From positions 1 to 64,000 of the forward strand of contig NZ_LRTR01000818.1 of NCBI RefSeq assembly GCF_001550375.1: a DNA stretch of 64,000 bases. The letters run 5' to 3'. The DNA comes from Streptomyces europaeiscabiei. GTDB taxonomy: Bacteria > Actinomycetota > Actinomycetes > Streptomycetales > Streptomycetaceae. The notes below the pieces were generated by a model. It worked only from the letters and a program-made list of their open reading frames with translations, was not told the DNA's origin and ran no database searches. The first letter of the stretch is position 1; each line of letters opens with the position of its first letter. Made by a program: the position numbers and the translations under genes. Positions 1-64,000 of the stretch are shown here, piece after piece.

Positions 1-846
1 GGCGAGCAGCGGCGCGCCCGTGGCGCGTCGGCTCGTGGCCGTGACCGCGCGGGGGGGGCGCGGACTTGGCGGTGCCCGGTCCGCGTTCCGGGCTGCGGTC
101 GGCGTCGATCGCCAAGCGCGCGGCGAGTTCGTCCCGGACGCGCATACGTTGCAGGGCGAAGCCGCCCTCTCCGTGCGTGTGGATCAACTCCGCGCAGGGC
201 GGCGGGACTTCGGCCGGGACACCCAGCCAGGAGTACGGGTACCCGTGCGCGTGTACCCGGCGGGTCGGCGTGGGCGGTCGAGGCGTGGAACACGTGGCGG
301 GAGATGTCGCGGAAGCCTCGCCGGACCGCCGCAGCCGACCACCGACTCGCGGGACGGCCCTTCCTGGTTGCCGTCGTGGACGAAGGGCACCACCGGTCGC
401 CCGCCGAGCGGCCCTCGACGCCGAGTGCCCGGTCGCCCGCCGAGCGGCCCTCGACGCCGAGTGCCTCCGTCCGGAACAACAGCGGTGGCCGGTCGGCGAG
501 TTGGAGGGCGACGAGGTCCTGCACGATCTCGGTCCTGGCGTAGATCGTGACCGTACGGCCGCCGGTGAGGACCGGGAGGTCGAGGCGGTGCCGCCCATGA
601 TCGAGGCGCACCTCGATGCCGTGGGGCACCCAGGCCCTCGATCTCCAGGCGTTCGGCGGCGCCGCACTCGCGCGGCGCGTCGACCGTGGCCTGCTCCGGC
701 ATCCCGGCCCGGCGCTGTTCCAGGTACACGCGGTCACCGGCTCTCCGGGACCACGCAGCCACTGTCGCCCGGTGCGGCAGCCGGGCGAGGAGGAGCCCGG
801 CGGGGCCGCCGCCGATGATGCCGACCGTGGTGCGCACGACGCGCAT
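1..846 (-). pseudogene. Decayed 4-hydroxybenzoate 3-monooxygenase-like flavoprotein gene, cut by window edge
   Basis: Reading the minus strand from an ATG at 846, the first 60 or so codons give a Rossmann FAD-binding start (VGIIGGGPAGLLLARL) followed by a PobA-like sequence. The recognisable protein then jumps frame near 630 (PHGIEVRLD, then TVTIYARTEIVQDLVALQLAD), jumps again near 390, and is picked up once more at about 130-240 (YPYSWLGVPAEVPPPCAELIH). These are landmarks of p-hydroxybenzoate hydroxylase in the right order but in different frames, so the gene is dead unless the assembly is wrong. A 36-bp tandem duplication lies inside it. The 3' part lies beyond the window. The family would convert 4-hydroxybenzoate to protocatechuate. 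Confidence 0.75.
393..464. repeat. 36-bp perfect tandem duplication
   Basis: Two adjacent copies (393-428 and 429-464) are identical. The unit is 12 codons, so the duplication alone kept the frame of the relic gene it lies in. It probably arose by slippage in a gene no longer under selection. Confidence 0.9.
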
Positions 847-892
847 CCCGAGGCGGGGGTCCGCCCCGCCCTGTCCGTTCAGCCCTGTCCGT

Positions 893-1927
893 TCAGCTCG
901 TTTCGCGGTGGACGATCCGCGCGCCCAGCACGTCGTGGGTCGTGGGGACGGACGCGGGGTCGCGCACCAGACGGTCGACCAGTTCCGCGAGGTGCCGCCC
1001 GGACGGCAGCTCCAGGTGGACGGTGCTGAGGCGCGGCCGCAGCAGCCTGCCGAGCAGCAGGTCGTCGGCTCCGACCACGGCAGCCTCGCGGGGGATGTCG
1101 ATGCCCTCGTCCTGCAGGGCCCGCACCACCAGCATCGCGTATTCGTCGTTGTACGCGAACACCGCGTCCAGACCGAGGGAGCGCCAGTCGCGGGCGAGCC
1201 GGGCCGCGGCCGCCTCGTCGTAGGCGAGCGGCAGTTCGGTGACCGTGGCCTCCGTCCCCTGCACCGCGCGTCGCACGCCGGCGAGGCGAGGGTGGGAGAA
1301 GACCCCGAAGCCGGGCTCCTCGGGCACGACGACACCGATACGGCGGCGGCCGCGCTCGACCAGGTGCCGGCCGGCGCTGTGGCCGACGCCCGCGTGGTCC
1401 AGGATCAACGCGTGGGCGCCCTCGACGGGTTCGGGGGTGAGGGTGACGACGGCCTTGGCGCCGGAACGCTTGAGGACGGCCACCCCCTGCGGGCCGATGC
1501 CGACACCGGGCACGATCACCGCGACCGGGCGCAGCTCGGCCCAGGCGCGGGCGGCGTCGTCGCCGCGCAGGCCGAAGCCGCCGTGCTGGACGACGGTGTA
1601 GTCGAGACGGCTGAGGGCCCACTGGATCTCGTTGATGAACTGGCTGTAGAGCGGGCCGATGGGCACGTTCGGCGTGGGCATCAGTACCAGGCGGCTGTGG
1701 CCGGCGCGCAAACTGCGGGCCGCCGCGTGGGGAACGTAGCCGAGTTCCTTGGCAGCCTCGTGGACGCGGCGGCGGGTGGGCTCGCTGATGCGGACGGCGC
1801 TGGTGTTGTTCAGGACATAGCTGACCGTCGCGCGTGAGACACCCGCGAGTCGTGCCACATCGGCGCTCGTGGGCACGGATCGCTGCAGGGGCGAGGGCGG
1901 GGCGGGCTCTTTCGGTATCTGCACCAT
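893..1927 (-). CDS. LacI-family transcriptional regulator
   Basis: A 344-residue LacI/GalR repressor. An N-terminal helix-turn-helix at residues 21-41 (ADVARLAGVSRATVSYVLNN) is followed by the hinge and a periplasmic-binding-protein-like effector domain, the usual length for the family. The open frame extends to 2101, but the ATG at 1927 puts the helix-turn-helix at the expected distance from the N-terminus. It follows the hydroxybenzoate hydroxylase relic on the same strand. Upstream, arms cgaaat (2046-2051) and atttcg (2070-2075) form an inverted repeat that could be part of an operator, but this is weak. Its former target may have been lost with the decayed neighbours; the ligand cannot be told from sequence. 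Confidence 0.93.
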   Translation of the reverse strand: MVQIPKEPAPPSPLQRSVPTSADVARLAGVSRATVSYVLNNTSAVRISEPTRRRVHEAAKELGYVPHAAARSLRAGHSRLVLMPTPNVPIGPLYSQFINEIQWALSRLDYTVVQHGGFGLRGDDAARAWAELRPVAVIVPGVGIGPQGVAVLKRSGAKAVVTLTPEPVEGAHALILDHAGVGHSAGRHLVERGRRRIGVVVPEEPGFGVFSHPRLAGVRRAVQGTEATVTELPLAYDEAAAARLARDWRSLGLDAVFAYNDEYAMLVVRALQDEGIDIPREAAVVGADDLLLGRLLRPRLSTVHLELPSGRHLAELVDRLVRDPASVPTTHDVLGARIVHRETS

Positions 1928-2187
1928 GAGGATTGCATCCTTGCAGAAGCGGTGAAGTTCGTTCCGGCCGGGGGAGTACCGACCACGCGGGAGCTCGGGG
2001 TTCGGGCCACCGATCTTTGTGGCAGGGCAGTTTGACGAATGTGTTCGAAATCTGTTCAACCGGTCAACCATTTCGCGCCATCTCAACACAGGTGTGCCCA
2101 TGGCGAGCCCGAACAGATGGTTGGCCTGCTCTCCCCTCCGGCTCGGTGTGCGGGTGACCGGCCTCCGTCCGGGACAGCCGCGGGCTC

Positions 2188-2480
2188 GTGACGCGGCGGC
2201 GCACCGGGGTTCCGCTGGTGGCGGGAGCCGATCCGCAGCTCAGGGTCGGCGCACGGTGGGCGGTCGCGTGCCTGGCCAAGGACGCGCGCCTGACTCGCGC
2301 GCGGCGTTCGTGGGACATTGCTCCCCTGGTCCGGCGACGGCCGCCGGAGTGGGCACCGGTGGTAGCGACGCCCGAAAGCTATGGCGTGAACTGTGTGTTC
2401 GATGCGGGGGCGAACACCGGTCGGTACGCCCGCCGACGTGCCGCTCCCGGCTTCCCGTGGGCCACCCGCCCGATGGCGGG
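2188..2480 (+). pseudogene. Possible remnant of an FkbM-type SAM methyltransferase
   Basis: One forward frame contains a stretch at about 2370-2450 resembling the first Rossmann strand and SAM-binding loop of FkbM-family methyltransferases (YGVNCVFDAGANTGRYARR), preceded by residues that could be the family's N-terminal helix region. After about 2450 the similarity stops and no downstream methyltransferase motifs were found in any frame. It reads as a 5' fragment of a lost gene. The match is a single motif, so the identification is tentative; it could be a chance open frame in GC-rich DNA. Confidence 0.35.
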
Positions 2481-2600
2481 CATCCACCGCAGTACGACGG
2501 CGTCCGCGCGCTTGCCGTCGCGCTCATCATCGCGGTACGAAGCGTTGGCACGCGTCTCGCGGTAGGCACCGTGGGCGCCGGTACCCGCACGAGGAGAACC

Positions 2601-3949
2601 ATGACCATGGTCCCGCCCCCCCCGGAGGCGAGTCAGGAAACCGTGAACGCGTTCCGGCGGGTGCGGGCCGAGGCGGCGCTGATGGAGGCCGACGCGGCGG
2701 ACCAGGAACTGGCGGAGGGCGGGCGGCGGCCACTGCTCGGCGTGCCGGTGGCCGTGAAGGACGACATGGACGTGGCGGGCGAACCGACCGCGTTCGGTTG
2801 CCGGGGGGAGTTCCCGTCGCTGCCCGAGGACGGCGAGGCCGTACGGCGGCTGCGCGCGGCCGGGGCGATCGTCGTCGGCAAGACCAACACGTGCGAGCTG
2901 GGACAGTGGCCGTTCACGGAGGGGCCGGCCTTCGGGGCCACCCGGAATCCCTGGCACCCGGACCCACACCCCCGGCGGTTCCTCGGGTGGTTCGGCGGCA
3001 GCCGTGGCCGCCGGGCTCGTGCCGGCCGCCCTGGGCTCGGACGGCGCCGGGTCGGTGCGCATCCCCGCCGCCTGGACGCACCTCATCGGCGTCAAGCCAC
3101 AGCGCGGCCGCATCTCGACCTGACCGCACGCGGAGTCCTTCCAGGGCATCACCGTCAACGGCACCCTCGCCCGCACGGTCGCCGACGCCGCCCGCCTCCT
3201 GGACGCGGCCTGCGGAAACCACGAGGGCGACCTGCACCGGCCGACCCCCGTCAACGCCTCCGAGGCCGTCGGAAGAGAGCCGGGGCGGCTCAGAATCGCC
3301 CTGTCCCTGAAACCGCCGTTCACCGCGTTGCCCGCGCGGCTCGACCCCCGCGTACAGGTGCGGGTGCGGGCCCTGGCGGAGCGGCTCGCCGCGCTCGGGC
3401 ACGTGGTGGAGGAGGCGGAGCCCCGGTACGGGCAGATCGGGCTGACCTTCATCCCCCGCGCCACCGCCGGCATCGCCGAACGCGTCGGCGCCATCAGCGA
3501 GCAGGGCCTCCTCGACCGGCGCACCCTCGACGCCGCCCGCCTCGGCCGGCTGCTCGGCGGGGCTCCCCTGCGGCTGGCCCGCCGCGCGGAGGTCACGCTT
3601 GCACCGGCGGATCGGCGCGCTCTTCGACTCGTACGACGTGCTGCTGGCGCCGACGACCGCCGCTCCCCCGCCACGCATCGGCTCCATGCTGAACCTCGGC
3701 GGGCTCGGCACCGACCGCGCGGTGATCGCGGCCTGTCCGTTCGCGTGGCCGTGGAACGTACTGGGCTGGCCCGGCGTGAACGTACCGGCGGGGTTCGTGG
3801 GCGACGGGCTGCCGGTGGGCGCGCAGTTGCTCGGCCCGGCGAACAGCGAGCCTCTGCTGTTGTCGCTGGCCGCGCAGTTGGAGGCGGACCAGCGCTGGCA
3901 CGAGCAGTGGCCGCCGCAGCGGAGCGCCGCGGACTCACCGGCGATGTGA
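2601..3949 (+). pseudogene. Broken amidase-signature gene (two frameshifts, one stop)
   Basis: From an ATG at 2601 with a GAGGAG ribosome site, the frame encodes amidase-signature sequence including the catalytic lysine region (PVAVKDD). It loses the family at about 2968; the glycine-serine box ([14 protein letters not shown]) continues in the next frame. That frame has a TGA at 3121-3123, runs on, and shifts again near 3598 into the C-terminal part ending at 3949 (YDVLLAPTTAAPPP, WNVLGWPGVNVPAGF). Catalytic elements of the Ser-cisSer-Lys triad are all present but spread over three frames. The usual 50-60 residues before the first conserved helix are also missing, so the gene is N-terminally truncated as well. 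Family members hydrolyse amide bonds. Confidence 0.85.
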
Positions 3950-4063
3950 GCCGGTCGGGCCGTGCGGTGGGTGCGTCGCGTACCGTCGCCGCGGCACGAG
4001 CGGACTCGCCGCCCGCCGTGTGAGCGGGTTCGGCGCCCGCGATGTGACCCGTACGCTGTGACC

Positions 4064-4282
4064 ATGGACGAAGCGTCGATGGTCGGGCTGATGGGACGGG
4101 TGACCGGTGCGGTCGGTCCCGGGCTCGTCGGCGAGGTGATCGTCCGGGTGCGGGGCGGCGCCGAGCACTTTCTCGCGTACCCCGCCTCCGCGAAGGACCG
4201 GATCGCGCCGGGAACGCTCGTGATGGTGATGGAGTATCTGCCGCCGCGCACGGTGTACGTGTCGGCGGCGTACGACAGTTGA
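4064..4282 (+). CDS. Small NfeD-like OB-fold protein
   Basis: A 72-residue protein of beta-strand character (VTGAVGPGLVGEVIVRVRGGAEHFLAYPA ends before a conserved proline and valine-rich tail). Its size and pattern fit the soluble C-terminal OB domain of NfeD proteins, which act with flotillins in membrane microdomains. It lies 159 bp upstream of a flotillin gene on the same strand, the classic NfeD-flotillin pairing. It has no membrane segment, unlike full-length NfeD. An in-frame GTG at 4058 is an alternative start. The NfeD assignment rests largely on context. Confidence 0.7.
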   Translation: MDEASMVGLMGRVTGAVGPGLVGEVIVRVRGGAEHFLAYPASAKDRIAPGTLVMVMEYLPPRTVYVSAAYDS

Positions 4283-4441
4283 CGGTCCGCGGGGTCCCCG
4301 GGGCGCGCTGTGTCGGCCTTGTGGCACCGGTTCGCATCAGGACTGCAACAACGGTCTCCCGGTACCTGTACCACCACTGAACCACGCGGGACACTCCCGA
4401 CGTTCGGTGCCGTAAGGGCACCTGGCTGAGGGGGTGTGCCG

Positions 4442-5860
4442 ATGTTCGTCGGCATGATCGTGGGGGCGGCCCTGGGCGCCGTCCTGGTAGTGGTCGGTCT
4501 GTTCAAACTCATGTGGCGAGTCGCCGAACCCAACGAGGCGCTCATCATCTCCGGCTCCAAGACCAAGATGGAGGGCCTGGAGGAGGGCATGAACTTCCGT
4601 ATCGTCACGGGGCGCGGCACACTCGTGCTGCCCGGTGTGCAGGCGGTGCGCAAGCTCTCGCTCGACCTCAACCAGACCGAGCTCTCCGTGGACTGCGTGA
4701 CCCATCAGGGCATTCCGCTGAAGATCCGTGGTGTCGTCATCTTCAAGGTGGGCGACGACTTCGTGTCCATCGCGAACGCGGCCCGCCGTTTCCTCGACCA
4801 GCAGAAGCGGGTCTCGGAGCGGGTGCACAACGTGTTCGCCGGTCATCTCCGGTCCATCGTGGGCGGGTTGACGGTCGAGGACATGATCCGCGACCGCGAC
4901 AAGCTGACCGGTCAGACACGGGCGGCGTGCGGTACGGAGATGGAGAAGCTGGGTCTGATCGTCGACTCCCTGCAGATCCACGAGATCGAGGACCCGACCG
5001 GCTACATCAAGAACCTGGCCATGCCGCACGCGGCGGCCGTCCAGCGGGACGCCCGTATCGCGCAGGCCGAGGCCAACCGGCTCGCCACCGAGGCCGAGCA
5101 GATGGCCGCGGCGCGGATGGCGGAGGCCACCCGGGACAGCGAGATCCTCCAGGCCGGCTACCAGGCAGAGCGGGACAACGCCGCGGCGAAGGCCAAACAG
5201 GCCGGGCCGCTCGCCGAGGCGGCCGCCAAGCAGGAGGTCGTCGTCCAGGAGACCCGGGTCGCGGAGTTGGTGGCGGCCCGGCGCGAGCAGCAGCTCCAGA
5301 CGGACGTCCGCAAACCCGCGGACGCCAAGGCCTACGAGAAGCGCACCCTCGCCGACGCCGAGCGCGACGCCCGTATCTCCGCCGCGCAGGCCAAGGCCAA
5401 GGAGACCGAACTCGCTGCCGCCGCCGAGGCGACCGCGACCCAGATCTCCGGTGAGGCCGAGGCCGCCGCCCGGAAGGCCAAGGGGCTCGCCGCCGCCGAG
5501 GCCGCGCGCGCGAAGGGGCTCGCGGAGGCCGAGGGCATCAAGGCGCGGGCCGCCGCGCTGGCCGAGAACCAGGAGGCGGTGATCGCGCAGCAACTGGCCG
5601 AGCAGTGGCCGGAGATCGTGCAGGCCGGCGCGTCCGCGTTCGGCAACGTCGACAACATGGTGCTGCTCAACGGGGCCGACGGGATGGCGGACATGTTCGC
5701 CAAGGCGCTCACGATGGGTGGGACGGGGCTGGGGCTGGCTCGGCAGTTGTTGTCCTCGATGAACCACAACGGAGTGCCTGCCGGCGGCTCGGCCGGAGTC
5801 AATGGGGTGCCTGTGGAGAAGGTGGCCGTGGAGAAGGTGCAGGTCGACAGGGAGTCGTAG
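4442..5860 (+). CDS. Flotillin-like SPFH/band 7 protein
   Basis: 472 residues: one N-terminal membrane segment (about residues 1-22), an SPFH/prohibitin domain to about residue 180, then a long alanine- and glutamate-rich coiled coil (about 190-400) with repeated AEAEA-type heptads, and a C-terminal region with the conserved GADGM. This is the flotillin (FloT/YuaG) architecture; such proteins scaffold ordered membrane patches. ATG 4442 was chosen because a GAGGGG ribosome site lies about 8 bp upstream, whereas GTG 4436 would be too close. The upstream NfeD-like gene supports the call. Confidence 0.92.
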   Translation: MFVGMIVGAALGAVLVVVGLFKLMWRVAEPNEALIISGSKTKMEGLEEGMNFRIVTGRGTLVLPGVQAVRKLSLDLNQTELSVDCVTHQGIPLKIRGVVIFKVGDDFVSIANAARRFLDQQKRVSERVHNVFAGHLRSIVGGLTVEDMIRDRDKLTGQTRAACGTEMEKLGLIVDSLQIHEIEDPTGYIKNLAMPHAAAVQRDARIAQAEANRLATEAEQMAAARMAEATRDSEILQAGYQAERDNAAAKAKQAGPLAEAAAKQEVVVQETRVAELVAARREQQLQTDVRKPADAKAYEKRTLADAERDARISAAQAKAKETELAAAAEATATQISGEAEAAARKAKGLAAAEAARAKGLAEAEGIKARAAALAENQEAVIAQQLAEQWPEIVQAGASAFGNVDNMVLLNGADGMADMFAKALTMGGTGLGLARQLLSSMNHNGVPAGGSAGVNGVPVEKVAVEKVQVDRES

Positions 5861-5900
5861 CACCGCAGTCCCGACTGTGAGTCGTCGGCTGCGGGTCGCT

Positions 5901-5946
5901 TGTGGCTTGTCGCGCGGTTCCCCGCGCCCCTGAAGGGGCGCGGGTT
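5901..5946. repeat. Dispersed 'ttccccgcgcccc' palindromic repeat, copy a
   Basis: Contains the core gcgcggttccccgcgcccc followed by a short hairpin (cccctgaagggg). It sits just before the PemK/MazF-like gene, so that gene's promoter or ribosome site must lie in or beside it. The same core recurs at least six more times in the window. Confidence 0.8.
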
Positions 5947-5951
5947 AGCGT

Positions 5952-6404
5952 GTGGCTGTGACTTCCTTCGCTGATCAAGAAGTGCCCGGACGCCACGGGC
6001 CCACGGCCACCACCGAGGCCGATCCCCGTGATGTCGGACGGGTGCGTACCGAGTACTCGCCCGCGCACGACGGGGATCCCGATCCCGGGGAGATCGTCTG
6101 GACGTGGGTGCCGTTCGAGGAGAACGACGGGCGGGGGAAGGATCGGCCCGTGCTCGTGGTCGCCCGGGAGGCCGCAGGGACGTTGCTCGCCGTGCAGTTG
6201 TCCAGCAAGCGGCATGACGGGGACCGGGAGTGGGTGCCGATCGGGAGTGGGCCGTGGGATCGGTCCGGTCGGGATTCCTGGGTGGATGTGGACCGGGTGC
6301 TGCGGCTGCACGAGGCGGGGATGCGGCGGGAGGCGTGCGCGTTGGACCGGATGCGGTTCAACGCCGTCGTGCACCGGTTGCGGGAACGGTACGAGTGGCG
6401 TTAG
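5952..6404 (+). CDS. PemK/MazF-like toxin-family protein
   Basis: 150 residues. The part from about residue 44 onward has the PemK/MazF beta-barrel pattern: GEIVWTWVPFEE, then KDRPVLVVAR and VQLSSK, then a WVDVDRVLRL segment near the end. Family members with this fold are ribosome-independent mRNA endoribonucleases, but chromosomal actinobacterial members of this length often stand alone. No antitoxin-like reading frame lies immediately upstream; the DNA there is a dispersed repeat. The 40-residue N-terminal extension is unusual, and GTG 5952 lacks a clear ribosome site, so the start is uncertain. The 3' end overlaps the convergent PARG gene by 4 bp. Confidence 0.75.
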   Translation: MAVTSFADQEVPGRHGPTATTEADPRDVGRVRTEYSPAHDGDPDPGEIVWTWVPFEENDGRGKDRPVLVVAREAAGTLLAVQLSSKRHDGDREWVPIGSGPWDRSGRDSWVDVDRVLRLHEAGMRREACALDRMRFNAVVHRLRERYEWR

Positions 6405-7276
6405 CCCGTGGGCCTGCTGCGGGTCGTCCGTGGCTGATCGGGGGCGCGGGGAACCGCGGTTGTTGCGAACTCTCGCTCGAAGGCGCTCCGGATCGCCGTG
6501 CCCTTCGTGCGGTCCAGGATTCCGAACACCACGTGCTCGAAGAATCCCTCGAATCGTCCACCGGCCGTGAGCAACGCGCGGAAGGCGGCCGCCACCTGGG
6601 TCGGGTCGTTGCCGAACACCCCGCAGCCCCAGGCGCCCAGGACCAGTCGGCGGTAGCCGTTCGCCGCGGCCGTCTCCAGGACGCGTTCCGCACGTACGGC
6701 CAGCGCTCCGGGCAGCTCGGCTGCGCGCTCCGGTGTCGTACGCCGGACGACCGAGGCGTTCGGGGCCGCGGAGGTCAGGAAGCCGGTGGTGTACGGGGTG
6801 TCGAGGAGGGCACCGCGGTCGTCCCGGAAGACGGGCACGGCGGGTGAGTGGATGACACGGTCCGTGTAGAACGGGTCGCGGTGGGTGCGGTGGTGGTCGT
6901 AGAAGGCGGGTGCCTCGCGGACGCAGGTGTAGAGCGCGGAGGCCCGGCAGAGGGCTTCCTCCTGGGCCTGGGCGCCGTTCAGGTAGCCGCCGCCGGGGTT
7001 TCGGGCGGAGGAGAAGTTGAGGACGGCCACGGGGGCTTCGGTGGCCGTCAGGCGGTGGGCGGCCTCCAGGCTGCTCTCACCGGTGACCTCGATGACCGCC
7101 TTCACCGCACCGGCCTGCGGGGTTTCCACCGGGTCCGGGCCGTACAGACGGGTGCCGGCCCGGGCGGCCGCCACTTCGGCCGCGATGGACACCTCGTGGC
7201 CGGTGGGCGCGCGATAGCGCCCGGCCTCGACGATCCTCTCGGTCTCGCGTGCGATTGCGCGTAGGCGTGCGCTCAT
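6401..7276 (-). CDS. Bacterial PARG-type (TIGR02452) protein
   Basis: 291 residues with a macrodomain-like core. The signature of bacterial poly(ADP-ribose) glycohydrolases, GGG-X7-QEE, is present at residues 95-107 (GGG 95-97, QEE 105-107), preceded by NFSSARNP. The family removes ADP-ribose chains from proteins; the QEE glutamates are catalytic. Later conserved patches (LVLGAWGCGVFGNDP) are also intact. The last 15-20 codons run through a dispersed palindromic repeat, so the C-terminal tail is not conserved family sequence. It is convergent with the PemK/MazF-like gene. Confidence 0.88.
   Translation of the reverse strand: MSARLRAIARETERIVEAGRYRAPTGHEVSIAAEVAAARAGTRLYGPDPVETPQAGAVKAVIEVTGESSLEAAHRLTATEAPVAVLNFSSARNPGGGYLNGAQAQEEALCRASALYTCVREAPAFYDHHRTHRDPFYTDRVIHSPAVPVFRDDRGALLDTPYTTGFLTSAAPNASVVRRTTPERAAELPGALAVRAERVLETAAANGYRRLVLGAWGCGVFGNDPTQVAAAFRALLTAGGRFEGFFEHVVFGILDRTKGTAIRSAFEREFATTAVPRAPDQPRTTRSRPTG
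6431..6458. repeat. Dispersed palindromic repeat, copy b (inside the PARG 3' end)
   Basis: Reverse-oriented copy of the repeat core (gggcgcggggaaccgcg). It lies within the coding region of the PARG-type gene, near its stop, so the repeat supplies part of that protein's C-terminus. Confidence 0.75.
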
Positions 7277-7325
7277 GGCGCCACCCCCGTGCGCACCGCC
7301 GGCGCAGCGTTCTCCCCCGTCGTGC

Positions 7326-7454
7326 TCATGGGCGCATCCTGGGCGATGCTGGTGAGTGACCGCAACGGAGTTTCCTCGTGTGAATGGTTCGTACGGGAGC
7401 GGGAAGGCGTGCCTGAAGTTCCCGGAAACGGAGATCGTCGATCCGCATTGCCAT
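7326..7454 (-). CDS. Possible 42-residue small protein of unknown function
   Basis: A short frame starting at ATG 7454 (MAMRIDDLRFRELQARLPAP...) with an AAGGGGG ribosome-site-like sequence about 7 bp upstream. It lies between the PARG gene and egtA, pointing away from egtA. It is highly basic at its end and matches no family I recognise. It may be a regulatory leader or a chance frame; the main support is the well-placed Shine-Dalgarno sequence. Confidence 0.3.
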   Translation of the reverse strand: MAMRIDDLRFRELQARLPAPVRTIHTRKLRCGHSPASPRMRP

Positions 7455-7579
7455 GATGTGCCCCCTTGTGCGAGAGCGGCGTGAGGGTTTTGGGTGGGAC
7501 GAGCACCGCCGGTCCGACCCCATACGGGAACGGACCGGCGGCTTGGCCGACGAGATTGGCATCTCAGGAGGATCCCGAC

Positions 7580-8854
7580 ATGTCAGATGCGCTGAGTGGC
7601 TGTACGGAGCAACGCTCCGTGGTCACCGAGGCGGAGGTGGAGGCCCTGGTACGGGGCATCTGCTTCAAGACCGGTCCACCCCGCACCCTCGGTGTCGAAC
7701 TGGAATGGCACGTCCACGAGCTGCGTGACCCGCGGCTCCCGGCAACACCCGCACGACTCGAAGCGGCCTACGCCGCACTGCGGACCCTGACCCTGAACTC
7801 ACCCCTGACCGTCGAGCCCGGCGGCCAGCTGGAGCTCAGCTCGGCGCCGGCCGCCTCCCTGATGGAGTGCGTCGGGTCCGTCTCGGCCGACCTCACCGCC
7901 GTACGCGCCACACTGCGCGAGGCGGGTCTCGGCATCAGCGGCTTCGGCCACGAACCCTGGAACCCCCCGACCCGCTATCGGCACGAGCCCCGGTACGACG
8001 CGATGGAGATCTATCTCGACCGCTTCGGACCCGAGGGGCGGGCCATGATGTGCTCCTCCGCCTCGGTGCAGGTGTGTCTCGACGCCGGGTACGAGGAGCC
8101 GGGCACCCTCGGCCACCGGCGGCGCTGGTGGCTGGCGCACCAGCTCGGCGCGGTGCTGGTGGCCGCGTTCGCGCACTCGCCGCTGGCACGCGGCCGGGTC
8201 ACCGGCTGGCGTTCGACCAGGCAGGCGCTGTGGGCGGGGATGGACCCGGCGCGCACCAACGCCCCGGCGCTGGACGGCGACCCGCGCGCGGCGTGGGCGC
8301 GGCTGGTGCTGGACGCGCCCGTGATGTGCGTACGGGCGGACGAGGGTCCCTGGGGTGTGCCCGGAGCGATGACGTTCCGGGAGTGGACGAGATCCGACAC
8401 CCCGCCGAGCCGCGCCGACCTCGACTATCACCTGACGACGCTGTTCCCGCCGGTGCGCCCGCGCGGCCACCTGGAGCTCCGCATGATCGACGCGCAGCCC
8501 GGCGAGGACGGCTGGATCGTGCCGCTCGCGGTGACGACGGCGCTGTTCGAGGACCCGGAGGCCGCCGAGATCGCGTACCGGACGGTCAAGCCCCTCGCGG
8601 AGCGGGCGGGTTCGCAGCCGCCACCGCGCAATCCGCTGTGGGACGCGGCCACGCGTGACGGCCTGACCGATCCCGAACTGCGGGAAGCGGCGGCCGTCTG
8701 CTTCGCCGCGGCGGCCGAGGCACTGCCCCGGCTCGGCGCGAGTTCCGAGGTGCAGGACGCGGTCGCGGCGTACACCGACCGCTATGTGGCCCGGGGCCGC
8801 TGCCCCGCCGACGACGTGCTCGACCTGTTCCACGGGAAGGACATCCCCGCATGA
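7580..8854 (+). CDS. egtA: EgtA, glutamate-cysteine ligase for ergothioneine
   Basis: 424 residues of the GCS2-type glutamate-cysteine ligase family; it makes gamma-glutamylcysteine, the sulfur donor for ergothioneine. Family landmarks include the substrate-binding start (LGVELEWHVHE), the conserved SSASVQVCLD strand and the HLELRMIDAQPG segment near the C-terminus. The start at ATG 7580 is fixed by an AGGAGG ribosome site at 7566-7571. The stop overlaps the egtB start by 4 bp (ATGA). It is the first gene of an egtABCD operon, so the assignment as EgtA rather than another ligase is secure. Confidence 0.96.
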   Translation: MSDALSGCTEQRSVVTEAEVEALVRGICFKTGPPRTLGVELEWHVHELRDPRLPATPARLEAAYAALRTLTLNSPLTVEPGGQLELSSAPAASLMECVGSVSADLTAVRATLREAGLGISGFGHEPWNPPTRYRHEPRYDAMEIYLDRFGPEGRAMMCSSASVQVCLDAGYEEPGTLGHRRRWWLAHQLGAVLVAAFAHSPLARGRVTGWRSTRQALWAGMDPARTNAPALDGDPRAAWARLVLDAPVMCVRADEGPWGVPGAMTFREWTRSDTPPSRADLDYHLTTLFPPVRPRGHLELRMIDAQPGEDGWIVPLAVTTALFEDPEAAEIAYRTVKPLAERAGSQPPPRNPLWDAATRDGLTDPELREAAAVCFAAAAEALPRLGASSEVQDAVAAYTDRYVARGRCPADDVLDLFHGKDIPA

Positions 8855-10197
8855 CCGCATCCCGGACGCCGGCCCCGACGGCCGACACCGACCCCCACAT
8901 ACTCCGGGAGCGCGCGCTGGCGGCGCTGACCACGGCCCGGGCCCGCACCGCGCTCCTGACGACCGCCGTCGACGAGTCCGACCTCACCGCGCAGCACTCG
9001 CCGCTGATGTCCCCGCTGGTGTGGGACCTCGCCCACATCGGCAACCAGGAGGAGCTGTGGCTGCTGCGCAACGTCGCCGGGCGGGAGGCGATGCGGCCCG
9101 AGATCGACGGACTGTACGACGCCTTCGAGCATCCGAGGGCCGTGCGGCCCTCGCTGCCACTGCTGGCTCCCGAGGAGGCCCGGCAGTATCTGCACGAGGT
9201 GCGCGGCCGGGCCCTTGACGTGCTGGAGAGCACCGACTTCCGCGGCACCCGGCTCACCGACGCGGGCTTCGCCTTCGGCATGATCGCCCAGCACGAACAG
9301 CAGCACGACGAGACGATGCTGATCACCCATCAGCTCCGCCGGGGCCCCGCCGTGCTGTCGGCGCCGGACCCCGAGCCCGTCCCCTTCTTCACGGGCCCTG
9401 CCGAAGTCCTCGTGCCCGGCGGGGAGTTCACGATGGGCACCTCGACCGAGCCGTGGGCGCTGGACAACGAGCGGCCCGCGCACCGGAGGATCGTCCCGGC
9501 GTTCCACATCGACACCACGCCGGTGACGAACGGCGCGTACCAGGTGTTCATCGCGGACGGCGGTTACGACGACGAACGCTGGTGGACGGCCGAGGGCTGG
9601 GACCACATTCGCGCGCGCGGCATCCACGCGCCGCTGTTCTGGCGGCGCGACGGCCGGCAGTGGCTGCGGCGGCGGTTCGGCGTCACCGAGGTCGTGCCGG
9701 CCGACGAGCCGGTGCTGCACGTGTGCTGGTACGAGGCGGACGCGTACGCCCGCTGGGCGGGGCGCCGGCTGCCCACCGAGGCCGAGTGGGAGAAGGCGGC
9801 CCGGCACGACCCGGTCACCGGCCGCTCGGCCCGCTACCCGTGGGGCGACGCCGACCCGACGCCCGAGCACGCCAACCTCGCACAGCGGCATCTGCGTCCG
9901 GCACCCGTCGGCAGCTACCCGGCGGGCGAGTCGCCGCTGGGCGTACGGCAGTTGATCGGTGACGTGTGGGAGTGGACGTCGAGCGACTTCCTGCCCTACC
10001 CGGGGTTCACCGCGTTCCCGTACAAGGAGTACTCGGAGGTGTTCTTCGGCCCCGAGTACAAGGTGCTGCGCGGTGGTGCGTTCGCCGTGGACCAGGTGGC
10101 GTGCCGGGGAACGTTCCGCAACTGGGACTACCCGATCCGGCGGCAGATCTTCAGCGGATTCCGCACGGCACGGGACGCCTCCCCGGAGGTCGTCTGA
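8851..10197 (+). CDS. egtB: EgtB, iron-dependent ergothioneine sulfoxide synthase
   Basis: 448 residues. The N-terminal DinB-like domain carries the iron ligands: His62 and the HX3HXE motif (His148, His152, Glu154). The C-terminal half is a formylglycine-generating-enzyme-like domain (PVTNGAYQVFI, RLPTEAEWEKAAR, LRGGAF, FSGFR). EgtB joins gamma-glutamylcysteine to hercynine with oxygen to form the sulfoxide. It is translationally coupled on both sides: 4-bp overlap with egtA and 1-bp overlap (TGATG) with egtC. Confidence 0.97.
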   Translation: MTASRTPAPTADTDPHILRERALAALTTARARTALLTTAVDESDLTAQHSPLMSPLVWDLAHIGNQEELWLLRNVAGREAMRPEIDGLYDAFEHPRAVRPSLPLLAPEEARQYLHEVRGRALDVLESTDFRGTRLTDAGFAFGMIAQHEQQHDETMLITHQLRRGPAVLSAPDPEPVPFFTGPAEVLVPGGEFTMGTSTEPWALDNERPAHRRIVPAFHIDTTPVTNGAYQVFIADGGYDDERWWTAEGWDHIRARGIHAPLFWRRDGRQWLRRRFGVTEVVPADEPVLHVCWYEADAYARWAGRRLPTEAEWEKAARHDPVTGRSARYPWGDADPTPEHANLAQRHLRPAPVGSYPAGESPLGVRQLIGDVWEWTSSDFLPYPGFTAFPYKEYSEVFFGPEYKVLRGGAFAVDQVACRGTFRNWDYPIRRQIFSGFRTARDASPEVV

Positions 10198-11033
10198 TGT
10201 GTCGCCATATCGCCTATCTCGGGCCCGCTCTGCCGCTGGGCAGGGCCCTGGTGGACCCGCCGCACAGTCTGTTCCGCCAGTCGTGGGCGCCCCGGCGGCA
10301 GCGGTACGGGACGGTCAACGCCGATGGTTTCGGGGTCGGTTGGTACGCGGAGGGCGACCCGGTGCCGGGGCGGTACCGGCGGGCCGGGCCGATCTGGGGC
10401 GACCAGTCCTTCGCGGACCTCGCCCGGGTGGTCCGCACCGGGGCGCTGCTGGCCGCCGTCCGGGACGCCACGGTGGCGGGCGCGGACGACGAGGCCGCGG
10501 CGGCGCCGTTCACGGCCGGGCCCTGGCTGTTCAGCCACAACGGGGCGGTCGCCGGATGGCCCCGGTCCCTGGCGCCGCTCGCCGCCGAACTGCCCGCCGC
10601 CGAGGTGCTGTCGATGGAGGCCCGCAACGACTCGGCGCTCGTGTGGGCCATGGTCCTGAACCGGCTGCGGGCCGGCGACACGGAGGGCCAGGCGCTGGCC
10701 GACACGGTCCTGGAGGTCGCCCGGGCGGCCCCCGGGTCGCGCCTCAATCTGCTGCTCACCAACGGCGAGACGATCGCCGCGACGGCCTGGGGCGACACGC
10801 TCTGGTATCTCGCCGAGCCCGGCCGCAGCACGGTCGTGGCGTCCGAGCCGTACGACGACGATCCGCGCTGGGTGGAGGTCCCGGACCGCACACTGCTCGC
10901 GGCGAGCCGGACGGACGTCCTGCTCACCCCGCTCAAGGAGCTGGAGGCACCCACCCGACTCAAGGAGCCGGAGGTACCCACCCGCCCGAACGACGACTCC
11001 CCACCCGTCCTTCCGAAGGAGCCCCCTGCGTGA
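10197..11033 (+). CDS. egtC: EgtC, gamma-glutamyl-hercynylcysteine sulfoxide amidohydrolase
   Basis: 278 residues, class II glutamine amidotransferase fold. The N-terminal nucleophile is Cys2 (MCRHIAYLG), exposed after methionine removal, followed by NADGFGVGWY and the FSHNGAVAGW strand. The enzyme removes the glutamyl group from the EgtB product. The last 35 residues are a proline-rich tail with a near-duplicate LKE-APTR / LKE-VPTR motif, outside the catalytic fold. GTGA overlap of 4 bp with egtD. Confidence 0.96.
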   Translation: MCRHIAYLGPALPLGRALVDPPHSLFRQSWAPRRQRYGTVNADGFGVGWYAEGDPVPGRYRRAGPIWGDQSFADLARVVRTGALLAAVRDATVAGADDEAAAAPFTAGPWLFSHNGAVAGWPRSLAPLAAELPAAEVLSMEARNDSALVWAMVLNRLRAGDTEGQALADTVLEVARAAPGSRLNLLLTNGETIAATAWGDTLWYLAEPGRSTVVASEPYDDDPRWVEVPDRTLLAASRTDVLLTPLKELEAPTRLKEPEVPTRPNDDSPPVLPKEPPA

Positions 11034-11992
11034 GCCCGTTCCTTCTCACCCGTACCCTGCCCGAGGACGCCACGGACGCCGCCCTGCGCGCCGACGTCCT
11101 GGACGGTCTGACCCGTACGCCGAAGACGCTGCCGCCCAAGTGGTTCTATGACGCGCGTGGCAGCGAACTGTTCGAGCGGATCACCGAGTTGCCCGAGTAC
11201 TACCCGACCCGTGCGGAGCGCGAGATCCTGGTCGGCCGGGCGGGCGAGATCGCCGCGGCGAGCGGTGCGCGCACCCTGGTCGAGCTGGGGTCCGGCTCGT
11301 CCGAGAAGACCCGGCACCTGCTGGACGCGATGCCCGACCTGCACACGTACGTGCCGGTCGACGTCAGCGAGAGCGCGCTGCGGCAGGCGGGCGAGGCGCT
11401 GATCGCCGAGCGGCCGGGGCTGAACGTGCACGCCCTGATCGCCGACTTCACCGCCGGGCTCGAACTGCCCGGGACTCCGGGGCCACGTCTGGTGGCGTTC
11501 CTGGGTGGCACGATCGGCAACCTGGTGCCCGTGGAGCGGGCCGCGTTCCTGGCCGCCGTCCGTGCGCTGCTGGCGCCCGGTGACGCGCTGCTGCTGGGCA
11601 CGGACCTGGTCAAGGACGCGGCGGTGCTGGTCGCCGCGTACGACGACGCGGCCGGGGTGACGGCCGAGTTCAACAAGAACGTGCTGAACGTGGTCGACCG
11701 GGAGCTGGGGGCGGACTTCGACGCCGACACCTTCGAGCATGTCGCTCTCTGGAACGCCGAGTGCGAGTGGATCGAGATGCGGTTGCGGTCCCGCAAGGCC
11801 CAGACGGTGAAGGTCCCCGCGCTTGACCTGGCGGTCGACTTCGCGGCCGGGGAGGAGTTGCGCACGGAGGTCTCGGCGAAGTTCAGGAAGGGTGGTGTTC
11901 GGTCCGAGCTGGCGTCCTGCGGGCTGGAGTTGACCCACTGGTGGACGGACAGGGAGGGCCGCTTCGCGCTGTCGTTGAGCCGCGTGGCGTAG
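11030..11992 (+). CDS. egtD: EgtD, histidine N-alpha-trimethyltransferase
   Basis: 320 residues, EgtD-type SAM methyltransferase. The SAM-binding segment (TLVELGSGSSEKTRHLLDA) and the histidine-binding region (FLGGTIGNLVP, then FNKNVLNVVDREL) are intact. It trimethylates histidine to hercynine, the first committed step of ergothioneine synthesis. Starts at a GTG overlapping the egtC stop. Last gene of the operon; no egtE-like PLP sulfoxide lyase follows, so that step must be encoded elsewhere. Confidence 0.96.
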   Translation: MSPFLLTRTLPEDATDAALRADVLDGLTRTPKTLPPKWFYDARGSELFERITELPEYYPTRAEREILVGRAGEIAAASGARTLVELGSGSSEKTRHLLDAMPDLHTYVPVDVSESALRQAGEALIAERPGLNVHALIADFTAGLELPGTPGPRLVAFLGGTIGNLVPVERAAFLAAVRALLAPGDALLLGTDLVKDAAVLVAAYDDAAGVTAEFNKNVLNVVDRELGADFDADTFEHVALWNAECEWIEMRLRSRKAQTVKVPALDLAVDFAAGEELRTEVSAKFRKGGVRSELASCGLELTHWWTDREGRFALSLSRVA

Positions 11993-12319
11993 CGGCTTCC
12001 TCGCCCCCGCCGCCCCTACCCGTCCCATCCCCAGGGGCTGCGCCCCTTCACCCCCACAGCGCGGGTCCGATGGGGGCTGGTCGCGCAGTTCCCCGCGGGC
12101 CCGAGAAGCAGGGGCTGCGCCCCGTGCTTCTCAGGCCCGCAGGGGTCTGGTCTTTCAGGGGCGCGGGGAACTGCGCGAGAAGCCCCACCCATCCGCGCCC
12201 GACGACGCGCCCCTCGGGGGCGATCGAATCGACGTCTCGCGGACCCGCGCACTCTGAGGCACCGTGGAATGACGTGTGGCGCACCGGCCACGGCGGAGCA
12301 CGCGACAAGGAGAACCCGC
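11993..12319. other. Intergenic region after egtD, dominated by a composite palindrome
   Basis: No gene seen. Most of it is the large dispersed-repeat hairpin at 12072-12187, which may end egt transcription. The last 60 bp lead into dodecin with an AAGGAG ribosome site. Confidence 0.7.
12072..12187. repeat. Composite dispersed palindrome, copy c
   Basis: Outer arms (ggggctggtcgcgcagttcc near 12074, and the reverse complement ending near 12185) carry the dispersed core. Between them is an inner hairpin (gagaagcaggggc paired with gccccgtgcttctc). The same two-level structure appears at 51534-51656. It lies between egtD and dodecin and could act as a terminator. Confidence 0.8.
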
Positions 12320-12538
12320 ATGACCGACCACGTTTACCGGGTCACCGAGATCGTCGGCAGTTCGGGCGAGAGCGTCGACCACGCCATCCGCAACGGCGTC
12401 GCCCGCGCCTCCCAGACGTTGCGCAACCTGGACTGGTTCGAGGTGACGCAGGTCAGGGGGCATATCGAGAACGGGCAGATCGCGCACTACCAGGTCGGCC
12501 TCAAGGTCGGCTTCCGACTGGACGACGACACCGACTGA
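12320..12538 (+). CDS. Dodecin flavin-binding protein
   Basis: 72 residues, the standard dodecin length. Contains the family pattern YRVTEIVGSS, then an amphipathic helix (VDHAIRNGVARASQTLRNL), a WFEV strand with the flavin-stacking tryptophan, and the glycine/His/Gln region (GHIENGQIAHYQVGLKVGF). Dodecins assemble into hollow dodecamers that store flavin. ATG 12320 follows an AAGGAG site. Convergent with the HAD gene, 21 bp apart. Confidence 0.95.
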   Translation: MTDHVYRVTEIVGSSGESVDHAIRNGVARASQTLRNLDWFEVTQVRGHIENGQIAHYQVGLKVGFRLDDDTD

Positions 12539-12559
12539 CCCAGCGGCCCCGGCGGGCGC

Positions 12560-13048
12560 TCAGGTCCGTCCCTCCCGCTCCTGCGCCACCTTCAGCGCGC
12601 TGGAGCCGACGGCCCAGCGCGCCCGTACGACCGTGAAGCCCGCCCGCTCCGCGTCCTCGCAGACCAGTGCGTCGTCGTCCACGAGGACGCGGATCTCGCG
12701 GGTCCGGGCGAGATCGCGGAGGATCTCCAGCTTGGTGCGGCGGGCGGGCCTGCGGTCGTTGTCACGGCGCATCCAGATCCGCCCTTCGGGCAGCCCGTGC
12801 GCGGCGAGCCAGTCGACGGTGTCGCGGCGGCAGCGCTCGGGCCGCCCGGTCAGGTACACGACCTCACACTCCTGCGCGCTCTCCCGCGCCAGCGCGACGC
12901 CCTCGGCCAGCGGCGGATCGTGCGGGGCGGCGGCGAAGAACGCGTCCCAGGCGCGCGGCTTCCGCTCCAGGAACCGCTGCCGGTGCGCGGTGTCGGCGAG
13001 GGTGTTGTCCAGGTCGAATACGGCGAGGGGCCGGTCGTTGTCGGTCAC
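12560..13048 (-). CDS. HAD-family phosphatase (polynucleotide-kinase 3'-phosphatase-like)
   Basis: 162 residues. HAD motif I is DLDNT at residues 12-16 (nucleophile Asp12, acid Asp14), motif II is the Thr of YLTGRPE, and the motif III/IV region gives K in RTKLEILRDL and the VDDDALV acid cluster. The compact form without a large cap, together with RRDTVDWLAAHGLP, resembles the phosphatase domain of PseT/Pnkp proteins. The substrate is not known; it could act on nucleic-acid 3'-phosphates or on small phosphates. Confidence 0.85.
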   Translation of the reverse strand: MTDNDRPLAVFDLDNTLADTAHRQRFLERKPRAWDAFFAAAPHDPPLAEGVALARESAQECEVVYLTGRPERCRRDTVDWLAAHGLPEGRIWMRRDNDRRPARRTKLEILRDLARTREIRVLVDDDALVCEDAERAGFTVVRARWAVGSSALKVAQEREGRT

Positions 13049-13183
13049 GGCACCAGCCTAGGCAGCAGATGACTCGTGTCGTCCGTCGTCGCTTCACACA
13101 ACAAACACAAACTCCGCTAATAGCTTTAAGTTTCAAACGTTACGCTCGTCATCTCTCCCCCCACACAGCACAGGAGAACGGGC

Positions 13184-14287
13184 GTGCTTGACGGCGAAAT
13201 AATCGTGATCGGCGGCGGATACGGGGGCATCCGCCTCGCCAAGCAGCTGGACGAGGTCGCACGGGTCACCCTTGTGGACCGCAAGGAGGTCTTCTTCCAC
13301 CGCATCGCCGCGCTGCGCGCCGGCGTGCACGAGGCATGGACGACGACGCCCTTCATCCCGTACGACCGGCTGCTGCGCAACGGCCGTGTCGTGATGGGCA
13401 AGGCGGTCGGGATCGACACCGCCGAGCGGCAGGTGAAGCTCGCCACGGGTGAGCGGCTGCCGTACGACGTGGTGGTGATCGCGACCGGCGCGGACTATCC
13501 GGAGCCGGCCCGCTTCCTGGGCACCACCTCCGAGGAGGCGGGCAAGACGTTCGCCGTGCACCAGGAGAGCGTGGCCGCCGCCGAGCACGTCCTGATCGTC
13601 GGCGGCGGACCCGGCGGCGTGGAACTCACCGCCGAGATCCGGCTGGCCCGGCCGGACGCGCGGGTCACCCTCGCGCACGCCGGGCCCGAGCTGCTCAACT
13701 CCACCGGCAGCAAGTGGGCCGGACGGCGGGCCCTGGCCTGGCTGGAGTCGCACGACGTGGAGGTACGGCTCGACTCGTTCGTCTCCCCCGGGCCCGACTT
13801 CGGCACCTACCGGGACGGGCGGGGCAACCTCATCGAGGCCGACCTCTCCTTCTGGGCCAACGGCACCACGCCGAACACCCTCTGGCTGCGGCTGGCCGGG
13901 CACGGGGACTGGCTCAACGCCGCCGGGCACGTCAAGGTCGACCGGATGCTGCGGGTCGACGGGCGGCTCGACGTGTTCGCGGTCGGTGACGTGAACGACG
14001 TCAGCGAGCTGAAGGTCTCCCCCGTCGCGTTCGCCCAGGCGGACATCGCCGCCCACAACATCCGCGCCTATCTGGGGAGTTCGGGCAAGCACCGCAAGGA
14101 GCCGCGTCTGTACCGGCCGATCCGGCGGACCCCGCTGATCGTGCCCCTCGGTCCGGCCGACGGAATCACCCTCCTGCCCGTGCCGGGCGGCGAGACGGCC
14201 GTGCTCGGCGCGCGCACGTCCACGCTGGCGAAGGCGAAGACACTGATGACGCCGTATATACGGAAGCAGCTCGGCTACTCCGCGTGA
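13184..14287 (+). CDS. NAD(P)/FAD-dependent oxidoreductase, AIF/NDH-2-like
   Basis: 367 residues with two dinucleotide folds: an N-terminal FAD motif (IIVIGGGYGGIRLAKQL) and a central NAD(P) motif (VLIVGGGPGGVELTAEI), plus the ATG-like IATGADYP and the second FAD contact VFAVGDVND. This is the pyridine nucleotide-disulfide oxidoreductase layout seen in AIF-type quinone reductases and type II NADH dehydrogenases. No C-terminal membrane helix is evident. GTG 13184 has an AGGAG site 9 bp upstream. The 100 bp before it is AT-rich for this genome, probably the promoter. Convergent with the MarR gene. Confidence 0.88.
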   Translation: MLDGEIIVIGGGYGGIRLAKQLDEVARVTLVDRKEVFFHRIAALRAGVHEAWTTTPFIPYDRLLRNGRVVMGKAVGIDTAERQVKLATGERLPYDVVVIATGADYPEPARFLGTTSEEAGKTFAVHQESVAAAEHVLIVGGGPGGVELTAEIRLARPDARVTLAHAGPELLNSTGSKWAGRRALAWLESHDVEVRLDSFVSPGPDFGTYRDGRGNLIEADLSFWANGTTPNTLWLRLAGHGDWLNAAGHVKVDRMLRVDGRLDVFAVGDVNDVSELKVSPVAFAQADIAAHNIRAYLGSSGKHRKEPRLYRPIRRTPLIVPLGPADGITLLPVPGGETAVLGARTSTLAKAKTLMTPYIRKQLGYSA

Positions 14288-14367
14288 GACTCGGGCCTCC
14301 CCCGAGGGAGCGGCGGGGGCGGGACACGGCCCACCCGCCCGCGGCCGAGCACCCCACCTCGAAAGGG

Positions 14368-14886
14368 TCAGTCGACCCGGACCGCACCCGTCGGCTCCTG
14401 CTCCACGAGGTCGTTCGCGTGGGCGAGGAAGTCGTCGACCATCCGGTGGAAGAGTCCCGCGAGCTGCTGGAGTTCCTCGGGCGACCACTCGGACAGCGCC
14501 ATCTGCATACCGCGGACACCGGCCTCCCGAATGCGCCCTATGGCCTGCTTGCCGACCGCCGTCAGCTCGATGCGCTGGGCGCGGCGGTCGTCCGGATCGG
14601 GTACGCGGGTGACGTAGCCGGCCTTCTGGAGCTGCTGGACCTGGCGGGTGACGTGCGAGGCCTCGACACCTAGGCGGTTGGCCAGCTCCCCCGGACGCAG
14701 CGGCTCGGAGTCGGCGATCTGACGCAGCAGGGCGACGGCGGCACGGTCCAGCGGCACCCCGGCCAGGCTCATCAGACGCTCGTGCGCCCGGGCCCGGGTG
14801 CTGAGGTAGGTGATGCGAGTGAGGGCTCGCTCGATCTCGATCACTTCCGGGGAAGCCGGGTCGGAGGGTAGCGGTGAGGGGGGCAT
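14368..14886 (-). CDS. MarR-family regulator 1
   Basis: 172 residues, winged-helix MarR protein: dimerisation helices at both ends and the recognition region LRPGELANRLGVEASHVTRQVQ, wing DPDDRRAQRIELT. It is closely similar along its whole length to a second MarR protein at 31519-32040 (both contain SPEVIEIERALT-ITYLSTRAR and PLDRAAVALLRQ). It is divergent from an alpha/beta hydrolase, with an operator-like site at 14908-14924 between them. Likely autorepressor that also controls the hydrolase; inducer unknown. Confidence 0.93.
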   Translation of the reverse strand: MPPSPLPSDPASPEVIEIERALTRITYLSTRARAHERLMSLAGVPLDRAAVALLRQIADSEPLRPGELANRLGVEASHVTRQVQQLQKAGYVTRVPDPDDRRAQRIELTAVGKQAIGRIREAGVRGMQMALSEWSPEELQQLAGLFHRMVDDFLAHANDLVEQEPTGAVRVD

Positions 14887-14907
14887 GGGATCTACTTTAC
14901 CATCTTG

Positions 14908-14924
14908 TTGCCTAACTCAAGTAA
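14908..14924. promoter_or_regulatory. Candidate MarR operator (shared motif)
   Basis: TTGCCTAACTCAAGTAA in the 79-bp divergent region between MarR regulator 1 and the alpha/beta hydrolase. It differs by one base from the sites upstream of the second MarR gene. The motif is an imperfect inverted repeat. Confidence 0.75.
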
Positions 14925-14965
14925 GTTCATCGCCCGGGTAGCCCCCGCGACCGAACGGAGCCCTC

Positions 14966-15913
14966 ATGTCCCTTCTCGCCCGCCCGGCGGTGGCCGCCTT
15001 CGCGGCCAAGGCGATGCAACGGCTCGCGGCACTGGCGAGCCGACGAGCCGGTGGGCCCGGCTCCACGGCCGCATGGCACGCCCGCCTCCCCGAATACACC
15101 TGCACCACGCGCGAGTTGACGGTACCGACCTCGTTCGGCCCGGCCCGCGCCGTGCTGTACGTGCCCGCCGACGCGGAGGGAGGCCCTCCCCCGCCGGTCC
15201 ACGTCAACTTCCACGGTGGCGGCTACGTCATGCCGCAGATCGAGCTGGACGACTCGCTGTGCCGGTGCATAGCCGTCGAGGCGGGTGTGGCCGTGCTCAA
15301 CGTGGACTACGTGGTCGCCCCGCAGCACCCGTTCCCCGCGCCGCCCCGGCAGGCGTTCGAGGTCGTCCGGTGGGTCGCCGAGCACGGGGGCGAGCACGGC
15401 TGGGACGGCGAACGGCTCTCCGTTGGCGGCCAGAGCGCGGGCGGCGGCCTCGCGGCGGCGGTGGCCCGCCAGGCGCTGGAGGAGGGCGGCCCGTCGATCG
15501 CCCTCCAGGTCCTGCACTATCCGCCGCTCGACCTCGCCACCGCCGCCCGCGACAAGCGGGCCGCGATCGCCAAGCCGTTGCTGCGCCCCTGGATGGCGGA
15601 CGTCTTCGACAGCGCGTACATCCCGGACCCGAAGCAGCGGGGCGACCGGCTGGCCTCGCCCGCGCACCCCTCGGACACCGCCGGTCTCAAGGGCATCGCG
15701 CCGGCCTTCGTCGTCACCGCCGAGTACGACCTCCTCAAGGCCGAGGGCGTGGCCTACGCCGACCGCCTCCGCACGGCCGGATCGCTGGTCGGCCACCACG
15801 ACGTCACCGGCGCCGACCACGGTTACGACAGCCAGGACGAGGCCAGGGCACGCGAGGTGTACCCGCTGATCGCGGAGCAGGTGCGACGGGCGTTCGAGGA
15901 GAGGGTGTCGTAG
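14966..15913 (+). CDS. Alpha/beta hydrolase, hormone-sensitive-lipase family
   Basis: 315 residues. Oxyanion-hole motif HGGG at 83-86, nucleophile elbow GQSAGG with Ser157, acid Asp255 (AEYDLLKAEG) and His285 (ADHGYD). This is the HSL/AES esterase family, acting on short-chain esters of varied alcohols. The N-terminal segment before the core is alanine-rich without a clear signal peptide. It is divergent from MarR regulator 1 and likely its target. A strong terminator follows at 15925-15970. Confidence 0.92.
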   Translation: MSLLARPAVAAFAAKAMQRLAALASRRAGGPGSTAAWHARLPEYTCTTRELTVPTSFGPARAVLYVPADAEGGPPPPVHVNFHGGGYVMPQIELDDSLCRCIAVEAGVAVLNVDYVVAPQHPFPAPPRQAFEVVRWVAEHGGEHGWDGERLSVGGQSAGGGLAAAVARQALEEGGPSIALQVLHYPPLDLATAARDKRAAIAKPLLRPWMADVFDSAYIPDPKQRGDRLASPAHPSDTAGLKGIAPAFVVTAEYDLLKAEGVAYADRLRTAGSLVGHHDVTGADHGYDSQDEARAREVYPLIAEQVRRAFEERVS

Positions 15914-15924
15914 GGCGGCGACGT

Positions 15925-15970
15925 CCCCGTGGAGGGCCGGTCCGCGACCGCGGGCCGGCCCTCCACGGGG
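15925..15970 (+). terminator. Strong hairpin terminator after the alpha/beta hydrolase
   Basis: A perfect 15-16 bp stem (ccccgtggagggccgg paired with ccggccctccacgggg) with a 14-bp loop, 12 bp after the stop. Being symmetrical, it may also terminate the convergent dioxygenase operon, whose stop is at 16006. Confidence 0.88.
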
Positions 15971-16005
15971 TGTTCACCCTGTCGGGGACGGGGACTTGCG
16001 CTCTC

Positions 16006-16956
16006 TCAGCCGACCGGCGGTGTTCCGTGGGTGTGGAACGACTCGATGGTCCGCAGGCCCCAGGCCTGGCCCTTGGCGCGCTCCGCCTGCGTCCAGGTGA
16101 CGAGCGGCCAGTCGGGGGCGAGGACGAGCCGGGTGAGCGGGTTGCACAGCTCGATGCGGTTGCCGCCCGGCTCGTAGACGTACAGGAAGAACGTCTGCTG
16201 GATGGCGTGCTTGTGCGGGCCGGTCTCGATGAACACGCCCTGGTCGAGGCAGAGATCGGCGGCTCGCAGGATGTCCTCGCGGGTGTCGGTGGCGAACGCG
16301 ATGTGGTGCAGACGGCCGCGTGAGCCGGTCCAGTCCTCGGTGTGGACGACGTCGTACGACTTGTTGGTGAAGGTCAGCCACTGGGCGGCGACCTTCCCGG
16401 TGTCGAGGACGATCTGTTCGGTGGGGCGTGCGCCGAGCACCTCGCGGGTGAACTCGGCGTTGGCCCCGACGTCGGAGGCGAGGTAGTTGACGTGGTCGAG
16501 GCGGCGTACGCCGACGCCGTGGCCGGGTTTGGCCTGGGGCTGGTTCTTCAGCCCCGGCCTGAGGTCGGCCGGCGCCTCGTACCACTCGCTCTCCCAGTAC
16601 AGGGCGAGCTCGTGCCCGTCGGGGTCGGTGGTGACGTAGAGCGGGCCGATCCCCGGTTCGTCCTCGACCCAGCGGCCCGCGCGCCCGGTGCTCTCCAGCT
16701 CCTTGACCCGGCGCCGCAGGGCCTCCTCGCCGGACGCCCGCAGGGCGGTGCGGCGGATGCCGTTGGTGGAGTGGGCGGTGAGGGTGAGGCTGTGGTGCTC
16801 GTAGTCGTCCCAGGTCCGCAGGTAGACGGAGCCGCCGGAGCGGCCGTTCTCGGTGAGGCCCAGGATCTCGGTGAAGAACCAGAGGCTGCGGTCGAGGTCG
16901 GGGGTGAGCAGTTCGACGTGCCCGAGGTGGGCGATGTCGCCGAGCGGCGGGGTCAT
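16006..16956 (-). CDS. Extradiol ring-cleavage dioxygenase (VOC / catechol 2,3-dioxygenase type)
   Basis: 316 residues with two vicinal-oxygen-chelate modules. The C-terminal module has the iron ligands His155 (RLDHVNYL), His217 or His218 (RLHHIAF) and Glu269 (GNRIEL), and the catalytic Tyr261 (FFLYVYEPGG). It opens catechol-type rings next to a hydroxyl. It is the last gene of an operon for 4-oxalomesaconate metabolism, which implies a substrate carrying carboxylate and extra hydroxyl groups, such as gallate or a related acid. That is unusual because the known gallate and protocatechuate 4,5-dioxygenases belong to the unrelated LigAB type. Confidence 0.88.
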   Translation of the reverse strand: MTPPLGDIAHLGHVELLTPDLDRSLWFFTEILGLTENGRSGGSVYLRTWDDYEHHSLTLTAHSTNGIRRTALRASGEEALRRRVKELESTGRAGRWVEDEPGIGPLYVTTDPDGHELALYWESEWYEAPADLRPGLKNQPQAKPGHGVGVRRLDHVNYLASDVGANAEFTREVLGARPTEQIVLDTGKVAAQWLTFTNKSYDVVHTEDWTGSRGRLHHIAFATDTREDILRAADLCLDQGVFIETGPHKHAIQQTFFLYVYEPGGNRIELCNPLTRLVLAPDWPLVTWTQAERAKGQAWGLRTIESFHTHGTPPVG

Positions 16957-16966
16957 CGGTGACTCC

Positions 16967-18055
16967 TTAGGGGCGGGAGGCGGGGTCTGCGGGCCGGGGG
17001 AAGACCGTGCCGTCGAAGATCTTGCGGGCGGTGCGGACGACGGCGGTGCGGCTCACCGAGGGGCCGCCGTCGGGGCCGTACGCCACGTGGGTCTCGATGT
17101 CGAGGAAGCCGGTGGGGTGCTCGATGCGCAACAGGTCACCGGTGAGCGGGAGTTGGGCCAGGCCGTCGCCGACTCCGCCCTTCACGCGCAGCCCGGCGGC
17201 CACGCTCGCGCCGCCGAGTACGCCGATCGAGGTGTGACAGCGCACCGGGATGAACGTGCGGGTGGCGACCGCGCCGCCGTCCTGCGGCGGGGCGAGCAGG
17301 CTGAGTTTGGGCACGGTGGTGTGCTCGACGTCGCCGAGACCCATCAGCGGGCCCGCCGCCAGCCTGATCCCGCGCAGCCGGTCGGCGAGCGCGAGGTCCT
17401 CCTCCAGGATTTCGGGGGTCTCGTGGCCGGTGACGTTCAGCGCGGCGGCGGGGATCAGGACGGTCGGCATGCCGTTGTCCACGCAGGTCACCTCGGTGCC
17501 GGCGACGACGTCACGGGCGTTGCCGGTGGGCAGCAGCGGGGTGCCGCCCGACGGGAACTCGATCACCACCGGCGCGGCCGTCCCCGGCACCCCCGAGATC
17601 CCGGCGTCCCCGGTGACCGCGATCCGGCCGCCGGGGGTGGGGAAGGTGGCGACGGCGAGATCACCGCTGTTCAGCATGCGGATCCGTACGGACGTCTCCG
17701 GCTCGCCGACGCTCACCAGTCCGCGTTCGACGGCGAACGGACCGACTCCGGCGAGCAGGTTGCCGCAGTTCTGACGGTCGCTCACCTCCGCCAGGTCGAC
17801 GCCGACCTGGAGGAAGAGGTAGTCGACGTCGGCCTCGGGATCGGCCGAGGCGGACACCACGGCCACCTTGCTGGTCAGGGGATGGGCGCCGCCCAGTCCG
17901 TCGATCTGGCGGGGATCGGGGCCGCCCATCACCCGCAGCAGCAGGCCGTCACGGTCGGCCGGGACGGCGGGCAGGTCCCCGGCGAGGAAGTAGGCGCCCT
18001 TGGAGGTGCCGCCGCGCATCAGCATGCAGCGGATCCCGTCGGGCCACCCGGTCAC
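16967..18055 (-). CDS. galD: 4-oxalomesaconate tautomerase (GalD/PrpF family)
   Basis: 362 residues of the PrpF/GalD fold. The N-terminal motif CMLMRGGTSKGAYF and the LTSKVAVV strand are characteristic, as are the second-half GGDGL-type loop and TVKLP-like TVPKLSLL. GalD interconverts keto and enol forms of 4-oxalomesaconate. GTG 18055 is the start; the gene is 10 bp upstream of the dioxygenase and 79 bp downstream of the aldolase gene. The name follows from the neighbours; on its own it could be another PrpF-type isomerase. Confidence 0.88.
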   Translation of the reverse strand: MTGWPDGIRCMLMRGGTSKGAYFLAGDLPAVPADRDGLLLRVMGGPDPRQIDGLGGAHPLTSKVAVVSASADPEADVDYLFLQVGVDLAEVSDRQNCGNLLAGVGPFAVERGLVSVGEPETSVRIRMLNSGDLAVATFPTPGGRIAVTGDAGISGVPGTAAPVVIEFPSGGTPLLPTGNARDVVAGTEVTCVDNGMPTVLIPAAALNVTGHETPEILEEDLALADRLRGIRLAAGPLMGLGDVEHTTVPKLSLLAPPQDGGAVATRTFIPVRCHTSIGVLGGASVAAGLRVKGGVGDGLAQLPLTGDLLRIEHPTGFLDIETHVAYGPDGGPSVSRTAVVRTARKIFDGTVFPRPADPASRP

Positions 18056-18134
18056 GGCCGGGCCTCCGCGCCGACGTGCTCCCCGTGCGGCTTCCCGGCT
18101 CGGCCGCGCTCGCCCGCGTACCTCGCGTACGGCC

Positions 18135-18845
18135 TCACGAGTCCGCCTCCTCGCCCGTGTACTCCTCGTAGGACCGGTACGTCACCCCGAGTCGTACGAG
18201 GGTCTCCCGCAACCCGTAGCGGTCCAGGCCGAGTTGGCCGTCCAGGAAGGCGGCACGGGAGGCGGCCTCCTTCCGTTCGCGGGCCTCGGACGCCTCGGCC
18301 GTACGCCGGGCCCGTTCCCGGGGGACGACGACCACGCCGTCGTCGTCGGCGAGGATCACGTCCCCGGGACGGACGACCTGGCCGCCGATGGCCACGGGGA
18401 TGTTGACGGAGCCGCCGGTGGCCTTGACGGTGCCCTGCGCGCTGACGGCCGCGGCCCAGGCGGGGAAGCCCGTCGCGCGCAGTTCGCAGGTGTCGCGGAT
18501 GCCCGCGTCGATGACCAGGCCGCGTACGCCCCGCCGCCCGAGCGCGGTGGCGAACAGTTCGCCGAACATGCCGTCGGTGGAGGGCGAGGTGGTGGTGACG
18601 ACGAGGATGTCGCCCTCGCCGCACTGCTCGACGGCGGCATGGATCATGAGGTTGTCGCCGGGCCAGGACAGGACCGTGACGGCGGTGCCGACGATCCGGG
18701 TGTCCTGCTGGACGGGGCGGAGGTGGGTTCCGAGCAGGCCGGTGCGGCCCATCGCCTCGTGGACGGTGGCGACCCCGTACCGGCCGATCGCCTCGACGTC
18801 CTCGGCGTCCGCCTTCGGCGGGTTGGTGACGATCACGCCGCCCAT
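18135..18845 (-). CDS. galC: 4-carboxy-4-hydroxy-2-oxoadipate aldolase (GalC/LigK, RraA fold)
   Basis: 236 residues, RraA-like fold. The GRTGLL and GDNLMIHAAVEQC segments, then GLVIDAGIRDTCELRATGFPAWA and PGDVILADDDGVVVVP, are diagnostic of class II pyruvate aldolases of the HMG/CHA family, with the Arg-Asp pair of IRD binding pyruvate and metal. It cleaves the carboxy-hydroxy-oxoadipate to pyruvate and oxaloacetate. The open frame continues upstream to 19523, but ATG 18845 overlapping the previous stop by one base (TGATG) is the right start. Confidence 0.9.
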   Translation of the reverse strand: MGGVIVTNPPKADAEDVEAIGRYGVATVHEAMGRTGLLGTHLRPVQQDTRIVGTAVTVLSWPGDNLMIHAAVEQCGEGDILVVTTTSPSTDGMFGELFATALGRRGVRGLVIDAGIRDTCELRATGFPAWAAAVSAQGTVKATGGSVNIPVAIGGQVVRPGDVILADDDGVVVVPRERARRTAEASEARERKEAASRAAFLDGQLGLDRYGLRETLVRLGVTYRSYEEYTGEEADS

Positions 18846-19600
18846 CAGTCCAGCACCCCCGTGACCTGCGGGTAGGGGCGCATGTACGCCTCGGCCATGG
18901 TCGTGTGGGCGAGGCCCAGGTTGGGTCCCGCGTTGCGCTTGAGCTGGACGCCACGGCGTACGGCGAGGTCGGTGTAGTAGTCCCACAGGTGCCGCTGGGC
19001 GCCCAGGCACTCCATGGCCTTGCGCTTGGTCTCCCAGACGTCGGTGATGTCGAGGAGGACCTCGGGCCGGAAGCCGCACATCTCGGGCTGGTGCGGCTCG
19101 AAGAAGAACACGGGCGGGGCGCCGATGATCTCGCCCTCGGCGGGGTAGCCGATGGCCTGCGCGAGTACGCGGGCGTCCAGGGCCATGCGGGCGGCGGCCG
19201 GGTGGTCCCCGTTGTAGGGATCCTCCAGCGGGTGGGTGAGGACGACGTCCGGCTGGGTCGCGCGGTAGACGGCGACCAGCCGGTCGGTCAGTTCGGGGGT
19301 GCCGAGCAGCGGGTAGTCGCCGGCGTCGAAGAAGACGATCCCGGCGCCGAGGGCGGCGGCGGCCCTCTCGGCCTCCTCCCGGCGGATCGCCTTGATCTCG
19401 CCGAGCTTCCGGCCCTCGCGCCAGGCCTTCGCGGACTCCCCGCGCTCCCCGAAGGTCAGACAGGCGACGGTGACCTTCTCGCCGCGCGAGGCCGCCAGGG
19501 CGATGGCGCCGCCGGCCCTCCACACGAAGTCCCCCGCGTGGGCGGTGATGACGAGTGTCGATCGAGGTGGGGCGGCGGCGGACGCCGTGCCGTCGGCCAT
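18845..19600 (-). CDS. galB: 4-oxalomesaconate hydratase (GalB-like PIG-L/LmbE protein)
   Basis: 251 residues of the PIG-L/LmbE zinc family. The usual zinc motif is altered to AHAGDFVWRAGGA, the form seen in the GalB hydratase branch, with the downstream HPLEDPYNGDHPAAA histidines. In this branch the protein hydrates 4-oxalomesaconate rather than removing acetyl groups. Neighbours GalC and GalD make that reading strong. ATG 19600 begins the conserved protein; the open frame upstream runs through a hairpin and is not coding. It is the first structural gene after the GntR regulator. Confidence 0.85.
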   Translation of the reverse strand: MADGTASAAAPPRSTLVITAHAGDFVWRAGGAIALAASRGEKVTVACLTFGERGESAKAWREGRKLGEIKAIRREEAERAAAALGAGIVFFDAGDYPLLGTPELTDRLVAVYRATQPDVVLTHPLEDPYNGDHPAAARMALDARVLAQAIGYPAEGEIIGAPPVFFFEPHQPEMCGFRPEVLLDITDVWETKRKAMECLGAQRHLWDYYTDLAVRRGVQLKRNAGPNLGLAHTTMAEAYMRPYPQVTGVLD

Positions 19601-19649
19601 GTGTCGGCTCACTCCCTGTTGAGGCTCGGTTCGCCTCCGGGGCGCCAGA

Positions 19650-19717
19650 GCCTGTGTCGGGAACGGCGATCGTGCCCGCCCCTTCGGGCCTCCGCGCGTT
19701 CGCCGTCCCGACACAGG
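19650..19717. promoter_or_regulatory. Large hairpin between the GntR gene and galB
   Basis: Arms gcctgtgtcggg-acggcga (19650-19669) and its complement (19699-19717) pair over about 19 bp with one bulge. The 30-base loop itself holds a small gcccgccccttcgggc hairpin. It may end the regulator transcript, attenuate readthrough into galB, or bind a regulator. Confidence 0.7.
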
Positions 19718-19789
19718 CGCGCCCCTTCGGCTCACTCGCCGTGGTGGACGGGCCTGTCTGCCCACCCCGGGGCGTCGTGCGTGGCGCGG

Positions 19790-20440
19790 CTATGCGCGCA
19801 GCGCGGTGATCACGCTCGTGAGGTGGGCGCGGACGGCCTCCTCGGCCGCCCGCGGGTCCCTGGCCGTGATCGTCTCGATCATGGCCAGGTGTTCACCCAG
19901 GGAGTGCTGGGGCCGTCCCGGCCGCAGCGCGAGCTGGAATCGGTGGCGCACCAGCTGGGCGTTGAGCCGTTCCAGCATTCCCACCGCCACCTGCTGACCG
20001 GAGATCTCCCGGATGCGGGCGTGCAGTCGCTGGTTGAGCCCGGAGTACGTCACCGGTTCGCCGTCGGCCACGGCCTTGGTCATCGCCGTGCCGATGTCGG
20101 CCAGTTCGGCGAGTTGGTCGTCGGTGGCCACCGTGGCCGCCTTCGCCGCGCACAGCCCTTCCAGGACCATGCGGCACTCGCTGATGGCGACCGCTTCCTC
20201 CACGGTCACCACCCGCACCCGCGAGCCCCGGTTGCGGATCCGCTCGACCAGCCCTTCGGCCGCCAGATCGATCAGTGCCGCGCGGATGCTGGCCCGTGTC
20301 ACACCGAACTGCTCGGCGAGTTCGTTCTCCACCAGCCGCTGAGCCGGTGCCATCTCGCCGTCCAGGATCGCCTGCCGCAGCTTCGCCACCGCGAGCTGTT
20401 TGGCCCGCTCGCCGGTGCCCGGACGGGCTTCCTCCTGCAT
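19790..20440 (-). CDS. GntR-family regulator, FadR/FCD subfamily
   Basis: 216 residues: N-terminal winged helix (LRQAILDGEMAPAQRLVENELAEQ then FGVTRASIRAALIDLAAEGLV) and a C-terminal all-helical FCD domain with the metal-binding residues in NQRLHARI and GEHLAMIE. It precedes the galBCD/dioxygenase genes on the same strand, so it likely senses a pathway intermediate or the aromatic acid. A palindrome at 20491-20502 in its own promoter suggests autoregulation. Confidence 0.93.
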   Translation of the reverse strand: MQEEARPGTGERAKQLAVAKLRQAILDGEMAPAQRLVENELAEQFGVTRASIRAALIDLAAEGLVERIRNRGSRVRVVTVEEAVAISECRMVLEGLCAAKAATVATDDQLAELADIGTAMTKAVADGEPVTYSGLNQRLHARIREISGQQVAVGMLERLNAQLVRHRFQLALRPGRPQHSLGEHLAMIETITARDPRAAEEAVRAHLTSVITALRA

Positions 20441-20490
20441 GATGCCCTCCCTGAGTGAGTGCCTGTCGAACGTAAATCCAGGGCAACAGG

Positions 20491-20502
20491 ATTGTCAACA
20501 AT
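20491..20502. promoter_or_regulatory. Candidate GntR operator
   Basis: ATTGT-CA-ACAAT, a perfect 5-2-5 palindrome in an AT-rich patch 50 bp upstream of the GntR start. It resembles the TTGTnnACAA type sites bound by FCD-domain GntR proteins. Confidence 0.6.
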
Positions 20503-20728
20503 TTTGTTCTCACAGGGTTCGCGCTGCTTACAGGGCTACGCGCACCGGGAGGAGCACGGCCGAGGGCTGCTCCGGGCCGTGGTGGACGCTCTGGTCGGCC
20601 GCGCGGAGGGTCGTGGCGGTGGCGAGGGGCTCGCCCGTGCCCGGGTTGCGGGCGTAGCGCGAAATGAGCAAGTGGCCGTGACCGCCGACACCGAGCGGAT
20701 CCGCCCCCGGCCCTCTCACCCAGGTGCG

Positions 20729-21673
20729 TCAGCGGCGGGGCACGAGCATGCTCAGCGCGTTCGCCGCGACCACCGCGCCGATCGCGGCCCACTCGATCCA
20801 CCCGAGGCCCTGCCCGAGCATGATCCAGCCGGCGAGGGCGGCCAGGACGGGGTTGACGCTCATGAAGAGCCCGAAGGCCTGGGCGGGCACGCGGCGCAGG
20901 GTGAACACGTCCGCGAGGTACGGCACGGCCGAGGCGAGGACGCCGGCGGCGATCGCGTAGCCGACGGCCCCGGCGGTCGGCGGCTGCCGGACGACCACGA
21001 CGATGCCGACCGGCAGGAAGGCCAGGGCGGAGAGCCCGGCGGCGGCGGCCGAACCCTGCGCGCCGGGGATACGGCGGCCGACCGTGCGGTTGAGGAGGAT
21101 GTACGACGCCCAGCAGACGGCGGCGAGGAGGCCGAGCCCCATGCCGAGGTGGTCGGCGGAGGGCTGCGGACGCATCAGGGTGACCACGCCGAGGGCGGCG
21201 ATCAGCGCGCAGCACGCGTCCACCCGGCGGCGCGAGCCGGCCAGGGCGATGGCGAGCGGGCCGAGGAACTCCAGGGTCACCGCGAGCCCGAGACCGATGC
21301 GGTCGATGGCCGTGTACAGCGACAGGTTCATCGTCCCGAAGACCAGTGCCAGCAGCGCCACCGGCCACCACTGCCGCGCGGTGAAGGACCGCAGCCGGGG
21401 CCGGCCGACGGCCACGAGGACGATCGCGGCGACGTACTGCCGTATCGCGACGACCCCGGCGGGCCCGAGCACGGGGAAGGCCAGTGAACCCAGCGCGGCC
21501 CCGACCTGGTTGGACACCCCGCAGCCGACCATGGTGAGGACCCCGGCCAGGCGGGCCCCACCCGGCTCGGAAGCGGGGGCCGTAGCCGTAGCCGTAGCCA
21601 AGGCCGGGGTGGGGGTCGGGGAGGCGGGGACCGTACCGGAGGAGTCGGGAGCGGAGGCCGCGGCGGTGTCCAT
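20729..21673 (-). CDS. EamA-family (DMT) transporter
   Basis: 314 residues with ten predicted membrane helices in two EamA repeats. The second repeat contains LAAVCWASYILLNRTVG and VNPVLAALAGWIMLGQ, typical of RhtA/threonine-homoserine exporters and related drug/metabolite permeases. The 35-residue N-terminus before the first helix is a low-complexity Ala-Thr-Pro run from a short gtagcc repeat. Divergent from a LysR gene, its probable regulator. Substrate unknown. Confidence 0.9.
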   Translation of the reverse strand: MDTAAASAPDSSGTVPASPTPTPALATATATAPASEPGGARLAGVLTMVGCGVSNQVGAALGSLAFPVLGPAGVVAIRQYVAAIVLVAVGRPRLRSFTARQWWPVALLALVFGTMNLSLYTAIDRIGLGLAVTLEFLGPLAIALAGSRRRVDACCALIAALGVVTLMRPQPSADHLGMGLGLLAAVCWASYILLNRTVGRRIPGAQGSAAAAGLSALAFLPVGIVVVVRQPPTAGAVGYAIAAGVLASAVPYLADVFTLRRVPAQAFGLFMSVNPVLAALAGWIMLGQGLGWIEWAAIGAVVAANALSMLVPRR

Positions 21674-21742
21674 GAGCCGATCGTGCGCCCGGGCGACCGA
21701 TGGCCCAAAATGCATCCCCGTCCCGATCTATACGCTGGAGTC

Positions 21743-22645
21743 ATGGATGACACGCGTCGGCGGCGGGGCGACGATCCGGACCCGGCCGTCAGGGTTGTGG
21801 AGCTGCGACAGCTGCGCTGTCTGGTCGCGATCGTCGAGGAGGGCACCTTCACCGACGCGGCCATCGCGCTCGGCGTCTCCCAGGCGGCGGTGTCCCGCAC
21901 GCTGGCCTCGCTCGAACGGGCCCTGGGCGTACGTCTGTTGCGGCGGACCTCCCGCGAGGTGACGCCCACACCGACCGGACTGCGGGTGGTGTCGCACGCG
22001 CGGCGAGTGCTCGGCGAGGTGGACGACCTGGTGCGGGAGGCGACCTCGGGCCAGGTGCGGCTGCGGATCGGGTACGCCTGGTCGGCGCTCGGCCGGCACA
22101 CGCTGACGTTCCAGCGCCGCTGGGGTGCCGCGCACCCGGCGACGGATCTGCAGTTCGTGCGGGCCAACTCCCCGACCGCCGGGCTGGCGGAGGGCTCCTG
22201 CGACCTCGCGGTGGTCCGGTGGGCGGTGGACGACCGCCGGTTCGACTCGGCGATCGTGGGCCTGGAACGGCGGCTGTGCGCGATGGCGAGCGACGATCCG
22301 CTTGCCCGCCGCCGGTCGGTGCGGCTCGCCGACCTCAGCGGGCACACCCTGCTGGTCGACCGCCGGACCGGCACGACCACCACCGACCTGTGGCCGCCCG
22401 GATGCCGTCCGGCGACCGAGGAGACGCACGACGTCGACGAGTGGCTCACCACGATCGCGACGGGCCGTGCCGTCGGAGTGACGGCGGAGTCCACCGCCAA
22501 CCAGTACCGGCGGCCCGGCGTCGTCTACCGGCCGGTGCTCGACGCCGAGCCGATCGCCGTACGGCTCGCCTGGTGGCGGGACGACCCGCATCCCGCCACC
22601 CCGGCCGCCATCGAACTGCTGACGGCGCTCTACCGCTCCGGCTGA
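21743..22645 (+). CDS. LysR-family regulator, divergent from the EamA transporter
   Basis: 300 residues: helix-turn-helix at about 20-60 (LRCLVAIVEEGTFTDAAIALGVSQAAVSRTL is the standard LysR pattern) and a C-terminal substrate-binding domain. Starts at ATG 21743 after a GGAG site, 69 bp from the divergent transporter. Its 3' end overlaps the convergent beta-propeller gene by 16 bp. Likely controls the transporter; the ligand is not predictable. Confidence 0.92.
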   Translation: MDDTRRRRGDDPDPAVRVVELRQLRCLVAIVEEGTFTDAAIALGVSQAAVSRTLASLERALGVRLLRRTSREVTPTPTGLRVVSHARRVLGEVDDLVREATSGQVRLRIGYAWSALGRHTLTFQRRWGAAHPATDLQFVRANSPTAGLAEGSCDLAVVRWAVDDRRFDSAIVGLERRLCAMASDDPLARRRSVRLADLSGHTLLVDRRTGTTTTDLWPPGCRPATEETHDVDEWLTTIATGRAVGVTAESTANQYRRPGVVYRPVLDAEPIAVRLAWWRDDPHPATPAAIELLTALYRSG

Positions 22646-24333
22646 GCCCCCGTCCTCGGCGTCAGCCGCAGCACGGTGCCCTCACCGTTGGCCGACAGCA
22701 GGAGGGTGCCGTCCGGAGCGGCGGCGAGGCCCGCGAAGCGGCGGGCCATACCGGGCATGATGTCCGCGAACAGCGCCGGTTCGGTGCGGGGGGCGACACC
22801 TGGGGGCGGCCCGACCGGCAGGTCCTCCGCGTCGATCCGACGCTCCCCCGTGGTGAGGGAGACCGCGCGAAGCCTGCGCGGCCCGGTCTCCACCACGAAC
22901 AGCTCCTCGCCCAGGACCGCCAGGCCCTGGGGTGCGCCCAGCCCGTCCACGACGAGGGCCGTCCGGCCGTCCGAATCGATCCGGAGCACCGTCCCGAGCC
23001 GCTCCTCGCTGACGTAGAGGCGGCCCTCCGCGTCGAAGGCCACGTCCGTGGGCCGGTCGAGGCCTTCGGCGAGCACGGTCACGGTGGCGGTGCCGGAATC
23101 GGTGCCGGTGCCGGAATCGGTGGCGCCTTCGTCCCCGATGGCCACGACCCGGCCCGCGCCCGTCTCGGCGACCACGAGTGAACCGTCCGGTCCGACCGCT
23201 ATGCCGATGGGGCGGTTCAGCCCCCGCGCCCGCTCCCGGACCGCCGCACTCACGGTGTCGTACGTCTGCACCATGCCGAACTGCGAGGTGTAGTGCAGCA
23301 GTTCACCGTCGGCGGTGATGCCGTGGGCGAAGGGCAGCAGAAGGTGGGTTCTCACCCCGCCGGGCCCCGCCTCCGCGGACGTACCGACCGGCTCGCCCTC
23401 GTCGGTGGCCGCCGGGCTCGCCAGCCGGTAGTGGTCGGCGGCGTAGACCGTACCGCCGAGGTCGACCGTCACGCCGTAGGGGCCGTCGAGGCCGCGGCGC
23501 ACGATCTCGCGGGTGCGGCCGTCGGGGTACAGCTCGGTGACGCCGCCACTGGCATAGCTGGAGACGAACATGCGGTTCTCGGCGTCGAACGCCGCGTTGT
23601 CCAGCCCCTTCAGACCGCTGGTGACGAGCGTGCGGGTGCCGCTGCCGTGCAGGTCGATGCGGGTGACGATGCCCTCGACGCCCCGGGAGACGACGTGCAG
23701 GACACCGCCCTGGTCGAAGCGGACCGCGACCGGCTCGTGCACGTCCTCGGCGACCACCTCGGGCGTGCCGCCGTCCGGCGGGATGCGCCAGACCTGCCCG
23801 GTGATCATGTGCGGGTAGTAGAGGTGGCCGTCCGGGCCGCGCTGCATCGCGTTGCCGAGGGCCAGGCCCTCGGTGAGTACCACCGGGTCGCCGCCGTCCG
23901 GGAACAGCTCCATCAGACGGCCGTTGGGCTTCATCTCGTTGACGAAGAGCCGGTCCCCGATACAGGCGATGCCGTTGGGGTTCGTCACGTCGTCGGTGAC
24001 GAGGCTGTACTCCCCCGCCGGGGTCCGTCGCGTCACCCGGCCGGGCACCAGGTCTGCTATGTACATCGAGCCGTCGGCTCCGAAGGCGAGGTCGTCCGGC
24101 GACTGCACCGGGCTGTCCATCGGGACGACGACGTCGACGTCCCCGGTGGCCGGGTCGACGGCGCTGATCTGCCCGGCGAGGAACTGCGCCACGTACAGCC
24201 GCCCGTCGGGGCCGAACGCGACCCCGTTGGAACCCCACAGCGGACTGGGCGGGTTGAGCCGTCGCGCCCGCCAACGGGCACTGGTGGTACGGAGATCGCC
24301 GGTCCCGTCGTAACGGTTGGGCCGCGTGCTCAT
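22630..24333 (-). CDS. NHL/SMP-30-like beta-propeller protein, possible lactonase
   Basis: 567 residues made of repeated beta-propeller blades (GVAFGPDGRLYVAQF, DLAFGADGSMYIAD, GIAVGPDGSLVVAET, DVAFDAEGRLYVSE), enough for two propellers. The family includes SMP-30/gluconolactonase-type lactone hydrolases and strictosidine-synthase-like proteins. It directly follows a Baeyer-Villiger monooxygenase gene, whose product is a lactone or ester, so lactone opening is an attractive role. No signal peptide is seen. GTG 24363, overlapping the upstream stop by GTGA, is an alternative start; ATG 24333 has a GGGAG site. Confidence 0.8.
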   Translation of the reverse strand: MSTRPNRYDGTGDLRTTSARWRARRLNPPSPLWGSNGVAFGPDGRLYVAQFLAGQISAVDPATGDVDVVVPMDSPVQSPDDLAFGADGSMYIADLVPGRVTRRTPAGEYSLVTDDVTNPNGIACIGDRLFVNEMKPNGRLMELFPDGGDPVVLTEGLALGNAMQRGPDGHLYYPHMITGQVWRIPPDGGTPEVVAEDVHEPVAVRFDQGGVLHVVSRGVEGIVTRIDLHGSGTRTLVTSGLKGLDNAAFDAENRMFVSSYASGGVTELYPDGRTREIVRRGLDGPYGVTVDLGGTVYAADHYRLASPAATDEGEPVGTSAEAGPGGVRTHLLLPFAHGITADGELLHYTSQFGMVQTYDTVSAAVRERARGLNRPIGIAVGPDGSLVVAETGAGRVVAIGDEGATDSGTGTDSGTATVTVLAEGLDRPTDVAFDAEGRLYVSEERLGTVLRIDSDGRTALVVDGLGAPQGLAVLGEELFVVETGPRRLRAVSLTTGERRIDAEDLPVGPPPGVAPRTEPALFADIMPGMARRFAGLAAAPDGTLLLSANGEGTVLRLTPRTGAQPER

Positions 24334-24359
24334 GTCGGCTCCCGCTCTCTCGCCCGGCC

Positions 24360-26192
24360 TCACTCGGCGCCGACGAGCACGTCGTCCATGCCGCCGTCGG
24401 AGCGCCAGTGGCGGAGCAGTTCGTGGAAGGCGACCGGTCCGTCGCCGTACGACTCACTGCGCTTCCTGGGCCGGCCCTCGTTGTTGTAGTAGCCAGGGGT
24501 GCACTCCGCCTGGAACGTGTGCAGGTCGGCGGCCTTCTCGCGGATGGTGGCGACCCAGGCGGCCTCGGCCTCGGCGGTCGGCTCGACGTACCGGGCGTGG
24601 CGCCTGCGGGCCTCGGCGACGACCTCGCCGACGTGGATCGACTGCTGGTCGAGGATGTGGACGTAGTTGACGGCGCTGGCGTTCTGCATGGGGCCGAGCT
24701 GGAAGAGGTTGGGGAAGCCGTGGCTGTAGAAGCCGTGGAGGGTCTTCGGGCCGGCCGTCATCCAGGTCTCCAGCAGGCCGACGCCGTCCCGGCCGTACGC
24801 CGGCAGCCGGCCGGAGAGCAGCCCCGAGACGCCGACCTCGAAGCCGGTGGCGAAGATGACGCAGTCCACCTCGTACTCGACCCCGCCGACCACGACGGCC
24901 TTGTCGGTGATCCGCTCGACGCCGTGGGTGTCGGCCGTGTCGACGAGGGTGACGTTGGGCCGGTTGAAGGTCTGCAGGTAGTGGTCACTGAAGGTGGGCC
25001 GCTTGCACATGTAGCGGTACCAGGGCTTCAGCTTCTCGGCGGTCTCCGGGTCCTCGACGATCGCCGCCACCCGGTCGCGCAGCTCGTTCATCTTCTGGAA
25101 GTCGGCGATCTCGTACGCCCGTTCGCGCTCGTCCGCCGGTACGTCGGCGTACGCGTCGGTCGGGATGAGCTTCTCCTGGAGGCGGGCGCTGCTGGTCCAG
25201 GCGTCGTTCACCAGGTCCTTCCCGGCCCGGACGCCGGTGACGGTCCTGAGGAAGTTGTCCATGCGCCGCCCCTGCCAGCCGGGGGTGAGCGTCGTCGCCC
25301 ACTCCGGGTCGGTGGGGCCGTTGCCGCGTACGTCGACCGTCGAGGGGGTGCGCTGGAAGACGTACACGTGCGCCGCGTCGGCCCCGAGGTGGGGAACGAC
25401 CTGGATGGCGGTGGCGCCGGTGCCGATGACGGCCACCCGCTTGTCGGCGAGCCCGGTGAGGCCGCCGTTCGCGTCGCCGCCGGTGTAGTCGTAGTCCCAG
25501 CGGCTGGTGTGGAAGGTGTGGCCCAGATAGGTCTCGATGCCAGGGATGCCGGGGAGCTTCGGCTGGCTGAGCGTGCCGCTGGAGACGACGACGTAGCGGG
25601 CCCGCATGCGGTCGCCGCGGTCGGTGGCGACGACCCACTCCAACTCGGTCTCGTCCCAGCGCAGTTCGGTGGCGACGGTCTGGAAGCAGGCGTCGCCGTA
25701 GAGGTCGAAGTGGCGGCCGATGGCCCGGGTGTGCTGCCTGATCTCCTCGCCCGGCGCGTATTTCCACTTCGGGACGTAGCCCAGCTCTTCGAGCAGCGGC
25801 AGATAGATGTACGACTCGATGTCGCAGTGGATGCCGGGGTAGCGGTTCCAGTACCAGGTGCCGCCGAAGTCGCCGCCCTTCTCGATCACCCGGATCGATT
25901 CGACGCCCGCCTGACGCAGCCGGGCCGCGGCGAGCAGCCCGCCGAAGCCGCCGCCGACGACGACCGCCTCGACCCGGTCGTGCAGCGGCTCGCGGGTGAA
26001 CTCCTGGTCGGCGTAGGGGTCGTCGTCGTAGGAGACGAACTCACCGGCGATCCGCCGGTACTGCGCGCCGCCGTCCGGCCGGATCCGGCGTTCGCGCTCG
26101 GTCCGGTACCGGGCGCGGAGGGCTTCGGGGTCGAAGCCCAGCTTCTCCGGGTCGATGGACGTGGGGCCGGTCGGAGTGTGGGGGGTGGACAT
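24360..26192 (-). CDS. Baeyer-Villiger-type flavin monooxygenase
   Basis: 610 residues. FAD motif (VVVGGGFGGLLAA) near residue 77, NADPH motif (VAVIGTGATAIQV) near 245, and the Baeyer-Villiger fingerprint YLGHTFHTSRWD between them. The 65-residue N-terminal extension before the FAD motif is typical of the cyclohexanone/steroid/phenylacetone monooxygenase clade. These enzymes insert oxygen next to a ketone, giving an ester or lactone. It sits in a P450-ferredoxin-reductase-SDR-BVMO-propeller run on one strand, 117 bp after the SDR gene. Confidence 0.93.
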   Translation of the reverse strand: MSTPHTPTGPTSIDPEKLGFDPEALRARYRTERERRIRPDGGAQYRRIAGEFVSYDDDPYADQEFTREPLHDRVEAVVVGGGFGGLLAAARLRQAGVESIRVIEKGGDFGGTWYWNRYPGIHCDIESYIYLPLLEELGYVPKWKYAPGEEIRQHTRAIGRHFDLYGDACFQTVATELRWDETELEWVVATDRGDRMRARYVVVSSGTLSQPKLPGIPGIETYLGHTFHTSRWDYDYTGGDANGGLTGLADKRVAVIGTGATAIQVVPHLGADAAHVYVFQRTPSTVDVRGNGPTDPEWATTLTPGWQGRRMDNFLRTVTGVRAGKDLVNDAWTSSARLQEKLIPTDAYADVPADERERAYEIADFQKMNELRDRVAAIVEDPETAEKLKPWYRYMCKRPTFSDHYLQTFNRPNVTLVDTADTHGVERITDKAVVVGGVEYEVDCVIFATGFEVGVSGLLSGRLPAYGRDGVGLLETWMTAGPKTLHGFYSHGFPNLFQLGPMQNASAVNYVHILDQQSIHVGEVVAEARRRHARYVEPTAEAEAAWVATIREKAADLHTFQAECTPGYYNNEGRPRKRSESYGDGPVAFHELLRHWRSDGGMDDVLVGAE

Positions 26193-26309
26193 CGGTGTCC
26201 TCTCTGCGGTCCTGATACGTCTGGTGTGGAGTTGTGGGTGGTGCGGTGTTCCCGGTGGTGCCGGTGTTCCCGGCAGTGCGGTGGTGCCCTCCTGTGGCGC
26301 GCCGTCGTG

Positions 26310-27149
26310 TCAGGCCGGTCGGTGGCGCCGTAGCCAGGCGGCCTGCCCGCCGTCGACGAGCAGGTCCGTGCCGGTGATGTAACGCGCTTCGGGGCCGACC
26401 AGGAATGCCACGGCGTCGGCGATCTCGGCCGGTGTGCCGGTGCGGCCCGCGCCGCTCGCCTCCAGCATCGCGAGCATGTGCGCGCCGCTCGGGCCCTCGG
26501 CCTCCGCCTTCGACATGGCGGTGGCGATGACCCCCGGGCTGACGCTGTTGATGCGGGCGCCGCGCCGGCTCCAGGCGAGCGCTGCCGCCTCGACACGCAC
26601 GTGGTTGGCCCGCTTGGACACGATGTACGCCCTTGTCGGGCTGTCCCCGACGGCTTCGACGGCACCGATCCCGAGGAGTTCCTCCACCGGGGCCGTGGCG
26701 AGGGCGGCCTCGTCCTCCGGGCCGAGGGAGGCGACATGGCCGGCCATGCTGGAGACACAGACCATGGCCGTCCCCGGCGTGGCCACGGCCTCGAGGGCGT
26801 CGATGACGTGGGCCGTGCCCAGCAGGTCGACCTCCAGGATCGTCTTCGCCGACCCCTGGACGGCGGAGACACCCGCGGTATGCACGACGGCGGCCACCCG
26901 GCCCGCACCGGCCGCCTCCGCCGCGAGCTCGTCCACGGACTTGCGGTCGGACACATCGGTCAGGACACCCCGCACCGCGTACCCCTCGTCGCGCAACGCC
27001 CTGACGGCCCGGTCGAGTTGACCGCGCGAGGCGTCGGCGAGGAGAACGGTCCGCCCGCTGCCGAGCCGCCGCGCGATCGCCACGCCCATGCCGCCGGCGC
27101 CGGTGACGACGACCACGTCACCGCCTCGGTCAGGCAGCTGTTCCACCAT
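26310..27149 (-). CDS. Short-chain dehydrogenase/reductase in the P450 operon
   Basis: 279 residues. Coenzyme motif TGAGGMGVAIARRL, the acidic residue of LLADAS suggesting NAD preference, catalytic Ser in VCVSSMAG and the Tyr-X3-Lys as YIVSKRAN. The terminal INSVSPGVIATAM and ITGTDLLVDGG are classic SDR features. The catalytic region holds a roughly 40-residue insertion between Ser and Tyr, as in some hydroxysteroid dehydrogenases. Its start overlaps the end of the ferredoxin reductase gene by 20 bp, implying co-translation. It could oxidise the P450-made alcohol to the ketone used by the BVMO. Confidence 0.9.
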   Translation of the reverse strand: MVEQLPDRGGDVVVVTGAGGMGVAIARRLGSGRTVLLADASRGQLDRAVRALRDEGYAVRGVLTDVSDRKSVDELAAEAAGAGRVAAVVHTAGVSAVQGSAKTILEVDLLGTAHVIDALEAVATPGTAMVCVSSMAGHVASLGPEDEAALATAPVEELLGIGAVEAVGDSPTRAYIVSKRANHVRVEAAALAWSRRGARINSVSPGVIATAMSKAEAEGPSGAHMLAMLEASGAGRTGTPAEIADAVAFLVGPEARYITGTDLLVDGGQAAWLRRHRPA

Positions 27150-28341
27150 GTTCGGCCTCCTCCCGCAGGGTTGGATTCTTGTCGGGTACCGCCTCGTGCC
27201 AGCGCGCACCGGACGCGATGGCCTGCCGCCACTGCCGGATCGCCTTGGGTGGCATACCGACGGCCAGGGCGCCGGTCACCCGGTCGTCGGTGCGGTAGAC
27301 GGCGACGAACCGGCGATCGGTCAGGTCCCCGTCGACGACGGCGACCTCGTCGTGGCCCTGCAGATGGCCGTAGGCCTGGACCTTCATGTCGTACTGGTCC
27401 GACCAGAAGTACGGCACCGGTGCGAACGGCGTGCGTGTCTCGGGCCCCAGCAGGTTGCGGGCGACCGCCATGCCCTGCTCGGCGGCGTTCGTACGGTGCT
27501 CGACGCGCATCGACACGCCGAACAGCGGGTTGTGCCAGCGGGCGACGTCACCGGCCGCGTACACGTTCCGCGCGGCCTCGCAGTACTTGTCGCACAGCAC
27601 GCCGTCGCCGACGGCCAGGCCGCTGTCCGCCAGCCATTCGGTGTTGGGCAGGGAACCGATGGCGACCAGCACCTCGTCGCCCTCGACCGTCCCGCCGTCC
27701 GCGAGCCGCACCCCGTCCTCGGTCACCTCGGTGACGGTGACGCCGGTGCGCAGGTCCACTCCGTGGTCGAGGTGGGCCCGGGACAACACCGCGCCGACCT
27801 CCCCGCCGACCGCGTGCGCCAGCGGTACCGGCGCCGGTTCGAGGAGGGTGACCTTCACGCCGAGCCGCCAGGCGACGGCGGCGGCCTCCGCCCCGAGGAA
27901 CCCGGCACCGACCACGACCAGCCGCGTCCCCGGCGTCAGCTGCTCCCGCAGCGTCAGCGCGTCGTCCAGGGTGCGCAGCACATGCGCACCCTCACCGGGC
28001 AGCCGTCGCGGCCGTACGCCCGTGGCGATCACCAGTCCGTCGTACGGCACCGAATCGCCGTCCGCGAGCCGTACTTGACGTTCTGTCAGGTCGAGGCCGG
28101 TCGCGGCGGTCCCGAGGCGCAGCTCCAGATCGAGGCCGTCGAGGTGGGCCGTGGTGCGCAGGGTCAGCCGGTCGGTGTCCCACTCCGCGGCGAGGAGCTG
28201 CTTGGACAGCGGGGGCCGGTCGTACGGGGCGTAAGGTTCGTCGCCGACGAGGGTGAGCGTGCCGTCGTAGCCCTCGCGGCGCAGTGTCTCGGCCGCAGCC
28301 AGTCCGGCGGCCGAGGCACCCACGACCAGGATGCGCCTCAC
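27130..28341 (-). CDS. Ferredoxin reductase, NAD(P)H-dependent, P450-type
   Basis: 403 residues, putidaredoxin-reductase-like: FAD motif VVGASAAGLAAAETLR at the N-terminus, NAD(P) motif VVVGAGFLGAEAAAVA in the middle, and AAGDVARW for FAD. The C-terminal reductase domain (YFWSDQYDMKVQAYG) is typical of class I P450 systems. GTG 28341 overlaps the ferredoxin stop (GTGA). Together with the ferredoxin and P450 it gives a complete electron chain from NAD(P)H. Confidence 0.95.
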   Translation of the reverse strand: MRRILVVGASAAGLAAAETLRREGYDGTLTLVGDEPYAPYDRPPLSKQLLAAEWDTDRLTLRTTAHLDGLDLELRLGTAATGLDLTERQVRLADGDSVPYDGLVIATGVRPRRLPGEGAHVLRTLDDALTLREQLTPGTRLVVVGAGFLGAEAAAVAWRLGVKVTLLEPAPVPLAHAVGGEVGAVLSRAHLDHGVDLRTGVTVTEVTEDGVRLADGGTVEGDEVLVAIGSLPNTEWLADSGLAVGDGVLCDKYCEAARNVYAAGDVARWHNPLFGVSMRVEHRTNAAEQGMAVARNLLGPETRTPFAPVPYFWSDQYDMKVQAYGHLQGHDEVAVVDGDLTDRRFVAVYRTDDRVTGALAVGMPPKAIRQWRQAIASGARWHEAVPDKNPTLREEAEHGGTAA

Positions 28342-28535
28342 CGGTCCACCAGTCGGATCGCGGCGGCGGGGCAGATCGCGACGGCCTCCTGCACGCCGTC
28401 CATGAGGTCGTCGGCCGGGTGCTCCTCCAGCAGGATCGCGACACCGTCGTCGTCCCGCTGGTCGAACACCTCGGGGGAGGCCATCACACACTGGCCGGAG
28501 GCCACGCACTTGGGCTCGTCGAGTTCCACACGCAT
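28338..28535 (-). CDS. [3Fe-4S] ferredoxin for the P450
   Basis: 65 residues. Three cysteines, Cys10, Cys16 and Cys55, in the CX5C...CP arrangement of Streptomyces [3Fe-4S] ferredoxins; the position of a fourth cysteine holds a non-ligand residue. These partner with soluble P450s. Starts at ATG 28535, 76 bp downstream of the P450 gene, and overlaps the reductase gene by 4 bp. Confidence 0.95.
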   Translation of the reverse strand: MRVELDEPKCVASGQCVMASPEVFDQRDDDGVAILLEEHPADDLMDGVQEAVAICPAAAIRLVDR

Positions 28536-28611
28536 GGATTGCTCCTCGGTTCCTGGTACTTGTGGGGGCGAGGTGGGGGTGTCACCGGGTGGGGAGTCAC
28601 CGGGCGAGGTG

Positions 28612-29853
28612 TCACCAGGCGACGGGCAGGCACTTCACGCCGTACGTCGTCCCCGTGTGGTTGAACGCCAGCTGCTCGATCGGGGCGGCCGGGCGGAGGG
28701 TGGGGATGCGCCGGTAGAGGGTGCCGTAGACGACCTGGAGTTCGAGGCGGGCCAGGTTCTGGCCGAGGCACTGGTGGGGGCCGTAGCCGAACGCGTTGTG
28801 CTGACGGGCGGGGCGGCTCAGGTCCAGGCGCTCGGCCTCGGGGAAGGTGATCGGGTCCCAGTTGGCGGTCTGGAGGTCGAAGAGAAGGCCGTCGCCCTTG
28901 CGGATGACCTGGCCGTCGATCTCGATGTCGTCCTTGGCGACCCGGCGCAGACCCGAGTGGACGATGGACAGATAGCGCAGCAGTTCGTCGACGGCGCCCG
29001 CGACGACCTTCGGGTCCTCGGTGTCCCGCAGCACGGCCAGCTGGTCCGGGTGCTCGAACAGGGCGAGCGTGCCGAGGCTGATCATCGTGGCGGTGGTCTC
29101 GTGCCCGGCGATCAGCATGGCGACGCCCATGCTGACGGCCTCCTGGTGGGTCATCTCGCCGGCCTTGACCCGGGTGCCCATCTCCGACAGCACGTCGTCG
29201 CCCGGCTGTTCGAGCTTCTCGCGGAACAGGGCGTCCAGATACCCGCCGAGGGCACGGCTGGACTCCTGGGCCTCCTCGGCGGTGAGGGAGTTGTCCAGGA
29301 CGCGGTTGCTGTTCTCCTGGAAGAAGTGGTGGTCCTTGTAGGGCACGCCGAGCAGTTCGGCGATGACCAGCGAGGGGACGGGCAGGGCCAGCGCGGTGAG
29401 CAGGTCGGCCGGGTTGGGGCCGGCCAGCATGTCGTCGATCAGGTCGTCGACGATCTTCTGCACGGCCGGGCGCATCGCCTCGATCCGCTTCACCAGGAAC
29501 GGCGCGTTGACCGAGCGGCGCAGCCGGGTGTGCTCCGGCGCGTCCGTGTTGGTGATCAGCTTCGGGGTGTGCGGGGCGATGGCCGCCCGGTGGGCGTTGA
29601 CATGGGGGAAGTCCGGCTCGTGGTCGTCGTTGCTGACACGCGGGTCGGTGAGCAGGGTCCGCTGGTCGGCGTGGCGGGTGATCAGCCACGGGGTACTGCC
29701 GTTCCAGATCCGCACCTTGGTGACCGGCTGGTCGCCGCGCAGCTCCGCCGCGGCCGGCGGCGGCGCGAGCGGGCAGCCCGACGCCCTGGACATCGGGTAC
29801 TCGGGGACCTGTCCGCTCGTGCCGGACGCGGCGTCGGTCAGTGTGTCGGCCAT
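28612..29853 (-). CDS. Cytochrome P450
   Basis: 413 residues, soluble bacterial P450. I-helix AGHETTATM, K-helix ExxR in DELLRYL, and heme loop FGYGPHQCLGQ with Cys362 as the iron ligand. Overall sequence (N-terminal PLAPPPAAAELR, LTDPRVSNDD) resembles the CYP105 group, which acts on terpenoids, macrolides and xenobiotics. First gene of the run P450-ferredoxin-reductase-SDR-BVMO-propeller. Two cctgac direct repeats 11 bp apart lie about 110-130 bp upstream. Confidence 0.95.
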   Translation of the reverse strand: MADTLTDAASGTSGQVPEYPMSRASGCPLAPPPAAAELRGDQPVTKVRIWNGSTPWLITRHADQRTLLTDPRVSNDDHEPDFPHVNAHRAAIAPHTPKLITNTDAPEHTRLRRSVNAPFLVKRIEAMRPAVQKIVDDLIDDMLAGPNPADLLTALALPVPSLVIAELLGVPYKDHHFFQENSNRVLDNSLTAEEAQESSRALGGYLDALFREKLEQPGDDVLSEMGTRVKAGEMTHQEAVSMGVAMLIAGHETTATMISLGTLALFEHPDQLAVLRDTEDPKVVAGAVDELLRYLSIVHSGLRRVAKDDIEIDGQVIRKGDGLLFDLQTANWDPITFPEAERLDLSRPARQHNAFGYGPHQCLGQNLARLELQVVYGTLYRRIPTLRPAAPIEQLAFNHTGTTYGVKCLPVAW

Positions 29854-30296
29854 GGTGTCTCCTCGGTGGTGGGGGCTCCGGTGGGGTGGAGCGCCGGGGG
29901 ATGCTTCGAGGCCTCGATGAGCACATGCAAACAGAGCGGTCTGACGGCTCCCGGTCAGTTGCCTGACAAGAACCTGACGTGACCCAGATCACACCTCGGG
30001 CCTCGACGGTGGACCGCACGGGACTGATGCCGCGCCTCAACCAGCTTGCCTCGGAGATGAGTTGACGTACACGGAAATGTCCGGGGCGGGAGCTGCGGGG
30101 TCGGAGAAGGGCGGCGCCGGGGTTCCGGCGCCGCCCTTTCCGGCGATGTCGTGGGCTGTCACGTATCCCGACGTGGTGCGGGTGCATTTGCTTCTCGAAG
30201 TGTCCGCGAAGGCTTCATTCGGCGCTCGTGGTCGAGAGATTCGTTCAGCGCCCCTGGCCGAGGGATTCGTTCAGCGCTCCTGGTCGAGGGATTCGT
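29854..30296. other. Intergenic region upstream of the P450 operon
   Basis: No gene recognised. Contains direct repeats cctgac at 29962 and 29973 that could bind an OmpR-type regulator, the terminator at 30107-30138, and most of a 26-bp tandem array. Confidence 0.6.
30107..30138 (-). terminator. Hairpin terminator downstream of the orphan response regulator
   Basis: A perfect 14-bp stem (aagggcggcgccgg paired with ccggcgccgccctt) with a 4-base loop. On the minus strand it lies about 160 bp after the regulator's stop; the stem ends in AT pairs but there is no long T-run. Confidence 0.8.
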
Positions 30297-30318
30297 TCAC
30301 CGCTCCTGGTCGCCGGAT
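30215..30318. repeat. Four tandem 26-bp repeats at the response-regulator 3' end
   Basis: Units start at 30215, 30241, 30267 and 30293 (period 26), each containing a variant of ttcgttcagcgctcctggtcga. The last unit includes the stop codon region of the orphan response regulator; the others are extra copies of this gene end lying downstream of it. Confidence 0.85.
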
Positions 30319-31031
30319 CTGCCGAGCCAGTAGCCGAAGCCCCGGCGGGTGTGGATCAACGCCGGGCCCTCGCGGTCCACCTTGCGGCGGAGGCGGGAGA
30401 CGAGCTGCTCGATGGCGTTGTCGCCATGGAAGTCACCCCACACATAGCGGCCGATCTGCTCCTTCGACAGCACCTTGTGCGCGTTGACCAGGAGGTAGCG
30501 CAGCAGCCGGTACTCCGCCGGGGTGAGGTTCAACGCCCGGCCGGCGCGCAGGGCCTGGCAGGCGGGGTCGTCCAGGACCAGGTCGCGGTACGACAGTTCG
30601 TTGTCCCGCCGGACGGCTTTCCGCCCGCGCAGCAGGACCTGGGCGCGGGCCAGTACCTCGGCGATACGGAAGGGCTTGGTGACGTAGTCCTGCTCACCCA
30701 GGCCGACTTCGGGGAGGAGTCTGCCGAGCGAGTCGTACTGCGTCAGGAACAGCACCGGCGGGCGGTGGGCGACGGGGCGGCGCTCCCGCCCGAGGCCCTC
30801 CAGGTCCGGCAGCGCCAGGTCGAGCACCACCAGGTCGAAGCGCTGCTCGGTGAGCCGCGCCACCGCCTCCGTGCCCGACTCCGCCGTCTGGATCCGATAG
30901 CCGGCCAACTCCAGTGTCGTGGAGAGGAGTTCGGCGATGTCCGGGTCGTCGACCACGATCAGGAGGTGCTGGCCCGCGCCCCGGGGGAGCGAGGGTTTCT
31001 CACTGGCACTGCCGTACATGGTTAAGGCCAT
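30297..31031 (-). CDS. Orphan OmpR/PhoB-family response regulator
   Basis: About 244 residues. Receiver domain with phosphoacceptor Asp in LVVLDLALPDLEG, the Thr of LFLTQYD and the Lys of YVTKPFR; C-terminal winged helix (LTPAEYRLLRYLLVNAHKV, IEQLVSRLRRKVDREG, RGFGYWLG). One of the usual paired N-terminal acids is replaced (VVDDPDIAE), otherwise complete. No histidine kinase is adjacent. The open frame continues to 31400; ATG 31031 with an upstream AAGGA is preferred, ATG 31019 is possible. It may regulate the downstream P450 operon. Confidence 0.88.
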   Translation of the reverse strand: MALTMYGSASEKPSLPRGAGQHLLIVVDDPDIAELLSTTLELAGYRIQTAESGTEAVARLTEQRFDLVVLDLALPDLEGLGRERRPVAHRPPVLFLTQYDSLGRLLPEVGLGEQDYVTKPFRIAEVLARAQVLLRGRKAVRRDNELSYRDLVLDDPACQALRAGRALNLTPAEYRLLRYLLVNAHKVLSKEQIGRYVWGDFHGDNAIEQLVSRLRRKVDREGPALIHTRRGFGYWLGRSGDQER

Positions 31032-31518
31032 TCGTGTAGGGCTCTTTCCTTGCGAGGTGCCTCCGGCGGTCGGCCGGTTCGAGTGCGCGGCCAGGGGCTT
31101 CGGGGCGATCGGGCCCAACCGGGGCGATGGGCGCCCGTTCGCCGTGCGGGTTGCCGCTGAGCGGGCGAGTACGGGTGGTGCGTGGTTGCTCGCGCGGTTC
31201 CCCGCGCCCCTTCGGAGCGCGGCTCCGCTGCGGACGAGGGCAGACGACTCGCCGGGGGTCGCACGCGTGGGCCCCTTCACCGGCGGCGGCTCCTGCGCGC
31301 TCGCCGCCCTCCGGACTCCGCGCCCTCGCCTTACACCGGCTCCCGCACACTCTTCGCCCCCTGTTCGCTCCGCCCGGCCCCTCGGCCACGTGCACTCCAC
31401 CCGCCCCTCGTCACCCCCCCACCAACTCCACTCCTCTCACCGACGGAGCGTCCGCCCCCGCAACCTGCCGCGGCTCCGGCCCAGCCCTCCACGGCTGCGG
31501 TCCCGCACTCCCCCGCCC
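31032..31518. other. Gene-free spacer with a dispersed repeat and a pyrimidine-rich run
   Basis: No gene recognised. Copy d of the dispersed palindromic repeat lies at about 31181-31216. About 31380-31520 is strongly C/T-rich on the plus strand. Apparent reading frames here are low-complexity Pro/Arg/Ser and not protein-like. Confidence 0.65.
31181..31216. repeat. Dispersed palindromic repeat, copy d
   Basis: Contains gctcgcgcggttccccgcgcccc, then a short gcgc hairpin. Located between the orphan response regulator and MarR regulator 2. Confidence 0.75.
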
Positions 31519-32040
31519 TCAGTCGGGAGGACCCGGGGGACCCTCGTCGGGGCCCTGGCCCTCGTCCACGGCGTAGGCGAGGAACACTTCGACCATCCGG
31601 TGGAAGAGCGCGGCGAGTTGGTGGATCTGCTCGGGTGGCCAGTCGGCGAGGGCCAGGCCCATGCCGACCGCGCCGGCTTCGCGGATGCGGTCGACGGCCT
31701 GTTGGCCGGCGGGGGTGAGGCGGACACGCAGGGCGCGGCGGTCACCGGGGTCGGCGACGCGGGTGACGTAGCCGGACTTCTCCAACCGCTGCACCTGGCG
31801 GGTGACATGGGAGGCCTCGACGTCGAGTCGGCCCGCCAGTTCCCCCGGGCGCAGCGGCTCGGAGTCGGCCACCTGTCGCAGCAGCGCCACGGCGGCCCGG
31901 TCCAGCGGCACTCCGGCGAGGGCCATCAGTCGCTCGTGCTGCCGGGCCCTGGTGCTCAGATAGGTGATCTGTGTCAGAGCCCGTTCGATCTCGATCACTT
32001 CCGGGGAGGCGGGACCGGCCGTCGGCGGCGATGGGGACAT
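31519..32040 (-). CDS. MarR-family regulator 2, paralogue of the one at 14.4 kb
   Basis: 173 residues with the same architecture as MarR regulator 1 and high similarity throughout (shared PLDRAAVALLRQVADSEPL and VEASHVTRQVQ; wing DPGDRRALRVRLT). ATG 32040 aligns with the paralogue's start; ATG 32046 is an alternative. Three copies of the operator motif lie in its promoter region (32063-32141). The nearest gene in the other direction is a secreted SGNH lipase about 460 bp away. Probably autoregulated, and likely able to cross-bind the paralogue's site. Confidence 0.93.
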   Translation of the reverse strand: MSPSPPTAGPASPEVIEIERALTQITYLSTRARQHERLMALAGVPLDRAAVALLRQVADSEPLRPGELAGRLDVEASHVTRQVQRLEKSGYVTRVADPGDRRALRVRLTPAGQQAVDRIREAGAVGMGLALADWPPEQIHQLAALFHRMVEVFLAYAVDEGQGPDEGPPGPPD

Positions 32041-32062
32041 GAGCATCACCCTACCCTTCTCA

Positions 32063-32141
32063 TTGCCTAACTCAAGCAATCCCGTTTTGGGCTCAGTTGC
32101 TTGACTCAAGTAAGTCATATATGCTTGCCTAACTCAAGCAA
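32063..32141. promoter_or_regulatory. Three candidate MarR operators
   Basis: TTGCCTAACTCAAGCAA at 32063-32079 and at 32125-32141 are identical; TTGCTTGACTCAAGTAA at 32097-32113 is a variant. All have TTGC and G(C/T)AA ends with ACTCAAG inside. A fourth copy is at MarR regulator 1. Centre spacings are 34 and 28 bp. An AT-rich catatatg between the second and third sites may be a promoter element. Confidence 0.8.
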
Positions 32142-32501
32142 GGCGACGTGGCGCAGTCACTCCCGCACCCGGGTCGGATGGCCGGACGACCGGAGGAAGT
32201 GGTGCGCCACCCGAGTCCCCCGGCCTCCCCGGCCGTGGGGCCAAGGACCGGGGCCGTTCGAGCGGGACGGCCCCTACGCGCCGCACCCGTGGGGACGGGG
32301 TCGGCGCCCCGGGCCCGGCAGCCGATCACTCCCCCGAACGGCGCCGGGTCCGGGGACACCCCTTTCAGACCCCACTCCCCACGCACCAGCCCCGTACGAC
32401 CCGAAGCTCGCTCGGCCGTCCCAGCCGCCCTCCCCCGGCCGAGCGAACAGCGCACCGCCCGCCCCCGCATGGGACCACCCCGGACGGAAGACAGGACACC
32501 G
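32142..32501. other. Leader region between the MarR operators and the SGNH lipase
   Basis: No gene recognised. The forward frame continuous with the lipase starts at 32148 but is Pro/Arg-rich and unlike a protein before the signal-peptide start at 32502. No clear terminator or riboswitch was found. Confidence 0.6.
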
Positions 32502-33443
32502 ATGAACACCTCTCTACGAGCCGGCCTGGCTGGGGCGCTCGCCTGTGGCGTGCTGGTCACCGCGATGAGCGCCGGACGGGACGGGGGTGGCGGAGGAGAC
32601 GCGTCGGCGCCGCCGACCGGCCCGTACGTCGCGCTCGGCGACTCCTACACGGCCGGGCCGGGGATCCCCGACCGGAGCGGCACCCCCGCCGGCTGCGAGC
32701 GGTCCGGCCGGAACTACCCGGCCCTCGTCGCCGCGCGGTTGAAGATCGAGGCGTCCGACTTCCACGACGTCAGCTGCACCGGAGCCACCATCGCCGACCT
32801 GTCCGCCCCCCAGCCGACCGACGACGGCACCAACCCCGCGCAGTTCGACGCGCTGTCCCGCACGACCCGGCTGGTCACGGTCGGCATCGGCGGCAACGAC
32901 ATCGGCTTCGCCTCGGTGATCCGCCGGTGCGTCACGAGCGGCGTGCTGTACGAGGTCACCGGCGGCCGGGACGGCGACGGCGACGCCCCCTGCGAGGAGC
33001 GCTACGTGTCCGGGGACGTCGACGAGGTACGGCGGAAGATCGAGGCGGCGGACGGACGGCTCGCCCGCGCGTTGGACGAGGTCGAACGGCGGGCGCCGAA
33101 GGCCCGGGTCTACGTCGTCGGGTACCCGGCGATCCTGCCGTCCGACGGCGGCGACTGCGGCGACTGCGGCCGGGATCTGCCCCTCACCCCCGGTGACTTC
33201 GACTTCGTGCGCGACAAGGAGCGGGAGCTCAACACCGTGCTGCGGCAGCGCGCCGAGGCCGCCCGGGCCCGGTATGTCGACACGTACGGGCCGTCCGAGG
33301 GCCACGACGCCTGTTCCGCCGAGGACACCCGCTGGATCGAGCCACTCGTGCCGCGCTCCCCCGCGGCGGCCGTCCACCCCGACGAGCGCGGCGGGCGCGG
33401 TATGGCCGACGCGGTCCTGCACGCCCTCGCGGCACACCCCTGA
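32502..33443 (+). CDS. Secreted SGNH/GDSL lipase-esterase
   Basis: 313 residues. An N-terminal hydrophobic segment (LAGALACGVLVTAMSA) acts as the secretion signal. SGNH blocks follow: GDSY with nucleophile Ser48, the Gly-rich oxyanion turn, GIGGNDIG, and a terminal Asp-X2-His (AAAVHPDERG). Six or more cysteines in the mature part suggest disulfides, as in the Streptomyces rimosus/coelicolor extracellular lipases. ATG 32502 has a weak ribosome site (aggaca). Likely in the control range of MarR regulator 2. Confidence 0.92.
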   Translation: MNTSLRAGLAGALACGVLVTAMSAGRDGGGGGDASAPPTGPYVALGDSYTAGPGIPDRSGTPAGCERSGRNYPALVAARLKIEASDFHDVSCTGATIADLSAPQPTDDGTNPAQFDALSRTTRLVTVGIGGNDIGFASVIRRCVTSGVLYEVTGGRDGDGDAPCEERYVSGDVDEVRRKIEAADGRLARALDEVERRAPKARVYVVGYPAILPSDGGDCGDCGRDLPLTPGDFDFVRDKERELNTVLRQRAEAARARYVDTYGPSEGHDACSAEDTRWIEPLVPRSPAAAVHPDERGGRGMADAVLHALAAHP

Positions 33444-33529
33444 ACCACCGGACCACTGATCGTGGGCCGGTGCGGGCGGACATCATCGCGCCCCGCGGCC
33501 TTGCCCACCCGACGAAAAGAGGACAGTTC

Positions 33530-34297
33530 ATGAGCAGTAACGGTCTCGACGGCCGCAGTGTCGTCGTCACGGGTGCCGGTTCCGGCATCGGACGGGCCGC
33601 GGCCCTGAAGTTCGCCGCGGCGGGCGCGAAGGTCCTGGTCGCCGACCTCGACAAGGAGGCCGCCGAGGAGACCGTCCAGGCGATCGGGACGGCCGGCGGC
33701 ACCGCTGTCGTGGTCGTCGGCGACCTCAGCGACCAGTCGGTCGTCGACGAGGTCGTCGAGCGTGCCGTGGAGGCCTTCGGCGGGCTGGACGTCCTGGTGA
33801 ACAACGCCGGGATCATGGACCGGATGTCGGCCCTCGCGGACGTCGCGGACGCCGAGTGGGAGCGGGTCCTCCGCGTCAACCTGACCGCGCCGTTCCTGCT
33901 CACCCGGGCCGCTCTGCCGCACATGCTGAAGGCTGGGCGCGGCACGATCGTCTTCACCGCCTCCGAGGCCGGACTGCGCGGCAGCGCGGCCGGTGCCGCC
34001 TACACCGCGTCGAAGCACGGTGTCGTCGGCCTGGTGAAGAGCCTGTCGGTGATGTACCGCAAGCAGGGCATCCGGGCCAACGCGATAGCCCCCGGCCCCA
34101 CGATGACCAACATCCAGGTCGACGCCGACCAGCAGGCCCACGGCCCCGCGGTCATCGGCGGGCTGATCGGCGCCAACATCGGCCGCCTCGGCACCGCCGA
34201 GGAGCAGGCCGACGCGATCCTCTTCCTCGCCTCCGACGCCGCCGCGTTCGTCAACGGCGTGGTCCTGCCCGTCGACGACGCGTGGGCCGCCGTCTGA
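33530..34297 (+). CDS. Short-chain dehydrogenase/reductase
   Basis: 255 residues, classical SDR: TGAGSGIGRAAA coenzyme motif, ADLDKE acidic pair suggesting NAD, NNAG, catalytic Ser in FTASEAG, and YTASK with the Tyr-Lys pair. Start fixed by AGAGGA before ATG 33530. Followed by a terminator hairpin and then an alcohol dehydrogenase gene on the same strand; the two may act on the same alcohols but are transcriptionally separable. Confidence 0.93.
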   Translation: MSSNGLDGRSVVVTGAGSGIGRAAALKFAAAGAKVLVADLDKEAAEETVQAIGTAGGTAVVVVGDLSDQSVVDEVVERAVEAFGGLDVLVNNAGIMDRMSALADVADAEWERVLRVNLTAPFLLTRAALPHMLKAGRGTIVFTASEAGLRGSAAGAAYTASKHGVVGLVKSLSVMYRKQGIRANAIAPGPTMTNIQVDADQQAHGPAVIGGLIGANIGRLGTAEEQADAILFLASDAAAFVNGVVLPVDDAWAAV

Positions 34298-34320
34298 CGG
34301 CCCCGGGCCACGGCTGACCC

Positions 34321-34365
34321 CGGTCGGGCCGGGCCCCGGACGGATTCCGGGGCACGGCCCGACCG
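34321..34365 (+). terminator. Hairpin terminator after the SDR gene
   Basis: Arms cggtcgggccgggccccgga and tccggggcacggcccgaccg pair over about 20 bp with one mismatch, 24 bp after the SDR stop. Loop of about 5 bases. Confidence 0.82.
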
Positions 34366-34435
34366 GCGACACCTCTCGCCGCACGCCCACGGCGGCGGCA
34401 CCTCTCCTCCAGTTCCCCAGAAAGCGAGTCTCCTC

Positions 34436-35479
34436 ATGGCGACGATGAAGTCCGTCCGGACCGCCGGTGTCGGCAAGGTCGAGGTCGTGGACGTCGAGCG
34501 CCCCGTGCCCGGCCCCAAGGACGTGCTCGTCCGCGTCCGCGCCTGCGGCATCTGTGGCACCGACGTCACCTTCCTGCACATGGGAGGCATGCCCGCCCGT
34601 GGTCACCAGGGCGGTGAGATGGTGCCGGTGCCGCTCGGCCACGAGCCGGCCGGTGAGATCGTCGAGGTCGGCGCCGAGGTGACCGGTCTCGCCGCCGGGG
34701 ACCGGGTGGTCGTCAACCCGCAGGACGCGCCGACCGGCATCATCGGCTGCGGCGGCAGGTACGGCGGGATGAGCGAGTACCTGCTGATCGAGAACGCCGA
34801 GGTCGGCAAGGGCGTGGCCGTCTTCCCCGACACCGTGCCCTTCGACATCGCCTCCCTCAACGAGCCGATGGCCGTGGCCCGGCACTGCGTCAACCGTTCC
34901 GGGGCGGGACCGGACGACAAGGTCGTCGTCTTCGGTGCGGGGCCCATCGGCCTCGGCGCGGCGATCTGGCTGAAGCTGCGCGGTGTGAAGCACGTGGTCG
35001 TCGCCGACGTGATCCCCTCCCGGCTGGAGAAGGCACTGGCCGTGGGCGCGGACGCCGTCATCGACTCCGCCCAGGAGGATGTCGCCGCGCGGCTCACCGA
35101 ACTGCACGGCCGGGCCGCCAACGCGCTCGGCCAGCCCCGGCCCGGCACGGACGTCTTCATCGACGCGGCCGGGGCCCCCGCCGTGTTCAACACCGTGGTG
35201 GGCTCGGCCAAGTGGGGCGCGAAGCTCGTCATGGTCGCCGTGCAGAAGAAGGGTTCGGAGATCGATCTCGGCGGCATGCTCCGCAGCGAGCTGACCCTGA
35301 TCGCCTCCCAGGGCTACCCCACGGAGATCTTCGAGGTCACCCCCGAGATCGTCGAGCACCACGAGCGCTTCGCCGAGCTCATCAGCCACCGGGTGCCCGC
35401 CGCCGACGTCGACCGGGCCTTCGAGCTGGCGCTGACGCCGGGGGCGGCGGAGAAGGTGGTCGTCACCTTCGACGAGTAG
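34436..35479 (+). CDS. Zinc-dependent MDR alcohol/polyol dehydrogenase
   Basis: 347 residues of the medium-chain dehydrogenase superfamily. Catalytic zinc ligands Cys40 (GICGTD) and His69-Glu70 (GHEPAGEI), then the NAD motif VVVFGAGPIGLGAAIWLK. The usual four-cysteine structural zinc lobe is missing: only one cysteine lies in that loop (GIIGCGGRYGG), so it resembles sorbitol/threonine-type dehydrogenases lacking the structural zinc. Substrate unknown. Confidence 0.92.
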   Translation: MATMKSVRTAGVGKVEVVDVERPVPGPKDVLVRVRACGICGTDVTFLHMGGMPARGHQGGEMVPVPLGHEPAGEIVEVGAEVTGLAAGDRVVVNPQDAPTGIIGCGGRYGGMSEYLLIENAEVGKGVAVFPDTVPFDIASLNEPMAVARHCVNRSGAGPDDKVVVFGAGPIGLGAAIWLKLRGVKHVVVADVIPSRLEKALAVGADAVIDSAQEDVAARLTELHGRAANALGQPRPGTDVFIDAAGAPAVFNTVVGSAKWGAKLVMVAVQKKGSEIDLGGMLRSELTLIASQGYPTEIFEVTPEIVEHHERFAELISHRVPAADVDRAFELALTPGAAEKVVVTFDE

Positions 35480-35500
35480 GACGGCGCGGTCCTGAGGGGC

Positions 35501-35541
35501 GAGGGGCCCGCCGCCGGTTCGTCGCCGGCGGCGGGCCCCTC
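35501..35541. terminator. Strong bidirectional terminator
   Basis: Perfect 17-bp stem (gaggggcccgccgccgg paired with ccggcggcgggcccctc) with a 7-base loop. It lies 21 bp after the alcohol dehydrogenase stop and 17 bp beyond the stop of the LuxR remnant on the other strand. Confidence 0.9.
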
Positions 35542-35557
35542 GCCGTGCGTGGCCGGG

Positions 35558-35830
35558 CTACCTGTTGTCGAGGTACGCCAGCTCGGCCAGCACCCTGCGG
35601 TGGCCGCTGTCGCCGGTCGGCAGGCCCAGCTTCAGGAAGACGTTGCCGATGTGCTTGCTGACCGCGCGTTCGGTGACGACCAGGGTCCTGGCGATGGTGG
35701 CGTTGTCGTGTCCCTCGGCCATCAGCTTCAGCACCTCGCGCTCGCGCGGGGTGAGCGAGTCGAGCGGTGAGTCCTTGCGGCGGGCCAGGCGCTTGAGCTC
35801 GTGGACGGTGATGCCGCGGGGCTCCGGGGT
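35558..35830 (-). pseudogene. 3' remnant of a NarL/LuxR-type response regulator
   Basis: The last 80 codons encode a complete LuxR-type helix-turn-helix (SLTPREREVLKLMAEGHDN, VTERAVSKHIGN) and the typical C-terminus of NarL response regulators (LGLP, HRRVLAELAYL). Upstream of about 35806 the frame stays open but is not protein-like; the 130-residue receiver domain is absent. It is on the same strand as the histidine-kinase remnant at 39544-39705, and the expected gap between them is filled by a four-gene cassette. Confidence 0.8.
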
Positions 35831-35921
35831 GTCGAAGGTCCGGGTACGGACTGTGCCGGGTTGCGAAGAGTGCGGCGGGCCGGGCGGCGTCGGTGAGGTT
35901 GTTGCAGCGCACGAAGTCTGC

Positions 35922-37262
35922 TCAGCGGGCCTGGGGTTCGGGTTCCGGGGCGAGAGGGCCGGGCTGGGGTGCACGGACGGCCGGCGCGGTTTCCGGGAGG
36001 CGGCGCAGGACGGGCAGGACGGCCAGGGCAGTGGCGGCGACCAGGGCGCCGGGGATCAGGGCCCAGCCGGTGGAGTCGACCAGGGCCTGGGAGGCGTACG
36101 GGGTGAGTCCGCCGAAGAGGGCGGTGGCTGCGGTGGCGCCGAGCGCGAGGCCGCTGAGGCGCTGGGCGACGGGGAACTGTTCGGCGATCGCGGAGGCCGC
36201 GACCGCGCTGATGCCGCCTGCCACGCAGGCCAGGACGACCGCGCCGGCCAGTGCGGCGGCGAAGCTGCCCTGGGTCATCAGGCCGAACATGGCCGGCGGC
36301 AGGATCACCGCCAGGGCACCGAAGAGCGTGAGTGCGGGGCGGCGGCCTGCACGGTCGGACAGGGCGCCCGCGAACGGCGTGACGACGATGACGACGAGGG
36401 CCGCGATGGTCGACAGCCACAGGGCGTCGGACTCGCTGAAGCCGCTGACCGCGCCGAGGTAGGTGGGGACGTAGCTGATGCCGACGTAGTACGTCACCGA
36501 GCCGAGCGCCGAGATCGCGAACGTCCGGTAGAGCGCGGGGCGCTGGGTGCGCAGAGTGGTCATCAGTGGGCCCGCGCCCTTGGTGTCGGGCGGGGGCTGC
36601 TGCTCGAAGGCGGGGGATTCGCGCATGGTGGAGCGGGCGATCAGCACCGTGGTGGCGAGCAGCGTGCCGAACAGGAAGGGGATGCGCCACCCCCACGCGT
36701 CCAGGGTGGGACCGGGGACGAGGGTGACGGTGAGGGCAGCGACGCCGGCGGCGAGCAGCGCGCCGATCTCGCTGGCGGCGGAGGCCAGCGAGGCGACCAG
36801 GCCGCGCCGATGGGGTGGGGCGCCTTCGACCAGGTAGGCGGTGACGCCGGTGTACTCGCCGCCGACGGCGAAGCCCATGACGCAGCGCAGCAGCAACAGC
36901 AGTGCCCCGGCGGCGGAGCCGATCTGGTCGTGGGTCGGGAGCAGGGCGGTGGCCAGCATCGCGGCGGTCATGACTGCCATCGAGCCGAGCAGCACCTTGC
37001 GGCGCCCGAGCCGGTCCCCGATGTGGCCGAAGGCCATCGCGCCGAGCGGGCGCATCAGGTAGGCGACGGCGAAGACCGCCAGGGTGATCAGGAGCGAGGT
37101 GGAGCCGGTGCCGAAGAACACCCGGGACAGCACGGTGGTCATGTACAGGTACAGCGTGAAGTCGTACCACTCCACGACGGTGGACAGGGCCGCCACCAGA
37201 ATGGAGGACCGGGGCAGGACGGCTATCGCCTGAGCGGGCGAGGTGGGTGCGAGGGATTCCAT
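35922..37262 (-). CDS. MFS transporter, metabolite:H+ symporter (MHS) family
   Basis: 446 residues with 12 predicted helices. The N-terminal VVEWYDFTLY, the loop motif GHIGDRLGRRKVL and RCVMGFAVGGEYTG are the hallmarks of the MHS family (ProP, KgtP, ShiA relatives), which import osmolytes or organic acids with protons. ATG 37262; the frame upstream is not conserved. First inward gene on the minus side of a cassette whose regulator is PadR-like. Substrate unknown; the SnoaL-like neighbour hints at small organic molecules. Confidence 0.93.
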   Translation of the reverse strand: MESLAPTSPAQAIAVLPRSSILVAALSTVVEWYDFTLYLYMTTVLSRVFFGTGSTSLLITLAVFAVAYLMRPLGAMAFGHIGDRLGRRKVLLGSMAVMTAAMLATALLPTHDQIGSAAGALLLLLRCVMGFAVGGEYTGVTAYLVEGAPPHRRGLVASLASAASEIGALLAAGVAALTVTLVPGPTLDAWGWRIPFLFGTLLATTVLIARSTMRESPAFEQQPPPDTKGAGPLMTTLRTQRPALYRTFAISALGSVTYYVGISYVPTYLGAVSGFSESDALWLSTIAALVVIVVTPFAGALSDRAGRRPALTLFGALAVILPPAMFGLMTQGSFAAALAGAVVLACVAGGISAVAASAIAEQFPVAQRLSGLALGATAATALFGGLTPYASQALVDSTGWALIPGALVAATALAVLPVLRRLPETAPAVRAPQPGPLAPEPEPQAR

Positions 37263-37332
37263 GATGTGCCTTGCGGGAGGGCGGCAGCGCGGACCAGGAC
37301 GGTTGCGCGGGAGGAGGAGGCGCCTGTCTGCC

Positions 37333-37752
37333 TCACGGCGCCGGTACGGCGCCGATCTGCTGCATGAGCCCGAGGAGATCGGGCTGACCCCGCTCTTTGA
37401 CGATGCGTCCATCGGCCAGGTAGTAGAAGTTCATGGCCTGGACCGCGATCTTGTTGCCGGTGGCAGGGATGCCGAAGAACTCGCCTTCGTGAGTGCCGCG
37501 CATGGTGAACCGTGCGGCCACCGTGCTGCCTTCGGTGATGCTCTCCTCCAGCGTCCACCGGACGTCGGGGAATGCGCTGCGCATCATCGCGATGATTTCC
37601 AGGTAGCCCTCAGGGCCCCGCAGCGGTTCAGCGTGACTGGGTGCGTGGAACACCGCGTCGGGGGCGATGACCTCCCGGGCAAGGTCCTCGTCGGCTGTGT
37701 TGATGAACTCGACGAAGCGCTTCATCACTGATTCAACGGATTCCGGTGACAT
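37333..37752 (-). CDS. SnoaL-like (NTF2 fold) protein
   Basis: 139 residues of the SnoaL/NTF2 cone fold: VMKRFVEFINTADEDLAREVIAPD at the start, PDVRWTLEESITEGSTVAARF in the middle and a FYYLADGRIVKERGQPDLLGLMQQ end. Such proteins are often polyketide cyclases, isomerases or of unknown role. ATG 37752 follows an AGAGG site; the frame goes on to 37815 through operator DNA. It lies 70 bp before the MFS gene on the same strand and is divergent from padR. Confidence 0.88.
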   Translation of the reverse strand: MSPESVESVMKRFVEFINTADEDLAREVIAPDAVFHAPSHAEPLRGPEGYLEIIAMMRSAFPDVRWTLEESITEGSTVAARFTMRGTHEGEFFGIPATGNKIAVQAMNFYYLADGRIVKERGQPDLLGLMQQIGAVPAP

Positions 37753-37816
37753 TTGCCTCTGCCTCTCTGCCTGCGTGGTGGTGTTCGAAGCGAACGGCAG
37801 GACCATGACGACCATA

Positions 37817-37893
37817 ACATCGAATCGATGTGAACCTCGTTTCGATGTGACGACTGTGACATCGAATCGATGTGAACCTCGTTTCGATATGTC
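37817..37893. promoter_or_regulatory. Duplicated PadR operator in the divergent promoter
   Basis: Two near-identical 35-bp units (37817-37851 and 37859-37893), each with the near-palindrome acatcgaatcgatgt followed by a second half-site tttcgatgtga or tttcgatatgt. The period is 42 bp, four helical turns, so both copies face the same side of the DNA. They lie between the SnoaL gene and padR. Confidence 0.85.
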
Positions 37894-37904
37894 ACCCTGG
37901 AGGG

Positions 37905-38483
37905 ATGCTGGAACTCTCCATACTCGGCTTCCTGGCCGCAGGCCCCCTTCCCGGACACGAGCTGCGCCGCCGCGTCACGCACCTCACCGGATACAGCCGA
38001 CCGGTCAGCGACGGCACCCTCTACCCGGCGATCAACCGCCTGACCAAGGCCGGACTGATTCAGCGGCGACCCGCGCCGGAAGCAGGAGGCGGCCGGTATG
38101 TGCTGAACCTGACCGACACGGGCCGCGAGGACATGCTCCGGCGGCTGCGCGAGCCGGCCGAGCACGAACTCACCGACTTCCCCCGCTGGTTCACGATCCT
38201 GGCCTTCCTCTCCCTGCTCCCGGACGTGGCCGACCAGCACGCGGTGCTCAGGCGCCGGCTCGCCTTCCTGGAGGAATCGGCGAGCTTCTTCTACGACGGA
38301 GAGACGCCGCTGCGCGCCGAGGAGGTCGCAGACCCCTACCGGCGCGGCATGCTGCTCACCGCCCGCGCCACCAGCCAGGCCGAACGAACCTGGATCCGCG
38401 AGTCCCTCGGCCAGGACACCCCCGGGCCCGGCCCCACGCGCGACCCACACGCCTCCTCCCCGCTCGACGCATCGGCGAGCTGA
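37905..38483 (+). CDS. PadR-family regulator
   Basis: 192 residues: N-terminal winged helix of the PadR type (MLELSILGFLAAGPLPGHELRRR, SDGTLYPAINRLTKAGLI, RYVLNLTDTG) and a C-terminal helical dimerisation domain. ATG 37905 has GGAGG immediately upstream. Duplicated operators lie in its promoter, so autorepression and joint control of the divergent SnoaL-MFS genes and the downstream reductase are likely. Confidence 0.93.
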   Translation: MLELSILGFLAAGPLPGHELRRRVTHLTGYSRPVSDGTLYPAINRLTKAGLIQRRPAPEAGGGRYVLNLTDTGREDMLRRLREPAEHELTDFPRWFTILAFLSLLPDVADQHAVLRRRLAFLEESASFFYDGETPLRAEEVADPYRRGMLLTARATSQAERTWIRESLGQDTPGPGPTRDPHASSPLDASAS

Positions 38484-38504
38484 CAGACAACGAAAGGCGC
38501 CCCC

Positions 38505-39485
38505 ATGCTTGCTTCCTGGTACGACGCACAAGGCCCGGCCACCGAGGTACTGCAGGTCGGTGAACTGCCCGACCCCACCCCCGGCCCTGGCGAGGTCCGG
38601 GTCCGCGTCACCGTCTCGGGGGTGAACCCCGGCGACACCAAGAAGCGCACTGGCTGGACCGGCTCCGGCATGCCCTACCCGCGGGTGATCCCGCACAGCG
38701 ACGCCGCCGGCGTGATCGACGCGGTCGGCGACGGAGTCGACGAGCGCCGCAGCGGGCAGCGCGTGTGGGTGTACGGCGCCCAGTCCTACCGGGCCTTCGG
38801 TACCGCCGCCCAGTACGCAGTCGTGCCCGTCGGCCTCACCGTCCCGCTGCCCGACCACCTCTCCGACGATCTCGGCGCGAGCCTGGGCATCCCCGGCATC
38901 ACCGCGCACCGCAGCGTGTTCGCCGACGGCCCCGTCGATGGCAAGGTCGTCCTGGTCAACGGGGCCCTGGGCGGGGTCGGCTCGCTGGCAGCCCAGCTCG
39001 CCGCATGGGGTGGGGCCACCGTCATCGGCACCGTCCGCCGCACAGCCGACCTGGACCGGGTCGATCCGGCGGTCATCTCCCACGCCGTCGCCCTCGACGC
39101 CGCCGACCCGGCCGCCGAGATCCTCGCCCACGCCCCCGCCGGTGTGGACCGGATCATCGAGGTGTCCCTGTCCGACAACGCCGACCTCGACAACGCCGTC
39201 GCCGCCAACGGCGCAACCATCGCCGCCTACGCCACCCGCGCCGACCGCACCGAAATCCCCTTCTGGACCCTGCTGTTCAACAACGTCACCCTGCGCCTGA
39301 TCGGCAGCGACGACTTCCCCGCCGACGCCAAACTCCAGGCCGCCCGTGATCTGACCTCCGCGGCCGCCGTCGGCGCGCTTACCGTCGAGATCGGCGACCG
39401 CTACCCGCTCGCCGACATCGCCAAGGCCCACGACCGCGTCGACTCCGGCGGCCGCGGCCGCGTTCTGATCGACATCCCCCGATAA
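38505..39485 (+). CDS. Zinc-independent NADPH:quinone-oxidoreductase-like enzyme
   Basis: 326 residues of the MDR superfamily, quinone-reductase branch: N-terminal GVNPGDTKKRTGW, the nucleotide motif VLVNGALGGVGSLAAQLA, and no zinc-ligand cysteines. Reduces quinones or enones with NADPH. 21 bp downstream of padR, so cotranscribed. Last gene of the cassette; the remnant of a histidine kinase begins within 60 bp on the other strand. Confidence 0.92.
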   Translation: MLASWYDAQGPATEVLQVGELPDPTPGPGEVRVRVTVSGVNPGDTKKRTGWTGSGMPYPRVIPHSDAAGVIDAVGDGVDERRSGQRVWVYGAQSYRAFGTAAQYAVVPVGLTVPLPDHLSDDLGASLGIPGITAHRSVFADGPVDGKVVLVNGALGGVGSLAAQLAAWGGATVIGTVRRTADLDRVDPAVISHAVALDAADPAAEILAHAPAGVDRIIEVSLSDNADLDNAVAANGATIAAYATRADRTEIPFWTLLFNNVTLRLIGSDDFPADAKLQAARDLTSAAAVGALTVEIGDRYPLADIAKAHDRVDSGGRGRVLIDIPR

Positions 39486-39543
39486 GGCCCTGGAGAGCCG
39501 CCGTAGCAGCGGCCGCTGCCGTCTGTCGGGCCCTGACGCCCGC

Positions 39544-39705
39544 GTTGGTCAGGGCCTCGGCGACGACGAAGTAGGCGGCGGCCTCCACCGCGGCGGGCGG
39601 GCGCGGCCCGTCGGCCTCCTCCAACCCGCGCACGTCCACGGTCACTTCGAGACCGTTGCTCGCCGCCAGGGCCCGCCCGGCCCGGGCCATGGCTCCACTC
39701 ACCGC
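39544..39705 (-). pseudogene. Remnant of a NarL-type sensor histidine kinase
   Basis: About 54 codons match the region just before and into the ATP-binding domain of HPK7-type kinases (LEVTVDVRG, PAAVEAAAYFVVAEALTN), including the Asn of the N-box. The match stops abruptly at 39544. Neither the rest of the ATPase domain nor the membrane half was found in neighbouring frames; upstream sequence to 39843 is open but degenerate. It is likely the 5'-side relic of the operon whose response-regulator 3' end survives at 35558-35830. Confidence 0.65.
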
Positions 39706-39904
39706 GGTCGGCCGCTCGCCGACGACGGCACGGGCACGGGCCCGATCGGAGTCATGCCGGTCGCTCCGACGGCTGTGGTGTCCCCGACGTGCACTGTGGG
39801 GGCCGGTCTCCTGCGGCGACCGGTGGCACGACCCGTCGCGCACCTGCCCCTGCCCCTCTGCTGCGGCAGGTCGACCGAACCGGCCACCGACACCGCCCCA
39901 CTCC
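39706..39904. other. Degenerate DNA beyond the kinase remnant
   Basis: No further kinase sequence and no other gene recognised between the remnant and the stop of the intact histidine kinase gene at 39905. Confidence 0.5.
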
Positions 39905-41359
39905 CTACACCCCGGGCGCCTCGCTCTCGCCCGACGGCAGGCGCACGGTGAACGTCGTCGTGCCCGGTTCGCCGGTCAGGGTGATGGTGCCGCCGTGGGC
40001 GCGGACCAGGGAGCGGGCGACGGCGAGGCCGAGGCCGCTGCCGCCCCGGTCGCGACTGCGGGCCTTGTCGACACGGTAGAAACGGTCGAAGACGCGCTTC
40101 TGGTCGTCGGCCGGGATACCGGGCCCGAAGTCGGTGATCCGCACCTCGGCCGAGCCGGACTCGACGGACACCTCCAGACGGACCTTCGTGCCGCGCGGGG
40201 TGTGCACGGCGGCGTTGGTGAGGAGGTTGTCGAGGACCTGCCGCAGCCGCAGGGGGTCCAGGCGCAGCCGTACGGGGTCGGAGCCGGTCGTCACGGTCAG
40301 CGGGTGGCCGGGGTGGCCCGCGCGGAAGGCGTCCGCCGCCTGGAGCGCCAGCTCCACCAGGTCGGCCTCCTCCAGTCGCAGCGGGGTCTCCACGTCGGCG
40401 GCGTCGAGGCGGGCGAGCATCAGGAGGTCGTCCAGCAGGTATCCCATGCGGGCGGCCTCGGCGCGCAGCCGGGCCAGGTGCTTGTCGCGTTCCTCGGGGC
40501 TGTGGGCGGCGGCGTACTGGAAGAGGTCGGCGTAGCCGCGCACCGACATCAGCGGGGTGCGCAGTTCGTGGGAGGCGTCGGCGACGAAGCGGCGCAGCCG
40601 CTGTTCGGCCTCGGTGCGGACGGCGAGGGCGTCGTCGATGTGCTCCAGCATGGTGTTGAAGGCGGTGCGCAGCTCCTCGACCTCGAAGCCGCCGTCGCGG
40701 TTGTCGTGGCGGACCGGCAGCCGTGCCGAGTCCGTCAGGTCGTGCGAGGTGATGCCGCGGGCGGTGTGCGCCATGTCGCTCAGCGGCTTCAGGCCGCGCC
40801 GCAGCATGGCCCGGCCGAACACCACGAGCGCCAGCAGGGCGAGGGCGAACGTGACGACCTGGATTGTGATCAGCCGGGCCACGGTGTCGTCGATGTCCTC
40901 CATCGGCGCGGCGCTGACGAGGACCACGCCGGGCTCGACCTCGCAGGCCCGCAGCCGGTACTGGCCCGCGCCCCTGAGGTACTCGGTGCGGGTGACCTCC
41001 GTGCCCTCGGTGGTCAGCGCCTTGGCCACGAGGGTGAAGTCCTCGATGTCCTTGGGGACGTCGGCGGGGTCCTCGGGCTTCCGGAGCACCGGGGTTCCCC
41101 CCGAGGTGTCGTAGACCGCGTAGTACCAGCCCCAGTACTTCTTGCCCTTGAGCGTGCCGTCGTACGCGATGCTCTTGGCCTGGGCGATCTGGGCGATCCG
41201 CAGCTGTTCGGTGAGCTGCGCGGAGAGGTAGTCGCGCATGTACATGGTCAGCGCGTTGCCGACGACGGCGAACACGACGAGCGCCAGGGCGCCGAGGCCG
41301 AGGGCCAGCCGGGTGCCGAGGCGCATGGAGCGGTAGCTCTGCCTGAGCCGGGCGATCAC
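39905..41359 (-). CDS. Sensor histidine kinase of a two-component system
   Basis: 484 residues: membrane segment about 18-40, extracytoplasmic sensor about 41-160, second membrane segment about 163-185, HAMP, then HisKA with the phospho-His in ASHELRTPL, and a HATPase with N-box NLLTNAAVHTP, DFGPGIP and GGSGLGLAV. It overlaps the response-regulator stop by 4 bp, so both are made together. The system is divergent from the ferric-reductase-like operon, its probable target. The signal is not known. Confidence 0.95.
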   Translation of the reverse strand: MIARLRQSYRSMRLGTRLALGLGALALVVFAVVGNALTMYMRDYLSAQLTEQLRIAQIAQAKSIAYDGTLKGKKYWGWYYAVYDTSGGTPVLRKPEDPADVPKDIEDFTLVAKALTTEGTEVTRTEYLRGAGQYRLRACEVEPGVVLVSAAPMEDIDDTVARLITIQVVTFALALLALVVFGRAMLRRGLKPLSDMAHTARGITSHDLTDSARLPVRHDNRDGGFEVEELRTAFNTMLEHIDDALAVRTEAEQRLRRFVADASHELRTPLMSVRGYADLFQYAAAHSPEERDKHLARLRAEAARMGYLLDDLLMLARLDAADVETPLRLEEADLVELALQAADAFRAGHPGHPLTVTTGSDPVRLRLDPLRLRQVLDNLLTNAAVHTPRGTKVRLEVSVESGSAEVRITDFGPGIPADDQKRVFDRFYRVDKARSRDRGGSGLGLAVARSLVRAHGGTITLTGEPGTTTFTVRLPSGESEAPGV

Positions 41360-42045
41360 TCCGTGGCCTGCCGTAGTACGTAGCCGAAGCCCCGGACGGT
41401 GTGGATGAGCGGTTCGCCGGTGTCGTCGAGCTTGCGGCGCAGCCGGCTGACGACCAGCTCGACGACGTTGGAGCGGCCGCCGAAGCCGTACTCCCAGACG
41501 TGGTCGAGGATCTGCGCCTTGGTGAGGACGGTCGGGGATTTGCGCATGAGGTAGCGCAGGACCTCGTACTCGGTGGGGGTGAGCGTGAGGAGTTTCTCCC
41601 CGCGGCGGACCTCGCGGGTGTCCTCGTCCATCGTCAGGTCCGCGACGTGGAGCACGGACCGCTGGAAGGCGGGCCCGGCGCTGCGGCGCAGCACGGTGCG
41701 CAGCCGGGCCATCAGCTCCTCCACGGCGAAGGGTTTGACCAGGTAGTCGTCGCCGCCGCGGGTGAGGCCCGCGACCCGGTCGGCGACGCCGTCGCGGGCG
41801 GTCAGGAACACCACAGGCACCATCGTGCCGGACTGGCGCAGCCGGTCGAGCACGCCGAAGCCGTCCACGCCCGGCAGCATCAGGTCCAGGACCACGATGT
41901 CGGGACGGAACGCGGCCGCCTGCCTGAGCGCCTCCTCACCCGAGTGCGCCGTCACCGCGTCCCAGCCCTCGTAGCGGGCGACGGTCGCCACCAGGTCAGC
42001 GATCGGTGGGTCGTCGTCCACCACGAGAAGTCGCACTTTTTCCAC
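41356..42045 (-). CDS. OmpR-family response regulator, partner of the kinase
   Basis: 229 residues: receiver with acidic triplet VVDDD, phosphoacceptor Asp in IVVLDLMLPGVDG, Thr in FLTARDG and Lys in LVKPFAVEEL, and winged helix LTPTEYEVLRYLMRK...NVVELVVSRLRRKLD. GTG 42045 is chosen because the receiver begins directly after it; the ribosome site is weak. The 148-bp divergent region to the flavocytochrome gene has an AT-rich patch near 42105-42140. Confidence 0.94.
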   Translation of the reverse strand: MEKVRLLVVDDDPPIADLVATVARYEGWDAVTAHSGEEALRQAAAFRPDIVVLDLMLPGVDGFGVLDRLRQSGTMVPVVFLTARDGVADRVAGLTRGGDDYLVKPFAVEELMARLRTVLRRSAGPAFQRSVLHVADLTMDEDTREVRRGEKLLTLTPTEYEVLRYLMRKSPTVLTKAQILDHVWEYGFGGRSNVVELVVSRLRRKLDDTGEPLIHTVRGFGYVLRQATE

Positions 42046-42193
42046 GTGTTCATACTGCGCTACCGATCGCGTCGCGCCATAGCCGCTCACAGGTTGGCAG
42101 CCGATCGATAAAAACTTGAAAGTTGTCCGACAGGAAAACGACAGCACTCACCGGCGAAGCTCGTAGTCCCCACCCGATCAAGGAGCTGTCCCC

Positions 42194-43537
42194 GTGACCA
42201 CTGTCCAACAACCCCCCGTGGCGGTCAGCCGCTCGGGAGCGCGCCCCAAAGTGGTCGCCCGCACCGGCCTGTACGCGGTGCTGGCGGCGAACGTGGCCGT
42301 GGTGACCTTCTTCTTCGTGCAAGCAGGCTTCGCCTCGAACGCCCTCATCGTGCTGGGCCGCCTGACCGGCCTGTACGGGGCCCTCCTGATGGCCTTCCAG
42401 CTGCTGCTGGTGGCCCGCCTGCCGTGGTTCGACCGGCGCATCGGCATGGACCGGCTGACCTCCTGGCACCGCTGGACCGGCTTCTCCGTGCTGTGGCTAC
42501 TGGTCGCGCACGGCGTGTTCATCAGCTTCGGCTACGCCCAGTCCTCGGGCATGGACCCGCTCAGCCAGCTCGTCGACCTCGCCGAGACCGTCGAGGGAGT
42601 GCTGCGCGCGATCGTCGCGCTCGGCATCATCATCGTGATCGGCGTCGTCTCGGCCCGCTTCGCCCGGCGCAGGCTGGCCTACGAGACCTGGCACTTCATC
42701 CACCTGTACACCTACGTCGCGGTGGTGCTGGCCTTCACCCACCAGGTCGCGGCGGGTACGTCGTTCGCCTCGTCCGAGACCGCGACGGCGTACTGGTACG
42801 TGCTGTGGGGCGTGGCCCTGGCCTCGGTGTTCACGGGTCGGCTGGTGCTGCCGCTGTGGCGCAACTGGCGTCACCAGCTTCGCGTCACCGCCGTCGTCCC
42901 CGAGGCCGACAACGTCGTCTCGATCTACATGTCCGGCCGTGACCTGGACCGGATGCCCGCGCGGGCCGGCCAGTTCTTCCTGTGGCGCTTCCTGACCCGG
43001 GACCGCTGGTGGCAGGCCAACCCCTTCTCCCTGTCGGCCGCGCCCGACGGCACGCAGCTGCGGCTGACCGCGAAGGCGGCCGGCGAGGGCTCCGCCGCCC
43101 TGCGACACGTCAAGGTCGGCACCCGCGTCTTCGCCGAGGGCCCGTACGGCGCCTTCACCGCGATGCACCGCACCCGGCCGGAGTCCGTGCTCATCGCCGG
43201 CGGCGTCGGCGTCACCCCCATCCGGGCCCTGCTGGAGGAGATCGAGGGGCACGCCGTGGTCATCTACCGGGTGGCCGCGAAGCAGGACGCCGTCCTCTAC
43301 AACGAGCTCCAGCAGCTCGCCTTCGACAAGGGCGCCGAGCTGCACCTGGTCTCCGGCCCCGCCAGCCCCGACCTGCTGGCTCCGCGCGAACTGCAACGCA
43401 TGGTGCCGGACATCACCGACCGGGACGTGTTCCTGTGCGGGCCGCCGCCGATGATGAACGCGGTCCTGCGCAGCCTGCGCGAGCTGGACGTGCCCAAGCC
43501 GCAGATCCACTTCGAACGCTTCAGCCTGGCTGGATGA
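42194..43537 (+). CDS. Ferric-reductase-like transmembrane flavocytochrome
   Basis: 447 residues. The N-terminal half has about six membrane helices with paired histidines (WHRWTGF, VAHGVF, WHFIHLYTYV, FTHQVA) for heme, as in the ferric reductase domain. The C-terminal half is a ferredoxin-reductase-type module: FAD motif NPFSLSAAP, GGVGVTPIRALLEE for NAD(P) and the end motif CGPPPMM. It moves electrons from cytosolic NAD(P)H across the membrane. GTG 42194 has an AAGGAGC site. First gene of a three-gene operon with an FMN protein and ApbE. Confidence 0.94.
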   Translation: MTTVQQPPVAVSRSGARPKVVARTGLYAVLAANVAVVTFFFVQAGFASNALIVLGRLTGLYGALLMAFQLLLVARLPWFDRRIGMDRLTSWHRWTGFSVLWLLVAHGVFISFGYAQSSGMDPLSQLVDLAETVEGVLRAIVALGIIIVIGVVSARFARRRLAYETWHFIHLYTYVAVVLAFTHQVAAGTSFASSETATAYWYVLWGVALASVFTGRLVLPLWRNWRHQLRVTAVVPEADNVVSIYMSGRDLDRMPARAGQFFLWRFLTRDRWWQANPFSLSAAPDGTQLRLTAKAAGEGSAALRHVKVGTRVFAEGPYGAFTAMHRTRPESVLIAGGVGVTPIRALLEEIEGHAVVIYRVAAKQDAVLYNELQQLAFDKGAELHLVSGPASPDLLAPRELQRMVPDITDRDVFLCGPPPMMNAVLRSLRELDVPKPQIHFERFSLAG

Positions 43538-43556
43538 GGGACACGAGGAAAGCACT

Positions 43557-43955
43557 GTGAAACGAGTCATACCCGCCCTGGTCCTGAGCGCCGCCGCGCT
43601 GGTCCCCGTCTGGCGTTACGCCCCCTCGACCGACACGACGTCCACGACGACGACCGCCGAGTCGACGCCTTCGGCCTCCGCGTCCGCCGCGGCCGGTTCC
43701 AACGTCGTCACAGGCACGACGATCGACACCGAGAAGGGCCCCGTCCAGGTCCAGGCGACCTTCCGGGGCGAGAAGATCACCGCCGTCAGGATGCTCCAGC
43801 AGCCGGACCATCCGCAGACCGAGGCGGCGGTGCCGGTGCTGATCGAGGAGACCCTCGAAGCGCAGAGCGCCGACATCGACACGGTCTCGGGCGCCACGCT
43901 CACCAGCGACGGCTACCGGGAGTCCCTCCAGGCCGCGATCGACACGAAGGCCTGA
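43557..43955 (+). CDS. FMN-binding domain protein, membrane-anchored
   Basis: 132 residues. An N-terminal hydrophobic segment (residues 5-18) is followed by a Ser/Thr linker and a single FMN_bind domain. The flavinylation motif DTVSGATLTSDGY is present, with Thr114 expected to carry FMN through a phosphoester bond. Starts at GTG 43557, 19 bp after the reductase gene, with the ApbE gene 4 bp downstream. It probably accepts electrons outside the membrane from the upstream flavocytochrome. Confidence 0.92.
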   Translation: MKRVIPALVLSAAALVPVWRYAPSTDTTSTTTTAESTPSASASAAAGSNVVTGTTIDTEKGPVQVQATFRGEKITAVRMLQQPDHPQTEAAVPVLIEETLEAQSADIDTVSGATLTSDGYRESLQAAIDTKA

Positions 43956-43959
43956 TCCG

Positions 43960-44703
43960 GTGCGCCGCGTCGAACACATCATGGGGTTCCCGATCTCGCT
44001 GCTCGTCGAGGACGGCGAGAAAGACGGCGGGAACGGGGCGTTGACCGCCGAGGCCACGGAGCCCGCGTTCGCCTGGCTGCGCGAGGTCGACGCGCGGTTC
44101 AGTCCGTTCCGCGCCGACAGCGAGGTGTCACGGCTGGACCGGGGTGAGCTGGCACCGGACGAGGTCAGCCGGGACCTGGCCGAGGTACTGGCCCTCTGCG
44201 AGGAGTACCGGGTGGCGACGGGCGGCGCGTTCGACGTACGGCTGCCGGGGCGTGGGCTCGATCCCTGCGCGATGGTGAAGGGCTGGGCCGTACAGCGGGC
44301 CGCCGAGCTGCTGACGGACCTCGGCGCGCCGAAACTGTGCCTCAACGCGGGTGGGGACGTGGCCGCGACAGGTGGTCCGTGGCGGGTGGGCGTACGGCAC
44401 CCCGAGCGGGCCGACCGCCTGTGCACGGTCCTGTCCCTCACGGACGGGGCGGTCGCCACCTCCGCCCGCTACGAGCGCGGCGACCACATCCTCGACGGCC
44501 GCACGGGCCGCCCCGCGACGGGCCTGTTGAGCCTCACGGTCGTGGCCCCGTCCCTCACCGAGGCCGACGCGACGGCGACAGCGGCCTTCGCGATGGGCAC
44601 AGAGGGCATCGAGTGGGCCGCGTCCCGGGAGGGCTGCGAGGTCTTCGCGGTCGACGCGGAGCGGCGGGTCTTCCGGACACCGGGGTTGCCTGTGGCGGCG
44701 TAA
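43960..44703 (+). CDS. apbE: ApbE-type FAD:protein FMN transferase
   Basis: 247 residues. ApbE landmarks: EVDARFSPFRADSEVSRL, GAFDVRLPG, the KGWAVQRAAELL helix, LNAGGDVAATG and the C-terminal HILDGRTGRP with the metal-binding Asp. It transfers FMN from FAD to a threonine of the upstream FMN-binding protein. It lacks any signal peptide or lipobox: the N-terminus starts directly with VRRVEHIMGFPISLLV. Most bacterial ApbE proteins act outside the membrane, so either the substrate is modified before export or the start is mis-called. Confidence 0.93.
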   Translation: MRRVEHIMGFPISLLVEDGEKDGGNGALTAEATEPAFAWLREVDARFSPFRADSEVSRLDRGELAPDEVSRDLAEVLALCEEYRVATGGAFDVRLPGRGLDPCAMVKGWAVQRAAELLTDLGAPKLCLNAGGDVAATGGPWRVGVRHPERADRLCTVLSLTDGAVATSARYERGDHILDGRTGRPATGLLSLTVVAPSLTEADATATAAFAMGTEGIEWAASREGCEVFAVDAERRVFRTPGLPVAA

Positions 44704-45019
44704 GTATGGGGCGGGGCGCCTTCCGACTCGGGGGTGCGGGTGGTTCGGCGACTGCGGGCCGTACGCGGCTGATCGCGCGGTTCCCCGCGCCCCCTTCGAG
44801 GACCCACGGCGGCGCACCTCCGCCGCCCCCGCATGGCTGCGGGCACTCGTGCCGCCGGGGCGGCACGGGTGGGCGCAGCGGCGCCCTGTCGACGCCGGCA
44901 AGCGCCTCCCAGCCCAGCGCCCAGCCCGGGCAGAGATCACCCCCCGAGACCCGGGCCCACCGCACCCACGCCCCTAAATCCCGTTGCGTCCCCCACCCCC
45001 GCCCCCCGACAGTGGCCCC
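44704..45019. other. Gene-free spacer after apbE
   Basis: No gene recognised. It contains copy e of the dispersed palindromic repeat near 44767-44795 and a C-rich stretch before the GNAT gene. Confidence 0.65.
44767..44795. repeat. Dispersed palindromic repeat, copy e
   Basis: Contains ggctgatcgcgcggttccc followed by cgcgccccc; lacks the full second arm. Lies 64 bp after apbE. Confidence 0.7.
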
Positions 45020-45979
45020 ATGACGACGACGCACACCACCCCTTTGCCGCCCGGCCTGACCGTGCGCCCGGCGACGCTCGACGACGCGGAGGCGGTGTGC
45101 GCGCTGCTCAACGAGATCGACGTGCTGGAGATCGGCCGCGCCGAGACCGAACTGGGCGAGGTCCAGGCCGATCTGAAGCATCCGGAGGCGGACCTGGAGC
45201 GTGACTCCTGGCTGCTGTTCGACGGGGACCGGCTGGTGGCGTACGGGCTGCTGTGGGACGAGTCCGGTGGCGAGCGCGTCGACATGGACCACTACACACT
45301 GCCGGACCAACCGCTCGGCGCACTGCACCTGTACGACCTGATGGAGGCCCGAGCGGCGGAGCGCGCGGCGGCCAACGGGGCGCACCGGGCCGTGGTGCAC
45401 ATGCACCTCAACATCGCGCCCACGATGGACCTGGACGCGTTGCGCGGGCGCGGCTGGCGCGCGGTCCGCCGCTACCACGTCATGGCCCGCCCCCTGTCCC
45501 CCGCCGAGCCGCTGCCGACGCCCCCGCCCGGCGTCACCCTGCGCACCTGTGCCGCCGAACCGGACCGCAGGCGGGCCCACGCCCTGCTCCAGGCGGCCTT
45601 CGCCGACCACTTCGACTTCCAGCCGCGTACGTACGAGCAGTGGCTGGACGACATCGACGCCGAACACGTCGACTGGTCGCTGATCTGGATCGCGCACGTC
45701 GACGGTGTGGGTGACGCGGCGGCCCTGCGGTCGCGCAACGACCGTTCCGGCATGGCCTGGATCGCCAGCATCGGCGTCCTGCCCGAGGCCCGCGGCCGGG
45801 GCCTCGGCAGTCTGCTGCTCCGCCACGCCTTCGGTCACTACGCGGCGCTGGGCCGCGACCGCATCGGCCTCGGCGTCGACACCGACAACGGCACCGGCGC
45901 CCTCGCCCTCTACGAACGGCACGGTATGAAGCTGGACTTCGCGGTCGACACCTGGGAGCTGGTGCGTCCCGTCAAGTAG
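45020..45979 (+). CDS. Tandem GNAT-domain acetyltransferase
   Basis: 319 residues containing two GNAT folds: an N-terminal one (LTVRPATLDDAEAVCALLNE, degenerate acetyl-CoA loop) and a C-terminal one with a good acetyl-CoA motif (GVLPEARGRGLGSLLLRHAF) and the NGTGALALYERHGM end. This two-domain layout resembles mycothiol synthase and relatives, but the sequence is not clearly MshD. ATG 45020; a classic terminator follows. Confidence 0.87.
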   Translation: MTTTHTTPLPPGLTVRPATLDDAEAVCALLNEIDVLEIGRAETELGEVQADLKHPEADLERDSWLLFDGDRLVAYGLLWDESGGERVDMDHYTLPDQPLGALHLYDLMEARAAERAAANGAHRAVVHMHLNIAPTMDLDALRGRGWRAVRRYHVMARPLSPAEPLPTPPPGVTLRTCAAEPDRRRAHALLQAAFADHFDFQPRTYEQWLDDIDAEHVDWSLIWIAHVDGVGDAAALRSRNDRSGMAWIASIGVLPEARGRGLGSLLLRHAFGHYAALGRDRIGLGVDTDNGTGALALYERHGMKLDFAVDTWELVRPVK

Positions 45980-45990
45980 ACACAGCACGC

Positions 45991-46025
45991 AAAGGCCCCG
46001 TTCTCCACGGAGAACGGGGCTTTTT
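45991..46025 (+). terminator. Intrinsic terminator with T-run
   Basis: Stem gccccgttct paired with agaacggggc, six-base loop, followed by ttttt (46021-46025). The A-run before it makes it work in both directions. It ends the GNAT transcript 12 bp after its stop. Confidence 0.93.
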
Positions 46026-46240
46026 CGTTCGACCTGTCGGACGTCGTTCGAAACCTCTTGACGCCTCACCACACACCGATTGACACTCTCGCAACACGAC
46101 GTCACATGGTCGAAACAGCGGGACGCCCGGGGCGAGGGTTCCCGCCCCTTCTCGACCCCCTCTCTCCTTGCCTTCTTCTTGCCTTCGCAACTCCTTCGCC
46201 ACCCCTTCATCAGCCGTGCTCTCAGCAGGGATAACTCGAT

Positions 46241-49200
46241 ATGACGTACATCGAACGTCTGCGCGGCCGCGCGAGACGCTGGGCGGGTCCGCTCGCCGGA
46301 CTGACCGCCGCGTCACTGCTTCTGGGCCTCGCCGGGCCCGCCGCTCCGGCCGCCGCGGACGCCGCCGACCTCACCGACGGCCTGGCCCTCTGGTACAAGC
46401 TCGACGCCTCCTCCGGCACCAAGGCCGTCGACGCCTCCGGCAACGGCCGTGACGGCACGGTGAACGGCGCAGCCGGCTGGACGGACAATGGCCAGGGCCT
46501 CGCCTTCAACGGTTCGGACACCTACATCAAGGTGCCGAACGACGTCATGAAGGGCATGGACTCGATCAGCGTGTCCATGGACGTGCTGATGGACGAGTCG
46601 CAGGTGGGCCCGTACTTCATCTACGGCTTCGGCAACACCACCAGCGGCGCGGGCAACGGCTACCTCTTCGCCACCGGCAACTCGCTGCGCACGGCCATCG
46701 CTTCGGGCAACTGGTCGACCGAGCAGAACACCCGGCCCTCCGACTCGCACAACCTGAGCCGCTCGGTGTGGAAGCAGCTCACCTACACCCAGACCGGCAA
46801 CACGGCCGTGCTGTACGAGGACGGCGTGGAGGTCGGCCGCAACACGTCGGTCACCACCACCCCGGGCTCCATCGGTTCGGGCACCACGACCGCCAACTAC
46901 GTGGGCAAGTCGGTCTACACCAGCGACAAGCTCTTCAAGGGCAAGATCCGTGACTTCCGGGTCTACAACCGCGCCCTCGCCGGCTCCGAGGTCGAGCAGC
47001 TCTCGCTCCCCATCGCCGAGGAGGGCCTCGCCGCCGACAAGGCGGCCCTCACCCTGGGCGACACCAGCGCCGTGACCGCCGACCTGGACCTGCCGAAGAC
47101 CGGTACGGCCGGGGGCTCGTCCATCAGCTGGAAGAGCGACAACACCGGCGTGGTCTCGGACTCCGGCGCGGTGACCCGACCCGCCGCCGGTGAGCCGGAC
47201 GGCCACGCCACACTGACGGCGACCCTGAAGAAGGGTTCGGTGAGCGCCACCAAGACCTTCGCGGTCACGGTCCTGCCCACCTTCGACGACACGACCGCCG
47301 TCAAGCAGGCCGCCGAGGCACTGACCGTGCACAACCTCGACGACGCCCGCGGCAACCTCTCGCTCCCGACCACCGGCACCTTCGGCACGAAGGTCTCCTG
47401 GTCCTCCGCGAACACGGACGTCGTCTCCGCGGAGGGCGTGGTCAAGCGTCCCGCGCACGGCGACGGCGCCACGACCGCCGAGCTGACCGCGACCGTCACC
47501 AAGGGCGACGCGAAGAAGACCCGCGCCTTCACCGCGAAGGTGCCGGAACTGCCCAAGAAGGAAGCCCTCAAGGGCTACATGTTCAGCTACTTCACCGGCG
47601 AGGGAACCTCGGACGGCGAGCAGCTGTACGCGGCTCTCAGCAAGGGCAACGACCCGCTGAAGTGGCGGGAGCTGAACGAAGGCAAGCCCGTCCTGACGTC
47701 CACGCTCGGTGAGAAGGGCCTGCGCGACCCGTTCATCATCCGCTCCCCCGAGGGCGACAAGTTCTACCAGATCGCCACCGACCTCAGGATCTACGGCAAC
47801 GGCGACTGGGACGCCTCCCAGCGCACCGGCAGCAAGTCCATCATGGTCTGGGAGTCCACCGACCTGGTGAACTGGACCAACCAGCGCCTGGTCAAGGTCT
47901 CCCCCGACGCGGCCGGCAACACCTGGGCGCCCGAGGCGTACTACGACGAGCAGCTCGGCGAGTACGTCGTGTTCTGGGCGTCGAAGCTGTACGACAACGA
48001 GGCCCACTCCGGCGACACGTACAACCGCATGATGTACGCGACGACCCGTGACTTCTACACCTTCAGCGAGCCCAAGGTCTGGGTCGACCGCGGCTACTCC
48101 GTCATCGACTCCACCGTCATCCAGCACGACGGCGAGTACTACCGCCTCTCCAAGGACGAGCGGAACAACTCCTCCTCCACGCCCAACAGCAAGTTCATCT
48201 TCGAGGAGAAGAGCGACTCGCTGCGCGACCTCTCCTGGACCGCCGTCGCCGAGGGCATCGGCAAGGGCGCGATGAGCGCCGCCGAGGGCCCGCTGGTGTT
48301 CAAGTCGAACACCGAGGACAAGTGGTACGCGTTCCTCGACGAGTTCGGCGGGCGCGGCTACATCCCCTTCGAGACGACCGACCTGGACACCGGCGTCTGG
48401 ACCCCGTCCACCGGCTACGACCTGCCGTCCAAGCCCCGTCACGGCACGGTGCTCCCGGTCACCCAGGCCGAGTACGACCGGCTGCTGAAGACCTACCAGC
48501 CGGACCAGATCATCACGAGCGCCGAGGACGTCAAGGTCAAGACGCGCATCGGTGACGCGCCGGTCCTGCCGGCCACCGTCATCGCGGAGTTCGCCGACGG
48601 CGCCGAGCGGCCCGTCGCCGTCACCTGGGAGGACGTGGACGCCTCGAAGTACGCTCAGGCCGGCACCTTCACGGTGAAGGGCGACCTGCCGGGCGACGCG
48701 GCGATCGAGGTCAGCGCCGAGGTCACGGTCTCCGCCGAGGGCCCGGACGTCCCGGCCGACCTGCTCCTGCACTACGGCTTCGACGAGACCGGCGGCAACA
48801 TCACGCGTGACTCCAGCGGTCACGGCTACCACGGCACCTATGTCCGTACGCCCGACTTCGGGACCGGCGTCGACGGCGGCTCGTTCAAGATGTCCGGCGG
48901 CAACAGCAGCTCCAGCTCGCCGTACGTGAAGATCCCGGGCGGCGTGCTGAAGAACGCCGACAGCGTCACCGTCTCCACGTACGCGAAGTGGAAGGGCGGC
49001 GACAACTGGCAGTGGCTGTTCGGCCTCGGCCCGGACAGCGACAAGTACCTGTTCGCCAGCCCCTCGAACGGTTCCTCGTCCCTCTACTCGGCCATCACGG
49101 CGGCGAGTTGGGGCGCGGAGAAGAAGCTGTCGGGCGCCCGGCTCACCGTCGGCGAGTGGCAGCACGTCACCGTCACCATCGACGGCGGCTCCAAGACGGC

Positions 49201-51433
49201 CGTCCTCTACGTGGACGGCATCGAGGTGTCCCGCGCCACCGACGTGATCGTGAAGCCGTCCGAGCTGTACGACGCGGACAAGGACTACGGCGGCTACATC
49301 GGCCGGTCCATGTACTCCCCCGACCCGTACTTCGGCGGTGAGGTCGACGACTTCCGGATCTACAACCGGGCCCTGACGGCCGCCGAGGTCCTGGAGATCA
49401 GCGGCAACACCACGGGCATCGCCAAGGTGACCCACCCGGCGCAGAAGACCGACGCGATCATCGACGACGCCGACAGCCGTGTCACCCTGCCGATGAAGCC
49501 GGGCACCGATCTCACCAAGCTGGCACCGGAGTTCACCCTCGCCCACGGCGCGACGATCAGCCCCGCCTCCGGCAGCACGCAGAACTTCACCAAGCCGGTG
49601 AAGTACGAGGTGACCGGTTCGGACGGCAAGAAGCGCACCTGGACGGTGTCGGCCCGGGAGCTGAAGAGCCCGGTCCTGCCCGGCCTCAACGCGGACCCGA
49701 ACATCGTCCGCTTCGGTGACACCTTCTACATCTACCCGACCACCGACGGCTTCGAGGGCTGGAGCGGTACGAAGTTCAAGGCGTACTCCTCCAAGGACCT
49801 GGTCAACTGGAAGGACCACGGCGTCATCCTGGACCTCGGTCCGGACGTCTCCTGGGCGGACAGCAGGGCCTGGGCGCCGGCGATGGAGGAGAAGAACGGC
49901 AAGTACTACTTCTACTTCTGCGCCGACGCGAACATCGGTGTCGCGGTCTCCGACTCGCCCACCGGCCCGTTCAAGGACGCCCTGGGCAAGCCGCTGCTGA
50001 AGGTCGGTGACCGCGCGGGCCAGATGATCGACCCGGCGGTCTTCACCGACGACGACGGCAAGTCCTACCTCTACTGGGGCAACGGCCGCGCCTACGTCGT
50101 ACCGCTCAACGACGACATGGTCTCCTTCGACTCCTCGAAGGTCACCGACATCACGCCGAGCGGCTACAACGAGGGCACCTTCGTCATCAAGCGCAAGGGC
50201 ACCTACTACTTCATGTGGTCGGAGAACGACACACGTGACGAGAACTACCGGGTCGCCTACGCCACCGGCTCCTCGCCCACCGGTCCCTGGACCAAGCGCG
50301 GCGTGATCCTGGAGAAGGACCTCTCACTCGGTATCAAGGGCCCCGGCCACCACTCGGTGGTCCATGTCCCCGGCACCGACGACTGGTACATCGCCTACCA
50401 CCGCTTCGCCATCCCCGGCGGAGACGGCACCCACCGCGAAACCACCATCGACAAGCTGGAGTTCGACGCCGACGGCCTGATGAAGAAGGTCGTCCCCACC
50501 CTGGAGAGCATCGACCCGGTCACCATCGCCCGGGCCGGCGCGGACGTCTCCGGCAAGGAAGGCGCCAAGATCCAGCTGAACGGCACGGTCTCCGGCGCGG
50601 GCACCGCCACGTGGACGGCCGAGAAGGGCGCACCCTGTGCCTTCGCCGACGCCAGGTCCGCGAAGACCACCATCACCTGCACCGACAACGGCACCTACGA
50701 GGTCACCCTCACCGGCGGCCGCAGCACCGACACTGCCACCGTCACCGTCAGCAACGCGGCCCCGGAGATCACCTCGGTGACCAGCCGGAAGACCTCGGAG
50801 ACGGGCAAGGTCACCAGGGTCAGGGTCAAGTTCACCGACCCGGGCACCCGCGACGGGCACACCTGCGAGATCGACTGGAAGGACGGCGGCAAGCCGACGG
50901 CCGGCAAGGTCACGGCCGGCAGTTGCAAGGCCGAGCACACCTACCGCACGGCCGGCATCTTCGCCCCGGTGATCACCGTCACCGACGACGACGGCGCCTC
51001 GGCGAGCACCACGATCCCCGAGCTGGTCGTCTACGACCGGGGCGCCGGTTCCGCGACCGGTGACGGCAGCTTCACCTCACCCGCCGGGGCGTTCCCGGCA
51101 GGCCCGAAGCTGACCGGCAAGGCGGACTTCTCCTTCACCGCCAAGTACGGCAAGAGCGACACCACGCCGTCCGGGAAGGCCTCGCTCGACTTCGCCGGGG
51201 CCAAGCTGAAGTTCCGCTCCACCAGCTCCGACTGGCTCGTGGTCACCGGCTCCAAGGCCGTCTACCAGGGCTACGGCACGGTCAACGGCAAGGGCGGCTA
51301 CCTCTTCCGCGTCACCGCCACCGACGGCCCGGACACCTTCAAGATCAAGATCTGGAAGAAGTCCACCGGCACGGTCGTCTACGAGAACAAGACGGCCGCG
51401 ACGACGAAGGGCATCACCATCGGCCGCAAGTAA
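46241..51433 (+). CDS. Secreted double-GH43 multidomain glycoside hydrolase
   Basis: 1730 residues. Signal peptide (about 1-40, cleavage near AAAD), LamG/concanavalin-like domain (about 46-260), two bacterial-Ig-like linkers (about 265-430), GH43 catalytic domain 1 (about 440-765), Ig-like domain (775-835), second LamG (840-1055), linker (1060-1145), GH43 domain 2 (about 1148-1430), PKD-like domains and a C-terminal beta domain. Both GH43 triads look intact: Asp496/Asp623/Glu682 and Asp1152/Asp1264/Glu1311. GH43 enzymes are mainly arabinofuranosidases and xylosidases acting on plant arabinan or arabinoxylan. The two domains differ, so two linkage specificities are likely. No sugar regulator is adjacent. 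Confidence 0.93.
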   Translation: MTYIERLRGRARRWAGPLAGLTAASLLLGLAGPAAPAAADAADLTDGLALWYKLDASSGTKAVDASGNGRDGTVNGAAGWTDNGQGLAFNGSDTYIKVPNDVMKGMDSISVSMDVLMDESQVGPYFIYGFGNTTSGAGNGYLFATGNSLRTAIASGNWSTEQNTRPSDSHNLSRSVWKQLTYTQTGNTAVLYEDGVEVGRNTSVTTTPGSIGSGTTTANYVGKSVYTSDKLFKGKIRDFRVYNRALAGSEVEQLSLPIAEEGLAADKAALTLGDTSAVTADLDLPKTGTAGGSSISWKSDNTGVVSDSGAVTRPAAGEPDGHATLTATLKKGSVSATKTFAVTVLPTFDDTTAVKQAAEALTVHNLDDARGNLSLPTTGTFGTKVSWSSANTDVVSAEGVVKRPAHGDGATTAELTATVTKGDAKKTRAFTAKVPELPKKEALKGYMFSYFTGEGTSDGEQLYAALSKGNDPLKWRELNEGKPVLTSTLGEKGLRDPFIIRSPEGDKFYQIATDLRIYGNGDWDASQRTGSKSIMVWESTDLVNWTNQRLVKVSPDAAGNTWAPEAYYDEQLGEYVVFWASKLYDNEAHSGDTYNRMMYATTRDFYTFSEPKVWVDRGYSVIDSTVIQHDGEYYRLSKDERNNSSSTPNSKFIFEEKSDSLRDLSWTAVAEGIGKGAMSAAEGPLVFKSNTEDKWYAFLDEFGGRGYIPFETTDLDTGVWTPSTGYDLPSKPRHGTVLPVTQAEYDRLLKTYQPDQIITSAEDVKVKTRIGDAPVLPATVIAEFADGAERPVAVTWEDVDASKYAQAGTFTVKGDLPGDAAIEVSAEVTVSAEGPDVPADLLLHYGFDETGGNITRDSSGHGYHGTYVRTPDFGTGVDGGSFKMSGGNSSSSSPYVKIPGGVLKNADSVTVSTYAKWKGGDNWQWLFGLGPDSDKYLFASPSNGSSSLYSAITAASWGAEKKLSGARLTVGEWQHVTVTIDGGSKTAVLYVDGIEVSRATDVIVKPSELYDADKDYGGYIGRSMYSPDPYFGGEVDDFRIYNRALTAAEVLEISGNTTGIAKVTHPAQKTDAIIDDADSRVTLPMKPGTDLTKLAPEFTLAHGATISPASGSTQNFTKPVKYEVTGSDGKKRTWTVSARELKSPVLPGLNADPNIVRFGDTFYIYPTTDGFEGWSGTKFKAYSSKDLVNWKDHGVILDLGPDVSWADSRAWAPAMEEKNGKYYFYFCADANIGVAVSDSPTGPFKDALGKPLLKVGDRAGQMIDPAVFTDDDGKSYLYWGNGRAYVVPLNDDMVSFDSSKVTDITPSGYNEGTFVIKRKGTYYFMWSENDTRDENYRVAYATGSSPTGPWTKRGVILEKDLSLGIKGPGHHSVVHVPGTDDWYIAYHRFAIPGGDGTHRETTIDKLEFDADGLMKKVVPTLESIDPVTIARAGADVSGKEGAKIQLNGTVSGAGTATWTAEKGAPCAFADARSAKTTITCTDNGTYEVTLTGGRSTDTATVTVSNAAPEITSVTSRKTSETGKVTRVRVKFTDPGTRDGHTCEIDWKDGGKPTAGKVTAGSCKAEHTYRTAGIFAPVITVTDDDGASASTTIPELVVYDRGAGSATGDGSFTSPAGAFPAGPKLTGKADFSFTAKYGKSDTTPSGKASLDFAGAKLKFRSTSSDWLVVTGSKAVYQGYGTVNGKGGYLFRVTATDGPDTFKIKIWKKSTGTVVYENKTAATTKGITIGRK

Positions 51434-51459
51434 CACCGAGTCCTAGCGACACCTGAACC

Positions 51460-51492
51460 GAACCGCGCCCGGATGCCTTCCGGGCGCGGTTC
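51460..51492 (+). terminator. Hairpin terminator after the GH43 gene
   Basis: Perfect 14-bp stem (gaaccgcgcccgga paired with tccgggcgcggttc) with a 5-base loop, followed by gctttgg, 26 bp after the stop. Confidence 0.88.
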
Positions 51493-51533
51493 GCTTTGGT
51501 GGGTGGGAGGTGCGTGGTCATCTGTGGCTCCGG

Positions 51534-51656
51534 TGGGGCTTCTCGCGCGGTTCCCCGCGCCCTTGAGGGCCTACGGCCCGCTCGGGCCGAAAAGCACGGG
51601 GCGCAGCCCCTGCTTCCAGGGGCGCGGGGAACTGCGCGACCAGCCCCCACCGGACC
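51534..51656. repeat. Composite dispersed palindrome, copy f
   Basis: Outer arms ggggcttctcgcgcggttcc and its near complement ending near 51654; inner hairpin agcacggggcgcagcccctgct. Same two-level structure as copy c at 12072-12187, with the inner element in opposite orientation. It lies upstream of the LLM oxidoreductase gene. Confidence 0.8.
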
Positions 51657-51708
51657 CACAGCCCGCGACGTCAGGGAATCCCCCCACCCCCAGAACGTTG
51701 AACCCCAT

Positions 51709-52716
51709 GTGACCTCCGTACTCTCCTCCACCCGCTTCTCCGTCCTCGACCGCTCCCGCACCCGCGAGGGCCACGACGCCCCCGAGGCCCTGCGGGACAC
51801 CGTGCAACTGGCCCGGCACGCGGAGCTGCTCGGTTTCCACCGCTTCTGGGTCTCGGAGCATCACGGCGTCCCCGGGGTGGCCGGCTCCGCCCCCACCGTG
51901 CTGGCGGCAGCCGTCGCCGCGGCCACGCACACCATCCGGGTGGGCACCGGCGGTGTGATGCTGCCCAACCACCGCCCGCTGGTGGTGGCCGAGCAGTTCG
52001 GTGTGCTGGAGTCGCTGTTCCCGGGGCGGATCGACATGGGGCTCGGCCGTTCCGTCGGCTTCACGGACGGCGTCCGCAGGGCGCTGGGCCGGGACAAGGA
52101 CGCCGCCGACACCGCCGACTTCGCGGGACAGCTCGACGAACTGCTCGGCTGGTTCGGCGGCACCTCCCCGACGGGGGTGCACGCGCGTCCCCCGGAGGGC
52201 CTGGCCGTACCCCCGTTCGTGCTGGCGATGGGCGAGGGCGCCGAGATCGCCGCGCGGGCGGGCCTGCCGATGGTGATCGGCGACCTCCGCGACCGCGACA
52301 GGATGCGGCAAGGCATCGACCGCTACCGGGCCGGGTTCCGCCCGTCCGCCTGGGCCGCGGAGCCGTACGTCGTCGTCTCCGGCACGATCGCCGTCGCCGG
52401 CACCCCGGAGCAGGCCCACCGCGTCCTCCTCCCGGAGGCCTGGGCCATGGCGTACTCCCGCACCCACGGCACGTTCCCGCCGCTCGCCCCGGCGGAGGAG
52501 GTCGAGCGGCGGACGATGACGGCCAAGGAGCGGGGCTTCTACGAGTCCGGCCTGACCGGCCACGTGTACGGCACCGAGGAGCAGGTCGCGCACGAACTGG
52601 AGTCGGTGATCAAGGAGACGGGTCCCCAGGAGGTGCTGGTCACGACGAGCACGTACGACCGCGAGGCCCTGCTGGACTCCTACCGAAGGCTGTCCCGGCT
52701 CGCGGGCCTCGTCTGA
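51709..52716 (+). CDS. LLM-class flavin-dependent oxidoreductase
   Basis: 335 residues, luciferase-like TIM barrel. Landmarks are FHRFWVSEHHGVPG, TIRVGTGGVMLPNHRPLVVAEQF and RIDMGLGRS, typical of the group-1 F420- or FMN-dependent family. Such enzymes oxidise or reduce varied small molecules; whether it uses F420 or FMN cannot be told by eye. GTG 51709 is used because the ATG at 51707 is out of frame. Its end overlaps the convergent acyltransferase gene by 37 bp. Confidence 0.9.
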   Translation: MTSVLSSTRFSVLDRSRTREGHDAPEALRDTVQLARHAELLGFHRFWVSEHHGVPGVAGSAPTVLAAAVAAATHTIRVGTGGVMLPNHRPLVVAEQFGVLESLFPGRIDMGLGRSVGFTDGVRRALGRDKDAADTADFAGQLDELLGWFGGTSPTGVHARPPEGLAVPPFVLAMGEGAEIAARAGLPMVIGDLRDRDRMRQGIDRYRAGFRPSAWAAEPYVVVSGTIAVAGTPEQAHRVLLPEAWAMAYSRTHGTFPPLAPAEEVERRTMTAKERGFYESGLTGHVYGTEEQVAHELESVIKETGPQEVLVTTSTYDREALLDSYRRLSRLAGLV

Positions 52717-53759
52717 TCCCCTGTTCGCGGACTGAAGCCGATCCTCTTCGCGGCCCTCGGCTCGTCCTCAGTCACAGGCTGAGGCAGATCTCCCCATCGC
52801 CGCCCTCGCCTCCCACTCAGCCGCAGGCCGAGGAGGGGTCCCGTCGCGGGCTTCATCCGATCCCCCGGTCGCGGGCCGGTGCCGATCTCCGTCGCGGGCC
52901 TCGGTGGGAACCCGGCCGTGGAACGCGGCCGCCCTCCCCGGCTACCGCCGCGCGCACCCGGCACGTGCTCGACCATGGCGGCCACGTCGATCACCGCCGT
53001 CTGCGCGGCCTCCGCCAGGGCCCGCCGGTCGAGGTGGCCGGCCGGGGTGATGACGGGCCGTACCTCCAGCTCTGCCACGACGCCGTCCGCCGACACCACC
53101 CGCCACACCGACGCGAGCAGCGAGTCGTCCCCGACGTAGGCGGGCGCGGTGCTCGCTCCGCCCGCGGCGGACCGGTAGCGGAGGCGCACCGGCTGCACGG
53201 GCACGTCGGCGTCGAGCGCGGCCTGGAACACCGCCCGGCGGAAGCGGCCCTGCGCGCGGCCGCACCAGGTGCTCCCCTCGGGGAAGGCGACGACGGCCGC
53301 ACCACCGCGCAGGGCGTCGGCGATGCGGGCGACCGTCTCCGGCAGCGCGCGGATGCGGTCCCGCTCGATGAACAGCACCCCGCTCCGCGCGACGAGAGCG
53401 CCGGCCACCGGCCAGCCGCGAATGTCCGACTTGGCGAGCATCCGTGCGGGACGGACCGCGCCGAGCAGCGGTATGTCCAGCCAGGAGACGTGGTTGGCGA
53501 CGAGCAGCAGTCCGCCGGTGGGCGGGGCGACGCCGGAGATCCGTACCCGGACCCCCGAGGCCCGCACGACCCACCGGCTCCACCGGCGTACGACGCCGGC
53601 CGGCAGCCGCAGGCCGACGAGGCTCACCAGGACCCCGACGACGACCAGGGCAACGACCGCCGCGAACCGTGCGACGGCCCGCGGCACGGCGGCGGCCTGC
53701 CCGGTCGCCGCCACGCACGCCCGGGGGCTGCAGGGCGCGCTGGGCAGCCACACGCTCAT
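52680..53759 (-). CDS. olsA: PlsC-type acyltransferase, likely OlsA
   Basis: 359 residues. One N-terminal membrane segment (about 30-52), then the acyltransferase HX4D motif as NHVSWLD (His90, Asp95) and the FPEGST box. PlsC-fold enzymes transfer an acyl chain to lysolipids. The upstream gene 4 bp away encodes an OlsB-like N-acyltransferase, so lyso-ornithine lipid O-acylation (OlsA) fits best. The last 90 residues are Arg/Pro-rich and low in complexity, with no family match. The 3' end overlaps the LLM gene. Confidence 0.87.
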   Translation of the reverse strand: MSVWLPSAPCSPRACVAATGQAAAVPRAVARFAAVVALVVVGVLVSLVGLRLPAGVVRRWSRWVVRASGVRVRISGVAPPTGGLLLVANHVSWLDIPLLGAVRPARMLAKSDIRGWPVAGALVARSGVLFIERDRIRALPETVARIADALRGGAAVVAFPEGSTWCGRAQGRFRRAVFQAALDADVPVQPVRLRYRSAAGGASTAPAYVGDDSLLASVWRVVSADGVVAELEVRPVITPAGHLDRRALAEAAQTAVIDVAAMVEHVPGARGGSRGGRPRSTAGFPPRPATEIGTGPRPGDRMKPATGPLLGLRLSGRRGRRWGDLPQPVTEDEPRAAKRIGFSPRTGDQTRPASRDSLR

Positions 53760-53763
53760 CGGG

Positions 53764-54534
53764 TCACGCCGCCGGGACGAGGGAGAGGAAGTGCCGCAGG
53801 TAGCGGGCGTTGACCCGGCGCATCGACAGCAGCACGTACATGTCCGCGACGCCGAAGTCCGGGTCGTACGCGGGCTCGCCGCACACCCAGGCGCCGAGCC
53901 GCAGATAACCGCGCAGCAGCGGGGGCAGTTCCGTACGGCCGGCCGGGGCCTCGCCCTTCGGGATCCAGGGCCGCAGCGGCCGTACCCGGTACTCCTGCGG
54001 CGCCAGGTGCTTGTCCCGCACCCGGTCCCAGGTAGCCGCGGCGAGAACCCCGCCGTCGGCGAGCGGGATGGAGCAGCAGCCGGCCAGCCACTCGTGGCCC
54101 CGGTCGAGCATGTAGCGGGCGATGCCCGCCCAGATCAGGCCGATGACCGCGCCGTCCCGGTGGTCGGGGTGGACACACGAGCGGCCGACCTCGACGAGAC
54201 CGGGCCGGATGGCGTCGATGGCGGTGAGGTCGAACTCGCCCTCGGAGTACAGCCGTCCGGCGACGGCGGCCCGCTCCGGAGGCAGCAGCCGGTAGGTGCC
54301 GACGACCTGTCCGGTCAGGGTGTCGCGGACGAGCAGGTGGTCGCAGTAGGCGTCGAAGGGGTCGATGTCCAGCCCCGGCTGCGGGCCGGCCAGCAGGGCT
54401 CCCATCTCTCCGGCGAACACGTCGTGCCGCAGCCGCTGTGCGGCCCGGACGTCCTCCTCGCTGCGGGCCAGGGTGACGGTGTAGCGGGTGAGGGCCGTCG
54501 ACTGGGGCGGGCTGTCGAGGGTGGAGGCGGTCAT
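53764..54534 (-). CDS. olsB: GNAT N-acyltransferase, likely OlsB
   Basis: 256 residues of the autoinducer-synthase-like GNAT branch that includes OlsB: AQRLRHDVFAGEMGALL, DPFDAYCDHLLVRD, GTYRLLPPE and EVGRSCVHPDHRDGAVI are the landmarks. OlsB attaches a 3-hydroxyacyl chain to the alpha-amino group of ornithine, the first step of phosphorus-free ornithine lipids. It is followed 4 bp later by the O-acyltransferase gene. The two-gene order olsB-olsA supports the assignment over a generic GNAT. Confidence 0.88.
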   Translation of the reverse strand: MTASTLDSPPQSTALTRYTVTLARSEEDVRAAQRLRHDVFAGEMGALLAGPQPGLDIDPFDAYCDHLLVRDTLTGQVVGTYRLLPPERAAVAGRLYSEGEFDLTAIDAIRPGLVEVGRSCVHPDHRDGAVIGLIWAGIARYMLDRGHEWLAGCCSIPLADGGVLAAATWDRVRDKHLAPQEYRVRPLRPWIPKGEAPAGRTELPPLLRGYLRLGAWVCGEPAYDPDFGVADMYVLLSMRRVNARYLRHFLSLVPAA

Positions 54535-54799
54535 GGCATCTCCTGGTCACGGGCCGGCTCGGCGGCGTCAGGGGCGGACCTGGGGACGTGCGGCCCGCCG
54601 CCTCAGTTCTTCCGACGCCGGCTGACACGCGCGTGACCGGTTGCGAGAGCCCGGATGTAAGGAGGTTGAACGGCTCGGACCAGGTGTCCGGGGCGTCCGG
54701 CTCCGTCGACGAACGGGTGTCGCGGCGGTGACCGGCGGACACCGGTGACCGACCCGTGACCGGGGGCGCCCTCCCGACCCGTGGGACTGTCCCGCTGAG

Positions 54800-54838
54800 A
54801 ACTGATCGACGAACTGATCCAACTGATCCAACTGATCC
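54800..54838. repeat. Tandem 9-bp repeats
   Basis: Three perfect copies of aactgatcc (54812-54838) preceded, after a 3-bp interruption, by a fourth variant aactgatcg. Upstream of olsB, in its probable leader or promoter region. Confidence 0.85.
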
Positions 54839-55141
54839 ACGGTCGGGGCATACGAGTGGCGGAGCTGTCGGCGGAGGCCCTGGACGCGGTGCCCGGGACC
54901 GACTGGAGTCGAACAGTCCGGATGTCCGCCCGAGGAGGTACGCCGCGCACTGCGCCGGTTGTTGCGCAGGAGGCGGGAGTAGAGCGAGAACGACTGCTGG
55001 GTGCTGTTCGACGACCTGGGGGCATCGGGGCCCGGCGTCTCCTCGGTCGCCCACCGTTCAGAAGACCTTGGCGGGACCGGGATTGAGCACCACACCCGGC
55101 CCCGCCCGCCCGCACTCTTCGGCGAACGTTCAGCGCCCCGA

Positions 55142-55171
55142 CAGGGGCGCGGGGAACTGCGCGGCCGGCCA
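55142..55171. repeat. Dispersed palindromic repeat, copy g
   Basis: Reverse-oriented single arm (aggggcgcggggaactgcgcg). It lies 42 bp beyond the sdhB stop and could contribute to its 3' end. Confidence 0.75.
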
Positions 55172-55212
55172 CATCCGGCCCGCACCCCGAAACCAACAGA
55201 TCCTTTACGGCC

Positions 55213-55962
55213 CTACCGCTTCCCGGCCTTACGGGCGGCCCGCAGCCACTCCTTGTTCATGCCGGTGATGGACACCAGCGGAATCCCCTTGGGGCAAGCG
55301 GTCGCGCACTCCCCGGCCAACGTGCACCCCCCGAACCCCTCCTCGTCCATCTGCTCCACCATGTCCAGCACCCGCGTCTCCCGCTCGGGCGCCCCCTGCG
55401 GCAGCACGTTCAGATGGTTGATCTTGGCCGAGGTGAAGAGCATCGCCGCCCCGTTGGGACACGCGGCCACACAGGCCCCGCACCCGATGCATTCCGCGTG
55501 TTCGAACGCGAAGTCCGCGTCCGGCTTCGGCACAGCGGTCGCGTGCGCCTCCGGCGCGGCGCCCGTGGGCGCCGTGATGTACCCCCCGGCCTGGATGATC
55601 CGGTCGAACGCCGTCCGGTCCACCACCAGGTCCTTGATCACCGGGAACGCCGACGCCCGCCACGGCTCCACGTCGATCGTGTCGCCGTCCGAGAAGGACC
55701 GCATGTGCAGCTGACAGGTCGTCGTCCGCTCCGGCCCGTGTGCGTCCCCGTTGATGACCAGCGAGCATGCCCCACAGATCCCCTCACGGCAGTCGTGGTC
55801 GAAGGCCACCGGGTCCTCACCGCGCAGGATGAGTTCCTCGTTGAGCGTGTCGAGCATCTCCAGGAAGGACATGTCGGGCGAGATGTCGTCCACCTCGTAC
55901 GTGGACATGGCGCCGTCGGCGTCGGCGGCCCGCTGCCGCCATACGCGCAGGGTGAGCTTCAT
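55213..55962 (-). CDS. sdhB: Succinate dehydrogenase / fumarate reductase iron-sulfur subunit
   Basis: 249 residues. N-terminal [2Fe-2S] ferredoxin domain with Cys58, Cys63, Cys66 and Cys83, then the [4Fe-4S] run [12 protein letters not shown] and the [3Fe-4S] cysteines ([12 protein letters not shown]). Relays electrons from the flavoprotein to the membrane heme subunit. Its ATG overlaps the sdhA stop by 4 bp. Last gene of sdhCAB. Confidence 0.97.
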
Positions 55963-57917
55963 GCGTAGCTCCGCTGGGTGGGGTGGACGTACTCGAAGAC
56001 CAGGTCTTCCTTGTGCAGCACGGGCGCCGCGCCGGTGCCGGTGAACTCCCAGGCGGCGGCGTACGAGAACTCCTCGTCCCGGCGCTCCGCCTCGCCGTCG
56101 GCCGTCCGGGACTCCTCACGGAAGTGACCGCCGCACGACTCGCTCCGGTGCAGCGCGTCGAGGCACATCAGCTCGGCGAGTTCGAGGTGGTCGACGATCC
56201 GGTTGGCCTTCTCCAGGGACTGGTTGAACTCCTCGCCCGTCCCCGGGACCTTGATCCGCCGCCAGAACTCCTCGCGGATCTGCGGGATCCGCTCCAGTGC
56301 CTTTCGCAGCCCGCCCTCGGTGCGGGCCATGCCGCAGAACTCCCACATCAGTTCACCGAGTTCGCGGTGGAAGGAGTCGGGCGTGCGGTCGCCGTCGACG
56401 GCGAGCAGCAGGTTCAGCCGGTCTTCCGTCTCGGCCAGCACCTCCTGCACGACGGGGTGTTCGCGGCCGATCTCCCCCTGCTTCGGGTGCCGGGCGAGGT
56501 AGTCGTTGATGGTGGCCGGCAGCACGAAGTACCCGTCGGCGAGGCCCTGCATCAGCGCGGACGCGCCGAGCCGGTTGGCCCCGTGGTCGGAGAAGTTGGC
56601 CTCGCCGATCGCGAACAGGCCGGGGACGGTGGTCTGGAGGTCGTAGTCGACCCACAGCCCGCCCATCGTGTAGTGCACGGCCGGGTAGATCCGCATCGGC
56701 ACCTCGTAGGGATCCTCGTCGGTGATCCGCTGGTACATGTCGAAGAGGTTGCCGTATCTGGCCTCGACGGCCTTGCGCCCCATGCGCGCGATGGCATCGG
56801 CGAAGTCCAGGTAGACGCCCTGCCCGCCGGGCCCGACGCCTCTGCCCTCGTCGCAGACGTTCTTCGCGGCGCGGGAGGCGATGTCACGCGGGACCAGGTT
56901 GCCGAAGGAGGGATAGATCCGCTCCAGGTAGTAGTCGCGCTCGTCCTCGGGGATCCGGTCGGCGGGCCGCTCGTCCCCCCGTGCCTTCGGCACCCAGATC
57001 CGCCCGTCGTTGCGCAGCGACTCGCTCATCAGCGTCAGCTTGGACTGGTGGTCGCCGGTGCGCGGGATGCACGTCGGATGGATCTGTGTGAAGCATGGGT
57101 TCGCGAACAGCGCGCCCCGCCGGTGCGCCCGCCACACGGCGGTCGCGTTCGAGTTCATGGCGTTGGTCGACAGGTAGAAGACGTTCCCGTATCCGCCGCT
57201 CGCCAGCACCACGGCATCGGCGAAGTACGTGTCGATCTTGCCGGTGATCAGATCCCGCGCCACGATCCCGCGCGCCCGCCCGTCGATCACGATCAGGTCG
57301 AGCATCTCGGTCCGCGGATGCATCTCCACGTTCCCGGCGGCGATCTGCCGCGACAGCGCCTGATACGCGCCGAGGAGGAGCTGCTGTCCCGTCTGGCCCC
57401 GGGCGTAGAAGGTGCGGGACACCTGTACGCCGCCGAAGGAGCGGGTGTCCAGCAGACCGCCGTACTCGCGGGCGAAGGGCACGCCCTGCGCGACGCACTG
57501 GACGATGATCTCGACGGAGATCTGCGCGAGCCGGTGGACGTTCGACTCACGCGCCCGGAAGTCGCCGCCCTTGACGGTGTCGTAGAACAGCCGGTGGACG
57601 GAGTCGCCGTCGTTGCGGTAGTTCTTCGCGGCGTTGATGCCGCCCTGCGCGGCGATCGAGTGGGCGCGGCGCGGGGAGTCCTGGTAGCAGAACTGGACGA
57701 CGTGGTAACCCTGTTCGGCGAGCGTGGCGCCGGCCGAGCCGCCGGCGAGGCCGGTGCCGACGACGATGACGGTGTGCTTGCGGCGGTTGGCGGGGTTGAC
57801 CAGCTTCGCCTCGAAGCGGCGCTTGTCCCAGCGCTCGGCGACCGGGCCCTCGGGCGCCTTGCCGTCGACGACCGGTTCGCCGGTCACGTAGTCCGCGTAC
57901 TCGGAGGATGTAGTCAT
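55959..57917 (-). CDS. sdhA: Succinate dehydrogenase / fumarate reductase flavoprotein subunit
   Basis: 652 residues. FAD motif [21 protein letters not shown], flavinylation His in [15 protein letters not shown], substrate-binding HPTCIPRTG and the terminal [14 protein letters not shown]. The length is that of the type B (Bacillus/Wolinella-like) flavoproteins, which pair with a single diheme membrane subunit, consistent with the neighbour sdhC. ATG 57917 is 2 bp after the sdhC stop. Confidence 0.96.
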
Positions 57918-57919
57918 GT

Positions 57920-58645
57920 TCAGCTCACCACTCCGGTCATGACGGCGAGGGGTACGGAGACGAAGCCCAGGGTCAGCGCCAGGGCCAGGAGGTTCGCGGT
58001 GGTCCTCAGGGCGCGGTCGCGGGTGCGGCTGCCGGCGCCGAGGGTCTGGGCGGCGCTCCAGAAGCCGTGCCGGATGTGCAGTCCGAGGGCGAGCACCGCG
58101 ACGATGTAGACGACGTTGCCGTACCAGGTGGAGAAGGTGTCGATGACGTTCTGGTACGGGTGTCCGGCCTCGAAGCCGTTCGGGTGGACGGTGCCGGTCG
58201 TCAGGTCGAGGATGTGCCAGACGATGAACAGGCCGAGGATGACTCCGCCCCAGCGCATGGTGCGGGTCGCGTAGCTCGCCCGGCGCTTCTTGTGGACGTA
58301 CTTGTCCGGCCGGGCCCTGATGTCGCGGCGGCTGAGCTGGTAGGCGGCCGTGGCGTGGGCGACGACCGCGGCGACGAGGACCACGCGGACGATCCACAGG
58401 GCCCACTCGTGGTGCAGGAAGGGCTCGCCGAGGGTGCGCAGCCAGTGCGCGTAGCCGTTGAACTCGTCCGAGCCGAAGAAGATCTTGAGGTTGCCGAGCA
58501 TGTGGACGACCAGGTACGCCAGCATGATCAGTCCGCTGACGGCCATCACCGTCTTCTTGCCTAGGGAGCTGTCCCACACAGAGCGCGCCAGGGACGGTTT
58601 TCGTTCCGAGCGTTCCGAGCGTTCCGTCCGCGTTGCCAGAGCCAT
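57920..58645 (-). CDS. sdhC: Succinate dehydrogenase cytochrome b subunit (diheme type)
   Basis: 241 residues, about five membrane helices, with histidines in the right helices for two hemes ([40 protein letters not shown]). The N-terminus ([13 protein letters not shown]) comes from a small tandem 9-bp repeat (gttccgagc) and is longer than needed. First gene of sdhCAB, divergent from a LysR gene. The quinone site cannot be judged by eye. Confidence 0.94.
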
Positions 58646-58702
58646 GCCCCCGACGCTAGAGCCGCATCACTCCATCGGTCCAAGACATGAAACAGCTCGA
58701 TT

Positions 58703-58721
58703 CGATAGCTGGAAACTATCG
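58703..58721. promoter_or_regulatory. Candidate LysR operator between sdhC and lysR
   Basis: CGATAG-7-CTATCG, a perfect inverted repeat with the T-N11-A shape of LysR sites, 18 bp before the regulator's ATG and 57 bp before sdhC. A degenerate half-site gtatcg follows. Confidence 0.78.
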
Positions 58722-58738
58722 TCCCGTATCGTGGCGGG

Positions 58739-59623
58739 ATGCAGTTCCAGCAGCTCCAGTACTTCGTGGCGGTGGCGGAGACCAGGCATTTCACCCGGGC
58801 AGCCGAGCTGGTCCATGTGGCGCAGCCGTCGCTCTCGCAGCAGATCAAGGCGCTGGAACGGGAGTTGGGGGCGGACCTCTTCCGGCGGGCGCGCGGCAAC
58901 ATCACCCTCACCGACGCCGGCGAGGCGCTGCTGCCGCTGGCCCGTCGCATCCTCGCGGACACGGACACCGCCCGGCACGAGGTGCAGGAGCTGGTCCAGC
59001 TGCGCCGGGGGCGGGTCCGGCTCGGCGCGACCCCGAGCCTGTGCACGGGTCTGCTTCCCGACGTGCTGCGCGCCTTCCACGACCGCTATCCCGGCATCCG
59101 GCTGCTGATCGAGGAGGGCGGCTCGCACGACCTCGTACGGCAGCTGGCCCGGGGCGCCCTCGACCTGGCCCTGGTCGTCCTGCCCCTGCCCACGCCCTCC
59201 CCCGCTCTGACCACGGTGGAGCTGCTGCGCGAGGACCTGGTCGTGGTCTCCTCCCCGGACGAGCCGAGGCCCGGCAACGGCCGCCGTACCGTCCGCGTCC
59301 CCGACCTGGAGGGCGAGCGTCTGGTCATGTTCCGCCACGGCTACGACCTGCGCGAACTCACGGTGGCCGCATGCCGCTCCGCCGGGTTCGAGCCGGACTT
59401 CGCGGTGGAGGGCGGTGAGATGGACGCGGTGCTGGGCTTCGTCCGGGCCGGCCTCGGCGTCGCCGTCGTCCCCCGTATGGTCGCCACCCGCTCCGGCCGG
59501 GGCCTGCGGGTCACCCCGCTGGCCCGGCCCGGCCTGCACCGCACGATCGCCCTGGCCCACCGCAGCGATGTGGCTCCGCCGAGGGCCGCGAGGGAGTTGC
59601 AGCGGATGTTGGTCGAGCGGTGA
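58739..59623 (+). CDS. LysR-family regulator divergent from sdhCAB
   Basis: 294 residues: helix-turn-helix of the standard type (YFVAVAETRHFTRAAELVHVAQPSLSQQI) and a substrate-binding domain ending in GLGVAVVPRM. Position and the palindrome at 58703-58721 point to control of the succinate dehydrogenase operon and itself. The family usually needs a small-molecule co-inducer; a C4 acid would fit the target, but this is inference. Confidence 0.94.
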   Translation: MQFQQLQYFVAVAETRHFTRAAELVHVAQPSLSQQIKALERELGADLFRRARGNITLTDAGEALLPLARRILADTDTARHEVQELVQLRRGRVRLGATPSLCTGLLPDVLRAFHDRYPGIRLLIEEGGSHDLVRQLARGALDLALVVLPLPTPSPALTTVELLREDLVVVSSPDEPRPGNGRRTVRVPDLEGERLVMFRHGYDLRELTVAACRSAGFEPDFAVEGGEMDAVLGFVRAGLGVAVVPRMVATRSGRGLRVTPLARPGLHRTIALAHRSDVAPPRAARELQRMLVER

Positions 59624-59772
59624 GCGTGTGCTGCTGGTCCCGGTCGCGCCGTGGGTGGTGAGCGCCGTTTCGGGGTGCGGGCGCGCTGTGGCTGGTCACG
59701 CCCGCGCGGCGGAGCCGCACATCGATACGGCCCCGCGCCCCTGACAGTCCCCGGCGGCTGTGAAGGGAACCC

Positions 59773-61917
59773 CTATCCCGTCGCGTCCACCAACGCCAGT
59801 TCGTGCAGCCGCTCGGGCGGGCCCGGGCGGGCGTAGTACCAGCCCTGGGCCGTGTCGCAGCCCAGTATCCGCAGTTGTTCGGCCTGGGCTCCGGTTTCGA
59901 CGCCCTCGACGGTGACCGCGAGGTCGAGGCTGTGGGCGAGGGAGACGATCCCCTCGACGATCTTCAGGTCGACGGGGTCGGCCGGGAACTGCTGCATGCT
60001 CTGGGTGAAGGACCGGTCCAGCTTCAGGACGCGGACCGGCAGCCGGCGGAGGTTGGCGAGGTTGGAGTAGCCGGTGCCGAAGTCGTCGAGGGCGATGTCG
60101 ACGCCCATCTCGGAGAGCCTGCGCAGGGGTTTGAGCAGGTCGTCGTCGGCGCCGATCAGGGCGGACTCGGTGACCTCCAGGCAGAGGGCGTCCGGTGCGA
60201 GTCCGGCGCGCTCCAGGATGTCCACCGTGTCCTGGACCAGTCCGGGGTGGGTCAGCTGGCACGGGGAGAGGTTGACGTTGACGCGCAGCGGGCCGCCCGC
60301 TCCCGTGCCGCCGTGCCGTTCCTGCCATGCGCGGGCCTGGCGCACCGACTGCTCCAGGACCCAGCGGCCGAGCGGCACGATCAGGCCGGTGCGCTCGGCG
60401 AGCGGGATGAAGCGGTCGGGGCCGAGGACGCCGTGCTGCGGGTGCAGCCAGCGGACCAGGGCCTCGGCGCCGCGCACGGTCCCGTCGCCCAGGTGGACCA
60501 GCGGCTGGTACTCGATGAAGAACTCGCCCCGGTCCAGCGCGGCGGGCAGGGCCGTGGTGAGCCCGTGCCGGGTGATCGCGCGCGCGTCGGCCTCCGCGTC
60601 GGCCATCTCGTAGCGGTTGCCGCCCGCCGACTTGGCCCGGTACATCGTGATGTCGGCGCTGCGCAGCACCTCCGCCGGGCCGCGCTCCCCCGCCGGGCCC
60701 TCGACGATGCCGATGCTGCCGCGGACCAGCAGTTCCCGGCCTTCGATGCGGACCGGGGTGACCAGCGCGTTCATGATGCGGTCGGCGAGTTCGTCGACCT
60801 CGCGTTCGGTGTCGGTGCCGGTGGTCAGCGCCACGAACTCGTCGCCGCCGAGCCGGGCGACCATCTCACCGGGCGCGGTCGCGCAGGACTGCAGCCGGTC
60901 GGCGACCTCGACGAGCAGCCGGTCCCCGGCCGCGTGGCCGAGGCTGTCGTTGATGGTCTTGAAACCGTCGAGGTCGAGGTAGCAGAGGCCGAAGCGCTGG
61001 CCGTCGCCCGCCGCGAGGGCCTTCTCCAGGCGCTCGAAGAACAGGGTGCGGTTGGGCAGTCCGGTGAGCGCGTCATGTGTGGCCTCGTAGCGGAGGCGGA
61101 GGTTGAGCAGCCGGCGCTCGGTGGTGTCCTCCATGAGGGCCAGCTGGTACTGGGGCCGGCCGTCCGCGTCCCGCAGCAGGGACACCGTCAGGTTGGTCCA
61201 CAGGACCGTTCCGTCCGGTCGGTGGAACGCCTTTTCGGTGTGGTAGTGCTCGCGGTCGCCGCGGACCAGCTCCTCGTAGAGGCGCCACACCTGGGGCGCG
61301 TCCTCGGGGTGTTTCCACTCGGGGACGCGGCGCCCGCGCATCGTCTGCTCGGTGACCCCGAACATGCGCTGTAGCGCGCCGTTGACCTGGAGGATGTTGC
61401 CTTCGAGGTCGGCGATGCCGATGCCTATGGCGGCGCCCTCGAACACCGCGCGGAAACGGGCCTCGGTCGCGTGCAGCGCCAGCGCGACCGCGCCCTGGGC
61501 CTCCAGCGCCGCGCGGGCGATCGCCTCCTGCTCGGCCAGTGTCCGCTGGCGCAGCGCCTCGGCGAATCCGGCGGCCATCGCGGACTGCAGCCGTGCGGCG
61601 CGGGCCCGTAGATCCTCCTGGGGCCCGTCGCCGCCGCAGTAGAGCACCAGATAGGCGTCGACGCAGTCCAGCGTCTGGCCGAGCGCCTCGGGTTCGGTGC
61701 AGTGCGCCTCGACGAGGGCGGCGCCGACGGCCTTGCCCGCCTCGGCGTCGTACGTCCTGGCCCGCAGCGCCTCGCTCAGCCTGCGGGCCAGCGGCAGCAG
61801 TTGTTCCTCGAACTCGGGCCGGGTCAGCGACGTGGAGGTGGCGGGGAAGACCGCGCGGCTCCAGATCGTCGCGAACCGGCGGAGTCTGTCCTCCGGCCCG
61901 TCCGGCTCCGCCCTCAC
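59773..61917 (-). CDS. rmdA: RmdA-like PAS-GGDEF-EAL c-di-GMP protein
   Basis: 714 residues: an N-terminal helical region, PAS/PAC (about 150-268), GGDEF domain (about 280-440) with an intact GGDEF at 357-361, and EAL domain (about 455-710) with EAL at 485-487 and DDFGTGYSN later. Both catalytic signatures look complete, so cyclase and phosphodiesterase activity are possible. Architecture and neighbourhood match RmdA of S. coelicolor (SCO0928 from memory), which affects development. GTG 61917 overlaps the stop of the methyltransferase gene (GTGA), so the two are co-translated. Confidence 0.92.
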   Translation of the reverse strand: MRAEPDGPEDRLRRFATIWSRAVFPATSTSLTRPEFEEQLLPLARRLSEALRARTYDAEAGKAVGAALVEAHCTEPEALGQTLDCVDAYLVLYCGGDGPQEDLRARAARLQSAMAAGFAEALRQRTLAEQEAIARAALEAQGAVALALHATEARFRAVFEGAAIGIGIADLEGNILQVNGALQRMFGVTEQTMRGRRVPEWKHPEDAPQVWRLYEELVRGDREHYHTEKAFHRPDGTVLWTNLTVSLLRDADGRPQYQLALMEDTTERRLLNLRLRYEATHDALTGLPNRTLFFERLEKALAAGDGQRFGLCYLDLDGFKTINDSLGHAAGDRLLVEVADRLQSCATAPGEMVARLGGDEFVALTTGTDTEREVDELADRIMNALVTPVRIEGRELLVRGSIGIVEGPAGERGPAEVLRSADITMYRAKSAGGNRYEMADAEADARAITRHGLTTALPAALDRGEFFIEYQPLVHLGDGTVRGAEALVRWLHPQHGVLGPDRFIPLAERTGLIVPLGRWVLEQSVRQARAWQERHGGTGAGGPLRVNVNLSPCQLTHPGLVQDTVDILERAGLAPDALCLEVTESALIGADDDLLKPLRRLSEMGVDIALDDFGTGYSNLANLRRLPVRVLKLDRSFTQSMQQFPADPVDLKIVEGIVSLAHSLDLAVTVEGVETGAQAEQLRILGCDTAQGWYYARPGPPERLHELALVDATG

Positions 61918-62726
61918 GCTTTGGTCCCCACGCCGGCGAACCCCGAGAAGGCGTACGGATCCTCGTCGTCGGGAGCCGTGTCGGGCCGCCACTTCGCCAT
62001 CGGCACCAGTCCGGGTTCCACCATGTCGTACCCCTCGAAGAACCGCGCGATCTCACCTCGAGAGCGCATGATCAGCGGATTGTGCAGGTCCTTGTACACG
62101 TCCACCGCGCCCTCGGCCCGCTCCCGGGGAAGCGGAATTCCCTCGTAGGAGGTGTGCGAGACGACGAGTAAGCTGCCGGGCGCGAGCGCGTCGCGCAGCT
62201 CGGCCACCGCTCCGTACGGGTCGTCCGTGTCCTCCACGAAGTGCAGTATGGCAACCAGGAGCAGGGCGACCGGCCGGTTCAGGTCGATCAGTCGCTCGAC
62301 GTGGGGGCTCGTGAGGATGTCGAGGGGCTTGCGGAGGTCGGCCGCGACCACGTCCGCGTCGTCGTTCCCCTCCAGAACCGCCTGGCTGTGTGCTACGGCC
62401 ACCGGGTCGTGATCCACGTGGACGACCCGGGCGCCGGGGCTGGCCTCCTGGGCGACTTCGTGCACGTTTCCGAAGGTGGGGATCCCGGATCCGACGTCCA
62501 GGAACTGGGTGATGCCCGAGCCGGCGGCGTAGCGCACGGCGCGGCGCATGAACGCCCGGTTCGCCTGCATGATCTTGGGCAGGCCGGGCACGAACTCCAT
62601 GGCCCTGCGGGCCGCTTCCCGGTCGACCTCGAAGTTGTGCGAACCGCCCAGGTAGTAGTCGTGCATGCGCGCCACGGACGGCATCGAGATGTCGATGCTC
62701 CGCGGCGCCCAGGCGGGACGCTCCAT
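61914..62726 (-). CDS. SAM-dependent methyltransferase of the actinobacterial DUF574/PF04672 type
   Basis: 270 residues: N-terminal IDISMPSVARMHDYYLGGSHNF and the SAM loop FLDVGSGIPTFGNVHEVAQ are the signature of the methyltransf_19 family, abundant in Streptomyces and often next to signalling or regulatory genes. Later strands (VVHVDHDPVAVAHS, VALLLVAILHFVED) complete the fold. Substrate unknown. It is upstream of, and overlaps, the RmdA-like gene. Confidence 0.92.
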   Translation of the reverse strand: MERPAWAPRSIDISMPSVARMHDYYLGGSHNFEVDREAARRAMEFVPGLPKIMQANRAFMRRAVRYAAGSGITQFLDVGSGIPTFGNVHEVAQEASPGARVVHVDHDPVAVAHSQAVLEGNDDADVVAADLRKPLDILTSPHVERLIDLNRPVALLLVAILHFVEDTDDPYGAVAELRDALAPGSLLVVSHTSYEGIPLPRERAEGAVDVYKDLHNPLIMRSRGEIARFFEGYDMVEPGLVPMAKWRPDTAPDDEDPYAFSGFAGVGTKA

Positions 62727-62921
62727 CTGTGTTCTCCAACGCGTCGGGGGTGGCGTGGGCGATCCGGTGTTCGAGCTGAGGCTACTGATCGCCCGCCGAA
62801 GGAGCGAGCGAAAACGGAAATTGACCGTCCGTTCAAGTCCACTGCCGATGGCACATGCCCAACCGCCGCCCCGACCATGCCTGTTCGGCCCCGGACGTTA
62901 CCGCCGCCCCGGCAACACTTG

Positions 62922-62953
62922 TGCCCGGACACCGTTGTTCGCGTGTCCGGGCA
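62922..62953 (-). terminator. Hairpin downstream of the lipoprotein gene
   Basis: 11-bp stem (tgcccggacac paired with gtgtccgggca) with a 10-base loop, adjacent to the stronger hairpin at 62962-62998. Confidence 0.6.
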
Positions 62954-62961
62954 TACCAAGC

Positions 62962-62998
62962 GGTCCGCCCCCTCCGTGCGGTGCGGAGGGGGCGGACC
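62962..62998 (-). terminator. Strong hairpin terminator of the lipoprotein gene
   Basis: Perfect 15-bp stem (ggtccgccccctccg paired with cggagggggcggacc) with a 7-base loop, about 110 bp after the lipoprotein stop on the minus strand. Confidence 0.85.
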
Positions 62999-63106
62999 TG
63001 GATCGGCCGCGCTGGTGTGGTGCGTCCGGCACTCCTCTTCTCGTCCACTCCCTTCCGCGTGCGGTGTTGTGAGTGGCGAGGCGACCCACCCTGGGGAAGG
63101 TGATTC

Positions 63107-64000
63107 TTACTTCTGCGCGCCGATCGGCTCACCGTCGCCGTTGATGGCGAACCAGGTGCCCCCGACACCCTGGCCGTTGGTGTCGCCGGGAGACTTGTCG
63201 TTGGCGAAGGTGTAGAGCGGGATGCAGTTGATGGTCTGCTGCTTGAATCCGTCAGGACGGTCGAAGACCGTGTAGCCCTTCAGCAGGATGCCCTTGGTGT
63301 CGTTCTTGTCGACCGGGGCGACGACGGGCCACTTGTCGAGGCAGGCGCCGGTGCACTTGGTCGACATCGGCCACTGGGTGTCCTTGAGGAACCGGTAGAC
63401 CGTCATGCCGTTCTTGTCGACGACGATCTCGCCGAGCTTGGCGTCGTTGCGGGTGGTCAGGCCGGCCTGCTCCACGGCCTCGCCACCGGTACCGCCCGTG
63501 CCGCCCGTGCCGCCACCGGAACCGCCCTTGGTGGAGGCCTTCTTGCCGTTGGGGGCCGAGGCGAACCAGCTGCCCTTGAGGCCCTGGCCCTTGATGTCAC
63601 CGGCCTTGGTGTCCTTGGCGAAGTAGTACATGGGCCAGCCGCTGACCGTCAGCTGCTTGGTGCCGTCGGGACGGCTGACCTCGCCGAGCAGGGCCTTGTC
63701 GACACCCTCGGCCGCGGTGGCGCCCGAGGCGGGCACCGGCGGCCAGGTGGTGGCGCACTCGCCCTCACAGGTCGTCTTCGGCGGCTCGAAAGAGTCCTTG
63801 TCGAAGCGGTACAGGGTGCGTCCGGCGCTGTCCGTGAGGACCTTGCCGTACTCGTCGCTGTTCCACACGGTCAACTGGCCCGCGGAGGCCGCCGTGGTGG
63901 ACTGGGCCTGGTCCGACGTGTCGGAGCCGGCCGCGCCGACGCCGGCCGTGCCGGTCCCGGTGCCCGCGATGGTGCCGGCACCGAGCGTCGGGGTGGAAGC
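63107..64000 (-). CDS. SCO0930-type secreted lipoprotein with YxFxxD repeats, N-terminus beyond the window
   Basis: At least 297 residues, open to the window edge. Four repeats carry the YxFxxD-type motif of this lipoprotein family (YRFDKDS, YYFAKDT, YRFLKDT, YTFANDK), each pair beside a Cys-containing ECATTWPPV or ACLDKWPVV segment. A Gly/Thr linker separates the two halves. The usual lipobox would lie upstream of 64000. The four extracellular repeats are typical of the predicted lipoprotein family COG4315, of unknown function; a redox role has been suggested from the cysteines but is not shown. Followed by two hairpin terminators. Confidence 0.9.
   Translation of the reverse strand, partial: ASTPTLGAGTIAGTGTGTAGVGAAGSDTSDQAQSTTAASAGQLTVWNSDEYGKVLTDSAGRTLYRFDKDSFEPPKTTCEGECATTWPPVPASGATAAEGVDKALLGEVSRPDGTKQLTVSGWPMYYFAKDTKAGDIKGQGLKGSWFASAPNGKKASTKGGSGGGTGGTGGTGGEAVEQAGLTTRNDAKLGEIVVDKNGMTVYRFLKDTQWPMSTKCTGACLDKWPVVAPVDKNDTKGILLKGYTVFDRPDGFKQQTINCIPLYTFANDKSPGDTNGQGVGGTWFAINGDGEPIGAQK

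Follow-up and report, generated by a model that had tools for sequence, protein, structure and literature searches.

Among described elements is the Tn3-family transposon Tn4556 of Streptomyces, in which the transposase gene tnpA (PF01526) begins ~200 nt away from a terminal repeat, tnpR lies near the repeat at the opposite end, and two passenger genes stand between them (PMC6403206). At repaired chromosome breaks in S. ambofaciens, inserted DNA is reported to range from 30 bp to 18.8 kb, with a 30-bp fragment of a transposase gene among the cases, and half of the scars left by breaks in the central chromosome show microhomology of 1-6 nt (PMC5869714). The locus analysed here, in the window (the whole stretch of 64,000 nucleotides), shares features with both. 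Its four-gene cassette is also carried, as passenger, by an element in another genome (G278) that has the gene order of Tn4556, a likeness of gene order and not of direct sequence comparison. The TnpR of Tn4556 is described as a PF00589 protein (phage integrase family; PMC6403206), whereas that of G278 belongs to PF00239 (serine type); moreover, the passengers of Tn4556 differ from the cassette, and the window copy has no tnpA, only a scrap of tnpR and neither of the repeats. Like the S. ambofaciens scars, the window combines a deletion with inserted DNA that is joined illegitimately, through hardly any microhomology or none, but those insertions came from the same genome (PMC5869714), whereas the insert in the window is foreign and comprises a complete gene cassette.

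The cassette also has relatives as a module. SnoaL-PadR-quinone reductase modules of Streptomycetaceae show the same divergent layout and the same paired ACATCGAWTCGATGT-type operator, and SnoaL-bearing, MFS-free loci share ~69-87% protein identity with the cassette over SnoaL, PadR and the reductase. A linear plasmid of Streptomyces sp. NBC_01795 (NZ_CP109080.1) carries a PadR-reductase pair with 87% and 85% protein identity, respectively, beside a recombinase 54% identical to the G278 resolvase. A Tn3 transposase gene, only distantly related (20%), lies 4.4 kb from the reductase gene of that plasmid, and the divergent position is taken by an alpha/beta hydrolase gene, with no SnoaL or MFS match at the locus.

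Remnants of a two-component pair around a four-gene cassette

The features of the locus, with the inferred start codons of the MFS (37262), SnoaL (37752) and PadR (37905) genes, are listed below.

34436-35479, plus strand: zinc alcohol dehydrogenase-like gene (Pfam), left flank landmark, at the same site in G124, G270, G244 and G264
35558-35788, minus strand: 3' end of a NarL/LuxR-type response regulator gene, 77 codons including the stop, receiver domain missing
35780-35811, minus strand: piece of a Tn3-type serine resolvase gene, 32 bp perfect, 100% to G278 tnpR
35812-35921, minus strand: MFS-downstream segment, also present in G278 and G012, with a short imperfect repeat as the link to the resolvase scrap
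35922-37262, minus strand: MFS transporter (metabolite:H+ symporter-like), 446 aa, PF07690/PF00083 on the longer ORF
37333-37752, minus strand: SnoaL-like protein, 139 aa, PF07366 (E=9.1e-38) on the longer ORF
37806-37889, no strand: operator region, two 42-bp tandem copies, palindrome ACATCGAATCGATGT at 37817-37831 and 37859-37873
37905-38483, plus strand: PadR-family regulator, 192 aa, PF03551 (E=6.4e-11, above cut-off) on the longer ORF
38505-39485, plus strand: quinone oxidoreductase-like zinc dehydrogenase family protein, 326 aa, PF08240/PF00107
39486-39539, no strand: spacer, 54 of the 57 bp between the reductase and tnpA stop codons in G278
39542-39689, minus strand: internal piece of a histidine kinase gene, DHp/ATPase linker to N-box, 84-85% to intact kinases
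39905-41359, minus strand: histidine kinase of a separate, OmpR-type pair (HisKA, HATPase_c), right flank landmark, syntenic in six close relatives

The regulator remnant retains its C-terminal helix-turn-helix, as evidenced by a Pfam match to GerE (LuxR-type HTH, E=2e-14), and shares 94% DNA identity over 35555-35788 with the intact regulator at the syntenic site of G244 and 93% over 35563-35784 with that of G264. No Response_reg match was found by Pfam in its ORF, and homology stops at 35788; the regulator end that the earlier note had placed at 35558-35830 is thus real but shorter. The kinase remnant is 84% identical to the G244 kinase (E=6.8e-40) and 85% to that of G264 (DNA, same site). 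Since its ORF matched no Pfam family at E<=0.1, including HisKA_3 and HATPase_c, both of which were detected in the G244 kinase, the piece was assigned by this DNA identity. The encoded peptide extends to ...VVAEALTN, which we take to be the start of the N-box. The note had described a kinase piece ending in the N-box and had held that only the facing parts of the two proteins were missing; the receiver and the kinase C-terminus are indeed gone, but the kinase DNA proved to be an internal piece, with the N-terminal (sensor/phosphoacceptor) half upstream of 39689 lost together with the rest of the ATPase domain. With the phosphoacceptor part, most of the ATPase domain and the receiver all absent, the old pair, judged from what it can still encode, cannot signal.

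Both remnants lie on the minus strand in kinase-then-regulator order, as previously described, matching the intact NarL-type kinase-regulator pair that is present at this site, between the same neighbours, in two of six close relatives (G244 and G264). Alignment with these two relatives, as had been proposed, gave the junctions and assigned both remnants to one pair at the same site. The middle missing from the window, from kinase N-box to regulator linker, measures 956 bp in G244 and 737 bp in G264, and its place is occupied by ~3.75 kb. In the other relatives, G124 keeps only ~100 bp of the regulator, and the pair is absent at this site in G270, G312 and G155. Because four of the six relatives thus lack the pair or hold a mere stub, each without the cassette at this site, the cassette need not have inactivated the pair. 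A two-component pair at one site is missing or broken in different ways in several relatives.

Cassette copies and transposon traces

The four-gene unit, with MFS and SnoaL on one strand and PadR and quinone reductase on the other, was confirmed by Pfam, and the putative roles of the four proteins are read from their families only. All NCBIfam matches of the cassette proteins, including the best one for the MFS transporter (TIGR00883), scored under curated cut-offs. The reductase matched PDB 1yb5 ('Quinone oxidoreductase', E=3.4e-27), and PadR residues 1-179 matched PDB 8jxk, a PadR-like 'Conserved protein' (E=1.8e-17), from which no function is transferred.

G278 holds a near-identical cassette (98.3-99.0% per gene: MFS 98.3%, SnoaL 98.8%, PadR 99.0% and reductase 98.6%) at another locus, between Tn3 transposase and serine-resolvase genes, and its copy of the window's right flank is merely 83% identical. 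Its tnpA (PF01526, E=4.6e-127; NF033527, E=5.3e-165) is split into three frames, and its tnpR encodes a serine resolvase (PF00239, E=1.2e-16). A Tn3-type terminal repeat, recognised by comparison with the elements of G386 and G269, follows tnpR, and 51 of 53 aligned bases match the repeat upstream of G386 tnpA. The second repeat, before tnpA, was found neither by a direct pairwise scan of the element's two ends, which gave no terminal inverted repeats, nor by comparison with other tnpA copies. In G508, which bears another genus label, the cassette is 96.4% identical and adjoins transposase scraps: two overlapping matches, of 72 and 43 bp, together cover ~100 bp at the 3' end of tnpA. G012 carries a further cassette at another locus (MFS 97.2%, SnoaL 85.0%). 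The four genes therefore do occur elsewhere, as the earlier note had considered, yet other relatives have the pair at the present site.

The ends of the window copy bear traces of the same kind of element. In G278, 374 bp separate the counterpart of the left-hand, 32-bp tnpR scrap from the point where the cassette match ends; the internal loss measures 391 bp. The first 9 bp of the scrap (35780-35788) are near-identical to the regulator gene, with one difference from G244 (GCGGG[C/T]CAG). At the right, 39485-39539 matches G278 at 93% over 55 bp, the similarity stops 3 nt before the stop codon of tnpA, and there is no clear microhomology. Comparison with G278 found no tnpA codon at the window cassette, no complete tnpR is present in the window, and the G278 repeat end (within L064:1-1000) was unmatched in the window's contig, where 35780-35811 alone matched. 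The previous statement that no transposase or flanking repeat is visible consequently holds for tnpA and the terminal repeats but overlooked the resolvase trace and the tnpA-adjacent spacer. By these comparisons, the ~3.75-kb stretch represents the inner part of a Tn3-family transposon, beginning within the resolvase gene and ending near the tnpA stop, and its two ends, together with the G278 and G508 copies, identify the cassette as the passenger of a decayed Tn3-family transposon.

The distribution of the module was tallied, not as a census, over the best-scoring 50 loci (L001-L009, L037-L062 and L201-L215) with ~1.5 kb of flank, including the window's own copy and excluding L010-L020 (regulator or other matches) and L036 and L200, which repeat the window. 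Of the 46 PadR-reductase loci, 29 have SnoaL but no MFS within the flank, and only four (the window's genome G000, G278, G508 and G012) combine SnoaL with MFS. A resolvase-like gene lay within the fetched flank in only 3/46, so Tn3 carriage cannot be extended to most module copies. The genome surveys of the cassette, right flank and tnpA used samples drawn evenly from a larger group, with G000 counted where it matched, and 42 of 392 genomes were unscored in the right-flank survey. An MFS protein search of genome contigs kept 80 loci of 54-74% identity, possibly omitting genomes near that of the window, and none of the 80 was a near-identical copy; PadR-reductase-MFS neighbours appeared in a few actinomycetes (e.g., L085-L087) in this search. 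No single place covering 80% of the cassette was found among 73 plasmid records, and the titles and opening abstract lines of open-licence PMC literature showed nothing resembling the cassette or its Tn3 carriage. A second copy in G000 that could have served as donor was rejected, as the cassette gives one match in that genome at E<=1e-60.

Arrival of the cassette

We consider it probable, with some reserve, that a Tn3-family transposon entered the pair and that illegitimate end joining then fixed its passenger cassette. A transposon with passengers between tnpA and tnpR, in a Tn4556-like layout, would have entered the kinase-regulator pair, and illegitimate end joining would subsequently have removed the whole of tnpA, the greater part of tnpR, the two terminal repeats and neighbouring DNA of the pair, thereby fixing the cassette at the site. 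Entry of the element at this very site is a step that we infer, as the window retains no terminal repeat, no codon of tnpA and only a scrap of tnpR, and a whole transposon inside this pair was seen in no genome. It is also conceivable, though rather unlikely, that a break severed the pair, that its ends were trimmed and that a linear, transposon-borne cassette fragment from another genome was joined in by Ku/LigD-type end joining, the transposon itself never having jumped into the site. Such a capture would need fewer steps, one event swapping out the middle, and is consistent with the 9-bp near-identity at the left junction and the lack of clear microhomology at the right, with the Ku gene encoded in G000, which likewise favours the transposon account, and with the comparable insertions that the S. 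ambofaciens report attributes to break repair (PMC5869714). However, ends beside the tnpA stop and inside tnpR are also expected from decay in place, and G508 shows tnpA worn to scraps beside its cassette. Compatible with either mode of arrival is the suggestion, which we hold tentatively and at a little under even chance, that the pair was decaying and dispensable before the cassette came, and was therefore not destroyed by it. The uneven state of the site among the six relatives, with the G270 gap having a junction of its own, argues for it, as does the loss of the kinase N-terminal half for reasons unrelated to the cassette junction; ~39801-39928 is common to the window and G124 only, among the three relatives tested (G244, G264 and G124). 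The stretch 39690-39800, which may be degenerate kinase, aligned with G244 and G264 only weakly and in scattered places (sensitive blastn, tblastx). The surviving codons, in contrast, show no clear excess of amino-acid changes, with 7 synonymous and 6 non-synonymous differences from G244 in the regulator (7 and 5 between G244 and G264) and 10 and 10 in the kinase piece (9 and 8 between the two intact copies), which in so small a sample fits recent loss.

Neither chance nor assembly explains the arrangement well. NarL-type pairs are numerous in G000, where the G244 pair DNA gave 16 matches, so that two unrelated fragments might flank the cassette; two of these matches are the remnants themselves, though, the nearest paralogue (contig C686) reaches 74%, below the 94% and 84% shared with the pair at the syntenic site, and two genomes match the window in gene order, strand and flanks, making this coincidence practically negligible. 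Derivation of the remnants from different pairs was refuted by the syntenic pairs in G244 and G264. The assembly is in 931 contigs, and a foreign cassette might have been wrongly joined into this one, but two false joins within the same pair at the same site plus loss of the middle would be needed, and a 42-bp operator duplication sets the window copy apart from the single-copy G278 and G508, rendering an artefact very improbable. A donor-like arrangement (the Tn3 element of G278), the recipient site (G244 and G264) and the product (the window) are all available, which allows the junctions of this cross-lineage acquisition of a cassette to be placed with a precision of a few bases. The locus is a well-preserved instance of an ordinary type of event, and no new class of system.

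Operator and predicted regulation

The operator region is present in two copies in the window versus one in G278 and G508. Across the 10.5-Mb G000 genome, the perfect PadR operator palindrome occurs only within the cassette, which strengthens the earlier reading of a self-contained regulated cassette. A perfect ACATCGAWTCGATGT was found somewhere in 37 of the 46 PadR-reductase loci, and a conserved palindrome lay between the divergent genes in those loci whose intergenic sequence was inspected. The locus also shows that, among Streptomycetaceae, Tn3-type elements can transport a PadR-reductase module equipped with an operator of its own. As predicted from the protein families, PadR may bind the paired palindromes between the divergent genes until a small molecule, probably quinone-like or phenolic, releases it; release would induce the reductase together with SnoaL and MFS, which might respectively reduce, modify and export the inducing molecule.

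Downstream of the operon formed by SnoaL and MFS, and on its strand, lies the regulator end, into which an open frame continues from the resolvase scrap (ORF 35558-35974). It is very improbable that the HTH end survives as a receiver-less DNA-binding domain and that its regulon has been rewired; if so, a phosphorylation-controlled regulon would now answer to the inducer of the incoming PadR cassette. The zinc-type reductase of the cassette is a putative quinone reductase.

Remnants of a two-component pair and the same site in relatives

Four genes (hereafter the cassette) separate the end of a response regulator from a piece of a histidine kinase in the window, namely MFS and SnoaL genes on the minus strand and PadR and quinone-oxidoreductase-like genes on the plus strand, confirming the earlier note's observation of a cassette between two-component remnants. 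The two remnants are as follows:

35558-35788, minus strand, LuxR/NarL-type response regulator, last 77 codons including the stop (GerE, E=2e-14)
39542-39689, minus strand, histidine kinase piece of 148 bp (DNA homology)

As Pfam recognises no family in the kinase remnant, its identity rests on DNA homology. Both remnants match the intact kinase-regulator pair at the same site in two relatives, G244 (regulator 94%, kinase 84%) and G264 (93% and 85%), upholding their derivation from one pair; the closest paralogue of the pair at another locus of the window's genome reached 74%. In both relatives the pair has the neighbours of the window site, a zinc alcohol dehydrogenase-like (ADH) gene on one side and an OmpR-type kinase on the other, with an additional ORF between ADH and regulator in G264. 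Receiver, GerE, HisKA_3, and HATPase_c domains were detected in the G244 pair, and receiver and GerE domains in the G264 regulator. The length between both matched pieces is 956 bp in G244 and 737 bp in G264. The facing parts of kinase and regulator are indeed missing, as the note had claimed, yet the sensor and phosphoacceptor half of the kinase, upstream of 39689, is likewise absent from the window: similarity to the kinase is weak and scattered in 39690-39800, and 39801-39928 matches another relative, G124, rather than G244 or G264.

Relatives were found with the right flank (39905-43570), which was matched in 111 of the 350 genomes scored from a sample of 392 (42 unscored), and ten site regions were fetched. 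Flank identity was 88-95% in six close relatives (G124, G312, G270, G244, G264, and G155) and about 83% in four others (G009, G140, G115, and G213), in whose fetched stretches no match to the pair or to the window's left neighbours was found (E<=1e-8). The pair was absent at the site in G270, G312, and G155, the regulator was reduced to about 100 bp in G124, and the cassette was absent there from all four. In the flank tree, the window's genome grouped with G312 and next with G124, G155 fell outside, and G270 plus G244 and G264 attached at an unresolved fork. The pair is thus missing or stubbed in 4/6 close relatives, with differing end points (site loci L077, L076, L080, and L075), and the ADH gene is also missing in G312 and G155.

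Cassette copies and Tn3-type genes

The stretch 35795-39539 occurs entire in G278 at 97%, at a different chromosomal place (8.97 Mb) from that genome's copy of the flank (7.39 Mb), with per-gene identities to the window of 98.3-99.0% versus 83% for right-flank DNA. A further copy, covering 35913-39539 at 96.4% identity, lies in G508, a genome labelled as belonging to a different genus of this family. The copy in G012 (L021 7635-11515) is a mosaic, judged by its identities to the window: the MFS gene reaches 97.2% but the SnoaL, PadR, and reductase genes only 78-85%, with the changeover close to the 3' end of SnoaL. A second block, with DsbA-like, metallo-hydrolase-like, and SnoaL-like ORFs (named by eye), accompanies the cassette in G278 (L063 10412-12674) and G012 (L021 12581-14910) in a different arrangement. 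Behind the window's MFS gene, a segment common to G278 and G012 (35812-35921) resembles the terminal part of a further, possibly radical-SAM-like, gene.

In G278, the stop codons of the reductase gene and of a Tn3-family transposase gene (tnpA; PF01526, E=4.6e-127; NF033527, E=5.3e-165), broken into three frames, are separated by a 57-bp spacer, and a serine resolvase gene (tnpR; PF00239) lies on the opposite side of the cassette. Directly after tnpR, 51 of 53 aligned bases match the terminal repeat preceding tnpA in G386, a repeat similar to that of G269; the search of G278 yielded no second terminal repeat. In G508, a remnant of about 100 bp from the 3' end of tnpA adjoins the cassette. In Tn4556 (PMC6403206), the order is terminal repeat, tnpA, passengers, tnpR, and terminal repeat; the G278 element has tnpA, passengers, and tnpR in the same order, whereas the Tn4556 resolvase carries PF00589 according to that paper and the G278 resolvase PF00239. 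The proposal that a regulated cassette replaced the middle of the operon is supported with amendments, and the window carries a mobile-element trace that was overlooked in the first reading, in which no transposase was seen; so amended, the results support the cassette as a former passenger of a transposon, now fixed in a disrupted operon of the host. An internally deleted Tn3-type tnpA relic also lies at another locus of the window's genome (C853:32148-33099, L197).

PadR-reductase modules are common in Streptomycetaceae. The cassette was matched in 72 of 392 genus genomes (E<=1e-60, including partial matches and the window's genome), and 35480-39904 in 76 of 394 family genomes (E<=1e-60, including partial matches, the window's genome, and matches to the regulator remnant alone). 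Among 50 loci selected from the cassette searches, 46 had PadR and reductase genes, accompanied by SnoaL only (29), both SnoaL and MFS (4), MFS only (1), neither (10), or a resolvase-like gene with neither (2). The module on a linear plasmid of Streptomyces sp. NBC_01795 (NZ_CP109080.1, L219), which includes an alpha/beta hydrolase gene, adjoins a recombinase 54% identical to the G278 resolvase and also neighbours an integrase gene, with a Tn3 transposase gene, only distantly related, 4.4 kb away. Because a resolvase-like gene flanks 3/46 loci (G278 counted) and this plasmid adds a further case, the association with Tn3-type genes is found in more than one case but is not the rule.

Junctions and possible routes of entry

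At the left junction, regulator sequence extends to 35788 and a perfect 32-bp match to the G278 resolvase gene starts at 35780, the 9 bp common to both being one base off the intact G244 regulator. From 35812 the sequence is the segment beyond the MFS gene; because the resolvase piece runs directly into it, the window lacks 391 bp relative to G278, a gap bounded by a 17-base stretch present in two imperfect copies. At the right junction, the match to G278 and to G508 ends at 39539, 3 nt before the tnpA stop codon. Kinase DNA follows from 39540-39542, with no clear microhomology.

These junctions can be read in two ways. A transposon would have inserted into the pair, and end joining would afterwards have deleted tnpA, most of tnpR, the repeats, and neighbouring pair DNA; this route fits and is preferred, and the worn element copies in G508 and G278 are consistent with decay in place. 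Repair of a broken pair by joining in a linear fragment of the element also fits, and such repair insertions are documented in S. ambofaciens (PMC5869714), with inserted pieces of 30 bp to 18.8 kb, one being 30 bp of a transposase gene. Ku was present in all seven genomes tested (the window's and six others). Insertion followed by decay in place is favoured over such repair. A pair already failing before the cassette arrived is allowed, as the states of the pair vary among relatives, and the site is possibly deletion-prone.

Putative operator and proposed function

The PadR and SnoaL genes are divergent, with inferred start codons 152 bp apart, and their intergenic region harbors the palindrome ACATCGAATCGATGT and, after it, a second, degenerate one; in most relatives compared the two are paired and better preserved than in the window. 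At least one perfect palindrome was found in 37 of the 46 PadR-reductase loci. In the whole 10.5-Mb genome it occurs only at the cassette's two places, the reversed-palindrome control giving zero occurrences there, and a private palindrome of this kind would be expected of a dedicated, autoregulated cassette. From the gene families, the inducer would be a quinone or phenolic, which the cassette products would detoxify and export. In addition, the window carries an extra tandem 42-bp copy of the putative operator region (37806-37889), which may change repression and probably arose after the cassette reached the window lineage, because G278 and G508 each have one perfect palindrome without this duplication.
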